In this document: positions 1 through 64,000 of the stretch, piece after piece
How the letters are laid out: every line of letters begins with the position of its first letter
Position numbering within the stretch: position 1 is the stretch's first letter
From: Stakelama flava
GTDB taxonomy: Bacteria > Pseudomonadota > Alphaproteobacteria > Sphingomonadales > Sphingomonadaceae
Direction: 5' to 3'
Assembly: GCF_019351405.1 (NCBI RefSeq)
Contig: NZ_JAHWZX010000001.1
Location: forward strand, 310,001-374,000
DNA length: 64,000 bases
Position numbers and translations under genes: made by a program
Notes under the pieces: model-generated
Told to the model about the DNA's origin: nothing
Seen by the model: the letters and a program-made list of their open reading frames with translations, nothing else
Databases searched by the model: none

Positions 1-1783
1 GCCAGCGCCCATCGGCATTGCGTTCGCCGAGCACGGTGTAAAGCTGTCCATCGAAAGCGGTCAGGATCGCCGATTCATTGGTGGTCGTAACCGGATCGGA
101 AAAATAGCGCCGTTGCGGGTTCAGCACCGCCGTTCCGCCCCCGCGTCGGGCGGTGAGGACGCCCCCGATTGCCGACCAGTTCTTGCCCACCTGCGGCTTC
201 ACACCGGTAAAGGCCACCCGGTACGGCCCGACATCGACGCTTTGGCCAAGACGAAGCGCGACCAGCCGTTCGCGGGTAAACGCCGCTTCGGACGCCATGC
301 CGGTAACCGCCACCGCCACCCCCAGATGCGCGATCACCATGCCCCAGGTGAACAGCGGCATGCGGCGCAGATTGCGGCCCCATAATGGCGCGACGCTTGC
401 CAGCGCCAGTCCTGCGGCGAGCGCAAGCCCTGTGAGTGGCAGCGCTCCGGCCCCGGCAGTGAGGAACAGCAGCGCGGTCAGCGTCGCCAGCGCCGCCCCG
501 GCCGGAAGCGCCATGCGCCGCATCAAAAGGCGCGCATCGTCACGCCGCCAGCGGAGCATTGGCCCGGCGGCAAGCGCGATCATCAGCAGCAGCGCGACCG
601 GTCCCACGGTTTTGTCGAAGAACGGTTTTCCGACCGACAATTGCACTCCCATCGCCTGCGCAACCAGCGGATACAGTGTTCCGATCAGGACGATGCCCAG
701 AATGACGCTGAGCAGCAGGTTGTTGAGTACCAGCCCCGCCTCGCGGCTCACCGGATCGAACGTATTGCCCTGCCGCACCGTGCCGATCCGCGCGGCGAAC
801 AGCGCGAGCGCGCCGCCGATATAGATTGCCAACAGCACGAGCAGGAAGCTGCCGCGCGCAGGATCGACGGCAAAGGAATGGACACTGGTCAATATGCCCG
901 ATCGCACCAGAAACGTGCCGATCATCGACATCGAGAACGCCACCACCGCCAGCATGATCGTCCAGGCGCGCAGCCCGTCGCGCGTCGCCAGGACATTTAC
1001 CGAATGGAGCAGCGCAGTCGCGGCGAGCCAGGGCATCAGCGAGGCATTCTCGACCGGGTCCCAGAACCACCACCCACCCCAGCCGAGTTCGTAATAGGCC
1101 CAATAGCTTCCCGCCGTTATGCCCAGCGTCAGGAACAGCCACGCGCCAAGTATCCATGGCCGCATCGCGCGGGCAAAGGCCGGGCCGACCTCGCGAGTGA
1201 CCAGCGCGCCGACCGCGAAGGAAAACGCGACCGACAGGCCGACATAGCCGAAATACAGCGTGGGCGGATGAAAGGCGAGGCCGGGGTCCTGCAGCAGCGG
1301 GTTTAGGCCACGCCCGTCGGCGGGCGGCGGCCATATCCGCGCGAACGGGTTAGACGACAACAACAGGAAGGCAAAGAAGCCGAGCGCGATCAATCCTTGC
1401 GCGCCAAGCGTCGCGATCACCGTGCGACGATCAAGACGCCATTCGAAGATCGCGATGGCCGCGCCGGAAATGCCAAGGATCGTCACCCATAGCAGCATCG
1501 ATCCTTCATGGTTTCCCCATGCGCCGGCGATCTTGTACAGCAGCGGCTTCATCGAATGGCTGTTTTCGGCGACCAGCAGCACCGACATGTCCGACCGGGC
1601 GAACAGCGCGATCAACGCCGCCATCGCGAACAGCGTCAATACGCCCTGAACAACGGCGACGGGGCGAACCGCCGCCATGATATCGTCGCGATTAAAGCGA
1701 ATGCCGGTAATCGCCAGCGCGCACTGGAGCAGCGCCAGCGACGCCGCCAGCCACAAAATCGCCAGCCCCGCTTCGGCGATCAT
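1..1783 (-). CDS. ccmF: Heme lyase subunit CcmF (3' end cut by window)
   Basis: Multi-spanning inner-membrane protein of cytochrome c maturation System I, which with CcmH attaches heme from holo-CcmE to apocytochrome c. The translated frame starts MIAEAGLAILWLAASLALLQ and holds the tryptophan-rich WWD-type motif GWGGWWFWDPVENAS in a periplasmic loop, the family signature. About 594 residues are visible and the family is usually near 650, so only the C-terminus is lost past the window edge. The ATG overlaps the ccmE stop as ATGA, so it is the last visible gene of a translationally coupled ccmC-D-E-F operon. Confidence 0.93.
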   Translation of the reverse strand, partial: MIAEAGLAILWLAASLALLQCALAITGIRFNRDDIMAAVRPVAVVQGVLTLFAMAALIALFARSDMSVLLVAENSHSMKPLLYKIAGAWGNHEGSMLLWVTILGISGAAIAIFEWRLDRRTVIATLGAQGLIALGFFAFLLLSSNPFARIWPPPADGRGLNPLLQDPGLAFHPPTLYFGYVGLSVAFSFAVGALVTREVGPAFARAMRPWILGAWLFLTLGITAGSYWAYYELGWGGWWFWDPVENASLMPWLAATALLHSVNVLATRDGLRAWTIMLAVVAFSMSMIGTFLVRSGILTSVHSFAVDPARGSFLLVLLAIYIGGALALFAARIGTVRQGNTFDPVSREAGLVLNNLLLSVILGIVLIGTLYPLVAQAMGVQLSVGKPFFDKTVGPVALLLMIALAAGPMLRWRRDDARLLMRRMALPAGAALATLTALLFLTAGAGALPLTGLALAAGLALASVAPLWGRNLRRMPLFTWGMVIAHLGVAVAVTGMASEAAFTRERLVALRLGQSVDVGPYRVAFTGVKPQVGKNWSAIGGVLTARRGGGTAVLNPQRRYFSDPVTTTNESAILTAFDGQLYTVLGERNADGRW

Positions 1784-2214
1784 GGCTTCAGGCTTTCCGT
1801 CTTGTGCATTTTGCCCGCCATTTGCGGGGGCATATAGCGTTCGTCATGTTTGGCGAGCAGCGTATCGGCGGTGAACCCGCCATCGGCACGGAAATGCCCT
1901 TCGGCGACGACGCCGGATCCTTCGCGGAACAGATCGGGGGTTACGCCGGTGAAACGGACCGGAACGCTGGCCTTTCCATCGGTCACGACGAAGCGAATGG
2001 TGACGCCGTCGCCTTGGCGTTCGACCGATCCCTGCTTCACCATGCCGCCCAGCCGCACCGAACGGTTTGGATCGGGCAGATGGCCGACGATATCGGCGGG
2101 GGCATAGAAAAACGCCGCCTCGTCGCGCAACGCCGACAGCGCCAGCGCGCTCGCGCCGAATATGGCGAGAAGCGCCAGCCCGGCGAGGACGAACCGCTGA
2201 TGCTTCGGCTTCAT
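1780..2214 (-). CDS. ccmE: Cytochrome c maturation heme chaperone CcmE
   Basis: Membrane-anchored periplasmic chaperone of 144 residues that carries heme covalently from CcmC to CcmF. It begins MKPKHQRFVLAGLALLAIFG, a short basic head and one N-terminal membrane anchor. A beta-barrel domain follows, with the heme-attachment motif LLAKHDERYMPP near the C-terminus; the His is the family's covalent heme ligand and the Tyr the axial ligand. The start was chosen because its ATG overlaps the ccmD stop as ATGA and because an upstream start would only add ccmD-frame sequence. Confidence 0.95.
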   Translation of the reverse strand: MKPKHQRFVLAGLALLAIFGASALALSALRDEAAFFYAPADIVGHLPDPNRSVRLGGMVKQGSVERQGDGVTIRFVVTDGKASVPVRFTGVTPDLFREGSGVVAEGHFRADGGFTADTLLAKHDERYMPPQMAGKMHKTESLKP

Positions 2215-2339
2215 CGGCGGCGAAGCGCCTCTACCGCGCGCTCGGCACGGCGCATCGCGCGCCAGCTCACACCTGCTATCCCGGCCATGCCGATGCCCAT
2301 AATCGCATAAGCGCCGACGACAAACGGCCAGGGATTCAT
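2211..2339 (-). CDS. ccmD: Small heme exporter subunit CcmD
   Basis: A 42-residue membrane protein starting MNPWPFVVGAYAIMGIG, with one transmembrane segment followed by a strongly basic tail (RAMRRAERAVEALRRR). This is the usual CcmD form; it helps release holo-CcmE from the CcmABC complex. It overlaps ccmC upstream and ccmE downstream by ATGA, so position, size and topology identify it although such small proteins carry little sequence signature. Confidence 0.88.
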   Translation of the reverse strand: MNPWPFVVGAYAIMGIGMAGIAGVSWRAMRRAERAVEALRRR

Positions 2340-3061
2340 GCCGCCGCCATGCGGCGCATACGCGCTTCCGCTTTTTGCAGGCCAAGCGCAGCGCGCATCC
2401 GCATCAGCACGATCGCTGCGAAAAACAGGGTGAAACCCGACAAGGTGAACCATAGCGGCCAGAGCATCGAAGGAGCGATCGTCGAACCCGTCAGCCCGAT
2501 ACTCTGCCCCTGATGCAGCGTATGCCACCACACCACCGAATAGCGAATGACCGGCAGCAAGACCGTACCGGCGATACCGAACACCGCCGGGATGCGGCCA
2601 TCGCCGCCGCGATCGGCATCAGCGCGCGCCAGCGCGATATAGGCGATGTAGACGAAAAACAGCAGCAGCATCGACGTCAGCCGCCCGTCCCACTGCCACC
2701 AGGTGCCCCAGGTCGGCCGCCCCCAGATCGATCCGGTGACAAGGCACAGCGCCGCGAACAGCGCGCCGGGAACCGCCATCGCGCGCGCGGCGATCGCGGC
2801 CAGCGGATGGCGCCAGACCAGATAGGCGAAGCTTGCCACGGCCAGTCCGCCCCACCCCGCCATGCCCAGCCAGGCGGCAGGAACGTGGATATACAGGATG
2901 CGGACGGTGTCGCCCTGCAGATAATCGGGCGGCGTCCGTGTCAGCCCCGCCCAGCATCCGATCAGCGCAAGAACGACCCCGCACCAGAAGCACAACGGCG
3001 TCAGCGGACGCGCGAGTTTCAGGAAGCGCGCTGGATTCGCAAGGGCGTGGAGGATCGGCAC
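2336..3061 (-). CDS. ccmC: Heme transporter/handling protein CcmC
   Basis: Six-helix inner-membrane protein that loads heme onto CcmE. The WWD motif region reads RPTWGTWWQWDGRL, and conserved periplasmic histidines occur (YIHVPAAW, WWHTLHQGQS). The start is uncertain. The family normally begins just before the HALANPARF segment, which here favours a GTG at 3061 (241 residues) lacking a clear ribosome site. An ATG at 3154 would add 31 residues that do not resemble the family and would lie only 27 bases from the divergent gene at 3182. First visible gene of the ccmC-D-E-F operon. Confidence 0.9.
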   Translation of the reverse strand: MPILHALANPARFLKLARPLTPLCFWCGVVLALIGCWAGLTRTPPDYLQGDTVRILYIHVPAAWLGMAGWGGLAVASFAYLVWRHPLAAIAARAMAVPGALFAALCLVTGSIWGRPTWGTWWQWDGRLTSMLLLFFVYIAYIALARADADRGGDGRIPAVFGIAGTVLLPVIRYSVVWWHTLHQGQSIGLTGSTIAPSMLWPLWFTLSGFTLFFAAIVLMRMRAALGLQKAEARMRRMAAA

Positions 3062-3181
3062 GGCACAGCCGGGGTAATCGATTGAAGCCCGCGATTCCAG
3101 CCATAAGCGGGCGGGCTCGCCCCAGGCCCCGTAATTGTGATAGGCTGGCGCCATAAAAGAAAGAATGTCGCAGGAGGGAAT

Positions 3182-3385
3182 ATGCACGAACGGCAGGGGC
3201 CGCGAATGCGTCGCGGCACGAGAATCGTCCTCGCCGTCGCGCTTGGCGTGGCGATGGGCATCGCTTTCGGCAACGCGGCTGTCGGAATAGCAGTCGGGGT
3301 GTCGCTGGTCGTCGCCTGCGCGGCTATTCCGGGCGAACGTGGCGACACGCATGGCGGGGAAGCAGCCGAACCATATTCGTCATGA
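3182..3385 (+). CDS. Small glycine-rich membrane protein, unknown function
   Basis: A 67-residue protein with a basic head (MHERQGPRMRRGTR) and a hydrophobic stretch of about 35 residues rich in Gly and Ala (VALGVAMGIAFGNAAVGIAV), probably a tight helical hairpin of the glycine-zipper kind, then a polar tail. A strong ribosome site (aggaggga) sits 5 to 10 bases before the ATG, which is the main reason to believe it. It is divergent from ccmC. Function is not recognised; small proteins of this type are often predicted in sphingomonads. Confidence 0.6.
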   Translation: MHERQGPRMRRGTRIVLAVALGVAMGIAFGNAAVGIAVGVSLVVACAAIPGERGDTHGGEAAEPYSS

Positions 3386-3429
3386 TCGAATAATGGCGAC
3401 GTGCCGTACCCGTCACGCACTGCCTCCAT

Positions 3430-3548
3430 CGTCATCGCGAGAAGCGGCGCGACGCGGCGATCCAGCAACAACAGGTTATATAGCGCGGTTATCTGAATCC
3501 CCGCGCCTCTACAGGGCTTGCAATGTCGCTATTGCGAGGGGTTCAGAT
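3430..3548. repeat. Intergenic palindromic repeat (REP-like)
   Basis: The gap between the small membrane gene and the dehydrogenase holds gtcatcgcgagaagcg, resembling the dispersed GTCATTGCGAG-type elements common in sphingomonads and other alphaproteobacteria. It is followed by an inverted repeat, atctgaatcccc (3491-3502) against ggggttcagat (3538-3548), off by a single base. It could form a cruciform or RNA hairpin. No gene is seen in 3386-3582. Confidence 0.45.
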
Positions 3549-3582
3549 CAACGTAATTGGGAGAGGGCAGCGCCCCGCCGGC

Positions 3583-4635
3583 TCAGCCGCGACCGATAAG
3601 CCGCTGCGCGATACGGTCCGCGACCTCGGCATGCGTCGCGCCGCTGCGTTCGCTTTCGTCCCATACCTCGACCAGTCGCAGCGGAATCCGATCGATCCGC
3701 GCCTCGACTTCCGCGCGGTCGCCCTGACCGAGATATTCCAGCCCGACATTGATGATGCCGCCTGCGTTGATGACATAGTCGGGGGCGTACAGGATGCCAC
3801 GATCGAACAGCCGCGCGCCGTCGGCGCGAAGCGCAAGCTGGTTATTCGCGCCGCCCGCCACCGCCTTGCACTGAAGCGCGTCGATCGTCCGCTCATCCAG
3901 GATCGCGCCCAGCGCGTTGGGGCTGACGATATCGGCTTCCTGCATCAGGATTTCGGCCGGGTCGGCGGTCTTCGCACCAAGTTCGTCGGCAAGTTTCGCC
4001 GCCCGGTCGGTCGCGACGTCTGCGATGGTCAGCACCGCGCCGTCCGCCGCCAGCTTGCGTGCCAGCGTGCCGCCAACGCTGCCGACGCCCTGAATCGCGA
4101 CGCGGACGCCCTTCATCGAATCCGCGCCCAGCGCGCGCTTCGCCGCTGCCTTAACGCCCAGATAAATGCCGTGCGCGGTAAACGGGCCGGGATCGCCGCC
4201 CGCAGCGCCTTCCCCGACCGGCAGGCCCGATACGTGGCGCGTCTGCGTCGCGATGACTTTCATTCGCGCTTCGGACATGCCGACATCCTCGGCAGTCACA
4301 TATTTGCCGGCGAGCGATTCGACCGACCGGCCGAATGCTTCAAGCTGTTCGGTGGTGATGACGTCGCCCTGCTTTTCGGCAAGCACCACGCCCTTGCCCC
4401 CGCCCATCGGCAGATTGGCCATCGCGTTCTTGTAGCTCATCCCCCGCGAAAGGCGCAGCGCGTCGGTGATCGCCGCGCGCGGATCGGCATAATGCCAGAA
4501 ACGGACTCCACCCGCCGCCGGGCCGAGATGCGTGGAATGGATTGCGATTACCGCCCGAAGCCCCGATTCGGGGTCGGTGAACAGGTGAACGCCTTCATGA
4601 TCGTCGAAGTCGGGAAAGCCCCAGTCGGTCTGCAC
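3583..4635 (-). CDS. Glu/Leu/Phe/Val dehydrogenase family protein
   Basis: NAD-dependent amino-acid dehydrogenase of the leucine/valine dehydrogenase type, converting a branched-chain amino acid and its 2-oxo acid with release or uptake of ammonia. The N-terminal domain has the substrate-binding GGVRFW segment and the catalytic-lysine motif MGGGKGVVL; the C-terminal Rossmann domain has VAIQGVGSVGG. A GTG at 4635 gives 350 residues, matching the family; any earlier start would run into tRNA-His. The exact substrate cannot be told from sequence alone. Confidence 0.88.
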   Translation of the reverse strand: MQTDWGFPDFDDHEGVHLFTDPESGLRAVIAIHSTHLGPAAGGVRFWHYADPRAAITDALRLSRGMSYKNAMANLPMGGGKGVVLAEKQGDVITTEQLEAFGRSVESLAGKYVTAEDVGMSEARMKVIATQTRHVSGLPVGEGAAGGDPGPFTAHGIYLGVKAAAKRALGADSMKGVRVAIQGVGSVGGTLARKLAADGAVLTIADVATDRAAKLADELGAKTADPAEILMQEADIVSPNALGAILDERTIDALQCKAVAGGANNQLALRADGARLFDRGILYAPDYVINAGGIINVGLEYLGQGDRAEVEARIDRIPLRLVEVWDESERSGATHAEVADRIAQRLIGRG

Positions 4636-4679
4636 GGCGGTTGTCCGGATCGCTGAAAATTGGCGCGAATGCGCGAAAA

Positions 4680-4757
4680 TGGGGCGACCGATGGGACTTG
4701 AACCCACGACCCCTGGTACCACAAACCAGTGCTCTAACCAACTGAGCTACGATCGCC
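4680..4757 (-). tRNA. tRNA-His (GTG anticodon)
   Basis: On the minus strand the cloverleaf reads with acceptor GCGATCG/CGGTCGC, D-arm GCTCAGTTGGTTAGAGC, anticodon arm CTGGT-TTGTGGT-ACCAG (anticodon GTG) and T-arm GTGGG-TTCAAGT-CCCAT. The DNA encodes the extra G at -1 (4757), opposite C73 (4683), and the terminal CCA. The dehydrogenase gene starts 44 bases after the 3' end. Confidence 0.95.
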
Positions 4758-4803
4758 GTGAAGCAGCGCGCTTAGCGGCAGGATGTCGCCGCCGTCAAGC
4801 ATA

Positions 4804-6006
4804 TCAGGCAGCAACCATGCTGCTTCTTGTAATTCGGATCGCTTCGGCCGGGGTGGTTTCGCCTTCGCGCACCAGTGCGCGTGCCGCCGCGCCCAGATTC
4901 GGCGTATTCAGAAAAGCATGCCGGGCAAGGATCGCCGCATCGCCGCCCACACCGATCAGGCGGCGGAGCGCATCGTCGGCCCGCACGACCTCCATCGCCG
5001 CAATTTCACCTGAAAAACCGCTTCCCCGACAGCGCCCGCATCCCACCGCGCGGAACACCATCGCGCCGGCATCGAAGCCCAGCAGCGCCGCATCCGACCG
5101 GCTGGCCTGAACCGGCTGCTTGCACGCACCGCACAGCCGCCGCAGCGCGCGTTGCGCAATGACCGCGCGTAGCACGCAGGCGAGATCGAAGCGGTCGGGC
5201 TTTCGCGGCGCAACCAGCGAAATCGCGCCCAGCGCATCGCCCGACGAAACTCCGGCGACGACCAGCCGCGATCCGGCGGCCGACATCGCCATGCGGACCG
5301 ATTCTGCGCTTTGAAGCGTGTCGATCAGCAGCGTGTCAGCGGCCACCCGCTCGGCACAGGCAAGCGCGGCGTGAAGCGATATTTGCCGGTCATGGTGCAA
5401 TCGGTCGAGCGAAAGCACCGCGCGGCCGGCGGCACGGTGGTGATCGCCCAGCGCGGCGATGGTGCGCGCCCTTCCGTGCGCATCCGGATCGGCAACGAGG
5501 ACCAGTCCGGTGCGGCGATCCATGGCATGCGCCACACGTTCGGCGAACTGATGCGGCACGCCCGTGATGGACAGTGCGAAGGCGGGCGGTTCGGAGGCAG
5601 GGAGCCGAACAAGCATTATCACGTCGTCGCCCGCAACCACCCGTTCCAGCGCAAGCGCTTCTTCGTCGGCCAGCAGGGCGAGCCGCTTCAGAACGGCAGC
5701 GCCCAATGCCCGATCCAACGCAGCCACGCGGCGGATAGCGCCGTCCGGCCAAAGCGCATCAATCACAAGCTGCGGCTGCCCGGCATATAGCCGCAGCGCC
5801 TGCGTACCCGCACGTGCCGCCGCCGTCATGAGCGAATGCACGATGGCGTCAGCACGTTCGTCGGCGTTTTCACCATCGCGCGCGCGCAAAAATACAGCTT
5901 CACTCAGCGGTGCGGTAATCGGGTCGAGCATCGGCCGCTGCGCGCGCCCGCCAATCGGCGGAACGTCGATACACCCATCCGTTCCGCGCTTCGCCCGCGC
6001 TGCCAT
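4804..6006 (-). CDS. Degenerate GspE/PilB-like ATPase (probable pseudo-enzyme)
   Basis: A 400-residue homologue of type II secretion/type IV pilus ATPases. Fold landmarks remain: the GLVLV strand, the SAESVRMAMSAAG stretch matching the Asp-box/Walker B region, GDALGAI, and the four-cysteine zinc site LCGACK...CGRCRGSG (C292, C295, C323, C326) typical of GspE. The Walker A, normally G-P-T-G-S-G-K-T, reads ADPDAHGRAR (about 172-181): Lys is Arg and the Thr is lost. The histidine box is also gone. ATP hydrolysis is therefore unlikely. A ggagga ribosome site supports the start at 6006. No other secretion genes are nearby. Confidence 0.75.
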   Translation of the reverse strand: MAARAKRGTDGCIDVPPIGGRAQRPMLDPITAPLSEAVFLRARDGENADERADAIVHSLMTAAARAGTQALRLYAGQPQLVIDALWPDGAIRRVAALDRALGAAVLKRLALLADEEALALERVVAGDDVIMLVRLPASEPPAFALSITGVPHQFAERVAHAMDRRTGLVLVADPDAHGRARTIAALGDHHRAAGRAVLSLDRLHHDRQISLHAALACAERVAADTLLIDTLQSAESVRMAMSAAGSRLVVAGVSSGDALGAISLVAPRKPDRFDLACVLRAVIAQRALRRLCGACKQPVQASRSDAALLGFDAGAMVFRAVGCGRCRGSGFSGEIAAMEVVRADDALRRLIGVGGDAAILARHAFLNTPNLGAAARALVREGETTPAEAIRITRSSMVAA

Positions 6007-6140
6007 GCGCGCTCTCCTCCGGCACTTTCGGGAGAAAAGGCTATTGCGGATATTTTTCGCTTCCGTGACAGCGATGCAAAATCGCGGCGACCAGTGGAAA
6101 CGGGCTTTGCATCGGCCCGGCCCTTGCCCACATTGCGCGG

Positions 6141-6818
6141 ATGACCGTACCGTCCATGTCCGCCGCCCGCGCTCCCGACCTTGGCTCCGGCTATCCGATC
6201 GAACCGGTGATCGATCATCTTTCGACCCAGCAACGGGTACAAAAGGTGCCAAGCCCGAAGCTGACTCTGTTCGTGCGCAAACAGTTCCTCGAACCGGCGC
6301 TTTGTCAGTCTTTGATGGACCGGATCGATGCGAAGCGGCGTCCCTCGACGGTGGGCGACGATAATGGCGACCCCGGTTTCCGTACCAGCGAGACCTGCGA
6401 TCTGGCGTCGGAGGATGCGGTTGTCGCCGAACTCGACAAGCGTATTACCGCGTTCACCGGCCTTGACCCGCTTCACGGCGAACCGGTGCAGGGGCAGCGC
6501 TATGCCGTCGGACAGGAGTTCAAGGCGCACACCGATTATTTCGAACCGACGGGGCAGGATTACGACAAATATTGCCGCGTTGCCGGGCAGCGAACCTGGA
6601 CCGTGATGATTTACCTGAACGAACCGGACGCCGGTGGCGCGACCCGGTTCAAGGTCATCGACAAGATCGTGAAACCCGAAACCGGAAAGCTGCTCGCCTG
6701 GAGCAACCTTCGCGCCGATGGCAGCCCCAATGCGGCCACGCTCCACCACGCGATGAAGGTACGCGCGGGCACCAAATATGTCGTCACCAAATGGTTTCGC
6801 GAGCGCCACTGGGGATAG
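6141..6818 (+). CDS. 2OG-Fe(II) oxygenase, prolyl 4-hydroxylase type
   Basis: A 225-residue cytoplasmic dioxygenase using 2-oxoglutarate and Fe(II). The metal triad is visible: HTD at H130/D132, and a distal His in TLHHAMKV (202/203); K212 in GTKYVVTKWF is the likely 2-oxoglutarate anchor. Sequence near GQRYAVGQEFKAHTDYF and MIYLNEP-GGATRF is typical of bacterial P4H-like proteins. The substrate is unknown; proline in proteins or small peptides is possible. The gene is divergent from the GspE-like gene and convergent with the TonB receptor. Confidence 0.85.
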   Translation: MTVPSMSAARAPDLGSGYPIEPVIDHLSTQQRVQKVPSPKLTLFVRKQFLEPALCQSLMDRIDAKRRPSTVGDDNGDPGFRTSETCDLASEDAVVAELDKRITAFTGLDPLHGEPVQGQRYAVGQEFKAHTDYFEPTGQDYDKYCRVAGQRTWTVMIYLNEPDAGGATRFKVIDKIVKPETGKLLAWSNLRADGSPNAATLHHAMKVRAGTKYVVTKWFRERHWG

Positions 6819-6852
6819 ACGCTCCGTACCTGCCCCGGCGATCGATACAAAA

Positions 6853-6878
6853 CAGGCCCCGGACCATTGCGGGGCCTG
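6853..6878. terminator. Bidirectional hairpin between convergent genes
   Basis: Perfect 9-base inverted repeat caggccccg/cggggcctg with an 8-base loop, lying between the oxygenase stop (6818) and the TonB receptor stop (6891). It lacks a long T tract, so termination strength is uncertain. Confidence 0.6.
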
Positions 6879-6890
6879 CACCTGCCCAAA

Positions 6891-9605
6891 TCAGAACTTC
6901 GCGCTCAGGCCCAGCGAATATATCCGCCCGCGATCATAGCGGTTGAAATACACCCGGCCGTTTTCGCCGAAATCCTGATATTCCTTGTAATCGGTGTGGA
7001 GAAGGTTGCGCCCCTCCAGCTTCAGTTCGAACGCAGTGCCCGCAACCGTGAAGCCCTGACGCGCGACCAGATCGAGCTGAACGCCAGGATATTCATAGGT
7101 GTCGGGCAACGTGTCCGAACCGTTATATTGCGCCCCGCGCGCGGTGATCCGTTTGCTGGCGTAATTGGCGAGCAGCGTAATCTGCGACAGGCTTTCGGTG
7201 TCCTCGACGCCGATCTGCACATTGACGATATGATCCGACTGACCGGTTAGCGGCGCGCCGTCGACATACAGCGTGTTCGCCGGGATCATTTGCGTCGCTG
7301 AACCCGCCAGCGGATAGGGCACATCCTCATCACCCACCTTCAGCTTCGATTGGGTATAGGTGTAGTTGGCGATGATGAAGGCGCGCCGGGTCCCGAAACC
7401 GCTTCCCACCCAGTCGAGCGGGAAATATTTCGTCGCCTCCACCTCAGCACCATACAGTTCGGCCGCCGGGGCATAGGAAAAGCCGGTCAGAACCGGATTG
7501 TCCTGCGAAGTGAAGAAGGACACCGTCTCGATCGGATTGTCGAGATGCTTGTAAAAACCTGCAATACTCAGGCTTTGCTGATCGGCGAAATACCATTCGA
7601 AGCGCGCCTCGGCATTTTTCAGCACCGTATCGGTAAGATAGGGATTGCCGATAAAGCTGCGGGTCGAATCGAAATCCTGATAGAATTGGGGGGCGAGTTC
7701 ACGAAACTGCGGCCGGGCGATCGTCTTCGACCCCGCGATGCGCACCTGCATGTCAGGCGCGAAGTTCCAGGTGATCGTCGCCGCCGGCAGCCAGTGGTCA
7801 AGGTCCAGCTTGGTCCCGACGAAAACATCGTCGCCGGTATTCACCGACTCCGTCGCGTCTTCATAGCGCACGCCGATCGTCGCGCGCAGGCCATCGGCAA
7901 GTTCCGATTCGATCTGTCCGTATCCGGCATGGATGGTCAGTCCACCACGATAACGCGCCGCCCCCTGGCTGGCCGATGTGTTGATCAACGTGACGCATCC
8001 GTCGGCGGGCACATCGCATGAATCGTACAGCACCGTATCCGAAAGCAGCTGGTCGGGGCGCAGATAGCTGTACGGTGTGGGCAGCGATCCGCCATTGGCA
8101 TAGCGATATTCGAAGCTGAACCGGGTCGAATCCCGATCCGTGTCCGAATAATAATACCCGGCGGAAAGCGTGGTGGGCCGCGCCATGGGCAGCTTGTACG
8201 AAAGGTCCGCCTGCCCGCTCCACAAATCCTCGTTCAGATCGCTGAAATTGACCGTGGCATAACTGAACGCCGTCTGGTTCAGCGCATTGACGTACACCCC
8301 ATTGTCGGGGTCGTATTTATACTGGAACTCGCGCTCATACGGCGCCTTGCGCTTGGTATTGGCATAGGCGCCGCGCAGGTCGATCCCCAGGTTGCCGATC
8401 TTGAATTCGCCGGTCGCTTGGCTTTCGAACAACTGCCGTTCATACCAGTTGCTATTCTGCTGAACGATCGGATCGCCGCTGGAATTGGTATAGTTGGTCG
8501 CGGTCGCCAGACGCCCCTGTTTCAGCGTGTCGTGGATATAGACATTGGTCCAGCGGATGCGCTGTTCGCCAAATTCCGCGCCCAGGCCCAGCAGGCCGTT
8601 GGCGACGATCCGGTTATCGGTGATGACCGCGTCGAAATCGTTACGCTTCTGTCCGTTCGGTGTGGTCGTATCCTGCTGAGTCGTCTCGCGCGTGCGGAAC
8701 GTATTGGAGAAATTGCCCGCCGCGATCACGCCCAGCCGGCCGGTGCCGATATCGGTGGAGGTGCCGAAACTCAGATCAGCGCCCAGATTGGCGGGCAGAT
8801 GGTAATTGGCCTGAAGGACCGTCGTCTTCCGATTATCCATCTGCGCGATCTGATCGGTGGTGACATAGGCCGAGCTGCCATTGCCAAGCCCGATGTCGCG
8901 GATGAAGGAAGGCACATCGCGGGTGCCGTCGTCGAACCCGTTCCAGTCATGACCGCCGCCATCATAAACATAGCCCAGTTCGCTGGTGCTTTCGGTATCC
9001 GCCGCGATCGAACCGCCTATTTTGAGGAAGGTCTTGTCGGGGATGGCGCGCGTCGTCAGATTGATGACGCCGCCGCCGAATTCACCCGGATAGTTGACCG
9101 AATAGCTTTTCTGAACCAGCGCGCTGCCGACGATTTCGGTTGGAAAGATGTCGAGCGGCACCGTCCGGCGAAGCGGTTCGGGGCTGGGAAGCGGCGAACC
9201 GTTGAGCATGGCGAGCGAATAGCGATCGCCAAGGCCCCGCACGAAGACAAACCCGGAATTGACCACGGAAAGGCCCGTGACCCGGCCGAGCGCCCCGGCG
9301 ATGTCGCCCTCGCCCGTGCGGGCGATATCCTCGCTCGAAAGTACCGAGAGAACCTGCGGCGTCGCGCGAACCTGATTGGGAATATTCTGGCCGACGACGA
9401 CGATATCCCCGGCCGATTGCGGATCATATCCGGGCGTTGACACTTCCACATCCTGATCGTCTGGCTGACGGTCCTGTGGCGGGGCGGCGGTGGCGGGGGC
9501 GCTCTGGGCACCCGAAGCGCTGCCCCCGGTCTGGGCGAGCGCCGCCGGGGCGACGAGTTGTGTCGTGAACAGCAACATCGTGCCGAATGCTAGTGGCTTG
9601 GTCAT
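6891..9605 (-). CDS. TonB-dependent outer-membrane receptor
   Basis: A 904-residue receptor for energised uptake of an unknown ligand. It has a signal peptide (MTKPLAFGTMLLFTTQ to ALAQ), a Gln/Pro-rich linker, a plug domain (DIVVVGQNIPNQVRATPQVL, VTGLSVVNSGFVFVRGLGDR) and a 22-strand-type barrel ending YSLGLSAKF with terminal Phe for Bam recognition. The RGLGDRYS/LNGSPLPSPEP region resembles the subgroup often found next to beta-helix lipoproteins. It lies 95 bases downstream of such a gene on the same strand, so the two are probably co-transcribed. The ligand cannot be read from the sequence. Confidence 0.93.
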   Translation of the reverse strand: MTKPLAFGTMLLFTTQLVAPAALAQTGGSASGAQSAPATAAPPQDRQPDDQDVEVSTPGYDPQSAGDIVVVGQNIPNQVRATPQVLSVLSSEDIARTGEGDIAGALGRVTGLSVVNSGFVFVRGLGDRYSLAMLNGSPLPSPEPLRRTVPLDIFPTEIVGSALVQKSYSVNYPGEFGGGVINLTTRAIPDKTFLKIGGSIAADTESTSELGYVYDGGGHDWNGFDDGTRDVPSFIRDIGLGNGSSAYVTTDQIAQMDNRKTTVLQANYHLPANLGADLSFGTSTDIGTGRLGVIAAGNFSNTFRTRETTQQDTTTPNGQKRNDFDAVITDNRIVANGLLGLGAEFGEQRIRWTNVYIHDTLKQGRLATATNYTNSSGDPIVQQNSNWYERQLFESQATGEFKIGNLGIDLRGAYANTKRKAPYEREFQYKYDPDNGVYVNALNQTAFSYATVNFSDLNEDLWSGQADLSYKLPMARPTTLSAGYYYSDTDRDSTRFSFEYRYANGGSLPTPYSYLRPDQLLSDTVLYDSCDVPADGCVTLINTSASQGAARYRGGLTIHAGYGQIESELADGLRATIGVRYEDATESVNTGDDVFVGTKLDLDHWLPAATITWNFAPDMQVRIAGSKTIARPQFRELAPQFYQDFDSTRSFIGNPYLTDTVLKNAEARFEWYFADQQSLSIAGFYKHLDNPIETVSFFTSQDNPVLTGFSYAPAAELYGAEVEATKYFPLDWVGSGFGTRRAFIIANYTYTQSKLKVGDEDVPYPLAGSATQMIPANTLYVDGAPLTGQSDHIVNVQIGVEDTESLSQITLLANYASKRITARGAQYNGSDTLPDTYEYPGVQLDLVARQGFTVAGTAFELKLEGRNLLHTDYKEYQDFGENGRVYFNRYDRGRIYSLGLSAKF

Positions 9606-9700
9606 GGCAGGAATCCCGCTCGAATTAGCGAATGTCGAGGCGCCGGGACGGCGGATTTTCCGCAACATCCCGGCGCCGGTTCCATCGAACGCCGTCGGCC

Positions 9701-11323
9701 TTAACGGCCGGAACAGGCGAAATAGACGGACGTGAACATCGGCGGGCCAAGGTCCTGAAGCGCGCTGTCGGCGGGGCGCACCGTGCTGCGATCCGACTGG
9801 CTCTTCTCACGCGCGATCATGTTCAGGCACGGCACGTCGGTATCGACTACCATGTTGTAGAAATGATAGTCCGCGCCGCCGCGAATGCGCAGCGCTGCCG
9901 GCGATGGCGAGGTGTGGATGACGGTAACGTTCGCAACTTGGCCATATTGGCGGGGCAACAGGTCTTCATTGCCGTTCGAATCGATCTCGAAGGCGAAGCT
10001 GTCGTCGGTCGACCCGCCAACCTTCTGCGCGATCACCACATATTGGATCATGCCGCGCCAGCCATTGTCGGTGTCCAGACTGTCGTCATCCGCGCCGATC
10101 AGCGCGAGATGCTTCAGATTGACGGTGCCGCCAAAGAATTCGATGCCGTCATCCGACGAATTGAACGTCTGAAGATGGTCGATCGTCGTACCCGAACCGA
10201 CACCGCCCAGCGTCAGGCTTTGCAATTCGTTGCCCGGTGCGATCGCGATACCCGAATAGTTGATCTGGACATATTCGATCTCACCGCTCGAATCGGCGGC
10301 GTCGGGACCGCCGTAATTATGCGGAGAGGCGAATCCTTCGATCGCATTTTCGCAGGTCGTGCTCGACCCCGCCGCATTGTTCGGGCCGGTGCCCGACGCG
10401 CAAACCGCCGTCGGTGCCTGACCCAGCAGGATCACGCCGCCCCACTGCCCCTGCGATCCTTCGCTGACGCCGCCGGTGGTAATGCTCTGACCCGATGTGA
10501 AGATGATCGGATTGTCGGCGGTGCCCACCGCGTGGATCTGCGAACCGCGATTGACCAGCAGCGCGTCGTTATTGGCATTATCCGAATCCGACGCGATCAC
10601 CACGCCCGGCTGGATCGTCAGATTGCCGACGGTGCCGCCGCCATTGCCGGTGGTGCCCATATCGGTGCCGACCTGTACCAACCCGCTCAGCCGATAGATG
10701 ACGCCAGCGACATAGGGCAGCGTGTAGGTGCCGTTGATCTGGCTGGGCAGCGTACAGATACGGAAATCGTTGATGACGCCCGCATCGGTCGTGCCGCTGG
10801 CGCACGCGCTGGCGGCAGGCGTGGTGGCGGGCTTTTCCATCGGAAGGTCGGTGCACGCGCGATCGCTGCCGAAGTTCGCAGCGCTGGAATTACAGGTCCA
10901 GCCCGAAAAGGACGTATCGCCCTGACCGTTGAGCGCACCGATATATTGCGCCCGGTCGAAAAACGCATCGACGCCCGACATATCGGTAGCGGTCAGTGTC
11001 GCGGCGGCGTTGGCGGCGAGCAAGCCGCTCAGCGGGCTGGTGCCGTCGGCAACGACATTGTCGCCCGACTCGGCGATTTGCAGCTGTTCTTCCGGGGTGA
11101 TGGTGATGCCGCTATCGCCTTCGCCATCGTTCGACGCGAAATCTTCCGCGGTGAAGCTGGCGCCCGGCGTGGGAGTCGGTGTCGGCGCGGGAGCGGGCGT
11201 GGGATTCACTACTACGGTGCCAGCACCGGGCGATGCGACGCTGTCCGCGCCGTCACACCCCGAAAGCGCCGCCGCCGAACACCCTGCCAGCAGCATCAAA
11301 CCGATACGATGAATCCGTGCCAT
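9701..11323 (-). CDS. Beta-helix-like surface/periplasmic lipoprotein partner of TonB receptor
   Basis: A 540-residue lipoprotein beginning MARIHRIGLMLLAGCSAAAL; a lipobox cysteine follows LAG or ALSG. A Pro/Thr linker (PTPAPAPTPTPTPG) is followed by a Gly/Asn/Asp-rich repetitive region with turns such as GTVGNLTIQPGVVIASDSDN, GGTVNLKHLALIGADDDSLD and SSDDGIEFFGG, suggesting a right-handed beta-helix. Several Cys pairs fit an oxidising compartment. An aagggg ribosome site supports 11323. It is the promoter-proximal gene of a pair with the TonB receptor and probably captures its ligand; this role is inferred. Confidence 0.8.
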   Translation of the reverse strand: MARIHRIGLMLLAGCSAAALSGCDGADSVASPGAGTVVVNPTPAPAPTPTPTPGASFTAEDFASNDGEGDSGITITPEEQLQIAESGDNVVADGTSPLSGLLAANAAATLTATDMSGVDAFFDRAQYIGALNGQGDTSFSGWTCNSSAANFGSDRACTDLPMEKPATTPAASACASGTTDAGVINDFRICTLPSQINGTYTLPYVAGVIYRLSGLVQVGTDMGTTGNGGGTVGNLTIQPGVVIASDSDNANNDALLVNRGSQIHAVGTADNPIIFTSGQSITTGGVSEGSQGQWGGVILLGQAPTAVCASGTGPNNAAGSSTTCENAIEGFASPHNYGGPDAADSSGEIEYVQINYSGIAIAPGNELQSLTLGGVGSGTTIDHLQTFNSSDDGIEFFGGTVNLKHLALIGADDDSLDTDNGWRGMIQYVVIAQKVGGSTDDSFAFEIDSNGNEDLLPRQYGQVANVTVIHTSPSPAALRIRGGADYHFYNMVVDTDVPCLNMIAREKSQSDRSTVRPADSALQDLGPPMFTSVYFACSGR

Positions 11324-11658
11324 AAAACCGTTCCCCTTATTTGCACCGCTCCGCCGACGTGAAATGCAGGGTGCGGGACCCGATTCGGCGAAGCGCTGCG
11401 ATTGCAGGGCCGTGGCTAGGGACGTCCGATGACAGGACGATGCGGTTTTGGAGACGCTTTTGTTACGCTTGCGTGGCGTGACTATGACACCCCGCGCGCG
11501 ATACCCCGGCACGGGTAAAAAGAATGCGAGCCAAAGCCGCACAAATCCTGTATGGCCGCACGCGAAGCCAGTGATGCGACCTTTGGGCAGGGCTGTCCCT
11601 GCCACGCATCGGCATATCCCGCCCGCCGCCATCGCGGCTTGGCCAATTCGAAAGCATC
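11324..11658. promoter_or_regulatory. Divergent intergenic region, lipoprotein/helicase
   Basis: 335 bases without a gene. It must hold both promoters for the divergent lipoprotein-TonB receptor pair and the DEAD-box helicase. Two TGTCAT half-sites occur on the minus strand (around 11434 and 11485), but neither has a proper second half, so no regulator is assigned. No terminator or repeat is seen. Confidence 0.4.
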
Positions 11659-13404
11659 ATGACCTTTACCACCCTACCGCCCGTTTTCGGCGATGCCCTT
11701 GCCGAGCGCGGCTATGCCGAACCGACCGCCGTACAGGCCGCCGTCCTTGCCCCCGAAGCGCAGGGGCGCGACCTGATCGTTTCCGCCCAGACCGGATCGG
11801 GAAAGACGGTCGCTTTCGGGCTGGCCCTGTCGGACGACCTTGTTCGCGAACTTGACGGACTTACCGACAGACCGCTCGCGCTCGTCATCGCGCCGACGCG
11901 CGAATTGGCGCTTCAGGTGAGCCGCGAACTGGCTTGGCTCTACGCCAGAACGGGCGCGCGCATCGCCACCTGCGTCGGCGGGATGGATGCGTCGAAGGAG
12001 CGGCGCACGCTTCGCGGCGGCGCGCATATCGTGGTCGGCACGCCGGGGCGGCTTCGCGATCATCTTGAACGCGGCGCGCTCGACCTTTCGGCGCTGGGCG
12101 CGGTGGTGCTCGACGAAGCGGACGAAATGCTCGATATGGGCTTTCGCGAGGATCTGGAAGAGATACTCGACGCCACGCCCGATCAGCGACGGACGCTGCT
12201 GTTTTCAGCGACGATGCCCAAATCGATCGTCGCGCTCGCAAAACGATATCAGCGCGACGCGCTGCGCATCTCGACCGCTGGCGACGATCGCGGCCATGGC
12301 GACATCGCGTTTCAGGCGGTTACCGTTTCGCCGTCTGAAATCGACGCGGCCGCGATCAACCTGCTTCGCTTTCACGAAGCGGAAACCGCAATCCTGTTCT
12401 GCGCCACGCGCGACAATGTCCGTCGGCTGCACGCCACGCTGCTCGAACGCGGTTTCGCCGCCGTCGCGCTTTCGGGCGAACATTCGCAGTCGGAGCGCAA
12501 TCAGGCGCTTCAGGCGCTTCGCGATCGCAGAGCGCGGGTGTGCGTCGCGACCGACGTGGCGGCGCGCGGTATCGACCTGCCCAGCCTCAGTCTGGTCGTC
12601 CATGTCGAAATCCCGCGCGATGCCGAAACGCTTCAGCACCGCTCGGGCCGGACGGGGCGCGCCGGGAAGAAGGGCACGGCGGTACTGATCGTGCCGTATC
12701 CGCGCCGCAGACGCGTCGAATCAATGCTGCGCGGTGCGAAGATACAGGCCGACTGGATCGACGCGCCTACGCCCGAAACGATCCGCGCGCAGGATCGCGA
12801 GCGGCTGCTTGCCGACCTGCTTCAACCCGCTGAATATGATGAGGAGGACCGCGCACTCGCGCAGCGCCTGATCGCCGAACGCTCGCCAGAGGACATCGCC
12901 GCCGCTTTGGTCCGTGCGCACCGCGCCGCCATGCCGCAGCCCGAAGAACTGATCGCGAACACACCCGAAGCGCGTCGCGCGGCGCAGCAGGAGCGTCACC
13001 GGCCGGGTTTCGAAGATGTCGTCTGGTTCCGCCTCGACATAGGACGACGCCAGAATGCCGATCCGCGCTGGCTGCTTCCACTGCTATGCCGCCGTGGCCA
13101 TATCACCCGCAACGAAGTGGGCGCGATCCGCATCGGCGCGAACGAAACCCATTTTCAGGTGCCGAGCGCCATTGGCGGCAAGTTCAGCGCGGCAATCGCG
13201 CGCACGGCGAGCGACGAAGGCGACGAAGCGAGCGTTCATATCGAACCGTCCGAAGGCCCACGCGATGCCCCGCGCGGCAACCGCACCGGCGGACCGCGCA
13301 AAGGCCGCGCCAACGCACCCGGCGCAGGTCGCCCGGCAGGTGCGAAACGCCGTCCGCATCCAACCGGCAAAAAGCCCAAACGCCGCAAGGACCACCCGTC
13401 ATAA
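11659..13404 (+). CDS. DEAD-box ATP-dependent RNA helicase (DeaD/CsdA-like)
   Basis: A 581-residue RNA-unwinding enzyme. Motifs in order: Q-motif region (YAEPTAVQ), Walker A SAQTGSGKT, PTRELA, TPGRL, DEAD box in LDEADEMLDMGF, SAT, and in domain 2 the ATDVAARGIDLP and HRSGRTGRAG motifs. A DbpA-type RNA-binding domain follows (GAIRIGANETHFQVP), then a basic Gly/Arg/Lys-rich tail of about 60 residues, as in CsdA-like proteins of ribosome assembly and cold adaptation. Single gene with its own promoter region. Confidence 0.93.
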   Translation: MTFTTLPPVFGDALAERGYAEPTAVQAAVLAPEAQGRDLIVSAQTGSGKTVAFGLALSDDLVRELDGLTDRPLALVIAPTRELALQVSRELAWLYARTGARIATCVGGMDASKERRTLRGGAHIVVGTPGRLRDHLERGALDLSALGAVVLDEADEMLDMGFREDLEEILDATPDQRRTLLFSATMPKSIVALAKRYQRDALRISTAGDDRGHGDIAFQAVTVSPSEIDAAAINLLRFHEAETAILFCATRDNVRRLHATLLERGFAAVALSGEHSQSERNQALQALRDRRARVCVATDVAARGIDLPSLSLVVHVEIPRDAETLQHRSGRTGRAGKKGTAVLIVPYPRRRRVESMLRGAKIQADWIDAPTPETIRAQDRERLLADLLQPAEYDEEDRALAQRLIAERSPEDIAAALVRAHRAAMPQPEELIANTPEARRAAQQERHRPGFEDVVWFRLDIGRRQNADPRWLLPLLCRRGHITRNEVGAIRIGANETHFQVPSAIGGKFSAAIARTASDEGDEASVHIEPSEGPRDAPRGNRTGGPRKGRANAPGAGRPAGAKRRPHPTGKKPKRRKDHPS

Positions 13405-13501
13405 GCGCCTCAGGCGTGGCTGCACCAAAGAATACGCCACCCAACAAGTCGCCTTAGCGGTTTCTGGAGTACCGAACCCCCGCTATTGGGACGATATTTT
13501 C

Positions 13502-14521
13502 CTACCGATATCCGGGGGACGCATAGCCGACGCCCACTGATGCTTCCGGACAGAAATCACCCCCTGGTGGTGTGCCTTCCCGGAACTTGGCCGGCCCCCC
13601 CGCACCGTCGCTCAGACGAGGGTACAGATCGGGATACCACACAAATGGACTTATGTTGTCGCTCGAATACACCCCCCGGCCGGCTTCATAGCCTGGGGCG
13701 TAACAAGTCACTCGATCGCGAACCGTTCGATCCGGGCCAGGAGCAATCCACACATCCCTGACCGTGATCGGATGAGACGTATTGTTCCATTGGTCAATGC
13801 TGTCTGAAAACCAGTATGCCGAACCATAGCCGCTATTAGGCGCGGCATTTTCAAGGCAATGCGCATTCGATTCTACGATAATAATTTCACCTGTTATCGC
13901 TGCCTGCGCTGACAGGAACATACCCTGATAGTTGGTCGTGAACGTCGTACGATGTGAATACAGACTGCGGATGGGCTGACCCAGTTGCAGAAAGTCTGGA
14001 TGAAGACCCGCATTATCCCCCCGAAGCCCATCTCCCCAGCAATTCTGGATGTAAATGTCAGGATTGGTGCCCGATCCGCCCCCCGCTGAAAAACAGTCCG
14101 AAGGTTGCCGAATCAAATTTACGGCGATTCCTTCAAAATAAGCGCTGCCGCTCAAACCATACCATTGATGCGCACGCGATCCGCCGCTGGGATTATAGTC
14201 AACCCTACCCCCGATCTGGCGTACGTTTCGACCCGTTGTAAGGTTAAAACCACCAACGCGTGGTGATTCACTTGGAATGAAATTAATATCTGTGTTCGTT
14301 GATGCGCCCGATGGGTCACCTTGATATCCCGTTCCAAGATTGACGACGATCGGATTGGAAAGCGCTGGTGGCGCGAACAAAAGACGCTCGGCGTATCGAT
14401 GCCCGCTAACCGGTTGCAACAAGTCCGCATTTTCAAGAGCATTGATAAACTGCGCTTTTGTTGCAGCGTATCCCAGATCGTCAAGTGCCGATACGACTTG
14501 CGCTTCTGTCGGTGTAGGCAT
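13502..14521 (-). CDS. Orphan beta-helix-like protein in lower-GC insertion by tRNA-Val
   Basis: A 339-residue protein of unknown function. The first 40 residues look helical (QVVSALDDLGYAATKAQF), ending LLQPVSG. The rest is rich in Gly, Asn, Ser and aromatics with short strands, e.g. NPDIYIQNCWGDGLRGDNAG then HPDFLQLG, and looks like a beta-helix or beta-sandwich. No signal peptide is seen. A gaaggatcc ribosome site precedes the ATG. The gene has clearly lower GC and different codon use from its neighbours, and it lies 3' of tRNA-Val on the same strand. It resembles the gene at 54934-56109 in N-terminal pattern and an H-x-D-x-(L/I)-Q motif. It may be a phage-like or polysaccharide-related cargo gene; that is inference. 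Confidence 0.6.
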   Translation of the reverse strand: MPTPTEAQVVSALDDLGYAATKAQFINALENADLLQPVSGHRYAERLLFAPPALSNPIVVNLGTGYQGDPSGASTNTDINFIPSESPRVGGFNLTTGRNVRQIGGRVDYNPSGGSRAHQWYGLSGSAYFEGIAVNLIRQPSDCFSAGGGSGTNPDIYIQNCWGDGLRGDNAGLHPDFLQLGQPIRSLYSHRTTFTTNYQGMFLSAQAAITGEIIIVESNAHCLENAAPNSGYGSAYWFSDSIDQWNNTSHPITVRDVWIAPGPDRTVRDRVTCYAPGYEAGRGVYSSDNISPFVWYPDLYPRLSDGAGGPAKFREGTPPGGDFCPEASVGVGYASPGYR

Positions 14522-14921
14522 GGATTCGGATCCTTCTTTAGCGAGGCAAGCAATCGTGAAATTGCCAATCCAAACTACACAAATGCAAACTATCCTTAAA
14601 GCTGGCCAACCTCGGACATATCTCTTTTATCGTCCATTTGGTTCTTCGACTGACCAAAGGTTTGCCACTGCATCACAACGCCACTGTAAAATACAGCGTC
14701 GTGGAATAAGGTCGTAAAAACTTCATGGAGCATCGCTTGCCAAGCCAACCGAAGTCAATGCGATCGGCGAATTTCGAAGCGTCGAGCGGGCATCCAACGA
14801 GATTCTTCGGGACATGGAGGAATTGGTGCCAGATACTTTGCACCGGTCCGGCACCGGAGCCGGACTCCCCAACATCCAACCCGCGGAGGTGAAAATGTCA
14901 GGGTAGACCGGCCTTAGAAGG
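14522..14921. other. Gene-poor lower-GC stretch between orphan gene and tRNA-Val
   Basis: 400 bases of AT-richer DNA with no convincing complete gene. On the plus strand 14718-14906 stays open after a TAA and reads plausibly as the C-terminal end of a protein (NEILRDMEELVPDTLHRSG, then stop TAG), but there is no start codon or ribosome site, so it may be the remnant of a gene lost on integration. The sequence ggccttagaag (14910-14920), just outside the tRNA 3' end, recurs at 54852. Confidence 0.4.
14718..14906 (+). pseudogene. Possible truncated 3' gene remnant
   Basis: An open stretch of 62 codons with protein-like composition, e.g. EVNAIGEFRSVERASNEILR, ending at TAG 14904-14906, 16 bases before the tRNA-Val 3' end. 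It has no ATG/GTG/TTG start in a sensible position and is preceded in frame by TAA (14715-14717). It may be the tail of a mobile-element gene. The opposite strand is also open here (14673-14879), so the reading is tentative. Confidence 0.25.
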
Positions 14922-14996
14922 TGGTGGGCGCGGCTGGGATTGAACCAGCGACCCCTGCGGTGTGAACACAGTGCTCTACCACTGAGCTACGCGCCC
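14922..14996 (-). tRNA. tRNA-Val (CAC anticodon)
   Basis: Minus-strand cloverleaf with acceptor GGGCGCG/CGCGCCC, discriminator A, encoded CCA, D-arm GCTCAGTGGTAGAGC, anticodon arm CTGTG-TTCACAC-CGCAG (anticodon CAC) and T-arm with GGTTCAATCC. It lies just downstream of hupB, an order common in alphaproteobacteria, and marks the edge of a lower-GC insertion. Confidence 0.95.
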
Positions 14997-15070
14997 ATGC
15001 CCTGTTCAACAGGGCGGGTGGGGAGCCTCTAGGGAAGCCCCCGCCGCTTGTCCAGTCCTTTACAGACCGA

Positions 15071-15343
15071 TCAGTTGACCGAGTCTTTCAGGCCCTTGCC
15101 GGCCTTGAACTTGGGCTGAGTCGAGGCCTTGATCGTCATCGGCTCGCCGGTGCGCGGATTGCGGCCCGTCGATGCCTTGCGATTGCTGACCGAAAACGTG
15201 CCGAACCCGACCAGGCGAACTTCGTCACCCTTTTTCAGGGCACCGGTGATCGAATCGAAAACCGCTTCAACGGCCTTGCTGGCATCGCCCTTGCTCAGAC
15301 CCGACTGGTCGGCAACCTGCCCGATGAGTTCCTGCTTGTTCAT
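15071..15343 (-). CDS. hupB: HU-family DNA-binding protein
   Basis: A 90-residue nucleoid protein that bends and compacts DNA as a dimer. It begins MNKQELIGQVADQSGLSKGD and carries the beta-arm signature VGFGTFSVSNRKASTGRNP with the intercalating Pro in RNPRTGEP. The length is exactly that of the family. An aggggttcgacgaat leader gives the ribosome site. It follows lon on the same strand, as in many alphaproteobacteria. Confidence 0.96.
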   Translation of the reverse strand: MNKQELIGQVADQSGLSKGDASKAVEAVFDSITGALKKGDEVRLVGFGTFSVSNRKASTGRNPRTGEPMTIKASTQPKFKAGKGLKDSVN

Positions 15344-15498
15344 ATTCGTCGAACCCCTGTTTGTTCCGGTTTGAAAAATAATCACTAGCCGCCGTGCCGT
15401 CGACGGCGCGTGACTGAATGACCAGTAAGGCGGTTCATATCCCTGCTGTCAAAAGGAAAATGACGTTTTTCCGCGAGAAACCACGAAAAAACCCGCGC

Positions 15499-17955
15499 TT
15501 AATGCGGCAAAGCGCCCCCTACGCCGCCCACCGGCTGCTGGGGCTGGGCCGCCAGTTCATCGGCATCGGTCCAGTCGATCGGCTCCAGCGACTCGGTCAG
15601 CGCGATTCGCAAAACCTCGTCGACATGGCGCACGGGAACGATCTCCAGCGCTTCGCGGATATTCGCGGGAATTTCGGCAAGGTCCTTCTCATTTTCTTCC
15701 GGAATGAGGACAAGTTTGATCCCGCCGCGCATCGCTGCCAGCAATTTTTCCTTCAATCCGCCGATCGGCAATACCCGGCCGCGAAGCGTGACTTCGCCGG
15801 TCATCGCCACATCCTTGCGAACCGGAACGCCGGTCAGCGTCGATACGATGGAGGTAACCAATCCGATGCCCGCCGATGGCCCGTCCTTGGGCACGGCGCC
15901 TTCGGGCAGATGGACGTGAATGTCCTTGCGGGCGAAAATGCTGGGCTTCACGCCATATTGCGGGGCACGTGCCTTGACGAAGCTCATCGCGGCCTCGACC
16001 GACTCCTTCATCACCTCGCCCAGCTTGCCGGTCGTCTTGATCGCGCCCTTGCCCGGCACGGTAACACTTTCGATGGTCAGCAATTCGCCGCCCACCTCGG
16101 TCCAGGCAAGCCCGGTAACCGCACCGATCTGGTGCTCTTCCTCCGAAATGCCGAAGCGATATTTGCGCACCCCCGAAAAATCGCGAAGATTTTCGGGGGT
16201 GACCACCACGCTCTCGACTTCGTTTTCGAGTATCTTGCGAAGCGCCTTTCGCGCCAGCTTGGCGATTTCCCGCTCCAGCGTTCGCACCCCCGCCTCGCGC
16301 GTATAATAGCGGATCAGGTCGCGAAGCCCCGCTTCGGTCAGTTCGAACTCGCCTTCTTTCAGGCCGTGCATCTCGACCTGCTTTTCGATCAGGTGGCGCT
16401 GCGCGATCTCCACCTTTTCATCCTCGGTATAGCCTTCGAGGCGGATGATCTCCATGCGGTCGAGCAGTGGCTGGGGCAGGTTAAGCGTGTTGGCGGTGCA
16501 CACGAACATCACGTCCGAAAGATCGATGTCGATCTCAAGATAATGATCGTTGAATTTGTTGTTCTGTTCGGGGTCGAGCACTTCGAGAAGCGCCGATGCC
16601 GGGTCGCCGCGAAAATCCTGGCCCAGCTTGTCGATCTCGTCGAGCAGGAACAGCGGGTTGCCCGTTCCCGCCTTTTTCAGGTTCGACACGATCTTGCCGG
16701 GCAGACTGCCGATATAGGTGCGGCGATGGCCGCGAATTTCGGCCTCGTCGCGAACGCCGCCAAGCGATTGGCGAACGAATTCACGCCCCGTCGCCCGCGC
16801 GATCGATTTGCCGAGCGACGTCTTGCCAACGCCCGGAGGGCCGACAAGGCACAGGATCGGGCCTTTCAGCTTGTTGGTGCGCGCCTGCACCGCCAGATAT
16901 TCGACGATACGGTCCTTCACCTTTTCAAGCGCATAATGGTCCTCGTCGAGCACCTTTTCCGCCTCGGTCAGGTCCTTTTTCAGCTTTGACTTCTTGCCCC
17001 AGGGCAGGCCGAGCAGCACGTCGAGATAGTTGCGCACCACCGTAGCCTCGGCGCTCATCGGCGCCATGGTCTTCAGCTTTTTGAGTTCCGCCTGCGCCTT
17101 GGCGCGCGCTTCCTTGGACAGTTTGAGCGCGCCGATCTTCTGGGTCAGCTCGGCGATCTCGTCGCCCTCGCCTTCCTCGCCCTCATTGCCCAGTTCGCGC
17201 TGGATCGCCTTCAACTGTTCGTTGAGATAATATTCGCGCTGGGTCTTTTCCATCTGCCGTTTCACGCGGCTCTTGATCTTCTTTTCGACCTGCAGGACGC
17301 CCAGTTCGCCCTCCATGAAGGCATAGACCATTTCCAGCCGCTTGGCGGGATCGGTTTCGACCAGCAGCGACTGTTTATCGGCCACCTTGACCGCAATATT
17401 GGCGGCAACCGCGTCGGCGAGGCGCGATGGATCGTCTAGTTCGGCCAATTGCCCGGCCGTTTCGGCGGGCAGCTTGCGGTTGAGCTTGGCATAGTTTTCG
17501 AACTGCTCGATCACAGAGCGCATCAGCGCCTTAAGATCGGGACTGAACTCTTCGGGCGTGATGTCACGCACCTTTTCGCCCAGTTCGGCGCTGGTGGACT
17601 CAAGACTTTCATCGCCCCCCTCGACCGGCGCCACGGTCGCGGTAAGATAATCGCCGGTCGCTTCCAGCCCTTCGAGCCGGCCGCGCTCCTTGCCCGAAAC
17701 CAGCACGCGTACCGTCCCGTCGGGCAGCTTCAGCAACTGAAGCACCTCGGCCGACACACCGGTATCGTACAGATCGTCGCGGTCGGGATCGTCCTCGGCA
17801 GGATCGAGCTGCGCGACGAGGAAGATTTCCTTGTCATCTGCCATCGCCGCTTCCAGCGCGGCGACCGATTTGTCGCGCCCCACGAACAGCGGAACGATCA
17901 TGTGCGGAAAGACGACGATGTCGCGAAGGGGAAGGACGGGATAGGATTGTTTCAT
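15499..17955 (-). CDS. lon: ATP-dependent protease Lon (LonA)
   Basis: An 818-residue cytoplasmic AAA+ serine protease for misfolded and regulatory proteins. Domains: LAN substrate-binding N-terminal domain ([20 protein letters not shown]), coiled helical region, AAA+ module with Walker [14 protein letters not shown] and Walker B FLLDEIDK, and a C-terminal protease domain with PKDGPSAGI (catalytic Ser) and the catalytic Lys in [10 protein letters not shown]. The length is normal. Upstream at 18000-18028 lies a good sigma-32-like promoter, in keeping with heat-shock control. Confidence 0.97.
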
Positions 17956-17999
17956 GAATACTCCGGATGGCGCCCGTCACGGCGCTTGGCTTTGTTTTA

Positions 18000-18028
18000 T
18001 ATATGGGGATCGTAAAGCCTCCATCAAC
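18000..18028 (-). promoter_or_regulatory. Sigma-32 (RpoH)-like heat-shock promoter of lon
   Basis: On the minus strand the sequence is GTTGAT, a 14-base spacer, then CCCCATATA, close to the RpoH consensus CTTGAA-(13 to 15)-CCCCATNT. It lies 45 bases before the lon ATG. The fit and the known heat-shock control of lon support the call. Confidence 0.6.
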
Positions 18029-18124
18029 GTCGGCGAAACTTTCCGAACCGGACATGCTTGCCATCGCCGACCCGACCGGCGACACCACGCCTGATATTTT
18101 TGCCGGGGGGAGCGCCAGATACCC

Positions 18125-19843
18125 ATGAAGTGCCGCCATTTTTTCACCACAGCCGCGCTGGCCGCGCTTTGCCCCCTTACGGCGCATGCCGTTCCCGACA
18201 AGGGCAAGCCCGAACTTACCGCGCAGACCATGCGGTCAGGCGGGCCGATCAATCCCGAACAGGCCAGCCTTCGCTTCGATCATGCCGATCTTGCGTTCGA
18301 GGTTTTTCCCGACAGCGAAACGATCAAGGGGGTCGCCACGCTCGACTTCACCGCTACCGGGTCGCTGAACCGGCTGCTGATCGATCTCGACCGGAACCTC
18401 CCGGTCAGCGCGGTCTCGATCAACGGGAAGGCACTGCGGCCCGCCGCCTGGACGAACCCGGAAGGAAAATTGGCGATCACCCTGCCGCGCCATATCGCAA
18501 AAGGCGGCACGATCCGGGCGAAGATTACCTATGGCGGTACGCCGCATGTCGCGGTTCGCGCGCCATGGGACGACGGCATGGTGTGGGCGCGAACCCCGGA
18601 CGGCCAGCCCTGGATCGCAACGACGGCGGAAGGCTATGGCTGCGACCTGTTCTGGCCATGCCTGGACTTCCCGACGGGCGAACCGGGCAGCGTAGACCTG
18701 CACATCACCGTGCCGGCCGGGCTGAAAGCGCCCTCGAACGGCGTACTGAAGGGGGTGGATACGCTTCCCGACGGCCGCACTCGCTGGAACTGGCATGCGA
18801 AGCACCCCAACACCTATGCCATCGCGCTGAACATCGGCCCGTATAAAGAACTGCACGCGACCTATCACAGCCGCTACGGCAATGATATTCCGCTATATTA
18901 CTGGTATCTGCCGGGCGAGGAGGAAGCGGCGAAGGACCTGTTCGCCGAATTCGCCCCGACGCTCGATTTCTACGAAAGCAAGATCGGCCCCTATCCGTTC
19001 GGGGACGAGAAGATGGGCGTGGTGCACACCCCCTATCTCGGCATGGAGCACCAGACGATCAACGGTTATGGCAACCATTACAAAAAGACGCCAAGCGGCT
19101 TTGACGAGATATTCCAGCATGAATTCGGCCATGAATGGTTCGCCAACCAACTGACCGCCGCGAACTGGGACGATTACTGGCTGCACGAGGGGTTCGAGGA
19201 ATATATGCAGCCGCTCTATGGCCTGTGGCTGCAGGGGCAGGCGCGGTACGACGCGATGATGCTCGATCAGCGCAACCGGATCGTGAACAAGGTGCCGATG
19301 GTGCGCGGCCGCGTCATTACCGAGGAAGAGGTGTATGAGGCCAAGGACGGCGGTCCGGGGCAGGACATCTATTTCAAGGGCGCGTGGATGCTCCATACGC
19401 TGCGCAATCTGATCGGCGACAAGGATTTCTACGCCGCTACCCGGCTGGAGGTCTATGGCCGCCCCGACCCGAAACCCGGCAACTTCACGCCGCGCTACGG
19501 TTCGACCGATGAATTCGTCCGCAACGTCAATCGGGTGACGGGCAAGGATTATGGCTGGTTCTTCAACGTCTATCTGAAACAGGCCGCGTTGCCTGAATTG
19601 CAGCAGCATCGCGGCAACGGGCGGCTCGACCTTTCCTGGAAGGTTCCGGGCGGCGGCCCCTTCCCCATGCCGGTCGAAGTGCAGGCCGGCGACCGGTTCG
19701 AAACCGTACCGATGACCGATGGCCATGGCAGTATCGCGGTGCCCGACGATGCCCATATCGTGCTCGATCCGCATGCGCGCATCCTGAAAGTCGAACCGGC
19801 GGTGGAAGCGGCCAAGGCGTGGGAGGCGGAGCAGCAGCAATAA
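18125..19843 (+). CDS. Secreted M1-family zinc aminopeptidase
   Basis: A 572-residue periplasmic or exported metallopeptidase with a signal peptide (MKCRHFFTTAALAALCPLTA to HA). The N-terminal beta-saddle domain is followed by the substrate-binding LGMEHQTINGYG (in place of GAMEN) and the zinc site HEFGHEWFANQL, with the third ligand Glu in WLHEGFEEY. The GMEH variant and overall length match a bacterial subgroup of M1 peptidases lacking the large C-terminal ARM domain. It is divergent from lon. Confidence 0.9.
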   Translation: MKCRHFFTTAALAALCPLTAHAVPDKGKPELTAQTMRSGGPINPEQASLRFDHADLAFEVFPDSETIKGVATLDFTATGSLNRLLIDLDRNLPVSAVSINGKALRPAAWTNPEGKLAITLPRHIAKGGTIRAKITYGGTPHVAVRAPWDDGMVWARTPDGQPWIATTAEGYGCDLFWPCLDFPTGEPGSVDLHITVPAGLKAPSNGVLKGVDTLPDGRTRWNWHAKHPNTYAIALNIGPYKELHATYHSRYGNDIPLYYWYLPGEEEAAKDLFAEFAPTLDFYESKIGPYPFGDEKMGVVHTPYLGMEHQTINGYGNHYKKTPSGFDEIFQHEFGHEWFANQLTAANWDDYWLHEGFEEYMQPLYGLWLQGQARYDAMMLDQRNRIVNKVPMVRGRVITEEEVYEAKDGGPGQDIYFKGAWMLHTLRNLIGDKDFYAATRLEVYGRPDPKPGNFTPRYGSTDEFVRNVNRVTGKDYGWFFNVYLKQAALPELQQHRGNGRLDLSWKVPGGGPFPMPVEVQAGDRFETVPMTDGHGSIAVPDDAHIVLDPHARILKVEPAVEAAKAWEAEQQQ

Positions 19844-19919
19844 CGCACCAAAGCGTTAGGATGATGGAAAGCGCCGTTATCGATAGTGTGCTGGCGCAGC
19901 GGATTGTCGCCCGATGCGG

Positions 19920-20777
19920 CTAGGGCACCTCCGCAAGCACTGGTTCGATGCGGTCGCGCCCCCCGCGTTTGGCGCGATAAAGCGCCCGGTCGGCGGTCAT
20001 CAGCGCGGTATCCATGCCTCTCATGCCATAGGGTGCCACTCCGCCCGAGAAACGAACATCCGCACCGCCCGGCACGTCGAGCGGTTCGTCGCGAAGCGAC
20101 TGGGCGAGCCGTTCGAGGATGCCGGTCGATTCGCGCACCGTCGCGCCGGTCAACAGCACCACGAACTCTTCCCCGCCCCAGCGCGCGATCAGGTCCCCCC
20201 GGCGAAGCGCGCCTACCAGACGGTGGGAGAATAGGCGAAGCACATCGTCCCCCGCCCGGTGGCCATAAGTATCATTGACCGCTTTGAAATGATCGAGGTC
20301 GACGATCGCGAGCGCGCTGTAATCATAACAATGGGCGACTTCGGCAACGCGCGCTTCGAACCCGCGCCGGTTCCACAGTCCGGTAAGCGGATCGCGATGC
20401 GCGGCTTCGTCCAACTGATCGACCAGGTCGTGCGTGGCAGTGGCCGCGCGGTTCACGCTGGTGATCAGCGCACCCATCAGATCGCGGCCGTCACATTCCT
20501 CAAGCACCGGCCATTCCCCCTCGCCAAGCGCATCCAGTGCCTCGGTACTGCGCCTTACCGGGACGAGCAGCCAGTTGATTGCCGAAAGCGCGAAGGCAGT
20601 TCCGGCCAGCGTGGCGATGACCAGCACGCCGGTATCGCGCCAGCCGAAATGACCGAGCGCGAGCTGCCACAGCACGAAGACGATCAACGGGACGTGCGTA
20701 CCGATAAAACACACTAAAAACAGACGCATGCGCAGATCGGTCGGAAAAAGGAACCGCGTCGCGCGATAGAAACGCAT
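19920..20777 (-). CDS. Membrane-bound diguanylate cyclase (GGDEF)
   Basis: A 285-residue enzyme making c-di-GMP. Two transmembrane helices at the N-terminus (about 17-37 and 48-68) are followed by a short HAMP-like linker and a GGDEF domain starting at DPLTGLWNRRGF. The active site reads GGEEF, a functional variant, and the inhibitory I-site RRGD lies five residues upstream. No periplasmic sensor domain is evident, so the input is unknown. It stands alone between the M1 peptidase and clpX. Confidence 0.92.
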   Translation of the reverse strand: MRFYRATRFLFPTDLRMRLFLVCFIGTHVPLIVFVLWQLALGHFGWRDTGVLVIATLAGTAFALSAINWLLVPVRRSTEALDALGEGEWPVLEECDGRDLMGALITSVNRAATATHDLVDQLDEAAHRDPLTGLWNRRGFEARVAEVAHCYDYSALAIVDLDHFKAVNDTYGHRAGDDVLRLFSHRLVGALRRGDLIARWGGEEFVVLLTGATVRESTGILERLAQSLRDEPLDVPGGADVRFSGGVAPYGMRGMDTALMTADRALYRAKRGGRDRIEPVLAEVP

Positions 20778-20916
20778 TCACTACCCCTGAAATCAAATCG
20801 CAGTGTTCACGCGCCAATCGCACCCGTCCGGCAAATCCGCGTAGATTGGCAGCGCCAGACCATAATTTGCCACCTGCGCGCGCGTTTCGAAAGCGCCTCC
20901 GTCAAAAAGCGCGAAT

Positions 20917-20951
20917 AAAAAAAGGCCGGGGCAGTGAATGCCGCCCCGGCC
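20917..20951 (-). terminator. Rho-independent terminator of clpX
   Basis: On the minus strand ggccggggc pairs perfectly with gccccggcc (9 bases, about 10-base loop) and is followed by seven T, starting 30 bases after the clpX stop. This is a textbook intrinsic terminator. Confidence 0.85.
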
Positions 20952-20980
20952 CCTTTCTCAACTTGGAAAGCACTGTCGGA

Positions 20981-22258
<1,278 letters not shown>

Positions 22259-22473
22259 AAAATCCGTACCTTTTCAGTCCGGTATCACAGCCGCCAGACG
22301 CATTTGCCTGCACGTCATGGCCGCGGGCCGGACTCGCTTACTGTACCCGACACTTTGCCGTGCCGATAGCCAATATGTCTACCCGGTGATTTTCAAACAA
22401 CCCGTTGACGTAGCGACAAAGATGCGGCGGCGGCGCTTTTCCGGCCGGAATTACCGCCGCCGTCCACACGCGA

Positions 22474-23133
22474 TCAGCTTTCCGACGACGGAGCGGGCGT
22501 GCTTTCGCCGTCTTCCTTGCCCGGTCCGGGGCGCTTTTCATATACTTCATCGACCAGGCCGAATTCCTTCGCCTCGCCCGCTTCGAGGAAGGTGTCGCGA
22601 TCCATCGCCTTTTCGATCTTTTCCAGCGGCTGACCGGTATATTTGCAATACAGATCGTTCATACGCTTGCGGATTCGAAGGATTTCCTTCGCCTGGATTT
22701 CGATATCCGACGCCATGCCCTGCGCGCCTCCCGACGGCTGGTGAACCATGATTCGGGCGTTGGTCAGTGCCACGCGCATCCCGGGTTCGCCGCTCGCAAG
22801 CAGGAAGCTGCCCATCGACGCTGCCTGACCGATGCACACGGTGCCGACACGCGGACGGATATACTGCATCGTGTCGTGGATCGCCATGCCGGCGGTCACG
22901 ACCCCGCCCGGCGAATTGATATACATCCAGATGTCCTTGGTCGGATTTTCCGATTCCAGGAACAGAAGCTGGGCGGTGATGAGAGACGCCATCTGGTCCT
23001 CCACCCCGCCGGTCACGAAGACGATCCGTTCGCGCAACAGGCGCGAATAGATGTCGAAGCTGCGTTCGCCGCGGCTCGACTGTTCGATCACGATCGGAAC
23101 GAGGGCATCCATGGGGTCGTAATTGTTCTGCAT
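22474..23133 (-). CDS. clpP: ClpP protease subunit
   Basis: A 219-residue serine protease subunit that forms the 14-mer chamber of ClpXP/ClpAP. Catalytic Ser106 (GQAASMGSF) and His131 (MVHQPSGG) are clear, with the Asp in the C-terminal third (AMDRDTFL). An [20 protein letters not shown] start matches alphaproteobacterial ClpP, and gcggga precedes it. The C-terminal tail ([17 protein letters not shown]) is acidic and low complexity. A glycosyltransferase gene separates it from tig. Confidence 0.97.
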
Positions 23134-23212
23134 AAAATCCCGCTCGGTTGGTTGGCCCCGCCAACATCGGCGCTCGCATCGCGCGGCGCAAGGGGCGGCA
23201 GGCGGGTTGTCG

Positions 23213-24145
23213 TCAAACGCCGGGCGGGCGCTGCGCGAGATAGGCCAGTCGGCGCACCTCGCGCCGCCCACGGACCACGGTGTCGAGGATCAGCCCGGTG
23301 AAGATGTTGAGCGCCGCCAGCAGCATCAGCCCGGTCGAAAGGATCGCGGTGGGGAAGCGCGGCACCAGCCCGGTTTGGGCATAGGTAACGAACAGCGGTA
23401 TCGCGAGCACGATCGCGACCAGTGCAAGCATCGCCGCGACAAGGCCGAAATATAATAATGGCCGTTCGACCCGGTACAGCGTGATGATGGTGCGTACGAT
23501 GCGCAGGCCGTCGCCATAGGTGTTGAGCTTCGACGCCGATCCGTCGGGACGCGCGAAATAGCGTGTTTCAACCTCACCCACCGGCATTTTCAATTCCAGC
23601 GCATGGACGCTGATTTCGGTCTCGATCTCGAACCCGCCGGTCAGGACCGGGAAACTTTTGACGAACCGCCGCGAAAATACCCGGTAGCCGGAAAAAATAT
23701 CGGTGAAGCTGCGTCCGAACAGCCGCGCGAGCAGGCCGGTCATCAGCCGGTTTCCGGTAACATGGCCGCGACGATAGGCCTTGGCCGCATCATGGATGCG
23801 CGCGCCCACGACCATGTCCAGCTGTTCGTTCAGCAGCCGATCGACCATCGCGGGCGCGGCATCCGCGTCATAAGTCGCATCGCCGTCGGCCATGACATAG
23901 ATATCCGCCTCGACATCGGCGAACATGCGGCGGACTACATTGCCCTTGCCCTGAATCCGTTCGGTCCGGACGATCGCGCCCGCATCCGCCGCGACCTCTC
24001 GCGTGCGGTCGCGCGAATTATTGTCGTAAACATAAATCGCCGCGTCCGGAAGCGCGGCACGAAAGGCGGCGACCGTCTGCGCGATCGCCGCCTCTTCGTT
24101 ATAGCAGGGCAGAAGCACCGCGACATGCGGGCTATCGTCGGTCAT
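23213..24145 (-). CDS. Family 2 glycosyltransferase, DPM1/undecaprenyl type, with membrane tail
   Basis: A 310-residue enzyme with a GT-A domain ([29 protein letters not shown]; metal site MADGDATYD) and two C-terminal transmembrane helices (about 225-250 and 265-285), the usual form of polyprenyl-phosphate hexose synthases. It probably moves a sugar from a nucleotide donor to a lipid phosphate at the inner membrane. An aggggcaggtg stretch supports ATG 24145; GTG 24148 is an alternative. It sits between tig and clpP, an unusual guest in that gene group. Confidence 0.87.
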
Positions 24146-24177
24146 CACACCTGCCCCTTCACCTTAAAAGGCGGAGA

Positions 24178-25821
24178 TCAGCCTTCCTTCTTGGCAGCCG
24201 CTTTCTTGGCCGGAGCCTTTTTGGCGGCGGGCTTCTTCTCGCCCTCGCTGTCGTCAGACTTCTTGGCGGGCGCCTTTTTGGCTGCGGCTTTCTTGGCCGG
24301 GGCCTTCTTTTCGGCAGCAGGCTCCTCGTCCGTATCAGCCTTGGCCGCGGCCTTTTTGGCGGGCGCCTTTTTGGCCGCAGGCTTTTCCTCCGACTTGGCT
24401 TCATCAGCCTTGTCATCGGTCTTCTTCGCAGTGGCCTTTTTGGCGGGCGCTTTCTTCTTGGCGGCGGGCTTTGCCTTTTCGGCCTCTGCCTCGTCCTCAG
24501 CCTCGATCGCGGCTTCCAGTTCCTCGCGAGTTACTTCGCGATCGGTGATTTCCGCCTTTTCGAACAGGAAGTCGACGACCTTGTCCTCGTAAAGCGGTGC
24601 GCGAAGCTGAGCGGCAGCCATCGGCTCCTGCTGAACATACTGAATGAACCGTTCACGGTCTTCCGGGCCGTATTGCTGCGCCGCCTGCATGATCAGGCGG
24701 CTCATTTCCTGCTGCGTGACCTCGACGCCGTTTTCCTGACCGATTTCGGAAAGCAGCAGGCCCAGGCGAACCCGGCGCTCGGCGATCGCGCGATATTCGT
24801 CGCGGTCGTTTTCCAGTTCCTTCTTCGCCGCTTCGGGATCTTCCTCATGGCTCGCTTCATGCTCAAGCTGGTGCCAGATCTGCTGGAACTCCTGCTCGAC
24901 CATGGTCGGCGGGACGGGGAAATCATGCCCGGCGGCAAGCTGATCGAGCAGCTTGCGCTTCATATGCGTACGGGTAAGGCCGTTCAGTTCCTGCTCGACC
25001 TGCCCCTTCATCAGTTCGCGAAGCTGCTCCAGGCTTTCCAGCCCCAGATTCTTGGCGAAGTCATCGTCGACCTTCGTTTCCCCGGCGACCTTCACCGCCT
25101 TGATGGTCAGGTCGAACGTCGCTTCCTTGCCGGCCAGTTCCTTCGCGCCATAATCTTCGGGGAAGGTGACGGTAATCGTCTTTTCCTCGCCCGCCTTGAC
25201 GCCGACGATCTGATCTTCAAAGCCGGGGATCAGGCGGCCCGATCCGATCTCGACCGCCATATCCTCACCGGTGCCGCCGTCGAACGCGGTGCCGTCCACC
25301 TTGCCGACGAAATCCATGACGACCTGGTCGCCTTCCTTCGCCTTGCGCGTCTTGGGTGCATCCTCGAACTGCTTCTGCTGGCCGGCAAGCGTTTCGAGCT
25401 GTTCGTCGATCACGCTTTCATCGGCGGGAACGGTCAGGCGCTCCAGCGTCAGCCCGTCGATCGACGGGGTCGGGACATCGGGCAGCACTTCCAGTTCGAC
25501 CGCGATCTCCGCATCCTTGCCGGGTTCGTAATCGTTCTTCAGTTCGACCGAAGGCTGCATCGCCGGACGCAGCTTATGCTCGGCGATCAGCGAATCGACG
25601 CCTTCGCGGATGCTGTTGTTCAACGCGTCCTGGCTCAGCGCCTCGCCGTGCATTTTGCGGATCAGGTTGGCGGGCACCTTGCCGGGCCGGAAACCGGGCA
25701 TACGGACCTGCGGCGCGACACGCTTCACTTCGGCATCGACTTTCGCATCGATGTCCTTGGCGGTGATCGTCATCGTATAGGCGCGTTTCAGGCCTTCGTT
25801 CAACGTCTCGACAGTCTGCAT
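24178..25821 (-). CDS. tig: Trigger factor with lysine/alanine-rich C-terminal extension
   Basis: Ribosome-bound chaperone and prolyl isomerase. The N-terminal ribosome-binding loop has the signature VRMPGFRPGKVP, followed by an FKBP-type domain (GDQVVMDFVGKVDG) and a helical chaperone domain. Normal trigger factors are about 430-460 residues; this one is 547 because about 110 residues of repeated PAKKAPAKKAAAKK-type sequence with acidic spacers (e.g. ADTDEEPAAEKK) are added, resembling a histone-H1 tail. Start MQTVETLNEGLKR matches the family; ATG 25848 with aggga upstream is an alternative. Confidence 0.94.
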   Translation of the reverse strand: MQTVETLNEGLKRAYTMTITAKDIDAKVDAEVKRVAPQVRMPGFRPGKVPANLIRKMHGEALSQDALNNSIREGVDSLIAEHKLRPAMQPSVELKNDYEPGKDAEIAVELEVLPDVPTPSIDGLTLERLTVPADESVIDEQLETLAGQQKQFEDAPKTRKAKEGDQVVMDFVGKVDGTAFDGGTGEDMAVEIGSGRLIPGFEDQIVGVKAGEEKTITVTFPEDYGAKELAGKEATFDLTIKAVKVAGETKVDDDFAKNLGLESLEQLRELMKGQVEQELNGLTRTHMKRKLLDQLAAGHDFPVPPTMVEQEFQQIWHQLEHEASHEEDPEAAKKELENDRDEYRAIAERRVRLGLLLSEIGQENGVEVTQQEMSRLIMQAAQQYGPEDRERFIQYVQQEPMAAAQLRAPLYEDKVVDFLFEKAEITDREVTREELEAAIEAEDEAEAEKAKPAAKKKAPAKKATAKKTDDKADEAKSEEKPAAKKAPAKKAAAKADTDEEPAAEKKAPAKKAAAKKAPAKKSDDSEGEKKPAAKKAPAKKAAAKKEG

Positions 25822-25889
25822 TCCCACGCTTTCAAAATAGAATTTCAAGGATCCCTATTGGCTGGCATCCCGATCACAGGGGCGGAAAC

Positions 25890-25974
25890 TGGTGCGGGCG
25901 AAGGGACTCGAACCCCCACATCTTTCGATACTGGAACCTAAATCCAGCGCGTCTACCAGTTCCGCCACGCCCGC
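25890..25974 (-). tRNA. tRNA-Leu (TAG anticodon)
   Basis: An 85-base class II tRNA on the minus strand: acceptor GCGGGCG/CGCCCGC, anticodon arm CTGGA-TTTAGGT-TCCAG (anticodon TAG), a long variable arm (tatcgaaagatg) and encoded CCA. It lies 68 bases upstream of tig on the same strand. Confidence 0.95.
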
Positions 25975-26091
25975 AAACGGACACCGCCGGTCGGCCGGCT
26001 CTATAGCAGCCATGTTGTTTCGAGCAAGTGTCCCGCAACCCAGCCCCTTCCCATGCGTTTTCACGGGCCAAAGGACAAGGAGAAACACGCC

Positions 26092-26334
26092 GTGCCCGAT
26101 CAGCCATCACCCGAACCGTTTCCGCTGCCCGACACCCATCCGCCTGAAACGCCGGTGCGCCCTACGCCCCAACCTACCCAGCCGCCGCCCGAGCGCCCCG
26201 GCGAACCCGATCCGGGACTTCCCGGCGCGCCTCCGCCCGAAATATCGCCGCCCGGCCCCGATATCGATGTTCCGGACCCCGGCCCCGCGCCGCAACCCGG
26301 CCCGACCACGGTACCGGGACAGCCGGTCGATTGA
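26092..26334 (+). CDS. Small proline-rich protein, unknown function
   Basis: An 80-residue protein almost entirely of Pro, Glu, Asp, Gly and Thr, for example PFPLPDTHPPETPVRP and PPPEISPPGPDIDVPD. A GTG start at 26092 is chosen because aaggag lies 9 to 14 bases before it. No signal peptide or membrane segment is seen; the protein should be disordered and acidic. Similar small proline-rich products are often predicted in sphingomonads but have no known role. It lies just upstream of the SCO1 gene on the same strand. Confidence 0.5.
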   Translation: MPDQPSPEPFPLPDTHPPETPVRPTPQPTQPPPERPGEPDPGLPGAPPPEISPPGPDIDVPDPGPAPQPGPTTVPGQPVD

Positions 26335-26401
26335 AGCCTCCGATCGGCCGCACGGCATCAGCCCTGGCGCTGCCCCGCCTTCGCGCTTAAGGAAGCGGCA
26401 C

Positions 26402-27001
26402 ATGCGCATTCCGCTGTTCCCGCTTCTCGCCGCATCGGCGCTGATGTCCTGCTCGCCCGGCGGCGGCAATTGGCACGGCACCGATATCGATGGTCAGGTT
26501 CCCGCGCTTTCGCTTCATATGACGCAAGCGGCAACGGGTAAGCCTGTCGATGCCGACAATTTCCGCGGGAAGGTGACGCTGCTGTATTTCGGCTATACCT
26601 TCTGTCCCGACATCTGTCCGATGACATTGTCCAACCTCGGCCGCGCGCTTCATCAGATGGGCGATGCAGCAAACGATGTCCGCGTCCTGTTCGTCACCGT
26701 CGATCCGCGCCGCGACACGGCAAAACAAGTCGCCGACTATGTAAAGGCGTTTGGTCCCCAATTTGTGGGCCTGCGCGGCAGCGAGGACCAGCTTGCCCGC
26801 ATCGCCAAACGCTATCGCGTCGCCTATTCGGTGAAACCCGCCGCCGATCCTGCGAAATATGAAGTTACGCACAGCAGCGCATTGTTCGTCTTCGATCGCG
26901 ACGGGGAGGCGCGCCTGCTCGAAAACTCGCTTTCCACCGACAAGCCCGACATTGACGGCGTCGCCGCCGACCTGAAACGGCTGACAGCCGAAAAGCCTTA
27001 G
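26402..27001 (+). CDS. SCO1/SenC copper chaperone lipoprotein
   Basis: A 199-residue thioredoxin-fold lipoprotein that delivers copper to the CuA centre of cytochrome c oxidase. Lipobox Cys17 follows LMS; the copper site is FCPDICP (C68, C72) with the third ligand His in VTHSSALF. It begins MRIPLFPLLAASALMSC after an aggaag ribosome site. The caa3-type CtaG gene lies 500 bases away on the other strand, consistent with a joint role in oxidase assembly. Confidence 0.92.
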   Translation: MRIPLFPLLAASALMSCSPGGGNWHGTDIDGQVPALSLHMTQAATGKPVDADNFRGKVTLLYFGYTFCPDICPMTLSNLGRALHQMGDAANDVRVLFVTVDPRRDTAKQVADYVKAFGPQFVGLRGSEDQLARIAKRYRVAYSVKPAADPAKYEVTHSSALFVFDRDGEARLLENSLSTDKPDIDGVAADLKRLTAEKP

Positions 27002-27099
27002 TATCGAAACGGTGCGGTGTTTTGTAACGCCCGGACAGTTTCTGGCTGCCGCTACTCTCGCCACGACCATCGCGTGGCTGCGATACCTGTTGCCGCCAG

Positions 27100-27402
27100 C
27101 TAAGGCGCGGCGACCACATCGACCACTACTTCATAATTTTCGAGGCGGAGGTCAGCTATACCGGCCTCGGAAACACCGTCCTGATGGATACCCTCCACAG
27201 TACCCGCAGAGACGGCTTCCATATCTTCGCGGGTCTTCCATAGCGAGATGTTGAGCGCTTTGCCGGTGGCTTCATCGACGAGAAGGAGGAAGCCCGAGAA
27301 CCCCGGTCTCTCACGGGCGCCGGGAAGTTGCTGCTTGGCGAGACTGACAAAGCCGTCGACACCTTCGTCCCCCATCTGTGCGGAAATAACTCGTGCGAAC
27401 AT
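27100..27402 (-). CDS. Small dimeric alpha-beta barrel (ABM-like) protein
   Basis: A 100-residue protein with the pattern of antibiotic-biosynthesis-monooxygenase-like domains: MFARVISAQMGDEGVDGF, a GFSGFLLLVDEATGKALNIS strand pair, W in SLWKTREDMEAV, and a final long strand (NYEVVVDVV). Such proteins dimerise and act as small oxygenases or stress proteins; the substrate is unknown. aggagcaagc before ATG 27402 sets the start. It follows ctaG on the same strand after about 85 bases. Confidence 0.7.
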   Translation of the reverse strand: MFARVISAQMGDEGVDGFVSLAKQQLPGARERPGFSGFLLLVDEATGKALNISLWKTREDMEAVSAGTVEGIHQDGVSEAGIADLRLENYEVVVDVVAAP

Positions 27403-27486
27403 GCTTGCTCCTGCTGGCAGGGTTCCCGCGTTCGCTTTTACGGTGTCTCCCATTGGATTGACAGGAAATGGTCTAATCGGGCTATT

Positions 27487-28401
27487 CTACCGTCCGGTCC
27501 AGCCGGCACTCGACACGCCGCCATTTCCGGGCCGGGCGGTGCGCTCCTGTTCGCGGCGCATGTTGTTCAGCACGCAAATCAGCCCGACGACACTCATCAT
27601 CGCGGGCGGAATCCACACCACGCCGCCGCCCAGCCGCTGGTCCGAAATCGCGTCGATGCCGGGATAGAGCCGCCCGCACCAGGCATAAAAACCGTAAATG
27701 TCGCTATCGGCAAAAGCGATGATTGCGCCAAGCGCGATCTGCGGGAAGATGATGCCGACACTCATCACCGCGCGCATCGCGAAACTGTTACCCGCCTGCC
27801 CGGCCCCGCGCGGGTCCAGCACCACCGCCCAGAACAACAGCCCGTCGATCACCATCGACCAGTTCATCACCGTGTAAAGCGCGGGATTGATCATCGCGAC
27901 GAAATGCACCGGCGGCCAGAGCCATAGCGCGATCAGCCCCAGAAAAAAGGCGATGGCGATTTCCGGCTGGCGGAAGAACCGCATCACTGCGTGCATATGG
28001 CGATGGGATGCCACACGGCGCACGGGGCCGGGCATTCCTGCCGCTATCGTTTGCCAGGGCCATGCAAGCGCGATCAGAAAGGGCCCCAGATGATGCATCA
28101 CCACATGCTGGATGCGGTTCAGGAAGAACATATGCTGGGCGGCATATTCGAAATGCGTCTGAAGCACTGCCCAGATCGCCGCCATGCCGATCAGAAACAG
28201 GACAATCCGCCCCGCGCCCATCGGCACCGCGCGCAAGCCGCGAAAGAACCACCAGAGTGTGAAGGCGGCGGCGAGAAACCAGAGCGGCGAAAAATCCCAT
28301 GGTGCCCAGAACGGCATCCACGATGCGCGATAGTGCGCAATCGTCCACAGCAGGCACGTCACCACCGCGATTCCCACTACGCCGGGGACATCGCCGCGCA
28401 T
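27487..28401 (-). CDS. Cytochrome c oxidase assembly protein, CtaG (caa3 type)
   Basis: An inner-membrane protein of 304 residues with about seven transmembrane helices. The His-rich membrane motifs HFEYAAQHMFFLNRIQH and VVMHHLGPFLIALA are those of the Caa3_CtaG family, thought to help copper delivery to cytochrome oxidase (distinct from Cox11-type CtaG). ATG 28401 is preferred; GTG 28440 would add 13 residues. The SCO1 gene lies nearby on the other strand. Confidence 0.85.
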   Translation of the reverse strand: MRGDVPGVVGIAVVTCLLWTIAHYRASWMPFWAPWDFSPLWFLAAAFTLWWFFRGLRAVPMGAGRIVLFLIGMAAIWAVLQTHFEYAAQHMFFLNRIQHVVMHHLGPFLIALAWPWQTIAAGMPGPVRRVASHRHMHAVMRFFRQPEIAIAFFLGLIALWLWPPVHFVAMINPALYTVMNWSMVIDGLLFWAVVLDPRGAGQAGNSFAMRAVMSVGIIFPQIALGAIIAFADSDIYGFYAWCGRLYPGIDAISDQRLGGGVVWIPPAMMSVVGLICVLNNMRREQERTARPGNGGVSSAGWTGR

Positions 28402-28486
28402 GCGATCACCGATCAGATTTTTGGAAACAAGCGGACTCACCCGTTCGGGCTACACCTGTGGCAGGGGCAAGGCAAAGGGAGAGGCT

Positions 28487-28741
28487 TTAACCCTTGGATG
28501 AAGCATCGTCGTGGCCGCTCTGACGATAGCGGCCCAGTTCGTTCGCCTGCTGCGGGTTCATCCCGTCATAGGCGGCGCGGGCAGCATCGGAGATCGAGAT
28601 CACGACATCGGGCACTTCGACGGTTCGGATATCGTCCTTGCCGCGAACGACATAGGCGGTGTCGAAAAAGGGACGCACCTTCACATAATCGACAAGAAAG
28701 GCCGCATCATTGGTGACTGGACGGGAACCATCGGCTGACAT
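28487..28741 (-). CDS. Small hypothetical protein
   Basis: An 84-residue soluble protein (MSADGSRPVTNDAAFLVDYV at the start; VPDVVISISDAARAAYDGMN in the middle) with no recognised domain. Start is supported by cggagctgtaca before the ATG. The N-terminal half looks like a beta-strand pair and the C-terminal half a helix, a shape sometimes seen in FlgM-like or regulatory peptides, but that resemblance is too weak to name. It lies upstream of ctaG on the same strand. Confidence 0.55.
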   Translation of the reverse strand: MSADGSRPVTNDAAFLVDYVKVRPFFDTAYVVRGKDDIRTVEVPDVVISISDAARAAYDGMNPQQANELGRYRQSGHDDASSKG

Positions 28742-28874
28742 TGTACAGCTCCGTTTTCGCAGATAGCGCCCACCTGATGGCGATCAGCTTAACGAATTTC
28801 CGCCGCGCCATGACCTCCGCAAATATACAGCGGCGAAAGGCAGCTTTTCGCTAACCATAAAGGCGGCGGCGATG

Positions 28875-29519
28875 TCATTCCGCCAGTCGCTTCGCCTTTA
28901 CGATTATCACCGGGTCTGCGGGCATTTCGCCCTTGAACGCGCCGCGATCGTTCTTTTCGGGGTCGAGCGGCGTGTCGAGGATGCTGACAAGGACATCGCG
29001 CCCCTCCACCACCTTGCCGAACGCGGCATAGCCCAGATTATCGCCGGACGCTTCGGGATGCGCATCGAAGGACGGGCGCTGATCGCCCAGCGTGATCGTG
29101 AATTCGCCCTGCGCGGTGCCGGGCTTCAATCGCGGCATCGAAAGCGTGCCGTCGGTGTGGTGAAGCCCCGTTTCGGTCGTCGGCTCATGCTTGATCGGGG
29201 GAAACAGCTTTTTCGGGTTGGTCTGCATCCCGAACTGGACGAATCCGAATTCGTTATCGACCTTCACGATGCGATAAAATTTGGCGCCGTTCATCCGGCC
29301 CGAATCGACATAATGCAGGAAATTCTTCGCAGTAATCGGCGCGTCTTTGGTATCGACGGCGACCACCATCTTGCCCGCGCTGGTGTCGAGTTCGACGCGC
29401 GGCCATCCGGCATAGGGATCGGGCAACCCCTTGATCGGCGAAGGCGCGTCCTGTGCCAGTGCAGCGCTTGCCACCAGCATGGGCAGGAACATCGCCGACA
29501 CCTTTATCACCAACCGCAT
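28875..29519 (-). CDS. Periplasmic cyclophilin-type peptidyl-prolyl isomerase
   Basis: A 214-residue foldase with a signal peptide (MRLVIKVSAMFLPMLVASAA to LAQ). The cyclophilin fold is visible as VELDTSAGKMVVAV, NFLHYVDSG-NGAKFYRIV, FVQFGMQ, GEFTITLGDQ and LGYAAFGKVVEG. The usual catalytic Arg site FHR reads FYR, as in many bacterial PpiA/PpiB proteins. ggagagggcg gives the ribosome site. It starts 10 bases after the gatB stop and is probably part of that operon. Confidence 0.9.
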   Translation of the reverse strand: MRLVIKVSAMFLPMLVASAALAQDAPSPIKGLPDPYAGWPRVELDTSAGKMVVAVDTKDAPITAKNFLHYVDSGRMNGAKFYRIVKVDNEFGFVQFGMQTNPKKLFPPIKHEPTTETGLHHTDGTLSMPRLKPGTAQGEFTITLGDQRPSFDAHPEASGDNLGYAAFGKVVEGRDVLVSILDTPLDPEKNDRGAFKGEMPADPVIIVKAKRLAE

Positions 29520-29529
29520 CGCCCTCTCC

Positions 29530-31026
29530 TCAGCCAAGCGCCTTTTTCAGCAGCTCGTTGACGACCTGCGGATTGGCCTTGCCCTGCATCGCCTTCATCG
29601 TCTGACCGACGAAAAAGCCGAACAATTTGTCCTTGCCGCCGCGATAATCGGCGACCTTGTCGGGGTTTGCCTCCAGCACCTTGGCAATCTCGGCTTCGAT
29701 CGCGCCGGTATCGCTGGTCTGCTTCAGCCCCTTTTCCTCGACGATCTTCGCAGGCGCATCACCGGTTTCCAGCATGATCTCAAGCACCTGCTTGGCGATG
29801 CTGCCAGAGATTGTGCCATCTGCAACCAGGCCGAGCAGTTCGGCACCCTTTTCCGGGCTGACAGGGCTGTTCTCGATGTCCTTGCCCAGCCGGTTCAGTG
29901 CGCCGAACAGTTCGGAGATCAGCCAGTTGGATGCCGCTTTCGCGACTTCCGCCTCACCCTTTTTCTGAATCCGCGCGCTTTCGGCGAGCAGCGCCTCGAA
30001 CCAGCGCGCGGTTTCGGCATCGGCGGTCAGGACGGCGGCGTTATAGGCCGGAAGGCCAAGGTCGCCTTCATAGCGCCGACGCTTGGCATCGGGCAATTCG
30101 GGCAGCGTCGCACGGCATTCGTCCAGAAATGCGTCGTCAAGCACCAGCGGCAGCAGGTCGGGATCGGGAAAGTAGCGATAATCATGCGCATCTTCCTTCG
30201 ACCGCATCGACCGCGTCTCACCCTTGTCGGGGTCAAACAGGCGAGTTTCCTGAACGATCCGCCCGCCGCTTTCGAGCACATCGACCTGACGCTGCGCCTC
30301 CTGCTCGATCGCCTGCATCACGAAGCGAACCGAATTGACGTTCTTCGTCTCGGTCCGAGTACCCAGTTCCCCGCCCGGCTTGCGCACCGAGACATTAACG
30401 TCGGCGCGCATCGACCCCTGATCCATATTGCCGTCGCACGACCCGACATAGCGCAGGATCGAACGCAGCTTGGTCAGATACGCGCCCGCCTCCTGCGGCG
30501 AGCGCATGTCGGGGCGGCTGACGATTTCCATCAGCGCAACCCCCGAACGGTTGAGATCGACATAGGAGCGCGTCGGGTGCTGATCGTGCATCAGCTTTCC
30601 GGCATCCTGTTCGACATGGATACGCTCGACGCCGATTTCCTTGACCTCGGCCTCCGGGTCCTTTTCGTCGAGGCTCACCTCGATCACTCCCTCGCCCACA
30701 AGCGGGTGATAGAGCTGCGAAATCTGATAGCCCTGCGGCAGATCGGCGTAGAAATAATTCTTGCGATCGAAGCGCGACCATTTGTTGATCACGGCATTGA
30801 TCGCCATGCCGGTGCGAACCGCCTGACGAATGCATTCACGGTTGGGCACGGGAAGCATCCCCGGCATCGCCGCGTCAACCAGCGAGACCTGCGTGTTCGG
30901 CTCCGCCCCGAACGCGGTCGAAGCGCCCGAAAACAGCTTCGCCTTCGACGTGACCTGCGCATGGACCTCAAGGCCGATCACGACCTCCCATTCGCCCGTT
31001 GCGCCCTGAATGCGGTAATTGCTCAT
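29530..31026 (-). CDS. gatB: Asp/Glu-tRNA amidotransferase subunit B
   Basis: A 498-residue subunit that phosphorylates the misacylated Glu-tRNA(Gln) or Asp-tRNA(Asn) and joins ammonia from GatA. It begins [20 protein letters not shown] followed by HAQV, and has the signature [14 protein letters not shown] and [14 protein letters not shown]. The C-terminal YqeY-like domain ends [10 protein letters not shown]. Its length is typical. gatC and gatA lie upstream on the same strand, separated from gatB by a palindromic repeat. Confidence 0.97.
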
Positions 31027-31036
31027 CGCTCTGTTT

Positions 31037-31115
31037 CCGTTCGGGCTGAGCCTGTCGAAGCCCCGCCCTTCTTCAAGAAGAAAGTACCGCCCTTCGACAA
31101 GCTCAGGGCGAACGG
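31037..31115. repeat. REP-like palindromic element between gatA and gatB
   Basis: Inverted arms of 24 bases: ccgttcgggctgagcctgtc... (31037-31060) and its near-complement ending gctcagggcgaacgg (31092-31115), differing at three positions, with a 31-base loop. This is the widespread sphingomonad intergenic repeat. It can form a large hairpin in the mRNA between gatA and gatB. Confidence 0.8.
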
Positions 31116-31126
31116 TGAGGCTATGC

Positions 31127-32608
31127 TCACCACCACGCGTCCGGCCGCGCGGTGAACCCGGCGCGTTGTTCCAGCGCGAGTCCGGCGTTCAGCACGTTTT
31201 GCTCGTCCATCGCCTTGCCGATGATCTGAAGCCCCAGCGGAAGCCCCTGCTTGTCGAGGCCGCCCGGCACGCTCATCGCAGGAAGGCCTGCAAGGCTGCT
31301 CGGCACGGTGAAGACGTCGTTCAGATACATGGACAGCGGATCGGTCGTCTCGCCCAGCCCGAATGCAGCGCTGGGCGCGGTGGGGGTGAGCAGCAGGTCG
31401 CACAAACCCCATGCATTTTCAAAGTCCTGCGCGATCAGCGTGCGGACCTTTTGCGCCTGCGTGTAATAGGCGTCGTAGAAACCGGCGCTCAGCACATAGG
31501 TGCCGATCATGATGCGGCGCTTCACCTCGTCACCGAACCCGGCGGCACGCGTCGCGGCATACATGTCCTGTAACCCCGCCCCGTCAGGCAGGTCGCGCTG
31601 GCCGTAACGCACGCCGTCATAGCGCGCGAGGTTCGACGACGCCTCGGCAGGTGCGATGATGTAATAGGCGGGCAGCGCATATTTGGTATGCGGCAGCGAA
31701 ACCTCAACGATTTCCGCGCCCGCATCCTTCGCCCAGTCGATACCCTGTTGCCACAGCGCCTCGATCTCCGGCGACATGCCGTCCATGCGATATTCCTTCG
31801 GAATACCGACCCGCTTGCCCGCAAGGCTGGGGTTCAGCCCTGCTTCCCAGTTCGGCACCGGCGCATCGAGCGAGGTCGCGTCTTTCGGATCGAACCCCGC
31901 CATCGCTTCCAGCAGGATCGCGCAATCGGTGACGTCGCGCGCCATCGCGCCCGCCTGATCGAGCGAGGAAGCGAATGCGATCACGCCCCAACGCGAACAG
32001 CGGCCATAGGTCGGCTTGATCCCGGTAATGCCAGTGAACGATGCGGGCTGACGGATCGAACCACCGGTATCGGTGCCGGTCGCGGCAGGGCATAGCCGCG
32101 CCGCGATCGCCGCCGATGACCCACCCGACGATCCGCCGGGGGTGAGCGGTGCATTGCCGCCATCCGTGCGCCTCCATGGCGAAACCACATTGCCGAACGC
32201 GCTGGTTTCGTTCGACGATCCCATTGCGAACTGGTCCATGTTCAGCTTGCCCAGCATGCCGGCACCCGCATCCCACAACCGCTGCGAGACACTGGACTCA
32301 TAACGCGGTTCGAACCCTTCAAGGATATGGCTCGCCGCCGCCGACTGCACGCCATTGGTGCAGAACAGGTCCTTCATGCCGATCGGAACCCCGGCGAGCG
32401 GAGCCAGCGTGTCGCCCCTGCCACGCGCATCGTCAGCTGCCTTTGCCGCCGCAAGCGCATGATCGGGCGTTTCGACGAGGAAGGCGTTCAGTTCTTTCGC
32501 CTTCGACACGTTGACGATGAAGGCATCGGCAACCTCACGCGCGGAAAATTCGCCAGAACGGACGCCGTCGCGCAGGCGCTTCACGCCGAAATCGGTAAGT
32601 TCGCTCAT
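31127..32608 (-). CDS. gatA: Asp/Glu-tRNA amidotransferase subunit A
   Basis: A 493-residue amidase that frees ammonia from glutamine for GatB. The Ser-cisSer-Lys triad is visible: Lys79 in [10 protein letters not shown], cis-Ser and nucleophile Ser in [10 protein letters not shown] and [12 protein letters not shown]. Its ATG shares one base with the gatC stop (TAATG), so the two are translationally coupled. Length and motifs are normal. Confidence 0.97.
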
Positions 32609-32895
32609 TATTCGATCACCTTGGGCACGGCGAAAAAGCCATGTTCGGCCTGCGGCGCATTGGCGAGCACATCGTCGCGCACATTGCCGTCGGTCACCAC
32701 GTCTTCGCGCAGGCGAAGCGTATTGGGGATGACAGCGGTGGTCGGTTCGACATTGCTCGTGTCGACTTCGCCAAGCTGCTCTACCCAGCCGATGATGTTG
32801 TTGAGTTCAGGGACAAGGCGCTCCGCCTCCTCCTCGCTCACCGCGATGCGCGCAAGGCTCGCGATCTTCTGTACGGTTGCTTTGTCTACGGACAT
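32608..32895 (-). CDS. gatC: Asp/Glu-tRNA amidotransferase subunit C
   Basis: A 95-residue stabilising subunit that wraps around the GatA-GatB interface. It begins [20 protein letters not shown] and has the family segment [22 protein letters not shown]. First gene of the gatCAB operon; divergent from the DUF3089 gene. Confidence 0.95.
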
Positions 32896-33059
32896 GCCAT
32901 GCCCGCTAGCACCGCCCGCGCGCGCCGCGCAACGCTATTTGCAATCGCGCACGGGTTCGGGCGACACTCGCGCCGGTTGCAAGCTTCGCAATCGTGGCGC
33001 ACGGGGTGGCGCATCGGCCCCCGGCACCTTATGTTGCACCGCACAATGGAGATGGCCCG

Positions 33060-34172
33060 TTGGCCCGGAAGTTCCTTTATGTCGTCGCGATACTCATCAT
33101 GCTCTCGGTAGCCGCCGCCTTTGCCTATCGCTTTTTCGGCGATTCGCTCCTGCGTCAGGTGCTTGTGCCCTCCGCCCGGTTCGAGGCGAAGCCGCATGTC
33201 GCGCAGAACGCCTATCGTGATCCCGCGATGTGGATCGCCCGGCCCGACAAGCCCAACAATCCGGCAATGTGGACGCCGGAAGGATATGCACCGGCAGCGA
33301 ATCCGAAGGCCGCGGTGTTCTTCATTCACCCGACCTCGTTTCTCAAACGCAGCGCGTGGAACGCGCCGCTCGACGATGAAGAGGCGAACGCCCGCGCGGC
33401 TCTGTTCCTGCGCGGTCAGGCGAGTGCATTCAACGAAGCGGGCGCGATCTGGGCACCGCGCTATCGTCAGGCGACGTTCGGCGCGTTCCTGACCAGCGAA
33501 GAAAGCGCTGAACAGGCGCTCGACCTCGCCTATGGCGATGTGGAGGCAGCGTTCGACGAATTCATCCGCGAAGTCGGGCCGGATCGGCCGATCATCCTTG
33601 CCGGGCACAGCCAGGGCGCGCTGCATTTGACCCGGCTGCTGAAGGACCGCGTGGCGGGCACCGCGCTCGCGAAGCGGATCGTCGCCGCCTATGTCGTTGG
33701 CTGGCCAGTTTCGCGCACCGTCGATCTGCCCGAAATGGGGCTGCCCGAATGCACCGTCCCCGATCAGACGGGGTGCATCCTTTCGTGGGAAAGTTTCGCC
33801 GAACCCGCAGACCCTGCGATGATATTCGACAAATTCGACGCAACGCAGGGCTTTACCGGTCAGCCGCGCAAGGACACGCCGCTGGTGTGCACCAATCCGA
33901 TCAGCGGAAAGGCGAATGACGATGCACCTGCCGATGCCAATCTGGGTACGCTCTATCCCTCTTCCGACCTGAAATCGGCGACGATGAAGGCGGGGCGCGT
34001 CCCGGCGCGATGCAGCGGCCGCGGCCTATTACTGATCGGCAGCCCGCCCGATGTCGGCCCCTATGTACTGCCGGGAAACAACTACCACGTCTTCGACTAT
34101 TCGCTGTTCTGGGCGAATATCCGGCAGGACGCGAACCGCCGTCTGACCGCTTTTCTGGCCGACCGCGACTGA
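33060..34172 (+). CDS. DUF3089 alpha/beta-hydrolase, membrane anchored
   Basis: A 370-residue protein with an N-terminal transmembrane anchor (FLYVVAILIMLSVAAAFAYR), a strand with FFIHPTSF and the nucleophile elbow LAGHSQGALH. It belongs to the DUF3089 family of lipase/esterase-like proteins; the substrate is unknown. A TTG start at 33060 is preferred because ggag lies upstream and because the protein then starts MARKFLY as family members do; the ATG at 32994 would add 22 residues of unlikely sequence. Confidence 0.82.
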   Translation: MARKFLYVVAILIMLSVAAAFAYRFFGDSLLRQVLVPSARFEAKPHVAQNAYRDPAMWIARPDKPNNPAMWTPEGYAPAANPKAAVFFIHPTSFLKRSAWNAPLDDEEANARAALFLRGQASAFNEAGAIWAPRYRQATFGAFLTSEESAEQALDLAYGDVEAAFDEFIREVGPDRPIILAGHSQGALHLTRLLKDRVAGTALAKRIVAAYVVGWPVSRTVDLPEMGLPECTVPDQTGCILSWESFAEPADPAMIFDKFDATQGFTGQPRKDTPLVCTNPISGKANDDAPADANLGTLYPSSDLKSATMKAGRVPARCSGRGLLLIGSPPDVGPYVLPGNNYHVFDYSLFWANIRQDANRRLTAFLADRD

Positions 34173-34313
34173 CGACCTTCGGCGAATTCCTGTACTTAAT
34201 CGCGCCGAAACCTTCCTGCCGCCGCATCGCAGGCACGGATCGTCACTCCCGCGATTGAAGGTATTGCCGATCCAGCACAAATGCAGCCTCCCCTTTGTAA
34301 CGGGAGAAAGTTT

Positions 34314-34658
34314 ATGAAGACGATTATCGCATCCGCACTCGTCGCCACCGGCCTTATTGCTGGCGCTCCCATCGCCGCAGCCCAGTCCAACACCATGATG
34401 GCGGAACCACAGGCAGCCACCGATGTCAGCGACGCGGAGGTCGAATCGTTCGCCGCCGCAGCAGGCGAAATGCAGGCCCTACCCGACGATTCGAGCACCG
34501 ATGCCGCCGCGAAGCAGCAGCAGATGCTCGCCATCCTGAAAAAGCATAATATGAAGCCCGAACGCTTCAACGCGATCGGTAAGGCATTGCAGACCGACAA
34601 GGATCTTCAGACACGCGTCGGCACCGCCATGCAGGCCCAGCCGGGCGGCCCCGAATAA
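34314..34658 (+). CDS. Secreted DUF4168-like helical protein
   Basis: A 114-residue exported protein with a signal peptide (MKTIIASALVATGLIAGAPI to AAAQ) and a helical domain ending MKPERFNAIGKALQTDKDLQ, the DUF4168 pattern. The role is unknown; such proteins are small, soluble and periplasmic. cgggag before the ATG gives the start. A strong terminator follows at 34686, so it is a single-gene unit. Confidence 0.75.
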   Translation: MKTIIASALVATGLIAGAPIAAAQSNTMMAEPQAATDVSDAEVESFAAAAGEMQALPDDSSTDAAAKQQQMLAILKKHNMKPERFNAIGKALQTDKDLQTRVGTAMQAQPGGPE

Positions 34659-34685
34659 GGGCTGAATGCGCACATGATCTCATAA

Positions 34686-34718
34686 GGGGCGGGTCTTCCG
34701 GCAAGGCCCGCCCCTTTT
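34686..34718 (+). terminator. Rho-independent terminator
   Basis: ggggcgggtctt pairs with aaggcccgcccc (12 bases, one G-T wobble, 5-base loop) followed by TTTT. It follows the DUF4168-like gene and precedes ruvX. Confidence 0.85.
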
Positions 34719-34764
34719 CACTGCCCTATCGACATGGGGCGCCGTCGATGCGTAATCGGGCGAC

Positions 34765-35232
34765 ATGATCACCGCCGCCACCGCCGAATATCGCGCCACT
34801 TTGCCGGAGGGCGGCCGCCTGCTCGGCCTCGACGTCGGGACAAAGACGATCGGCACCGCGCTTTGCGATGCGGGATGGAGCTTCGCTACGCCCGCAACGC
34901 TTATCCGCCGCACCAAATTCACCAAGGACAAGGCCGCGCTGGCCGATATGGTCGCCAAACAAATGGTGAAGGGGCTCGTCATCGGCCTGCCGCTCAACAT
35001 GGACGGCAGCGATTCGCCGCGCACCCAGTCGGTTCGCGCCTTTGCCCGCAATCTCGACGATCTGGGCCTTGCCATCCTGCTATGGGACGAACGCTGGTCG
35101 ACCGCAGCGGTGGAACGCGCGATGATCGCGCAAGACACCTCACGCGCGAAACGAAGCGAAAAGGTGGATAACGCCGCCGCCGCCTATATCCTGCAGGGCG
35201 CGATCGACAGTCTGGTCGCAGCGCGGTTTTAG
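34765..35232 (+). CDS. ruvX: Putative Holliday-junction resolvase RuvX/YqgF
   Basis: A 155-residue RNase H-fold nuclease linked to pre-16S rRNA processing and, in some species, junction resolution. Catalytic acidic motifs are [24 protein letters not shown], and the C-terminal [11 protein letters not shown] (Asp). It lies just upstream of pyrB, a common order in alphaproteobacteria. Confidence 0.93.
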
Positions 35233-35283
35233 CGCGCCCCGCCCCTTGCCACCCCGCCCGCTCAGGGGTAGCGAGCCGCTTTA

Positions 35284-36273
35284 ATGTCAGCATCCGATCA
35301 CAGCCCCGCTGCCGTTCTGAACGGCAGCGAAGCCTTTCCGCACCGGCACCTCACCGGCATTGCCGGCCTGCAGCCGCATGAAATCACATTCCTGCTCGAT
35401 GAAGCCGAAAAATGGGCCGAATCGAACCGCGCGCGCCGCCCGAGCGACCACCGGCTGGACGGTATCACGCAAATCAACGCCTTTTTCGAAAATTCCACGC
35501 GCACGCTGCTTTCGTTCGAAATCGCGGGCAAGCGGCTGGGCGCCGATGTGGTGAACATGGCGGTCGCGCAATCGAGCGTGAAAAAGGGCGAAACGCTGAT
35601 CGACACGGCGGTTACGCTGAACGCGATGCGCGCCGACGTCATCGTCATCCGCCATTCCAGTTCGGGGGCGGTGCAACTGATCGCGAGCAAGGTCGATTGT
35701 CCCGTGCTAAACGCTGGCGACGGCTGGCACGAACATCCCACCCAGGCGCTGCTCGATGCGCTGACGATCCGGCGGCGGCGTGGAACGGTGCACGGCCAGC
35801 GCGTGGTGATCTGCGGCGACCTGATGCACAGCCGGGTCGCGCGATCGAACATCCTGGCGCTGACCGCGCTGTCGGCGGAGGTACGCGTGGTCGCGCCGTC
35901 GACGCTGATGCCCGGCGCGATCGAGGCGATGGGCGTCACTGCCTTTCACAATTTCGACGAAGCGCTGGAGGGCGCGGACGTGGTGATGATGCTGCGGCTT
36001 CAGAACGAACGCATGTCGGGTGCCTTCATCCCTTCGACGCGCGAATATCACCTTCGCTACGGCCTCACCCACGAACGGCTGGAACGCGCGAAACCCGATG
36101 CGCTGGTGATGCATCCCGGCCCGATGAACCGGGGCGTCGAAATCGCATCCGGCGTTGCCGACGATCCCGAACGATCGGCGATCAACGAACAGGTCGAAAT
36201 GGGCGTCGCGGTGCGCATGGCATGCCTCGACGTGCTGACCCGCAAATCGCGCGGCGTGGAGGGCTGGGCATGA
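35284..36273 (+). CDS. pyrB: Aspartate carbamoyltransferase catalytic subunit
   Basis: A 329-residue enzyme that joins carbamoyl phosphate and aspartate in pyrimidine synthesis. The carbamoyl-phosphate site [12 protein letters not shown], the [11 protein letters not shown] motif and the aspartate-site [11 protein letters not shown] are all present. Its stop overlaps the start of the next gene as ATGA, and that gene encodes a dihydroorotase-like partner, as in the ATCase-pseudoDHOase complexes of Pseudomonas. Confidence 0.97.
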
Positions 36274-37472
36274 CCGTCACCTTCACCAATGCCCGCCTCG
36301 TCTGCCCGTCTGGCGGGATGCGCGAGGGCGACCTGCATGTCGCAGGCGACCGGATCGCCGACAGCGGTGGCGGCGACACGATCGACCTTGGCGGAAAGCT
36401 GCTCGCGCCCGCGATCGTCGATCTGGGGGTGTTCGCGATTGACGAGGCCGCCTGCGCCCGCGGCGGCATCGCCCGGGTCGGCCTGATGCCCGACCAATCG
36501 CCGGTGCTCGATGATCCGGGCATCGTTCAGCGCGCGGCCGCGATGGGCAAGCCCGAATTATGGGTTCATCCGATCGCGGCGGCGACCAAGGGACTGGCGG
36601 GTATAGACCTTGCCGAAATGGCGATCGCGGCTGAAGCGGGTGCGCGCGCGGTCGCCACCGGGCGGCGCTGGATCGCCGATTCGGGGGTGATGCGCCGCGT
36701 GCTCGGCTATGCGCGCGATTGCGGCCTGACGGTCATCGTCCATGCCGAGGATGACGGGCTTGCAGGCGGCGCGGTCGCGACCGAGGGGGAGACGGCCACC
36801 CGGCTGGGACTGGCCGCAGCACCAGCGATCGCCGAATCGCTTGCCGTCGCCCGCGACATCGCACTGGCGGAGGAAAGCGGCGCGGCGATCCATTTCCGTC
36901 AGCTTACCACGGCCAAATCCTTCGATCTGGTTCGCGCGGCAAAGGCTCGCGGCATCGCCGTCACCTGCGGCATCACGCCTGCGCATCTGTACCTGTCCGA
37001 TATCGATATCAGCGATTTTCGCACCTTTGCCCGCCTCTCCCCGCCGCTGAGGAGCGAGACCGACCGGCAGGCGGCGCGCGCGGCGCTGGCCGATGGGACC
37101 ATCGATATCCTGTGTTCGGGCCATGATCCGCGCGGGCCGGAGGCAAAGCGCCTGCCCTTTGCCGATGCCGCGCCGGGATCGGCGGGGGCCGAAACGCTGC
37201 TCGCACTCGGCCTTGGCCTTGTCCGCGACGAACTTGTAACGCTCGACCGGCTTTTCGCGCTGCTGTCGGCCAATCCGGGCCGGATATTGGGGCTGGACAC
37301 CGGCACGCTGTCGCCGGGCAGTCCGGCCGACCTGATCGTCGTGGATGCGGATGCGCCGTGGCGAATCGATGCGGACCGGATGGCGGCATCGGCAGGAAAC
37401 ACCCCCTTTGACGGCCTGCCGGTGCAGGGCAAGGTGGTGCAGCTATGGAAAGGGGGCGCCCGCATCCGCTGA
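36270..37472 (+). CDS. pyrC: Dihydroorotase-like partner of PyrB (metal site lost)
   Basis: A 400-residue amidohydrolase-fold protein of the class I dihydroorotase family. In active enzymes the first metal motif is D-x-H-x-H; here it reads DLGVF (D51, G53, F55), so both His are gone. Other ligands survive in part: Lys in AAATKGL, His in VHAEDD and IHFRQLT; the late Asp motif is shifted to SGHDPRGP. It is therefore probably the inactive PyrC'/PyrX chain that stabilises PyrB, and a second true dihydroorotase should exist elsewhere. ATGA overlap with pyrB supports a complex. Confidence 0.85.
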
Positions 37473-37509
37473 CGCCCCCTCGGGAGAAGCCTTCGCTGGT
37501 TTTCGTGGG

Positions 37510-38874
37510 TCAGCGAGAGGCGAGCTGCATATCCTTGTTGCCGAGCCACGCGGCCAGCCGGTCTCCGGCATCGGCGCGCACGAAGCACTGGCCGCCTGCC
37601 GACTTCACCTTGCCGCACAGCCGCACCGCATCGACGCGCGTGAAGCCCCCGACCGACAGGCGATAGAAATCGCGCCCGTGCACGGTGGCGTTCATGCCCG
37701 ACGGGGTAAGCGCCGCGACCGACTGGTGCCGCGCCTTGATCCGCCCCCAGGCGTCATGTGCGACGGCGGCGTTGCGATAGGCGCCAAGCTGAACATAATA
37801 ATTCCCCTCGGCAAGCTCACGCGCCTGCGCCGTTCGGGCGGAAGCCACCGATTCCGGTTTGGCCCCGACCGATGCCGCCTGCGCCACGGCCGGGGCTGTG
37901 GCGTGATAGGAGGCGGGAAGCTGCTGAACGATTTCCCGGCGCGGCGCGAAGGAAATGGCAGGCCCCTTCTCGGCGGGAAGGTGGGCCATTGGCGCAACCG
38001 CGGGAGTTTCCATCGCTTTGGCCAGCATCGCGTCGCTATCGGCGTCCGGTGCCGGTGCCGGTGCGGGCGCAGGGTTCGACGCTTGCGCGGGATCGACCGG
38101 TGTCACCGCCGCAAGCTGCGTATCACTATCCTTCAGCGCCAGTCGCACAGGCTGCCCCGAATCGGCCACCGGAACCACGCCGAGCAGCGCCGCCACCTGA
38201 TCGGAGGCGCTTTTGGGTTTGGCGAATGCCGCCCATTCCATCATCCGGTCATTGAGTTCCCCCGGCGCGACGTCGATCGAAGCGACCGCTTTCGCCTCTC
38301 TCCAACGCCCGGCGAGTGCGAGCGCAAGCGCGAGATTCTGCCGCGCGGTGGGACTTGCCGTCGCACCGCGTGCGGCCTGGCTGAGAATTGAAATCGCGCC
38401 ATTGGGATCGCCCGCCAGCGCAAGTGCCAGTCCGCGATCGCCCGGCGCGATCACGTCCCGGTTTGTTTCCAGCGTGTGGCGCGCGCCATCCCAGTCGCCG
38501 GTCGCGGTCTGCGCCAGCGCAAGGCTGAGCGCCGCATGGCCATTGCCGGGATCGAGCACCAGCGTATCGTTGAGCGCCTGCGTCGCCGAAACAAAGCGCC
38601 CCGCCTTCAGATAGGCCTGACCCAGCAGCGCGCGGTTGACCGCATCGCGGGGGGCATAGGCAACCGCCTGTTCGGCATAACCGACCGCCTTTTCATATTT
38701 GCCCCTGGTCATCATGCGGTCCGCCTTTTGTGCATATTCGGCCGCTTTCGCCGCAGTCTTACCCTCGCTCGTGCCAGCGGTGGCGAGCATTGTGTGGGTC
38801 GCGGAGCAGCCGACCATCGTTCCGCCGAATACCAGCGCGGACAGACCGAAGCTCAACATGGTTCGGGTGTTCAT
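37510..38874 (-). CDS. TPR- and SPOR-domain lipoprotein
   Basis: A 454-residue lipoprotein (lipobox Cys23 after TMVG). Several TPR repeats occupy residues 50-200 (KYEKAVGYAEQAVAYAPRD; AGRFVSATQALNDTLVLDP), then a Pro/Ala-rich linker (PAPAPAPAPDADSD) and a C-terminal SPOR domain (NYYVQLGAYRNAAVAHDAWG), which binds denuded septal peptidoglycan. gagggaaagtc sets the start. It follows a ParA and a ribbon-helix-helix gene on the same strand, hinting at a role in coupling partition or division to the envelope. Confidence 0.83.
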   Translation of the reverse strand: MNTRTMLSFGLSALVFGGTMVGCSATHTMLATAGTSEGKTAAKAAEYAQKADRMMTRGKYEKAVGYAEQAVAYAPRDAVNRALLGQAYLKAGRFVSATQALNDTLVLDPGNGHAALSLALAQTATGDWDGARHTLETNRDVIAPGDRGLALALAGDPNGAISILSQAARGATASPTARQNLALALALAGRWREAKAVASIDVAPGELNDRMMEWAAFAKPKSASDQVAALLGVVPVADSGQPVRLALKDSDTQLAAVTPVDPAQASNPAPAPAPAPDADSDAMLAKAMETPAVAPMAHLPAEKGPAISFAPRREIVQQLPASYHATAPAVAQAASVGAKPESVASARTAQARELAEGNYYVQLGAYRNAAVAHDAWGRIKARHQSVAALTPSGMNATVHGRDFYRLSVGGFTRVDAVRLCGKVKSAGGQCFVRADAGDRLAAWLGNKDMQLASR

Positions 38875-38891
38875 GACTTTCCCTCTTCGAA

Positions 38892-39485
38892 TCAATTACC
38901 GCGCCCGTCGTCGAGCTGGCGAACCAGCGCATCGACTTCGGGCAGATCGTCGAGAAATCGGTCGAGCGCGCGGGTCACGAGCGTCTGGGCGGAATCGCCG
39001 CGAATGGCCGAGGCGAGACGCAGGCGCAGGTGACGGTCGGTATCGAGGCGAAGCGTGAAGGCCGCCTTGCGCCGCTTCGTCCCGGTTTCGCGCCGAATGC
39101 GTTTGGCGGTGTTGAGCGATATCGAATGTTCGACGCTCGACGGCGCGGCTGCGGGTTCGACGACGGGTGGAGTTTGGTCCGGCGCGCGATCGATCGATTC
39201 GCTATCGTGCTCAAACCGCTCGGCCAGCCGCTCACGATCGCGCAGGACGGCAGGCGATTGGACCGGTTCTGTGGGTGGCATCGGCGCGGGCGTAAGCCCT
39301 GTTGGCACCGGTTCCGAAGCGGCCGACGACGCAACGTCGCCCATGTCGTTCCACCCCAGATCCTCAAGCGATTCGGGACTCATGTCGACAAAACCCTGCG
39401 GCCGCATGGCGGGGCGTGCTTGCCCCTTGCGGGCGAGCAGGCCGGAGGATAGCGATGCGAACGGCTTTGGATTGGGAAGGGTCAT
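38892..39485 (-). CDS. ParA-linked protein with C-terminal ribbon-helix-helix-like domain
   Basis: A 197-residue protein of unknown function. The first 110 residues are low complexity and probably disordered (PAPMPPTEPVQSPAVL). The last 65 are basic then helical, KAAFTLRLDTDRHLRLRLAS and AQTLVTRALDRFL, the strand-helix-helix pattern of DNA-binding RHH domains such as those of ParG-type partition partners. It starts 3 bases after the ParA stop, so the pair is co-translated, and ends 17 bases before the TPR-SPOR lipoprotein. The partition-partner role is inferred. Confidence 0.65.
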   Translation of the reverse strand: MTLPNPKPFASLSSGLLARKGQARPAMRPQGFVDMSPESLEDLGWNDMGDVASSAASEPVPTGLTPAPMPPTEPVQSPAVLRDRERLAERFEHDSESIDRAPDQTPPVVEPAAAPSSVEHSISLNTAKRIRRETGTKRRKAAFTLRLDTDRHLRLRLASAIRGDSAQTLVTRALDRFLDDLPEVDALVRQLDDGRGN

Positions 39486-39488
39486 TAC

Positions 39489-40202
39489 TCAACTCACCAC
39501 TCTGCGACCGAAGCCCGCGGCGGGTCGCGCCATGCCGAAGCTGCTCGGCGCGGCGGGCGTGCTGAACACGGTGCGGCGGAAATTCTTTTCCATGCGATCG
39601 GCGATATAGGTCCACAGCGTCTCGACCTCGGCGCTCGACCGGCCCCTGGGGTCGATCTCCATCACGGTGCGCCCGTCGATCATCGACGCGGCGAAGTCGG
39701 TGCGATGGTGCAGCGTCACCGGCGCAACGGTGCCGTGCTGCGACAGCGCGACGGCTGCTTCGGACGTGATCTTCGCCTTTGGCGTCGCGCCGTTCACCAC
39801 GAATACCAGCGGCTTGCCCGCGCGCTCGCACAGGTCGACCGTGGCGCCGACGGCGCGAAGGTCGTGTGGACTGGGCCGGGTGGGGACGACGATCAGTTCG
39901 GCCACCGCGATAACGCTCTGGATCGCCATGGTGATGGCAGGCGGCGTATCGATAACGGCGAGGCGGAAACCCTGCTGGCGCAGCACCTCAAGATCGCTGG
40001 CGAGCCGCGCTACCGTCGTCTGCGCAAATGCCGGGGCGTCGACCTGCCGCTCATTCCACCAGTCGGCAAGCGATCCTTGCGGATCGATGTCGATCAAAAC
40101 GACGGGGCCGTGGCCGGCCCGCTCCGCTTGCACGGCAAGATGTCCGGAAAGTGTCGTCTTTCCCGATCCGCCCTTTTGCGATGCCATCGCGAGTACGCGC
40201 AT
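39489..40202 (-). CDS. ParA/MinD-family ATPase
   Basis: A 237-residue deviant-Walker ATPase with K10GGSGKTT at the P-loop (both signature Lys), LIDIDPQGSLADWW and AVIDTPPAITMA. It is the short ParA type without an N-terminal HTH, used to position plasmids, chemoreceptor clusters or other cargo. aggggcaag before ATG 40202 gives the start. It is first in an operon with an RHH-like protein and a TPR-SPOR lipoprotein; no parB or parS is seen, so this is not the main chromosome partition locus. Confidence 0.88.
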   Translation of the reverse strand: MRVLAMASQKGGSGKTTLSGHLAVQAERAGHGPVVLIDIDPQGSLADWWNERQVDAPAFAQTTVARLASDLEVLRQQGFRLAVIDTPPAITMAIQSVIAVAELIVVPTRPSPHDLRAVGATVDLCERAGKPLVFVVNGATPKAKITSEAAVALSQHGTVAPVTLHHRTDFAASMIDGRTVMEIDPRGRSSAEVETLWTYIADRMEKNFRRTVFSTPAAPSSFGMARPAAGFGRRVVS

Positions 40203-40380
40203 TCTTGCCCCTGAGATTTTGCGACGATTTTCAGGGCAAGCCATGCCACGCGGACGAATAAGAACTAGTTAACGCGCCAATCAGCGGGGGCTTTGCGCAA
40301 GTTAGGCAAGATGAAAGTTTTGGCCGCTAGGGTTAAGCCCGCATTATCCACAAGCGGTTCGGGACGGACGGGAAACAGGC

Positions 40381-41421
40381 ATGAAGCACGGCCATTGGAA
40401 AACAGTCGGAACGCTATGCGTCACACTGATCGCGGCGATGCCGGCCGTCGCCGATGTGAAGGATGGCGTCGATGCATGGACGCGCGGCGATTTCGCCGCC
40501 GCGGTGGCGCAATGGCGTGGCCCGGCCGAACGCGGCGACGCCGATGCGCAGTTCAACCTGGGTCAGGCGTACAAGCTGGGCCGGGGCGTTCCGCGTGACC
40601 TGACCATCGCCCAGTCCTGGTATCACAAGGCAGCGGTTCAGGGCCATCGCGAGGCGCAGGACAATTACGGGCTGGCATTGTTCGAAAATGGTGATCCGAC
40701 GGCGGCGATGCCGTGGCTCAAACAATCCGCCGATCGCGGCGAACCGCGCGCGCAATATGTTCTCGGCACGATCTACTTCAACGGCGAATATGTCGAAAAG
40801 GACTGGGTACGCGCCTATGCGCTGATGTCGCGCGCGGCCGCCGCCGGGCTTCCCCAGGCATCGAAGACGCTTACCGAAATGGGGCGCTATGTCTCGCTGG
40901 ACGACCGGCAAAAGGGGCTGAAACTGGCGCGCGACTATGAAAAGCAGGCGATCGCTTCGGAGCGCGAAGCCTCCGCTATAGCCGGTCGCGGCGAAGATAC
41001 GACACCCGCCGCCCCGCCGCCTGGAACGGTTGCGCAAACCGATCTTCCGCCCTCCAACGCCTATGGCTATGGCAGCCTCACACCCCGGCAACCAGACGCT
41101 ACCCCACCGCGCGCGCAAGCTGCGCCGCCGCCGCGTTCAAAGCCGGAACCGGGTCCGCAACCCGAAGCGAAGCCGGCGGCCCGCCCCGCCCCCGTATCTA
41201 CCCCCGTTTCCGGCGGCTGGGCGGTGCAGCTCGGCGCATTCGGCGAACCCGGCAACGCGCCGCGCCTGTGGCAACAGGTGAAGAGCCGTTTCCCTGCCCG
41301 CGACGTCCATTATGCAAAGGCAGGCCGCCTGACCAAGGTCATTGTCGGTCCCTATGCCTCTCGCGCAGAGGCGCAGGCGGCATGCGCAAAGGTCACCCCC
41401 TGCATCCCGGTGCGAAACTAA
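40381..41421 (+). CDS. Sel1-repeat and SPOR-domain periplasmic protein
   Basis: A 346-residue exported protein with signal peptide (MKHGHWKTVGTLCVTLIAAM to PAVA), Sel1-like TPR repeats (DADAQFNLGQAYKLGRGVPR; EPRAQYVLGTIYFNGEYV), a long Pro/Ala linker and a C-terminal SPOR domain (WAVQLGAFGEPGNAPRLWQQ). SPOR domains bind glycan strands lacking stem peptides at the septum. It is divergent from the ParA operon, whose last gene also combines TPR and SPOR, suggesting related envelope roles. Confidence 0.85.
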   Translation: MKHGHWKTVGTLCVTLIAAMPAVADVKDGVDAWTRGDFAAAVAQWRGPAERGDADAQFNLGQAYKLGRGVPRDLTIAQSWYHKAAVQGHREAQDNYGLALFENGDPTAAMPWLKQSADRGEPRAQYVLGTIYFNGEYVEKDWVRAYALMSRAAAAGLPQASKTLTEMGRYVSLDDRQKGLKLARDYEKQAIASEREASAIAGRGEDTTPAAPPPGTVAQTDLPPSNAYGYGSLTPRQPDATPPRAQAAPPPRSKPEPGPQPEAKPAARPAPVSTPVSGGWAVQLGAFGEPGNAPRLWQQVKSRFPARDVHYAKAGRLTKVIVGPYASRAEAQAACAKVTPCIPVRN

Positions 41422-41425
41422 ACCG

Positions 41426-42304
41426 TTATGCTTGCCAGTCGGCGCGGGCGATGCCCTGCGCGTAGAGCAGCGCGGTCAGGTCATTATGGTCGATCCGCGC
41501 CCCCGCCGCAGCCGCCACCACCGGCTTTGCATGATAGGCGACGCCCAGTCCCGCCAGCCGGATCATGTCGAGATCGTTCGCGCCATCGCCGACGCACAGC
41601 GTCGCCTCGTCGGGCAGGCTCAATTCGCGCCGCGCCTCGACCAGTGTCGCCTCTTTGGTCGAAGAATCGACGATCGGCTTCGCCACCCGGCCAGTCAGCG
41701 CGCCGTCTTCAATCAACAGGCGATTGGCGATCACCCGGTCGAACCCGATCGTTTCGCCCACCGGTTCGGCGAAATGGGTAAAGCCGCCCGAAACCAGGAT
41801 CGTCGTCGCGCCGCGCGCGGCCATGGTGCGCACCAGCGCGCGCGCGCCGTCGGTGAGAGTCACCCGCTCATTCAGGCATTGCCCGATCGCATCGGCGGAT
41901 AGCCCCTTCAGAAGCGCCACCCGCTCGTCCAGCGCCTGCGCAAAATCGAGTTCACCGCGCATCGCCCGTTCCGTGACCTGGGCGATCTGCGCCTTGATCC
42001 CGGCATAGTCGGCCAGTTCGTCGATGCATTCGACGGTGATCATCGTCGAATCCATATCGGCGACGAGCAGTTTCTTTTCCCGCCCCGCGATCGGCTGAAC
42101 CACAACGTCCACCGCCTCAAACGCGCCTTCCAGCGCCAGCCGCGCAGCATCGGGCTTCGCGCCGAACGCGATGTCGGCCGCGTACCCCTCGTCGATCCAG
42201 CCCCAGCCTTCGGGCAGGCAGCCGGTATTGGCCAGCCGCGCCTGCGCATTCGAAATAGCAGGCGCGTCGAGCGTTCCCTTTGCTATCAGCGTTGCAATGA
42301 ACAT
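41426..42304 (-). CDS. serB: Phosphoserine phosphatase SerB
   Basis: A 292-residue HAD-superfamily enzyme for the last step of serine synthesis. The nucleophile motif is VADMDSTMI (first Asp attacks phosphate); motif II SGGFTHFAEP, and motif IV GDGANDLDMI. The N-terminal 80 residues form an ACT-like domain as in other SerB proteins. agagggtg before the ATG sets the start. It is convergent with the Sel1-SPOR gene and divergent from miaA. Confidence 0.95.
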   Translation of the reverse strand: MFIATLIAKGTLDAPAISNAQARLANTGCLPEGWGWIDEGYAADIAFGAKPDAARLALEGAFEAVDVVVQPIAGREKKLLVADMDSTMITVECIDELADYAGIKAQIAQVTERAMRGELDFAQALDERVALLKGLSADAIGQCLNERVTLTDGARALVRTMAARGATTILVSGGFTHFAEPVGETIGFDRVIANRLLIEDGALTGRVAKPIVDSSTKEATLVEARRELSLPDEATLCVGDGANDLDMIRLAGLGVAYHAKPVVAAAAGARIDHNDLTALLYAQGIARADWQA

Positions 42305-42379
42305 CGACACCCTCTTGCGCTTTGAAACTGAAATACGCGTATCTACGCCGCTGATCGACACGGCGGCGGGGGCAAGCGA

Positions 42380-43303
42380 ATGACGGACACCCTGCCCCGC
42401 GTGGCGCTCATCGCAGGGCCGACCGCCAGCGGCAAGTCCGCGCTCGCCATCGCGCTGGCAAAGGCGCATCGCGGAACCGTCATCAACGCCGACAGCGCGC
42501 AGGTCTATCGCGACCTTCGCATCCTGTCCGCCCGTCCGTCCGCAGAAGAGGAAGCCCAAGTCCCGCACCGCCTGTTCGGCCATGTCGACGGCGCCGAAAA
42601 CTATTCGGCCGCACGCTGGGCGCGCGAAGCAAGGACGGAGATCGCAAGCGCGCACGCCAACAACCGCCTGCCGATACTGGTTGGTGGAACCGGCATGTAT
42701 ATGCGTACGCTGATCGAGGGAATCGCACCCGTTCCCGAAATCGATGCGGAGGTTCGAGCGGAAGTCCGCGCCCGTCCGGTCGCGCAAAATTATCGCGACC
42801 TGCAATCGCTCGACCCTGCGAGCGCGCAGCGGCTGCGCCCGACCGACACCACGCGGATCGCGCGAGCGCTGGAAGTGGTGCGTTCGACAGGCCGTCCGCT
42901 CGCGGACTGGCAACGCGCCAAGACGGGCGGGATCGGGAATGCGATCCGGCTGATGCCGCTTGTCCTGCTACCCGACCGGGCATGGCTGACCGATCGTTGC
43001 GACCGGCGATTCGTGTCGATGCTCGATCACGGTGCGGTGCCTGAAGCACTTGCGCTGGCCGCCCGGGCGGACATTCCCGACACCTCGCCTGTGCGCCGAG
43101 CCATCGGCGTGCCGCAGATACTTGGCTGGCAAGCCGGCGAAATCAGCCGCGACCAAGCGGTCAGCGACGCACAGGCGGCCACCCGCCAATATGCCAAGAG
43201 GCAATATACCTGGTTTCGCAATCAGCCGCCGCCGGCATGGCAACGCGTCAGCGAGACAGAAAAAATCCAATTGCATCTAATATTTGAAACATTATTTTTA
43301 TGA
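42380..43303 (+). CDS. miaA: tRNA dimethylallyltransferase MiaA
   Basis: A 307-residue enzyme adding a dimethylallyl group to A37 of tRNAs reading UNN codons. The P-loop [20 protein letters not shown], and [15 protein letters not shown]-binding segment are family marks. It is divergent from serB and lies directly upstream of ilvB. Confidence 0.96.
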
Positions 43304-43309
43304 TTTGGG

Positions 43310-43338
43310 TTGACGCATAGTTTTTATGTCATTAGCCG
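43310..43338 (+). promoter_or_regulatory. Possible promoter before ilvB
   Basis: AT-rich stretch with ttgacg at 43310 as a -35 box and tagccg at 43333 as a weak -10, 17-base spacing, between miaA and ilvB. No leader peptide with branched-chain codons is obvious here. Confidence 0.3.
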
Positions 43339-43386
43339 CATCGCTCCAGCCATGATATTGCATGTGCGAAGATCAGGAGGCATTGC

Positions 43387-45132
43387 ATGACCCAGAAGAG
43401 TGGAGCCGATATCCTTGTCGAGGCGCTGTGCGATCTCGGCGTGGACGTCGTGTTCGGCTATCCGGGCGGCGCGGTGCTTCCCATCTATGACGCGCTGTTC
43501 CAGCATCCACGCATCCGCCATATTCTGGTGCGCCATGAACAGGCCGCGACGCACGCGGCGGAAGGTTACGCCCGCGCGACGGGAAAACCCGGCGTCGTGC
43601 TGGTAACGTCGGGTCCGGGCGCGACCAATGCCGTGACCGGCATCACCGACGCGCTGATGGATTCGATTCCCATGGTCGTCATCACCGGTCAGGTTCCAAC
43701 GACGCTGATCGGCACCGACGCGTTTCAGGAGGCCGATACCGTCGGCATCACGCGCCACTGCACCAAACATAATTACCTGGTGAAGAACCCCGATCAGCTC
43801 GGCAATGTCGTGCATGAGGCGTTTCACATAGCGACGTCGGGCCGCCCCGGCCCGGTGGTCGTCGATATTCCTAAGGATGTTCAGGTTGCCAGCGCGAAAT
43901 ACGCCCGCCCCGGCCCGATCCGGCACAAGACCTATCGCCCCGCACTGAAAGCGGATAAGGCGCAGATCGAAACGGTCATCGACATGCTGGCCGAGGCCGA
44001 ACGGCCGATCCTTTATACCGGCGGCGGCGTCATCAACGCCGGTCCGGCTGCGTCGCAGATATTGCGCGATCTGGCGCGGATTACCGGCGCCCCTGTCACG
44101 TCGACGCTGATGGGCCTTGGCGCCTTTCCCGCCTCGTCCGACCAATGGCTCGGCATGCTGGGCATGCACGGCACTTATGAAGCCAATATGGCGATGAACA
44201 AGGCGGACCTGATCCTGTGTCTTGGTGCCCGGTTCGATGACCGGGTGACGGGGCGGCTTGATGCCTTTTCGCCGGAATCGAAGAAAATCCATATCGATAT
44301 CGACCGGTCGAGCGTGAACAAGAATGTCCGCGTCGATCTGGCCGTGATCGCCGATGTCGGCCATGCGCTGGAAGACATGGTGCGCATCTGGAAAAGCCGC
44401 CAGCTTGCCAGGCCCGATCTGGGCGAATGGTGGCGGCGGATCGAGGGATGGCGTCAGACTCGCTGCCTCGACTTTCCCGAAACCGCCGACGCCATCATGC
44501 CGCAGCGGGCGATCCGCGCGCTTTGGGAAGCGACGAAGGGCAAGGCGCCGATCGTTTCGACCGAGGTCGGCCAGCACCAGATGTGGGCCGCGCAGCATTT
44601 CGGATTCGAAGCGCCGAACAAATGGCTGACGTCGGGCGGGCTGGGCACCATGGGGTACGGCCTGCCCGCCGCGATTGGCGCGCAACTGGGCAATCCGGGC
44701 GCGCTGGTCATCGACATTGCGGGCGAAGCATCGATCCAGATGAATATTCAGGAGATGGCAACCGCCGCGCAATATCGCCTGCCCGTGAAGGTCTTTATAC
44801 TCAACAACGAATATATGGGCATGGTCCGCCAGTGGCAGGAACTGACCTATTCCAGCCGCTATTCGGAAAGCTACAGCAACTCGCTGCCCGACTTCGTCAA
44901 ACTCGCCGAAGCCTATGGCTGGAAGGGTATTCGCATCGAAGCGCCGGGCGAGCTGGACGACGGCATCGCCGCGATGCTTGCGCATGACGGGCCGGTGATG
45001 GTCGATTGCCGCGTGGCGAAACTCGCCAACTGCTTCCCGATGATCCCGTCAGGCGCGGCGCACACAGAAATGCTGCTTCAGGCGAACGAGGTGTCGGGCA
45101 CGATGGACGACGAAGCCAAGGCGCTGGTGTGA
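43387..45132 (+). CDS. ilvB: Acetolactate synthase large subunit
   Basis: A 581-residue thiamine-diphosphate enzyme at the first common step of valine, leucine and isoleucine synthesis. The catalytic Glu is in RHEQAATHAAEGYARATG, the FAD region is in the middle domain, and the TPP-binding GDASIQM-type motif reads GEASIQMNIQEMATA. aggaggcattgc is a strong ribosome site. ilvN and ilvC follow on the same strand. Confidence 0.97.
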   Translation: MTQKSGADILVEALCDLGVDVVFGYPGGAVLPIYDALFQHPRIRHILVRHEQAATHAAEGYARATGKPGVVLVTSGPGATNAVTGITDALMDSIPMVVITGQVPTTLIGTDAFQEADTVGITRHCTKHNYLVKNPDQLGNVVHEAFHIATSGRPGPVVVDIPKDVQVASAKYARPGPIRHKTYRPALKADKAQIETVIDMLAEAERPILYTGGGVINAGPAASQILRDLARITGAPVTSTLMGLGAFPASSDQWLGMLGMHGTYEANMAMNKADLILCLGARFDDRVTGRLDAFSPESKKIHIDIDRSSVNKNVRVDLAVIADVGHALEDMVRIWKSRQLARPDLGEWWRRIEGWRQTRCLDFPETADAIMPQRAIRALWEATKGKAPIVSTEVGQHQMWAAQHFGFEAPNKWLTSGGLGTMGYGLPAAIGAQLGNPGALVIDIAGEASIQMNIQEMATAAQYRLPVKVFILNNEYMGMVRQWQELTYSSRYSESYSNSLPDFVKLAEAYGWKGIRIEAPGELDDGIAAMLAHDGPVMVDCRVAKLANCFPMIPSGAAHTEMLLQANEVSGTMDDEAKALV

Positions 45133-45152
45133 TGCTTTCGCGTTCCACCATG

Positions 45153-45224
45153 CCGTTCGCTTCGAGCGCAGTCGAGAAGCGCACCACCCCGCCCACGTGT
45201 CCCGACGCCGCTCGACACGAACGG
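45153..45224. repeat. Palindromic repeat between ilvB and ilvN
   Basis: ccgttcgcttcgagcg (from 45153) has an imperfect inverted partner ending cgctcgacacgaacgg (to 45224), 19 of 24 paired positions. It resembles the dispersed sphingomonad intergenic elements and can fold in the ilvBN message. Confidence 0.65.
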
Positions 45225-45235
45225 ATTAGCTGAAC

Positions 45236-45751
45236 ATGCATATCAAGGAAGAACAGCGCGAGCGGCATACGCTTGCCGTCATCGTCGACAACGAACCGGG
45301 CATTCTGGCGCGCATCGCGGGGATGTTTACCGCTCGCGGCTATAATATCGAATCGCTGACGGTGACCGATATTTCCGCCGACGATCTGGTCAGCCGGATC
45401 ACCATCGTCACCACTGCCAGCCCGCACGTCATGGAACAGATCATCGCCCAGCTGGAGCGACTGGTCCCGGTGCACAAGGTCACCGATCTTACCGTGCTGG
45501 GCGAACATGTCGAACGCGAACTCGCGCTGGTGAAGGTCGCCGGAAAGGGGGAGCACCGGATCGAGGCGCTGCGCCTTGCCGATGTCTATCGCGCGCGCGT
45601 CGTCGATGCGACGATCGAAAGTTTCGTGTTCGAAGTGACCGGCGGCAGCGAAAAGATCGACAAGTTCGTCGAACTGATGCGCGAGGTCGGCCTGATCGAA
45701 GTCGCGCGAACCGGCATCGTCGCCATCGCCCGCGGGAAAGAGGCGGCCTGA
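45236..45751 (+). CDS. ilvN: Acetolactate synthase small regulatory subunit
   Basis: A 171-residue subunit that confers valine feedback control. The N-terminal ACT domain has HTLAVIVDNEPGILARIAGM followed by FTARGYNIESL; the C-terminal domain ends with AIARGKEAA. Its length matches the family. It lies 103 bases after ilvB, with a palindromic repeat in between. Confidence 0.96.
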   Translation: MHIKEEQRERHTLAVIVDNEPGILARIAGMFTARGYNIESLTVTDISADDLVSRITIVTTASPHVMEQIIAQLERLVPVHKVTDLTVLGEHVERELALVKVAGKGEHRIEALRLADVYRARVVDATIESFVFEVTGGSEKIDKFVELMREVGLIEVARTGIVAIARGKEAA

Positions 45752-45771
45752 CCACAACGCGTAATTCCATC

Positions 45772-45843
45772 CGTATCCCGGCGCAGACCGGAATCCATAG
45801 CCAACAGGGCATTTCCAGCCGCCCTGCCCCGGCCTTCGCCGGA
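45772..45843. repeat. Palindromic repeat between ilvN and ilvC
   Basis: ccggcgcagaccgg (near 45778) and ccggccttcgccgg (near 45829) are near-complementary arms (two mismatches in 14). This is another dispersed element of the ccggctttcgccgg kind, inside the ilv operon. Confidence 0.6.
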
Positions 45844-45863
45844 GTATAAACGAAAGGGACTGA

Positions 45864-46889
<1,026 letters not shown>

Positions 46890-46936
46890 TCGCGCGCATG
46901 CGTCAACACATCGTTTCGCCTTTTGGCGTTTGAAAG

Positions 46937-46969
46937 CCGGGCGGCGCCGGATACGGTGCCGCCCGGTTT
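46937..46969 (+). terminator. Rho-independent terminator of the ilv operon
   Basis: ccgggcggc pairs perfectly with gccgcccgg across a 12-base loop and is followed by TTT, 47 bases after the ilvC stop. Confidence 0.75.
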
Positions 46970-46991
46970 CATATTTTCGGGAGACACGCGA

Positions 46992-47609
46992 ATGCGCCGC
47001 ACCCTTCTTGCCCTGACGCTGGCACTCACCGCCGCACCCGCGCTTGCCCAGACCATGCCGACAGAGCTTTCGGGCAAGGGATCGGCGGCCGATATCGCGG
47101 CGGGTGCCTATACGGTCGAACCGGGCCATACCCAGGTCGATTTCACCATCAGCCATATGGGTATTTCGCCCTTTTCAGGAACGCTGTCGGGCGCGAGCGG
47201 CAGCATGACGATCGATCCGGCGAATCTTTCCGCGACGAAGCTGGACGTGACCATCCCGCTCGCCAGCATCCAGACCACCAGCGACAAGCTGACCGGTGAA
47301 CTGAAAAGCGCCGACTGGTTCGACGCCGAACAATATCCGACGGCGAAATTCCACGCGACCAAGGTCGAAAAGACCGGTGCCGCGACCGCCCGGATCACCG
47401 GTGATCTGACCCTGCACGGCGTGACGAAGCCGATCACGATCGCCGCAAAATTCTACGGTGCGGCGATGAATCCGATGAGCAAGAAGGCAAGCCTCGGCTT
47501 TACCGGCCGCGCGATGATTCAGCGCTCGCAATTCGGAATCGACAAATATGTACCGCTGGTTTCGGACGAAACCATGCTGACCATTCACGCAGCGTTCGAA
47601 AAGCAGTAA
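46992..47609 (+). CDS. YceI-family periplasmic lipocalin-like protein
   Basis: A 205-residue exported protein (signal peptide MRRTLLALTLALTAAPALAQ) with the YceI domain: YTVEPGHTQVDFTISHMGIS, DVTIPLASIQTTSDKL, and GDLTLHGVTKPITI. Family members bind polyprenyl-quinone-type lipids. The specific ligand is unknown. gggagacacgcg precedes the ATG. Confidence 0.92.
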   Translation: MRRTLLALTLALTAAPALAQTMPTELSGKGSAADIAAGAYTVEPGHTQVDFTISHMGISPFSGTLSGASGSMTIDPANLSATKLDVTIPLASIQTTSDKLTGELKSADWFDAEQYPTAKFHATKVEKTGAATARITGDLTLHGVTKPITIAAKFYGAAMNPMSKKASLGFTGRAMIQRSQFGIDKYVPLVSDETMLTIHAAFEKQ

Positions 47610-47637
47610 ATCCCCCGCGAACCGCCTGGCGCACGCG

Positions 47638-48036
47638 TCAGGCGGCGGAGCGATGGGCCGCAAGCCCTTCGAATGTGCCCCGCACGGCAGGCGATGCATT
47701 GGCGACGCGCCTGCCGACTTCCTCGACAAATGCTTTCGCATCCTCGCCGTGCGAATGATGCGCCATCGCCCAGTCGCCGAATTCGCGCGTTTCGATCATG
47801 CGCTCCGAAAGCCGGACGATGCCGCGATGGCGTGAATCCTTTCCGATCCGCGCAACGGTGCGTTCGACGACGCTCGCCTCCCCCTCCAGCACCTGCATGA
47901 ACCGCTTGCCATCGCTGTAAAGCAGGCCGGTCAACGCATCCCGTTCGTTATTCTGGCGCGACCGGGCCAGAATCCGTTCGACCATCGATCGCGTCACCGG
48001 GGCTGTGGCGGTGCTGATATAAATGAACTGCAACAT
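47638..48036 (-). CDS. Short BLUF-domain blue-light photoreceptor
   Basis: A 132-residue FAD-binding photoreceptor consisting of little more than the BLUF domain. Key residues are in place: Tyr6 (MLQFIYIST), Asn30 (RQNNERD), Gln48 (KRFMQVLEG) and Trp89 (EFGDWAM), so photochemistry should be intact. The output partner is unknown; short BLUF proteins act through protein-protein contacts. aggaaggttttcgc sets the start. It is convergent with the yceI gene. Confidence 0.92.
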   Translation of the reverse strand: MLQFIYISTATAPVTRSMVERILARSRQNNERDALTGLLYSDGKRFMQVLEGEASVVERTVARIGKDSRHRGIVRLSERMIETREFGDWAMAHHSHGEDAKAFVEEVGRRVANASPAVRGTFEGLAAHRSAA

Positions 48037-48154
48037 GCGAAAACCTTCCTGACGGCGCATTATCCGCTTTACTTGCCAGGGGTTTAACAAGCTATTCACG
48101 CCACGACGTACGCACTGGCTGGACAAAAAGCATCAAATCGGCAATGAACGGCGC

Positions 48155-48202
48155 ATGATGATTACCGGGACGCTATTCGGCCTGCGACTTATTCGCCCTT
48201 AG
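48155..48202 (+). CDS. Possible leuA leader peptide
   Basis: A 15-residue reading frame, MMITGTLFGLRLIRP, with three Leu codons (CTA, CTG, CTT) close to its stop. The stop codon lies inside the palindrome cgcccttagggcg, the usual layout of an amino-acid attenuator. The ribosome site is weak, and the Leu codons are not consecutive, so the call is tentative. Confidence 0.4.
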   Translation: MMITGTLFGLRLIRP

Positions 48203-48302
48203 GGCGAGCGCCTTTGCGCGCCGTACCTAAGGGGTGACTTGCCGAATATATCGTCCGTTTCAGCGCCGCATCGCACGCGGCCGCTTCTTCAAGTGAGAGA
48301 TC
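48194..48302 (+). promoter_or_regulatory. Possible attenuator upstream of leuA
   Basis: cgcccttagggcg (48194-48206) is a self-complementary hairpin, and its central ccttagg part can instead pair with cctaaggg (48226-48233); the two structures exclude each other. A further hairpin, gcgccgc with gcggccgc, then TTCTTC lies near 48264-48291. Together with the leader peptide this fits leucine-dependent attenuation of leuA. Confidence 0.4.
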
Positions 48303-48305
48303 ATC

Positions 48306-49973
48306 ATGCTGCGCGATCCCGCCGTTAAGTACCGCCCGTTTCCGCAGGTCGATTTGGCCGACCGACAATGGCCGGGCCGAACCATCACCCAGCCGCCGCG
48401 CTGGCTTTCCACCGATATGCGCGATGGCAACCAGGCGCTGATCGATCCGATGAACGCGGAAAAGAAGAACCGCTTTTTCGATCTGCTGGTCGAAGTGGGC
48501 CTTAAGGAGATCGAAGTCGGTTTCCCGTCGGCCGGAGCGACCGAATTCGACTTCATCTCGGGACTCGTCCGGTCGGACCGCATCCCCGACGACGTGACGG
48601 TGCAGGTACTCACCCAGTCGCGCCGCGACCTGATTGAAAAGAGCTTCGAATCGCTGCGCGGCGCGCGCACCGCGATCGTGCATCTCTACAACGCCGTTTC
48701 CCCCGCATGGCGCCGGATCGTGTTCGACATGAGCCGCGAAGAGGTTCGCGAAGTGGCCGTGGCCGGCGCGAAACTTTTGCGCGACGGCGCGGCGGCGCAG
48801 CCCGATACCGACTGGCAGTTCGAATATTCGCCCGAAACCTTCTCCACCGCCGAACTCGATTTTTCGATCGAGGTTTGCGAGGCGGTGATGGACATACTGC
48901 GCCCTACCCCCGAAGCGCCGTTGATCCTGAATCTTCCCGCCACGGTGGAGGCGGCGACGCCCAATATCTATGCCGACCAGATCGAATATTTCTGTCGGCA
49001 TATCCGCAATCGCGACAGCGTCGTGGTCTCGCTTCATACCCATAATGATCGCGGCACCGGGGTCGCTGCGTCCGAACTGGGACTTCTTGCCGGCGCCGAC
49101 CGGGTCGAGGGCTGCCTGTTCGGCAATGGCGAACGCACCGGGAATGTCGATCTGGTAACACTTGCGCTGAACATGTACACGCAAGGCGTTGATCCGGGGC
49201 TAGATTTCTCCGACATCGATCGGGTGATCGGCACCGTCACCTATTGCAACAACCTGCCCGTTCATCCGCGCCATCCCTATGCCGGCGGTCTGGTGTTCAC
49301 CGCCTTTTCGGGAAGCCATCAGGACGCGATCAAGAAGGGCTTTGCCGCTCAGGAAGCGCGCAACGACGAAATCTGGGACGTTCCCTATCTGCCGATCGAT
49401 CCGAAGGATCTGGGACGCGATTACGAAGCGGTCATCCGCGTCAATTCTCAAAGCGGCAAGGGCGGCGTCGCCTGGGTGCTGCAACAGGATCAGGGGCTGA
49501 AACTGCCCAAACGGCTTCAGGCGCATTTCAGCCGGCATGTTCAGGCGCTCGCTGATCAGAGCAGTCGCGAACTTAACGCCGCCGATATCTGGGACGCGTT
49601 TCGTGCGACCTATCGGTTGGAGGACGGACAGCCGATCGAACTGGTCGCATGGGACGAACGCCGCGCACCTAATGGCGATCGCATCTTCACCGGCACGATT
49701 GAGGTCGACGGAACGCAAAACAGCATCAGCGGTCGCGGCAACGGGCTGATCTCCTCGGTACTCGGCGCGCTTCACGATGCCGAAGGCGTCGAACTGGAAG
49801 TGCAAAGCTATGCTGAGCACGCCATCGGTCAGGGCTCGAATGCCCGCGCCGCCGCTTATGTAGAGGCTACCGGGCCCGACGGGCGCACCCATTGGGGCGT
49901 GGGTATCGATGAGGATGTGGCAACCGCCAGCGTGCGCGCGGTATTGTCCGCCGCCAACGCAACGCGCGTCTGA
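48306..49973 (+). CDS. leuA: 2-isopropylmalate synthase (LeuA type 2)
   Basis: A 555-residue enzyme joining acetyl-CoA and 2-oxoisovalerate in leucine synthesis. The catalytic barrel begins with STDMRDGNQALIDPM; metal ligands are in LHTHNDRGTGVAASELGLL and the GNGERTGNVDL loop. The C-terminal allosteric domain (SISGRGNGLISSVLGALHDA) binds leucine. The N-terminal KYRPFPQVDLADRQWPGRTI marks the actinobacterial/fungal-like long form. Confidence 0.96.
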   Translation: MLRDPAVKYRPFPQVDLADRQWPGRTITQPPRWLSTDMRDGNQALIDPMNAEKKNRFFDLLVEVGLKEIEVGFPSAGATEFDFISGLVRSDRIPDDVTVQVLTQSRRDLIEKSFESLRGARTAIVHLYNAVSPAWRRIVFDMSREEVREVAVAGAKLLRDGAAAQPDTDWQFEYSPETFSTAELDFSIEVCEAVMDILRPTPEAPLILNLPATVEAATPNIYADQIEYFCRHIRNRDSVVVSLHTHNDRGTGVAASELGLLAGADRVEGCLFGNGERTGNVDLVTLALNMYTQGVDPGLDFSDIDRVIGTVTYCNNLPVHPRHPYAGGLVFTAFSGSHQDAIKKGFAAQEARNDEIWDVPYLPIDPKDLGRDYEAVIRVNSQSGKGGVAWVLQQDQGLKLPKRLQAHFSRHVQALADQSSRELNAADIWDAFRATYRLEDGQPIELVAWDERRAPNGDRIFTGTIEVDGTQNSISGRGNGLISSVLGALHDAEGVELEVQSYAEHAIGQGSNARAAAYVEATGPDGRTHWGVGIDEDVATASVRAVLSAANATRV

Positions 49974-49984
49974 TCGATCGGTCA

Positions 49985-50016
49985 GGGCGCGGGACGGCAG
50001 CAGCCGTATCGCGCCC
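49985..50016. terminator. Hairpin between convergent leuA and folE
   Basis: gggcgcg and cgcgccc form a stem that continues with an inner acggc/gccgt stem. It lies between the two stops and has no T tract, so it is only a possible bidirectional terminator. Confidence 0.45.
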
Positions 50017-50038
50017 GCCCGCCTCGCTTAGAGCGGCT

Positions 50039-50659
50039 TTAATAGCCCATCAGTTTCAATACTTCGGCACGGCTGCGCGGATCGTCGCGAAACACGCCCA
50101 TCATCCGGCTGGTCGTCATGGTGACGCCGGGCGTGCGCACGCCGCGTGCGGTCATGCAGCCATGGGTGGCGTCGATCACCACCGCCACGCCGCGCGGCTG
50201 CAAATGCTCCCATATGCAATCGGCGACCTCCGCCGTCAGCCGCTCCTGCACCTGAAGCCGCCGGGCGAACGCGTGCAGCACCCGCGCCAGTTTCGAAATG
50301 CCTACCACCCGGTTCTCCGGAAGATAGGCGATATGCGCCTTGCCCGTGATCGGCGCCATATGGTGTTCGCAATGCGACTGAAACGGAATATCCTTCAGCA
50401 GGACGATCTCGTCATATCCGCCTACTTCCTCGAACACGCGCGAAAGATGGTGGGCGGGATCCTCGGCATAGCCCTGACAATATTCGCGCCACGCACGCGC
50501 AACGCGTTTGGGCGTATCGACCAGTCCTTCGCGCGTCGGATCGTCGCCGGTCCACCGGATCAGCGTACGCACCGCCTCTGCCACATCGTCGGGGACCGAT
50601 AGATTGTCCTCGTCATCGTACAGGTCGCCGTCATCCGGGCTGAGGCGTTCGTTGGTCAT
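50039..50659 (-). CDS. folE: GTP cyclohydrolase I
   Basis: A 206-residue enzyme for the first step of folate (dihydroneopterin) synthesis. The zinc site and core read FQSHCEHHMAPITGKAHIAY, with LQVQERLTAEVADCI and the late Cys in THGCMTARGV. The acidic first 20 residues (SPDDGDLYDDEDNL) precede the conserved core. gaggagacgagaatcg is the ribosome site. It lies 82 bases after cobQ on the same strand. Confidence 0.96.
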   Translation of the reverse strand: MTNERLSPDDGDLYDDEDNLSVPDDVAEAVRTLIRWTGDDPTREGLVDTPKRVARAWREYCQGYAEDPAHHLSRVFEEVGGYDEIVLLKDIPFQSHCEHHMAPITGKAHIAYLPENRVVGISKLARVLHAFARRLQVQERLTAEVADCIWEHLQPRGVAVVIDATHGCMTARGVRTPGVTMTTSRMMGVFRDDPRSRAEVLKLMGY

Positions 50660-50741
50660 CGATTCTCGTCTCCTCGTCGCACGATTGCGCATCCCTAAGC
50701 CAAAAGCGGCATGGATTGAAACAGCCGCGAAGCGCGCGCGC

Positions 50742-52196
50742 CTATGCCGCGCCGCGCGCGATCGCCAGCATCGCGTCGAGATCGAGATGCTTTTCGATCG
50801 CCGCGGCGATTTCATCCAGAGCACAATCGATATCGGCGGCATGGTCCGGCCCCGTCGCATCCGCGCCGATCCGCGACAGCCATGCCGCGCGCTGCGCCGC
50901 TTCGCCCAGCAAGCCGTGAATATAGCTTCCCGCGACCAGGCCGTCCGCGCGCATCGCGCCATCGGCGCCACCGCCGGACAGCTGCCCCAGCGGCCGGTCG
51001 GCATCGCAGCCGGTGGTCCGACCAAGATGGATTTCATAGCCGCTGAACGCCGCCCCCAGCGCAACGCCGCGCACCTGGCGCAGCGTCTTGTCGCCGGTCA
51101 GCACCGTTTCCACATCGAGCAGCCCCAGCCCGGCGACCTCGCCCGCTGGCCCCTCCACCCCGTCAGGATCGGCGATTTGCCGGCCCAGCATCTGATATCC
51201 GCCGCACAGGCCAAGCACCGGGCGGCGCTTGCGCACATGCGCCAGGATATCGACATCCCACCCTTGCGCACGGATGAAGCGCATATCGGCGATGATTGTC
51301 TTCGATCCGGCAAGAATGATCATTGCCGCATCGGGGATCGCCTCGCCCGGCGGCACCATCACCACATCGATCGCCGGTTCCAGCCGCAGCGGATCAAGAT
51401 CATCGAAATTGGCGATGCGCGGCGTCACCGGGCAGGCAATTACGATCCGGTCCGATGCAGCGCTATGAGTGCGCTCCAATATCACCGCATCCTCGCTGGG
51501 CAATCGCCGGGCGGGCGGCAGCCAGGGAAGCATGCCCAGCGCCGCCCAGCCGGTACGCTGAACGATTGCGGCCATTCCGTCCGCGAACAACGCGGGATCG
51601 CCGCGAAACTTGTTGATTACGAAACCGCGGATCATCGCCGCATCGTCCGGCGCGATTACCGCATGGGTGCCGACCAGCGATGCGATCACGCCGCCGCGGT
51701 CGATATCGCCGATCAGAACGACCGGGACCTGCGCAGCGCGCGCGAACCCCATATTGGCGATGTCGCCCGCACGCAGGTTGATTTCCGCCGGAGATCCCGC
51801 CCCTTCGACCACCACGATATCGGCCTGTTCGGCAAGCGCGCGATAGCTTTGCAGCACCGCCGTCATCAGTTCCCGCCGCCCCTCGCGCCAATTCGCCGAG
51901 CCAAGCGTGCCGCGAACCCGGCCATGCACCACCAGTTGCGACGTGCGATCTCCCTGCGGCTTCAACAGCACGGGGTTCATATCCACGTCGGGGGGCACGC
52001 GACACGCGATTGCCTGAGTCGCCTGCGCACGGCCGATTTCTCCGCCATCGGCGGTAACGGCGGCGTTGTTGCTCATATTCTGCGGTTTGAACGGACGCAC
52101 GCTCAGGCCGCGATTGGCGAGCGCACGGCATATCCCGGCGACCAGCACCGATTTGCCGACATCGGAACCGGTGCCCTGAAACATCAAAGCGCCCAT
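50742..52196 (-). CDS. cobQ: Cobyric acid synthase CobQ
   Basis: A 484-residue glutamine amidotransferase that amidates four carboxyls of the corrin ring. The N-terminal ATP-binding domain has [20 protein letters not shown] and [14 protein letters not shown]; the C-terminal glutaminase domain has the nucleophile Cys in [13 protein letters not shown] and the His in YIHGL. gcgggggaatcat precedes ATG 52196, which lies inside the 3' end of cobD (13-base overlap), so the two are coupled. Confidence 0.95.
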
Positions 52197-53122
52197 ATGA
52201 TTCCCCCCGCAATCGCCCATAACAGCGCACAGGCGCGAACATAGACGGCAAGCGCTCGCTTCAGATCGCCCGCCCCTGCGCTGCGGCCCTCTCCACCGAT
52301 CCACGGCTTGTCATTCGCTACGCCGTCATAGGCGATCGGCCCGGTGAGCGCGACGCCCAGCGCGCCCGCCATCGCCGCTTCCGGCCATCCGGCATTGGGC
52401 GATGCATGGCGGGCGTGATCGCGCAGCATCACGCGCCACCCTCCGGGCGCAGCGATGCACAACACCACCCCGGCAACCCGGGCGGGGACCAGGTTGAAAA
52501 GGTCGTCGCACCGCGCCGCAGCCCAGCCAAAGGCGCGCCACGGTTCCTCATAATGGCCGATCAGGCTGTCGGCAGTGTTGATCGCCTTATATGCCCAAAG
52601 CCCCGGCAGCCCTGCGAAAAGGAGCCATGCCAGCGGCGCGACCACGCCATCGCAGAAACTTTCGGCCAGGCTTTCGATCGCGGCGCGCGCGATGCCAGCG
52701 CGATCAAGCGCCGCGACATCGCGGCCGACGATCCGCGACACGGCAATTCGCGCGCCGTCGATATCGTCGCTCGCCAGCGCTCGCCAGACCGGGCGAACAT
52801 GGTCGTACAGGCTGCGCTGGGCAAGGCCGGGCCAGGCGAAGAGCGAAGCCGCAACCCAGCCCCAACGGCCGAACAGCGCATAGACCAGCGTCTCGATCGC
52901 CAACCCCGCCGCGATGGCGATGCTGAGGAGCGCGACCACCGTAACGATGCCTGCCGCCCTGCGCCGGGCGAAGCTTCGCTGCGGCCGGTTGCCGTGCCGT
53001 TCGCACCAGCTGATGAAGCGCGCAAAGCCGCCTACCGGATGTCCCACCAGCCGATACAGCGGCGCAGGCCAGCCGATCGTCGCATCGAGCACCAGCGCAA
53101 TAACCGCGACCGGCCTAATCAT
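52184..53122 (-). CDS. cobD: Adenosylcobinamide-phosphate synthase CobD/CbiB
   Basis: A 312-residue membrane protein attaching (R)-1-amino-2-propanol phosphate to adenosylcobyric acid. Family segments include [20 protein letters not shown] near the start, [14 protein letters not shown] and [13 protein letters not shown], and [17 protein letters not shown] near the end; about four hydrophobic helices are seen. It overlaps the cobC stop by 8 bases and cobQ start by 13. Confidence 0.95.
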
Positions 53123-54137
53123 CGGCAAGCGCCGCTTCCAATCGCGCAAAACCTGCTGCGTCGGGTGGCAGACCGAAGCGCAACCAGTGCGGGTGGCAGG
53201 TGAACGGACGCACCAGAATGCCGCGCCGCGCCAGCTTGTCGAACAGCCCGTCGCTCGCGGCGGGATGTTCCGCCAGCCGGAACAGCGGGCATTCGCCGCG
53301 CACCGTCATGCCATGGCGCGCGAGCAGCATATCCAGCGCATCCGCATCGCTCACAAGCCGCTGCCGGGTGGCTGCGATCCAGCGCGCATCGCGATAGGCG
53401 GCGGTGCCCCATGCGATTGCTTCGGCAGAAACGGGCCAGTCGCCGGTCATCGCACGCACCCGCGCAAGGATGGCGGGCGGTGCCACCACGAACCCCAGCC
53501 GCAGCCCGGCAAGGCCGAAAAACTTGCCGAATGAGCGTAAGACGATAACCGGCGCGGCGTCGGTCAGATGCGACAATATGCTGATGCCCGGCTGCGCATC
53601 GGCAAATGCTTCATCGACAATCAGCCACCCCCCGGCGCTTGCCTTGGCGCGGGAGAACGACAGCATTCGCGCTACGTCGCATACCCGCCCGTCGGGGTTG
53701 TTCGGATTGGCGAGCAGCAGCGTCCCGCCGCTTCGCGCCGCTTCCTTCACTGCGCCGTACGGCACCCGCCGCGCCGCAACCTCCCCCTGCGTGCCATAGC
53801 CCGGCGTGACCGCGCATAGCGGCTGCGGCAAGCCAAGCACAGGCAACATCCTCAACCCCATTTCGCTTCCCGGAAGTGCCGCAACGCGCTCCGCCGCAAC
53901 GCCGAAATGCGCCGCTGCCGCCGCCTCCAGTTCGGCGAGCGCCTGGCGGTCGGGCAACGACGCGTGATCTATGGTTAGTCCCGCATCCGGCTTCCAGGGA
54001 AGCGGATTGATACCAGTCGACAGGTCCAGCCACGGCAGCGGCGCGTGCGGATACAGCCGCCGCGCCGCGTCCATCCGGCCGCCATGATACGAAAAATATG
54101 CCGATTCCGCTTGCATCATAGCGTCCGCCATCGCCAT
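53115..54137 (-). CDS. cobC: Threonine-phosphate decarboxylase-like aminotransferase (CobC)
   Basis: A 340-residue PLP enzyme of fold type I that makes the aminopropanol phosphate linker for cobalamin. Marks: WLDLSTGINPLPW, LPGSEMGLRMLP, ANPNNPDGRV, VDEAFAD and the PLP Lys in RSFGKFFGLAGLRLGF. It is the first gene of the cobC-cobD-cobQ operon and is divergent from cobU, 27 bases away. No cobalamin riboswitch is visible in the short gap. Confidence 0.93.
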   Translation of the reverse strand: MAMADAMMQAESAYFSYHGGRMDAARRLYPHAPLPWLDLSTGINPLPWKPDAGLTIDHASLPDRQALAELEAAAAAHFGVAAERVAALPGSEMGLRMLPVLGLPQPLCAVTPGYGTQGEVAARRVPYGAVKEAARSGGTLLLANPNNPDGRVCDVARMLSFSRAKASAGGWLIVDEAFADAQPGISILSHLTDAAPVIVLRSFGKFFGLAGLRLGFVVAPPAILARVRAMTGDWPVSAEAIAWGTAAYRDARWIAATRQRLVSDADALDMLLARHGMTVRGECPLFRLAEHPAASDGLFDKLARRGILVRPFTCHPHWLRFGLPPDAAGFARLEAALADD

Positions 54138-54164
54138 TCAGCGGCACACAGGCAAGCCGGAAGC

Positions 54165-54695
54165 ATGATGACGACACAGCCGAGCACGTTTCTGATCCTT
54201 GGCGGCGCGCGCTCCGGCAAGAGCCGTCATGCCCAGCGCATCGCACAGGCCGATGGCGGCGAAAGGGTGTTCGTGGCGACTGCGCAAGCCTTTGACGACG
54301 AAATGCGCGACCGCATCGCCCGACACCGTGCCGATCGCGACTCAAGCTGGCACACAGTCGAAGCGCCGCTCGCGCTCGTCGATGCGATCCGTTCGGAAGA
54401 TGCGCCAGGCCGGGTGCTGCTGGTCGATTGCCTGACGCTGTGGCTGTCGAACCTGCTGCTCGCCGGACACGATGTCGCCGCCGAAAGCGATGCGCTGGTC
54501 GCCGCAGTGCCCCGTCTTTGTGCACGGCTCATTCTGGTAAGCAACGAGGTCGGCCTCAGCGTCGTACCCGACAATGCGCTCGCCCGCCGGTTCCGGGATG
54601 CGGCTGGCATGCTAAACCAGCGGCTTGCCCAAATCTGCGACTCCACCGAATTCATCGTCGCCGGCCACCCCATCCGCCTAAACCGCGCGGAATAG
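54165..54695 (+). CDS. cobU: Adenosylcobinamide kinase/guanylyltransferase CobU
   Basis: A 176-residue bifunctional enzyme of cobalamin nucleotide-loop assembly. The P-loop GGARSGKSRHAQ, the catalytic His region RHRADRDSSWHTVEAP and LLVDCLTLWLSNLL are typical of CobU/CobP. Two ATGs overlap at the start (54165 and 54168). It is divergent from cobC. Confidence 0.95.
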   Translation: MMTTQPSTFLILGGARSGKSRHAQRIAQADGGERVFVATAQAFDDEMRDRIARHRADRDSSWHTVEAPLALVDAIRSEDAPGRVLLVDCLTLWLSNLLLAGHDVAAESDALVAAVPRLCARLILVSNEVGLSVVPDNALARRFRDAAGMLNQRLAQICDSTEFIVAGHPIRLNRAE

Positions 54696-54933
54696 CGGCG
54701 AAAACCTCAATTAACGGCGCGACGGTGTGTGTGTTGGGAGCGGATTAGATCAATATTTTTCGCTGCAAGAGCTTTCCAACCAGCTCGTTTATATGCACCC
54801 CAATATGCAACCTAAGCTACTAGGTCTAACCCGAAAGTTTAGTCGCGGCCGGGCCTTAGAAGCTTGGATCGCCGTACCCACGCCTTAATCGACATCCGTC
54901 GACAATCCGCGATCCGCTAACGTTTCATATGCG
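54696..54933. other. AT-richer gene-free stretch at the edge of the second insertion
   Basis: 238 bases of visibly lower GC with no gene, terminator or clear repeat, except ggccttagaag (54852-54862), which also occurs just outside tRNA-Val at 14910. It may hold the outer junction of an integrated piece of DNA, but no copy of the tRNA-Arg 3' end was found here by eye. Confidence 0.35.
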
Positions 54934-56109
54934 TCACCGCTGCGGCAGTTGAGGAACCGGGACAGCCGAACCGTCATCCGCCCACGTATCGCCATCAAGA
55001 GTGATCGTATCGGCATATTGAGTGGCCAGCGAATAAGGGCCATGATCGGCATACCCCGAATAATCGCGCGAGATCCGGTTTCCGCCGATCACGATTCCGG
55101 TATTAACCGCGCCGGGATTTGTGAGCGTCCCATTCTGCGTGATGAACTGTATGGGATAGTTGTTCGATCCCGCGACATAGTTACGCTGGAAAGCGCCGGT
55201 ATCGGAGGCCTGTCCTGTATCGGGCCTCACTATCACCGCACTCGTGCAATTCGCTGAAGCTGGCATGCCCAGCCAGTTTTCTTGGACCACGCCGTAGCCG
55301 CGAACAAACTGAATCCCATCCATGTGCGGATAGCGGACGTCGTTCGGTGCGCCATAATACGGGCCATATGCTGCAGCGTCCCACGCCAGCATGTCATGGA
55401 TATAGTTGCGTTCGATTACTGCGCCGATCGGCGCCTTGATGGCATCGTCACCGCAAGCGGCTATGTCGCAATGGTCGACCACAAGGCCAGTCGCATAAGA
55501 TGCGCCACCGATGCCGCTATAGGCACGTTCGCCTGCTCCATCGATTTGAATATGATGAATATGCGCGTTGCTCGCTGCCGCCTCGACCATGACGAGCTGA
55601 CGATGCATCGCATTCAGCGCCGCACGCTTGTCCTGCGCGGTCTGCCCTGACGGCCATCCATTCGCATCAACGTCGTAAACATAGGCTTCCGGGTCGATCG
55701 CAGCGCCGAGTACCGCACAGTCGCGAAGTTCAATCCCGGACGCGGTGATATCGATCCAACCAATGACCCGTTTACCCACCAGCGCGTCGGCATCAGCCTG
55801 CGTCGCAATCGTATAAGGCGCCGCCTCGATCGTATCAGTGATTGGAACACGCGATCCGCATGCGACCCGAAACCATGTCTCGAGTTCATGCAGTGGGCGT
55901 TCGAACGCGCTTTCCCATGTCAGCGGCTGTACCAAGTTGATCAGGCGTAAACCGTCGATCACCGTCGTTGCACTAGAAAATAGTGCAATCGCTTCGGCAT
56001 CGTTGAGTCCAGCAGCAGACAATGCTGCGTCGACCGCCGAGGGGCTGATAGATTCCTGCCCGTTATCCCCGCTGTCGGCGCTCATCATCTGGTTAGATAC
56101 GTCCACCAT
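54934..56109 (-). CDS. Orphan right-handed beta-helix-like protein beside tRNA-Arg
   Basis: A 391-residue protein of unknown function. After an acidic head, residues 20-65 look helical ([20 protein letters not shown]) and end LVQPLTW. The rest has beta-helix rungs such as [53 protein letters not shown] and [14 protein letters not shown]-x-D-x-I-Q with N-x-I turns recalls polysaccharide lyases/epimerases and phage tailspikes. No signal peptide is seen. aaggaaccgaaag gives the start, 43 bases from the tRNA-Arg 3' end on the same strand. GC is lower than around it. It resembles 13502-14521 in N-terminal pattern. Confidence 0.7.
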
Positions 56110-56152
56110 CTTTCGGTTCCTTTGTCATCCGTCCGCACCATCTGGCGAGCAG

Positions 56153-56229
56153 TGGTGTCCCGGGAGGGATTCGAACCCCCGACCTACGGATTAGGAATCC
56201 GGCGCTCTATCCTCCTGAGCTACCGGGAC
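56153..56229 (-). tRNA. tRNA-Arg (CCT anticodon)
   Basis: A 77-base cloverleaf on the minus strand: acceptor GTCCCGG/CCGGGAC, discriminator A, encoded CCA, D-arm GCTCAGGAGGATAGAGC, anticodon arm CCGGA-TTCCTAA-TCCGT (anticodon CCT) and T-arm with GGTTCGAATCC. Genes for DUF1178, a nitrilase and glutaredoxin lie upstream on the same strand, and the beta-helix gene follows. Confidence 0.95.
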
Positions 56230-56264
56230 ACAGCCGGGGTTGGTAGTGCGCGCGCCTGCGCCGG

Positions 56265-56726
56265 TCAATTGCGCGCCGAAGGCGGGACCACCGGGAAGGG
56301 CAGCGGCGCGACAGCGATCCCATCGTCCAGCAATTCGCGCGCCTGCTCGATCGTCGCCTCACCATGGATGGCCGCCCTGTCTTCCTCGCCATGGTGCATC
56401 GCGCGGGCACGTTCGGTGAAAGCGCTGCCGACCCATTGCGATCCCTCCAGCGCCTTTTGCTGCGCCTGTGCCAGCGCTGCCATGGCCTGCTTGACCGCTT
56501 CGGGCATGGCTTCGCCTTTTTCCGCCGGTGGCTGCGCGGCAGTCAGTTCCCGGCGATTGCCCTTTGTCGCGATGTTCGGCGCCATCAGCGCCTTTTCCAC
56601 GCTCGCATCGCCGCAGATCGGACAGCGGATCAGGCCATCGGCCTTTTGCTCGGCATAGGCGCTGCTCGATGCGAACCAGCTTTCGAACACATGGCCCGCG
56701 CCGCATTTGAGGTCGAATACGATCAT
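56265..56726 (-). CDS. DUF1178 zinc-ribbon-like protein
   Basis: A 153-residue protein beginning MIVFDLKCGAGHVFESWFAS with a second cysteine pair in IRCPICGDASVEKALMAPNI: the DUF1178 signature, probably binding one zinc. The function is unknown. Its ATG overlaps the nitrilase stop as ATGA. The group comF-grxC-nitrilase-DUF1178 is common in alphaproteobacteria. Confidence 0.92.
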   Translation of the reverse strand: MIVFDLKCGAGHVFESWFASSSAYAEQKADGLIRCPICGDASVEKALMAPNIATKGNRRELTAAQPPAEKGEAMPEAVKQAMAALAQAQQKALEGSQWVGSAFTERARAMHHGEEDRAAIHGEATIEQARELLDDGIAVAPLPFPVVPPSARN

Positions 56727-57547
56727 GGCGCGCGCTCCACCTGCGGAATCGCGCGGCGATTGGCGAACGACGGTAATTGCCCGCGCACCTCCGCAATGCG
56801 CGCGGGATCGATTTCGGCAAAGCCCATCCCGGCGGGCTCGCCCATGTCGAGCAACACCTCGCCCCAGGGATCGACCACCATCGAATGGCCCCAGGTGGCG
56901 CGACCGTCTTCATGCTCGCCGGTCTGCGCCGCAGCGATCACGAACGCGCTCGATTCGATCGCGCGGGCGCGAAGCAGGGTTTCCCAATGCGCCTTGCCGG
57001 TAGGGCGAGTGAACGCCGACGGCACGGCAAGCACCGTTGCCCCGGCATCGCTCAACGCGCGATACAGGTCGGGAAACCGAAGATCGTAACATATCGACAG
57101 GCCAAGACAGCCGAGCGGTGTATCGACCACCACCGCGCGTTCGCCAGGGGCATAGACCGCCGATTCGCGCCAACGTTCCCCAGTGGCAAGATCGACGTCG
57201 AACAAATGCAGCTTGTCGTAGCGCGCGCGAATATTGCCGTCGCTGTCGATCACGAAGCTGCGATTGGCGCGTCGGCCATCGTCACGCTTCAGCGCCAGCG
57301 AACCCAGCGCGACCCAGATGCCGTGGCGCCGCGCTTCACGGCACGCGGCGGACAGGACGATATCCTCTCCTTCCCCGGCGATATGCGCCCCAGCGCGGTC
57401 ACGATCGCTGTCGAGCAATCCCGTCATTTCGGGGGTAAACAGCATTGCAGCGCCGTCAGCTGCGGCCTCGCCAATCGCCCGGACGATGGTATCGGCGTTC
57501 GCCGCCGGGTCGATCCCCGACGTCATCTGCGCCAGCGCGACCTTCAT
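56723..57547 (-). CDS. Carbon-nitrogen hydrolase (Nit1-like amidase)
   Basis: A 274-residue enzyme of the nitrilase superfamily with the Glu-Lys-Cys triad: Glu in LFTPEMTG, Lys in YDKLHLFDVDL, Cys in LGLSICYDLRFPDL. The sequence fits the Nit1 branch, which repairs deaminated glutathione; a glutaredoxin gene directly upstream fits that idea. Both ends overlap neighbours by 4 bases (ATGA). Confidence 0.9.
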   Translation of the reverse strand: MKVALAQMTSGIDPAANADTIVRAIGEAAADGAAMLFTPEMTGLLDSDRDRAGAHIAGEGEDIVLSAACREARRHGIWVALGSLALKRDDGRRANRSFVIDSDGNIRARYDKLHLFDVDLATGERWRESAVYAPGERAVVVDTPLGCLGLSICYDLRFPDLYRALSDAGATVLAVPSAFTRPTGKAHWETLLRARAIESSAFVIAAAQTGEHEDGRATWGHSMVVDPWGEVLLDMGEPAGMGFAEIDPARIAEVRGQLPSFANRRAIPQVERAP

Positions 57548-57801
57548 CCGTTGAGCAGCGGGTCGACGCCCCCTTTGCGGTCCAGCGCGGCAAGATCGTC
57601 CGACCCGCCGATATGCCGATCGTCGATGAATATCTGCGGCACCGTCATGCCGCCGTTCGCGCGGTCGATCATCTCGGCACGCTTCGCCTGATCCATGGTG
57701 ATGTCATATTCGACATATTCGGCCCCCTTTTCGTCCAGCAGCGCTTTCGCGCGAGTGCAGAAGGGGCAGAACGCCTTGGTATAGATTTCGACCTTTGCCA
57801 T
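57544..57801 (-). CDS. grxC: Glutaredoxin 3
   Basis: An 85-residue dithiol glutaredoxin with active site C12PFC15 (YTKAFCPFCTRAKALL), the cis-Pro motif MTVPQIF and the GSH-binding IGGSDDL. It reduces disulfides with glutathione. It overlaps the nitrilase start (ATGA) and follows comF after 31 bases. Confidence 0.96.
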   Translation of the reverse strand: MAKVEIYTKAFCPFCTRAKALLDEKGAEYVEYDITMDQAKRAEMIDRANGGMTVPQIFIDDRHIGGSDDLAALDRKGGVDPLLNG

Positions 57802-57832
57802 GGGTGACAGGTGTGGCTCCCCCGCCCGATTG

Positions 57833-58567
57833 TCAATCGCCGCTTTCTTCCGGCAACACGCGTGCGAACGCAGCGATGGCGACGTTTTTCGCGCCCGCCC
57901 GCTTCAGCACGCGGATGCAGGCATCGCTCGTCGCGCCGCTCGTATAGACATCGTCGACCAGCAGGATCGCCTTTCCGGCAATGCGTTCGGTCCAGCGCGG
58001 ATGAACGGCGAATGCGCCCGCCAGCACCGTGTGACGCGCCTTCGGCCCCATGCCGCGCAGAACCGGGGTGCGCCGCGTTCGCACCAATGCGTCGCAGACG
58101 AACGGAATATCGCATTGTCGCGCCAGCCCCTGCGCGATCAGCGCCGCCTGATTGAAGCCTCGCGACCATATTCGCGACGTATGAAGCGGCACCGGAACGA
58201 TCAGGTCGGCGGTTCGCGGGAGGGTTCGCGCGATCAGCCGGGCGGCGGTTTCGGCATGCGCGGTGCGCCGGCCATATTTCAGCTTCAGCATGATCGCGCG
58301 CGATACCTCGCCATAGGCGACCGCGGCATGAATACCGTCATGCAGCGGCGGTTCTGCCATGCATGCGGCGCATTCGGTGCCCGGCCCGCGATCATATTCG
58401 AACGGCAGGTTGCACCGCGCGCACGCCGGCTCGCCCGGAAAGTCCAGCGCGGACCAGCAGGCGGCGCAAAGCCGGTGATCCGCCTCCGTAATCGCGCCGC
58501 AGCTCGGGCAGCGTGGCGGCAGGGCGAAGGCGACCGCTTCGCGAAGGGTTTGCACCGCAAGGTTCAC
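57833..58567 (-). CDS. ComF-family phosphoribosyltransferase-like protein
   Basis: A 244-residue protein with an N-terminal zinc-finger region holding four CxxC pairs (PPRCPSCGA, LCAACW, CARCN, CAACM) and a C-terminal PRTase fold with ILLVDDVYTSGATSDACIRV. Its role in DNA uptake is known for ComF of competent bacteria; here it is unproved. GTG 58567 is chosen as start (aagggg upstream, close spacing); GTG 58552 is an alternative. First gene of the comF-grxC-nitrilase-DUF1178 operon. Confidence 0.9.
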   Translation of the reverse strand: MNLAVQTLREAVAFALPPRCPSCGAITEADHRLCAACWSALDFPGEPACARCNLPFEYDRGPGTECAACMAEPPLHDGIHAAVAYGEVSRAIMLKLKYGRRTAHAETAARLIARTLPRTADLIVPVPLHTSRIWSRGFNQAALIAQGLARQCDIPFVCDALVRTRRTPVLRGMGPKARHTVLAGAFAVHPRWTERIAGKAILLVDDVYTSGATSDACIRVLKRAGAKNVAIAAFARVLPEESGD

Positions 58568-58610
58568 GCCCCCTTGTCGCCGTAGCGACGAAGCGGCACA
58601 AGCGCTTCGC

Positions 58611-59447
58611 GTGAGTGCCCCCCGGATATTTTCACCCCTTGCCCGCCGCCAGCGCCGGAATCGCGCCGCGCAGGGCTTTTCCGAATTCCGCTTTCTCCAC
58701 GATTTCATGCGCGAAGGCATTGAGGAGCGGCTGAGCGCGGTAAAGCGCGATTTTTCCGATATTCTTGACCTTGGCTGCTGGGATGCGAGCTTTTCGCCGC
58801 CGCCGAGCGTGCGAATCACCCGTTGCGATCCCGGCTATCGCTTCGCGAATGGCGCGCACGGCGTTCAGGCGGACGAGGATCGCCTTCCTTTTGCCGACGC
58901 CGCTTTCGATCTGGTGGTGGCGATCGGCACGCTGGACACGGTGAACGACCTTCCCGGCGCGTTGACGCTGATCCGCCGCGCGCTGCGCCCCGATGGCTTG
59001 TTCCTTGGCGCATTTACGGGGGCGGGCACGCTGGCGACGCTTCGCCGCGTTCTGATCCAGGCAGAAAGCGATCGCCCTGCCGCACGGATCCATCCGCAAA
59101 TCGACGTCCAGTCGGCGGGCGACCTGCTCGCCCGCGCGGGGTTCGCACTTCCGGTCGCCGATACCGAAAGCCTGTCGGTACGCTATCGCGACATTTTTTC
59201 GCTGTTCCGCGATCTGCGCGGCATGGCGGCGACCAATGTGATGACGCAGCGCAGTCCGCTGTCGCGCGCCACGCTGGCAGCAGCGGCGCAGGCCTTCGCC
59301 GCGCTTGGCGATGCCGACGGACGCACCACCGAACGGTTCGAGGTTATCACCGTCACTGGCTGGGCACCCGACCCGTCGCAGCCCAAACCCGCGCGGCGCG
59401 GCAGCGCCTCCGCCTCGCTCGCCGAAGCGTTGAAGCCGAAAGACTGA
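58611..59447 (+). CDS. SAM-dependent methyltransferase (NDUFAF5/BioC-like)
   Basis: A 278-residue class I methyltransferase. Motif I reads ILDLGCWDASF, followed by an acidic loop [20 protein letters not shown] and the post-motif DLPGALTLIRRALRPDGLFL. The head (SPLARRQRRNRAAQGFSEFR) is the pattern of the BioC/NDUFAF5-like group found divergent from comF in alphaproteobacteria. The substrate is unknown; a GTG start at 58611 is used. Confidence 0.85.
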   Translation: MSAPRIFSPLARRQRRNRAAQGFSEFRFLHDFMREGIEERLSAVKRDFSDILDLGCWDASFSPPPSVRITRCDPGYRFANGAHGVQADEDRLPFADAAFDLVVAIGTLDTVNDLPGALTLIRRALRPDGLFLGAFTGAGTLATLRRVLIQAESDRPAARIHPQIDVQSAGDLLARAGFALPVADTESLSVRYRDIFSLFRDLRGMAATNVMTQRSPLSRATLAAAAQAFAALGDADGRTTERFEVITVTGWAPDPSQPKPARRGSASASLAEALKPKD

Positions 59448-59458
59448 AGCGCGGGCGT

Positions 59459-59887
59459 TCAGATCAGCGCGTCGAGCATCCCGATCAGCGGCCGGTCGGC
59501 CGGTGGCATGTCGAGCGAAAACAGCGCGGGCGCGGGCAGCCATTGCAGCTCGCTGGCATGAAGCGCGCGCGGCACGCCGCGCCATTTGCGCAGGACATAG
59601 AGCAACAGCAGCAGATGTTTCTCGCCCAGCGGCTCGCTGGCAAAGGTCGCGGGGGCGAGGCACGATGCCTCGGTCTCTATCCCCAATTCCTCGCGCAGTT
59701 CGCGGACCAACGCCGCCTCCGGCATCTCCCCGGCTTCAGGCTTGCCGCCGGGAAATTCCCACAGCCCCGCCATCGGCTTTCCCGGCGGTCGTCGCTGCAC
59801 CAGCACCCGGCCATCGGCATCGACCATCGCCGCGGCAACGACCAGAAACGGCATGGCGGAGGAGGCGGCGCGTTGATCGGTCAGCAT
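59459..59887 (-). CDS. mutT: 8-oxo-dGTP diphosphatase MutT
   Basis: A 142-residue Nudix hydrolase that removes oxidised dGTP. The Nudix box at residues 47-70 fits G-x5-E-x7-REUxEExGU (GGKPEAGEMPEAALVRELRE followed by ELGI), and GLWEFPGGK precedes it as in MutT. Start at 59887; a later ATG has no ribosome site. Convergent with the methyltransferase. Confidence 0.9.
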   Translation of the reverse strand: MLTDQRAASSAMPFLVVAAAMVDADGRVLVQRRPPGKPMAGLWEFPGGKPEAGEMPEAALVRELREELGIETEASCLAPATFASEPLGEKHLLLLLYVLRKWRGVPRALHASELQWLPAPALFSLDMPPADRPLIGMLDALI

Positions 59888-59937
59888 TTTTTTAAGGATC
59901 CGTTGTTATTGGGCGCAAAGGATATGGAGGATTCCGC

Positions 59938-60126
59938 ATGATCGAGGCCATTCTACACGCGACGCAAGCCCTGGTGCGCAACCGGGCGGGCGCCACCGCG
60001 GTCGAATATGGCCTGATCGTCGCGCTGATCGTCATAGTGATCATCGGCGCGATCAGCAGCCTTGGCGGCGGCACTGGCGGCCTTTGGGGTACGGTGCATG
60101 ACAAGGTGGTGGACGCGATGGGCTGA
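59938..60126 (+). CDS. Flp/Fap pilin subunit 1
   Basis: A 62-residue type IVb pilin precursor. After the basic leader (MIEAILHATQALVRNRAG) prepilin peptidase should cut before ATAVEYGLIVALIVIVIIGA, giving Glu at +5 and a hydrophobic core. ggaggattccgc is a strong ribosome site. A second flp gene follows at 60245. No tad/cpa assembly genes are in the window. Confidence 0.9.
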   Translation: MIEAILHATQALVRNRAGATAVEYGLIVALIVIVIIGAISSLGGGTGGLWGTVHDKVVDAMG

Positions 60127-60244
60127 CGGCGGGTGGCGGACGTTTAAGCCTTTTTCAAGACTCATTCGATACACCGGCCGGGCTAACCGGGTGGATTGCT
60201 CGGATAGCCGGGTAATTGAACACACGGAACCGATGGAGACCGGT

Positions 60245-60424
60245 ATGTTGGCCATTCGCAAGTTTATTCGCAATTCCAAGGGCGCGACCGCGATCGAGTA
60301 CGGCCTGATCGCCGCGCTGATCGCCGTCGCCGCGATCGCCGCGATGCGCGGTCTGGGCGGTCAGCTGACCGACACGTTCGACAACGTCACCACCTCGCTT
60401 GGCGGCACCGCCAGCGGAGGCTGA
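60245..60424 (+). CDS. Flp/Fap pilin subunit 2
   Basis: A 59-residue pilin precursor, MLAIRKFIRNSKG, then the processed part ATAIEYGLIAALIAVAAIAA with Glu at +5. It is similar to but distinct from the pilin at 59938 (118 bases upstream), suggesting duplication and divergence. ggagaccggt precedes the ATG; an ATG 12 bases earlier is possible. Confidence 0.9.
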   Translation: MLAIRKFIRNSKGATAIEYGLIAALIAVAAIAAMRGLGGQLTDTFDNVTTSLGGTASGG

Positions 60425-60438
60425 ATAATTTAGTCTGT

Positions 60439-60477
60439 CAAAAAAGGGCGGCGGCGCGAAAGTGCCGTCGCCTTTTT
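60439..60477. terminator. Bidirectional Rho-independent terminator
   Basis: ggcggcggcgc pairs with gtgccgtcgcc (11 pairs, two G-T) around a GAAA tetraloop, flanked by seven A on the left and five T on the right. It serves the flp genes (plus) and accA (minus). Confidence 0.85.
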
Positions 60478-60520
60478 CGTTTCGTAATCCAATGCGATGA
60501 TCGGACCGCGCGTAAGCCGC

Positions 60521-61474
60521 TCAGCCGCGCCCCATCGCCAGAAACTTGGCGCGGCGTTCGCGGCGAAGCGTTTCGGCATCCTTGCCGTCGAGCTGCTTCA
60601 GCGATTTTTCCAGTGCATCGCCCAGCGCCTTGATCGCGGCGCCCGAATCGCGATGCGCACCGCCCAGCGGTTCGCCGATAATGCCATCGATGACGCCCAG
60701 TTCCTTCAGGTGCTGCGCCGTCACTTTCATCGCCTCTGCCGCATCGGCCGCCTTGTCCGCGGTGCGCCACAGGATCGATGCGCACCCTTCGGGCGAGATC
60801 ACCGAATAGACCGCGTGTTCCATCATCAGCACGCGGTTGCCGCTGGCCAGCGCAATCGCGCCGCCCGATCCACCCTCGCCCAGGATCGTCGCAACCATCG
60901 GCACGCCCAGATTGAGCGACGCCTCTGTAGAGCGCGCGATCGCCTCCGCCTGGCCGCGCTCTTCGGCCTGCACGCCCGGAAACGCGCCCGACGTATCGAC
61001 CAGCGTCACCACCGGAATGCCAAACCGGTCGGCAAGCTGCATCAGGCGGATCGCCTTGCGATAGCCCTCCGGCTTGCCCATACCGAAATTGTGCTGGAGG
61101 CGGCTGGCGGTATCGTCGCCCTTTTCATGGCCGATAACCATGACCTTGCGCCCGCGAAACCGGCCAAGACCGCCCAGAATCGCGCTGTCGTCGGCAAAGG
61201 CGCGGTCGCCCGCCAGTTCGACGAAATCGTCGATCAGCCCCGCGACATAATGTTTGAAATGCGGCCGTTCGGGATGGCGCGCCACCTGTGTTTTCTGCCA
61301 CGGCGTCAGCCGGGCATAGGTCTCACGCAGAAGCTTGTCCGATTTCGCCTGAATCCGCGCGACTTCGCTGTCGATGTCGATATCGACATTTCCCTCGGTC
61401 GCGGTGGCGCGCAATTCGTCGATCCGGCCCTGAAGCTCGGCGATCGGTTTTTCAAAGTCCAGGAAGCTAGGCAT
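60521..61474 (-). CDS. accA: Acetyl-CoA carboxylase carboxyltransferase alpha subunit
   Basis: A 317-residue subunit making malonyl-CoA for fatty-acid synthesis. It begins [20 protein letters not shown] and has the crotonase-fold segments [36 protein letters not shown] and [14 protein letters not shown]. Normal length. It lies 14 bases after xerD on the same strand. Confidence 0.97.
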
Positions 61475-61488
61475 ATATCCCAAGGCGG

Positions 61489-62394
61489 TTAGGACGGACG
61501 TGACGGAACGTCAACGAGCGGATGGCGCTGATTGACCAGATCGACCAGCCTGCGGCTGTCGACATGGGTGTAGATTTCGGTCGTCGCGATATCGGCATGG
61601 CCGAGCATCGACTGCAGCGCGCGCAAATCCGCCCCGCCCTCCAACAAATGCGTGGCAAAGGCGTGGCGCAGCACATGCGGGCTGACCCGATCGGGGGGAA
61701 TGCCTGCTTCAGCCGCCAGCGCCTTCATCAACTGATACAGCCGAATCCGCGTGAGATGCTTGCGCCCCGATGGAAACAGAAAGGCACTGGTGGGCGGCAC
61801 ATGGTCGCGCCAGATCGCCACCGCCGCGCGCGCGCGATCCGAAATCGGGACCAGCCGTTCGCGCCCGCCCTTGCCCGACAGGATCAGGAAAGGCCGATCG
61901 GACGCGATCGCGTTGCGTGGCAGCGATACCAGCTCGCTCGCGCGCAGACCCGATCCGTAGAGCAGCTCGACCAGCGCAGCGAGGCGCAGGTCGCGTGGAT
62001 CGGGCGGAATGCGCGCCTGCCGCTCGGCAATCGCGGCGAACAGCTTTTCGACATCGCCCGTCGACAGCACCTTCGGCAATCGTCGCGCGGCTCCGGGCCG
62101 CGGCAGGAAGCGGCCCGGATCGTCGGCGCGATGCCCCTCCTCCGCCAGAAAGGCGAAGAAGCGACGCAATGTCGATGCCTTGCGCGAAACCGTCGAGCGG
62201 GCAAGCGTGCCCCACCCTTCCGCCAATCGCTGGACCGCCGCTTCGTCGGCATCGGCAAGGCCACCCGACAGCGCGTCGGACGCCAGCCGCAAATCGGTGG
62301 CATAGGCGGCGATAGTGTTGCGCGACGCGCCCGCCTCGGCTGCCATCATTTCCAGAAAGCGCTCGATCAGCGCACCATCGCCGCTGGCGGTCAA
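61489..62394 (-). CDS. xerD: Tyrosine recombinase XerD
   Basis: A 301-residue recombinase for chromosome dimer resolution at dif. The N-terminal SAM-like domain starts [19 protein letters not shown]; the catalytic set is Arg ([13 protein letters not shown]), Lys ([11 protein letters not shown]), [12 protein letters not shown], His in LGHADI and Tyr in EIYTHVD. The start is a TTG that overlaps the upstream stop as TTGA. Chromosomal housekeeping type, not an integrase of a mobile element. Confidence 0.95.
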
Positions 62395-64000
62395 AGCCGG
62401 GCGATCGCCTCTGCGGCGATCATGCGGGCATAGCCGTCAAGCCCGGAGGCGCGCATCGCCGCGACGATGTGAAACAGTGCTTCGGGGGGAACGCCCTGCC
62501 AATACGGTGTCTGCATGCCGATGCCGGCCAGCACCATCACCATGCCCGGATCGCCGCGCTGTCCGGCGGCATCGATCGCCTCTGCCCAGCGATTTTGCGG
62601 TTGCAGCGCCAGCCCGACCGCCTGTGCGGAGGAACGCGCATCGCCGTCCGACAAGCGCCCCAGCCCGGCAAGCCCGGCAACCAGCATCTGCGCCTTGCGC
62701 GAATCGCCCTCCGCCCCGCGTACCCGATAGGCATCGACATCCGAATCGTTGAACATCCGGCTGGGCGACGGATCGGCAAGCGCCAGCATCGCCCATGCAT
62801 TGCTGCCGCGCGCGACATTGGGCATCCAGCGCATCGCCGCTTCATCTAGCCCCGCCGAAAGCATGGAAGCGATCAGCCGGTCGGCCTTCGCCGCATTTGG
62901 GCCGGAGGCGGGAATCCCCGCCGATGCCCGCGCGGTCAGCACCAGCCGGGCATAGCGGCCCAGCGGGCCTTCGGGGCCGTCCCATAACCGTTGCAAGGCG
63001 GTCAGCCTGTCGTCGACGGTCGCCGCCGAATAGGCTTCGCGCAGGTCGTGCGCCACGGCGCGGTCGGCGGTGGACGCTTCGCCCTCTTCATCAATCTGGC
63101 CGTACAGATCGACCAGCGACGCGCTTGACAAAACACCACGCGCGGCTGCTTCATCGATATAAGGAAGGCGATCTGCGGGTGATACCATCGGCGCCTGCAC
63201 GCGCCAGAAGCGCACTTGTGGCTGTGCGTCGCGCAACAACCGGTCCGGCACGTCCGCTCCGGTGGCGGTGGCCAGCCCATAGCGCCAGGCGGTCAGGCGA
63301 TCGACGCCATCCCATTCGATGGTGACCGCACGGCGCCCCTGCGCGCCCTCCCCCAGCACCTTTTCGGCCAGCAGAATGTCGATATTGTTGCCGCCGCGCC
63401 TGCGCAGCGAATCGATCATTTTGCCCGCTTCGTCGGGCTTGCCGGCAAGACCCGCGCACATCGCGGCCGCGAGTTTCCAGCTTGGTTCGTCCGAAACGGT
63501 CTGCGCCGTGCCGACCAGCGGACACAACCCCGCAGGATCGGCCATGGCAAGATGCGCCTGCATCGCCACCTGATACAATTTGGGCGTGTAATTATCGGTA
63601 TCGACCGATTGCACCACCGCGCGCGCTGCGAATGCTTCGCCCATTCGCACCAATAGCCAGGCCCGCTCGGCGGCGAAATCCGCGCCGTTCACATTGGACG
63701 GGACCGCCGTCTGCGATGCCAGCGTGCGCCGCAAGCCGATCGACAGCCAGCGCGATGCAAGCGGCGTATCGATTCGCCGCATCAGCGCTTCGATATAGCG
63801 GCCGTCATTGCCGCCATAGGCGGTCGCGGGCAGTCCGCCGTTTCGGGCGGACAAAAAGCCCGCACGCGAAAGCGGCCGCCGGGCATAGGCGGGCAGTTCG
63901 TATTTCAGCAGTTCATCGGCGCTGATCGGAGTCGGCGTCGCGCTGGGCGTCGGCTCCGGCTGCACGCCCTCGCCCGGCGGCAGCAGGTCGCCCGGCGCAC
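62391..64000 (-). CDS. Alanine-rich repeat protein, likely envelope linked (5' end cut by window)
   Basis: At least 536 residues; the frame is open to the window edge, so the start is outside. A Pro/Thr linker (VQPEPTPSATPTPISADELL) is followed by a long all-helical, alanine-rich region with TPR-like or Sel1-like spacing (AERAWLLVRMGEAFAARAVV; MAMADPAGLC). No catalytic motif is recognised. Its stop overlaps the xerD TTG start (TTGA). Proteins of this shape directly upstream of xerD are seen in related bacteria; the role is unknown. Confidence 0.75.
   Translation of the reverse strand, partial: APGDLLPPGEGVQPEPTPSATPTPISADELLKYELPAYARRPLSRAGFLSARNGGLPATAYGGNDGRYIEALMRRIDTPLASRWLSIGLRRTLASQTAVPSNVNGADFAAERAWLLVRMGEAFAARAVVQSVDTDNYTPKLYQVAMQAHLAMADPAGLCPLVGTAQTVSDEPSWKLAAAMCAGLAGKPDEAGKMIDSLRRRGGNNIDILLAEKVLGEGAQGRRAVTIEWDGVDRLTAWRYGLATATGADVPDRLLRDAQPQVRFWRVQAPMVSPADRLPYIDEAAARGVLSSASLVDLYGQIDEEGEASTADRAVAHDLREAYSAATVDDRLTALQRLWDGPEGPLGRYARLVLTARASAGIPASGPNAAKADRLIASMLSAGLDEAAMRWMPNVARGSNAWAMLALADPSPSRMFNDSDVDAYRVRGAEGDSRKAQMLVAGLAGLGRLSDGDARSSAQAVGLALQPQNRWAEAIDAAGQRGDPGMVMVLAGIGMQTPYWQGVPPEALFHIVAAMRASGLDGYARMIAAEAIARL

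Follow-up and report, generated by a model that had tools for sequence, protein, structure and literature searches.

A gene of 391 codons that stands by itself beside tRNA-Arg in Stakelama flava most likely comes from a bacterial virus, left behind or borrowed, rather than being an ordinary bacterial gene. What we directly observe is a gene of foreign composition that G478, the genome of the nearest species compared, lacks at the corresponding site, and that has an N-terminal domain in common with phage tail-type proteins. The explanation that we favor, and consider probable, is that it encodes a phage receptor-binding protein (a tailspike or short tail fiber) and is the terminal leftover of a lost prophage at tRNA-Arg. 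Such a prophage would have adjoined the 3' end of tRNA-Arg, integrase end first, with the focal gene in last place and pointing outward to cobU; everything in it but this gene would since have been lost. The small N-terminal domain would attach the protein to the virion, and the body, probably a right-handed beta-helix, would bind or cut surface polysaccharide; an export signal is not needed by such proteins, which are released when the cell lyses or as part of virions. Incomplete prophages are reported to shed genes for replication, packaging, and lysis and to be enriched in tail fiber genes (PMC7744054).

A lone foreign gene beside tRNA-Arg

The window (the whole stretch of 64,000 nucleotides that was analysed) contains the following features at this locus.

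54934..56109, minus strand: focal gene, candidate phage tailspike-like protein of 391 aa (open reading frame list, composition, N-domain matches)
56118..56123, minus strand: Shine-Dalgarno-like AAAGGA, 8 bases 5' of the ATG
56153..56229, minus strand: tRNA-Arg (CCT); the match to G478 picks up again at its 3' end, 56153
54045..54695, plus strand: cobU open reading frame, a host gene flanking the focal gene at its far end; the match to G478 stops at 54679
56265..56726, minus strand: DUF1178 gene, conserved host neighbor upstream of the tRNA

The frame of 391 codons runs on the minus strand from an ATG at 56109 to a stop at 54934, and 43 bases separate it from tRNA-Arg (CCT) on the same strand. 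The first-pass annotation had both the length and this position correct, but the span it assigned (54934-56152) includes the 43-base spacer as well as the gene, which ends at 56109. The GC content of the gene is 0.575, its GC3 is 0.607, and its codon adaptation index (CAI, a host-codon score) is 0.548; in a reference set that we picked from the window, 19 genes presumed to be the host's own, GC3 averages 0.747 (minimum, 0.687) and CAI 0.672 (minimum, 0.573). GC is 0.570 across 55001-56000, and the earlier description of the gene as lying in lower-GC DNA thus agrees with GC, GC3, and codon score alike. Because there is an open frame, a preceding AAAGGA, and a GC3 and codon score that are low relative to the host genes, we conclude that the gene is real, alone, and compositionally foreign. 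A search for sigma-70-like promoters at 54680-56800 found none, a weakly informative result where 1.0 is expected by chance.

On one flank of the gene is cobU and on the other are DUF1178 and a carbon-nitrogen hydrolase, followed by an open reading frame that appears glutaredoxin-like by eye, in keeping with the placement originally proposed, between cobalamin genes and a conserved operon. By DUF1178 the nearest species is that of G478 (77% identity, the best among 290 other matching genomes of 295 searched). Homology between G478 and the window extends over 50758-54679 (74%) and 56153-59438 (77%), the second match beginning exactly at the last base of tRNA-Arg. Between these blocks the window carries the focal gene alone. 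The comparison of the cobU-DUF1178 interval that had been suggested was run against G478, which at the same site lacks the focal gene and has 4.4 kb with three others that by eye resemble cobO, a gene for a TonB receptor, and one for an aminotransferase. That homology resumes at the tRNA end could merely reflect unconserved DNA beside a conserved tRNA. We note that S. flava has its cobO-like gene on another contig (G000:C23:237662-238263; L124, L125) instead of after cobU as in G478, and that it may be shifted or diverged, because its two matching pieces sit in different frames.

Thirty loci around DUF1178 in the genus (that of S. flava included) end close to the tRNA, with even the S. flava locus stopping short of cobU. 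In most of the relatives viewed, the open reading frames after tRNA-Arg differ (by eye), and the junction therefore changes often; in one relative (L052), a frame that reads by eye as the start of an integrase ends 385 bases from the tRNA. Between cobU and DUF1178 of the window there are no phage genes other than the focal gene and no integrase; of 12 matches to PF00589 in the S. flava genome, one is in the window (61555-62070), outside this interval. A short-word search gave no attachment-site scar at tRNA-Arg, the best repeat toward the cobU side being 9 bases, and the flanks of the focal gene have no match above chance to the G478 phage regions or to other phage loci. Elsewhere in the genome, contigs C15 and C16 each carry two integrase-family matches at the same spacing and with identical scores, one of each pair having an internal TAG, and reflect either duplication of a mobile element or redundancy in the assembly.

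Measured against tRNA-integrated prophage remnants as a class, the locus has the atypical composition and the absence from G478, but has neither a repeat of the tRNA on the far side nor integrase or phage genes. The missing scar, flanks free of further phage genes, and the varying frames after tRNA-Arg could instead reflect transfer of the single gene by recombination or on a small element at the tRNA, with a whole prophage never having been there. We regard this as unlikely: it leaves unexplained why, at two sites in the window (see below), a gene reads outward from a tRNA in the manner of the last gene of a prophage.

An N-terminal domain common to phage tail-type proteins

The part of the protein that ties it to phages is near its start.

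55930..56064, minus strand: N-terminal domain, residues 16-60, common to phage tail-type proteins (alignments, profiles, shuffles)

The match between the focal protein and G478 first surfaced in a genus search, with an E value of 0.02 for G478 (L016/L065, focal residues 17-62), as one of the weak matches, and turned out to be to an N-domain relative. Focal residues 17-60 align with the N-terminus of a 355-aa G478 gene with a Smith-Waterman score of 78 and 36% identity over 44 residues; shuffled N-termini scored 23 on average, and neither 2,000 nor 5,000 shuffles yielded a score of 78. Unrelated proteins give matches to the focal body with pairwise scores above that of this alignment. A profile of the focal and G478 sequences (A1) gave matches at E ≤0.1 in 43 of 295 genus genomes, both inputs included, and among nine further loci viewed the motif is at the protein start in three and absent from that position in six. 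The three positive loci (L077, L078, and L079, from three other species, G408, G659, and G483), of which L105, L107, and L106 are larger pieces, encode proteins that begin with a GIGIG stretch.

The surroundings of these genes are phage-like to varying degrees. In L105, a tail-fiber protein (phrog_2712, 3.9e-30) is 2 kb from the N-domain gene; in L107, an integrase and a weak tail-protein match are near it, as is an M23 peptidase protein whose best matches among PHROGs are endolysins, with tape-measure proteins lower down. L106 shares the N-domain gene and several neighboring frames with L107 and was judged by that likeness alone; its N-domain protein has no match in PHROGs. A four-row profile confirmed a viral contig, L108, as a further carrier, in which a 91-aa protein is followed by the N-domain protein and, 0.8 kb on, by a terminase (phrog_2, 1.9e-30). 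With the same profile, 14 of 298 genomes of the family gave matches at E ≤0.01; the focal gene aside, those listed span 16-28 of the 41 profile positions, and one was viewed. Used alone as a query against phage records, the N-domain gave one match at E 10 with the focal letters and none with those of L107.

A model built from L105, L107, and L108, omitting the focal and G478 sequences, recovers the focal protein at E 2.4e-6 among 6,461 open reading frames, directly after the input proteins and their copies; G478 is next (4.7e-6), and the next unrelated frame scores 9e-4. The focal N-terminus scores 30.3 bits with this model and the best of 20,000 shuffles 13.1, none scoring as high. This is a strong test but not a fully independent one, because L105 to L108 were found with profiles containing the focal sequence. 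Behind the N-domain the bodies differ, with an SGNH-like region visible by eye in L105 and the others also distinct from the focal body. The L105 gene (L105:5826-9065, minus strand) encodes a phage-type protein of 1,079 aa with the N-domain, the SGNH-hydrolase-like stretch, a virion-protein match (phrog_10356), and a subthreshold Calx-beta match.

From these alignments, the N-domain is common to phage tail-type proteins with different bodies. The L105-L108 proteins resemble the focal protein in having it near the start, with phage genes close by in L105, L107, and L108, but they have other bodies, and those of L105, L106, and L107 start with the glycine-rich GIGIG that the focal protein lacks. 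Receptor-binding proteins and depolymerases of Klebsiella phages are reported to be modular, with N-terminal structural anchors and exchangeable C-terminal modules (PMC8262889). A shared N-domain with differing bodies would, by analogy, be the pattern of phage receptor-binding proteins, and we infer that the domain anchors the protein to the virion. Unlike the Klebsiella-type depolymerases, the focal protein has no match in PHROGs, the PDB, or 50,697 phage records, and an enzymatic activity is putative.

The G478 gene (355 aa; L068:9505-10572, minus strand) provides the clearest setting for the domain. It is in a prophage of ∼42 kb bounded by 69-bp repeats that are 97% identical (L068:9286-9354 and L133:11176-11244). 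Both repeats are on contig C5, and the L133 copy overlaps the first 22 bases of tRNA-Gln; phages that target tRNAs more often use the 3' part. An integrase adjoins tRNA-Gln (phrog_1, 7e-27; no Pfam match at 0.001), and a head-tail connector and a capsid protein are also between the repeats. Before the 355-aa gene are a 746-aa spike-like protein (tail fiber phrog_23059, 5e-6), an endolysin (phrog_315), a frame that appears lipoprotein-like by eye, and a 106-aa frame. The 355-aa gene is the last of the prophage, 150 bases from the repeat with its stop codon outward, and past the repeat end are genes that by eye belong to the host.

The focal gene, too, points away from its tRNA, toward the far flank. 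The G478 prophage is, however, on the 5' side of tRNA-Gln, whereas both window genes (see below) are on the 3' sides of their tRNAs, and the geometry is therefore alike only in gene direction and position. Four spike-like G478 genes that were tested have GC3 values of 0.59-0.70 and a composition like that of the focal gene; two other genes of the prophage, those for the connector (0.80) and capsid (0.70), are host-like in third positions. The 355-aa gene thus shares with the focal gene the N-domain, a lower GC content, and outward reading at an element end, but differs in that integrase, capsid, and lysis genes accompany it in a prophage and in that its body is related to that of a second window gene, with no similarity to the focal body found.

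A second lone gene at tRNA-Val

The second gene, which is likely the first of the two orphans of the first-pass annotation, is also close to a tRNA.

13502..14521, minus strand: sister lone gene, 339 aa, with relatives in two phage regions of G478
14922..14996, minus strand: tRNA-Val (CAC), 400 bases before the sister gene on the same strand; homology with G478 resumes at 14922

The sister protein is 65-68% identical to the products of two G478 genes. One is the 355-aa terminal prophage gene, and the other follows transglycosylase-like and spanin-like open reading frames in a second phage region (IMGVR_UViG_2795385468_000003), 232 bases from a contig end. Weaker matches are present in four further genomes of the genus, and relatives of the sister-gene body are carried by Microcystis phages Mae-JY30 and Mwe-JY08 (PP438422.1 and PP395640.1; E 4e-14 and 4e-6), neither of which has a match to the focal protein. 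The GC3 of the sister gene is 0.50. An H-x-D-x-x-Q motif is invariant across the five members of the sister family that were aligned, and these five relatives also have a YxSPGY C-terminus in common. A profile of the family aligned weakly with the N-terminal part alone of the focal protein (probability, 17%; P 0.0014), and gave three matches in the PDB at E 0.83 or worse.

At the tRNA-Val site G478 has other DNA, and a short-word search gave no attachment scar there, the best repeat being 8 bases. The 11-mer GGCCTTAGAAG occurs both at 54852-54862, in the gap between cobU and the focal gene, and at 14910-14920, by the 3' end of tRNA-Val; with an E value of about 0.1, this match is possibly chance. 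There are four tRNAs in the window, of which two (tRNA-Arg and tRNA-Val) precede lone spike-like genes, and tRNA-Leu precedes trigger factor. The trigger factor frame (24178-25848, minus strand) starts ∼40 bases after tRNA-Leu and has a C-terminal extension like the histone-H1-like HC2, below the Pfam cutoff.

Two intact lone frames ∼40 kb apart, each downstream of a tRNA on the same strand and each preceded by a Shine-Dalgarno-like stretch, raise the question as to whether selection has retained the focal gene and its sister as phage spike genes that help the host. The product could be a polysaccharide enzyme released by lysis or a decoy against infection by related phages, transcribed with the tRNA or with the DUF1178 operon. 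Recent arrival accounts for the intact frames equally well, no second allele was found, and the search at 54680-56800 offered no promoter, and we give this explanation little weight, marginally below that of single-gene transfer.

The body of the protein and the place of lone spike-like genes

The rest of the focal protein is less easily placed.

54937..55854, minus strand: C-terminal body, residues 86-391, putative right-handed beta-helix (fold read by eye)
55309..55326, minus strand: H-M-D-G-I-Q motif, residues 262-267 (focal sequence)

The focal protein matches no family in Pfam or NCBIfam at E values up to 10, beta-helix, lyase, and epimerase models included, and nothing in the PDB (E up to 10), PHROGs (E up to 1), or the phage and plasmid records. 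Pattern scans of viral contigs did not find the body; these scans use exact short peptide patterns only and miss distant relatives. Their sole match in genome contigs, L001, is in a frame that by eye is response-regulator-like. Five of 397 family genomes have a match at E ≤0.01 and 62 of 295 genus genomes one at E ≤1, with S. flava itself among both; its own gene aside, these matches are short and local, and no full-length relative was found in either set. Eleven weak-match loci were translated (L005-L013, L020, and L021), and none is beta-helix- or phage-protein-like; by eye they are dehydrogenase-, Hfq-, protease-, metallo-beta-lactamase-, or amidohydrolase-like or have unclear frames. Among the genomes searched, the focal gene is found only in S. 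flava: none of the 294 other genus genomes gave a full-length relative, and its codon use is abnormal, the opposite of a gene present in all relatives with normal codon use, which is what would have counted against the original proposal.

The beta-helix rungs proposed earlier fared less well. By eye one can make out rungs (IERNYI, VQENWL, IGGNRI, and HMDGIQ), but the database searches lend them no match, and single-sequence AlphaFold2 models have mean pLDDT values of 30.1 for the whole protein and 30.5 for its last 302 residues. A count of rung motifs in the body gave a P value of 0.026, which proves nothing, because one of 11 host proteins equals it and beta-helix controls are not outstanding. 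We infer nonetheless that the body is probably a right-handed beta-helix. Compared with tailspikes and receptor-binding proteins as a class, the focal protein has the N-terminal module but is not located inside a phage or prophage.

The putative rungs and the H-x-D-x-I-Q motif, as read by eye, would also suit a lyase or epimerase of the host that acts on polysaccharide and leaves the cell by an unusual route. This is very improbable, given the lack of a Pfam or NCBIfam match, the phage association of the N-domain, the absence of a full-length relative from the 294 other genus genomes, and the lack of an export signal. On the last point the original annotation was borne out, at least by a crude test of charge and hydropathy: there is no K or R in residues 1-15, and the best 15-residue hydropathy near the start is 1.47, at residue 40.

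That annotation had offered the gene as either tailspike-like or contact-dependent cargo. The tailspike half is strengthened by the N-domain and by the location of the closest domain relative in a prophage; the other half is not sustained. A lone foreign gene with beta-helix-like repeats (by eye) might be cargo of the CDI or filamentous-haemagglutinin type, but the protein has 391 residues only and no signal sequence. By eye, there is no transporter- or immunity-like partner among open reading frames of at least 80 aa at 52000-59500, including the interval between cobU and the tRNA, and neither the export signal nor the TpsB-like transporter or immunity gene of CDI and two-partner secretion systems is seen, so that this origin is very improbable. 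Finally, although one antisense frame has only four stops over the same stretch, as might be expected of a chance open frame in GC-rich DNA, it is scarcely credible that this is not a gene, with the annotated frame best in host-like codon score (0.548, versus 0.360-0.505 in the other five frames) and having a ribosome-binding site and the N-domain similarity near its N-terminus.

With the gene read as a terminal prophage leftover encoding a receptor-binding protein, a lone gene that could not be annotated becomes a testable phage spike candidate, and a short N-terminal domain, for which the focal protein has no Pfam, PHROGs, or NCBIfam match, ties together proteins of several prophage regions and one viral contig. 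We offer as speculation, and as a rather unlikely one, that bacteria of this group repeatedly keep only the terminal spike genes of tRNA prophages, here twice at a distance of ∼40 kb, as working tRNA-linked units of one gene, serving for instance as lysis-released polysaccharide enzymes or phage-blocking decoys, and that the N-domain of ∼45 residues is an unlisted plug by which phages of these hosts swap spike bodies. Should such lone spike genes beside tRNAs be retained on purpose, they would document past infections in a simple form and perhaps serve in defense or nutrition.
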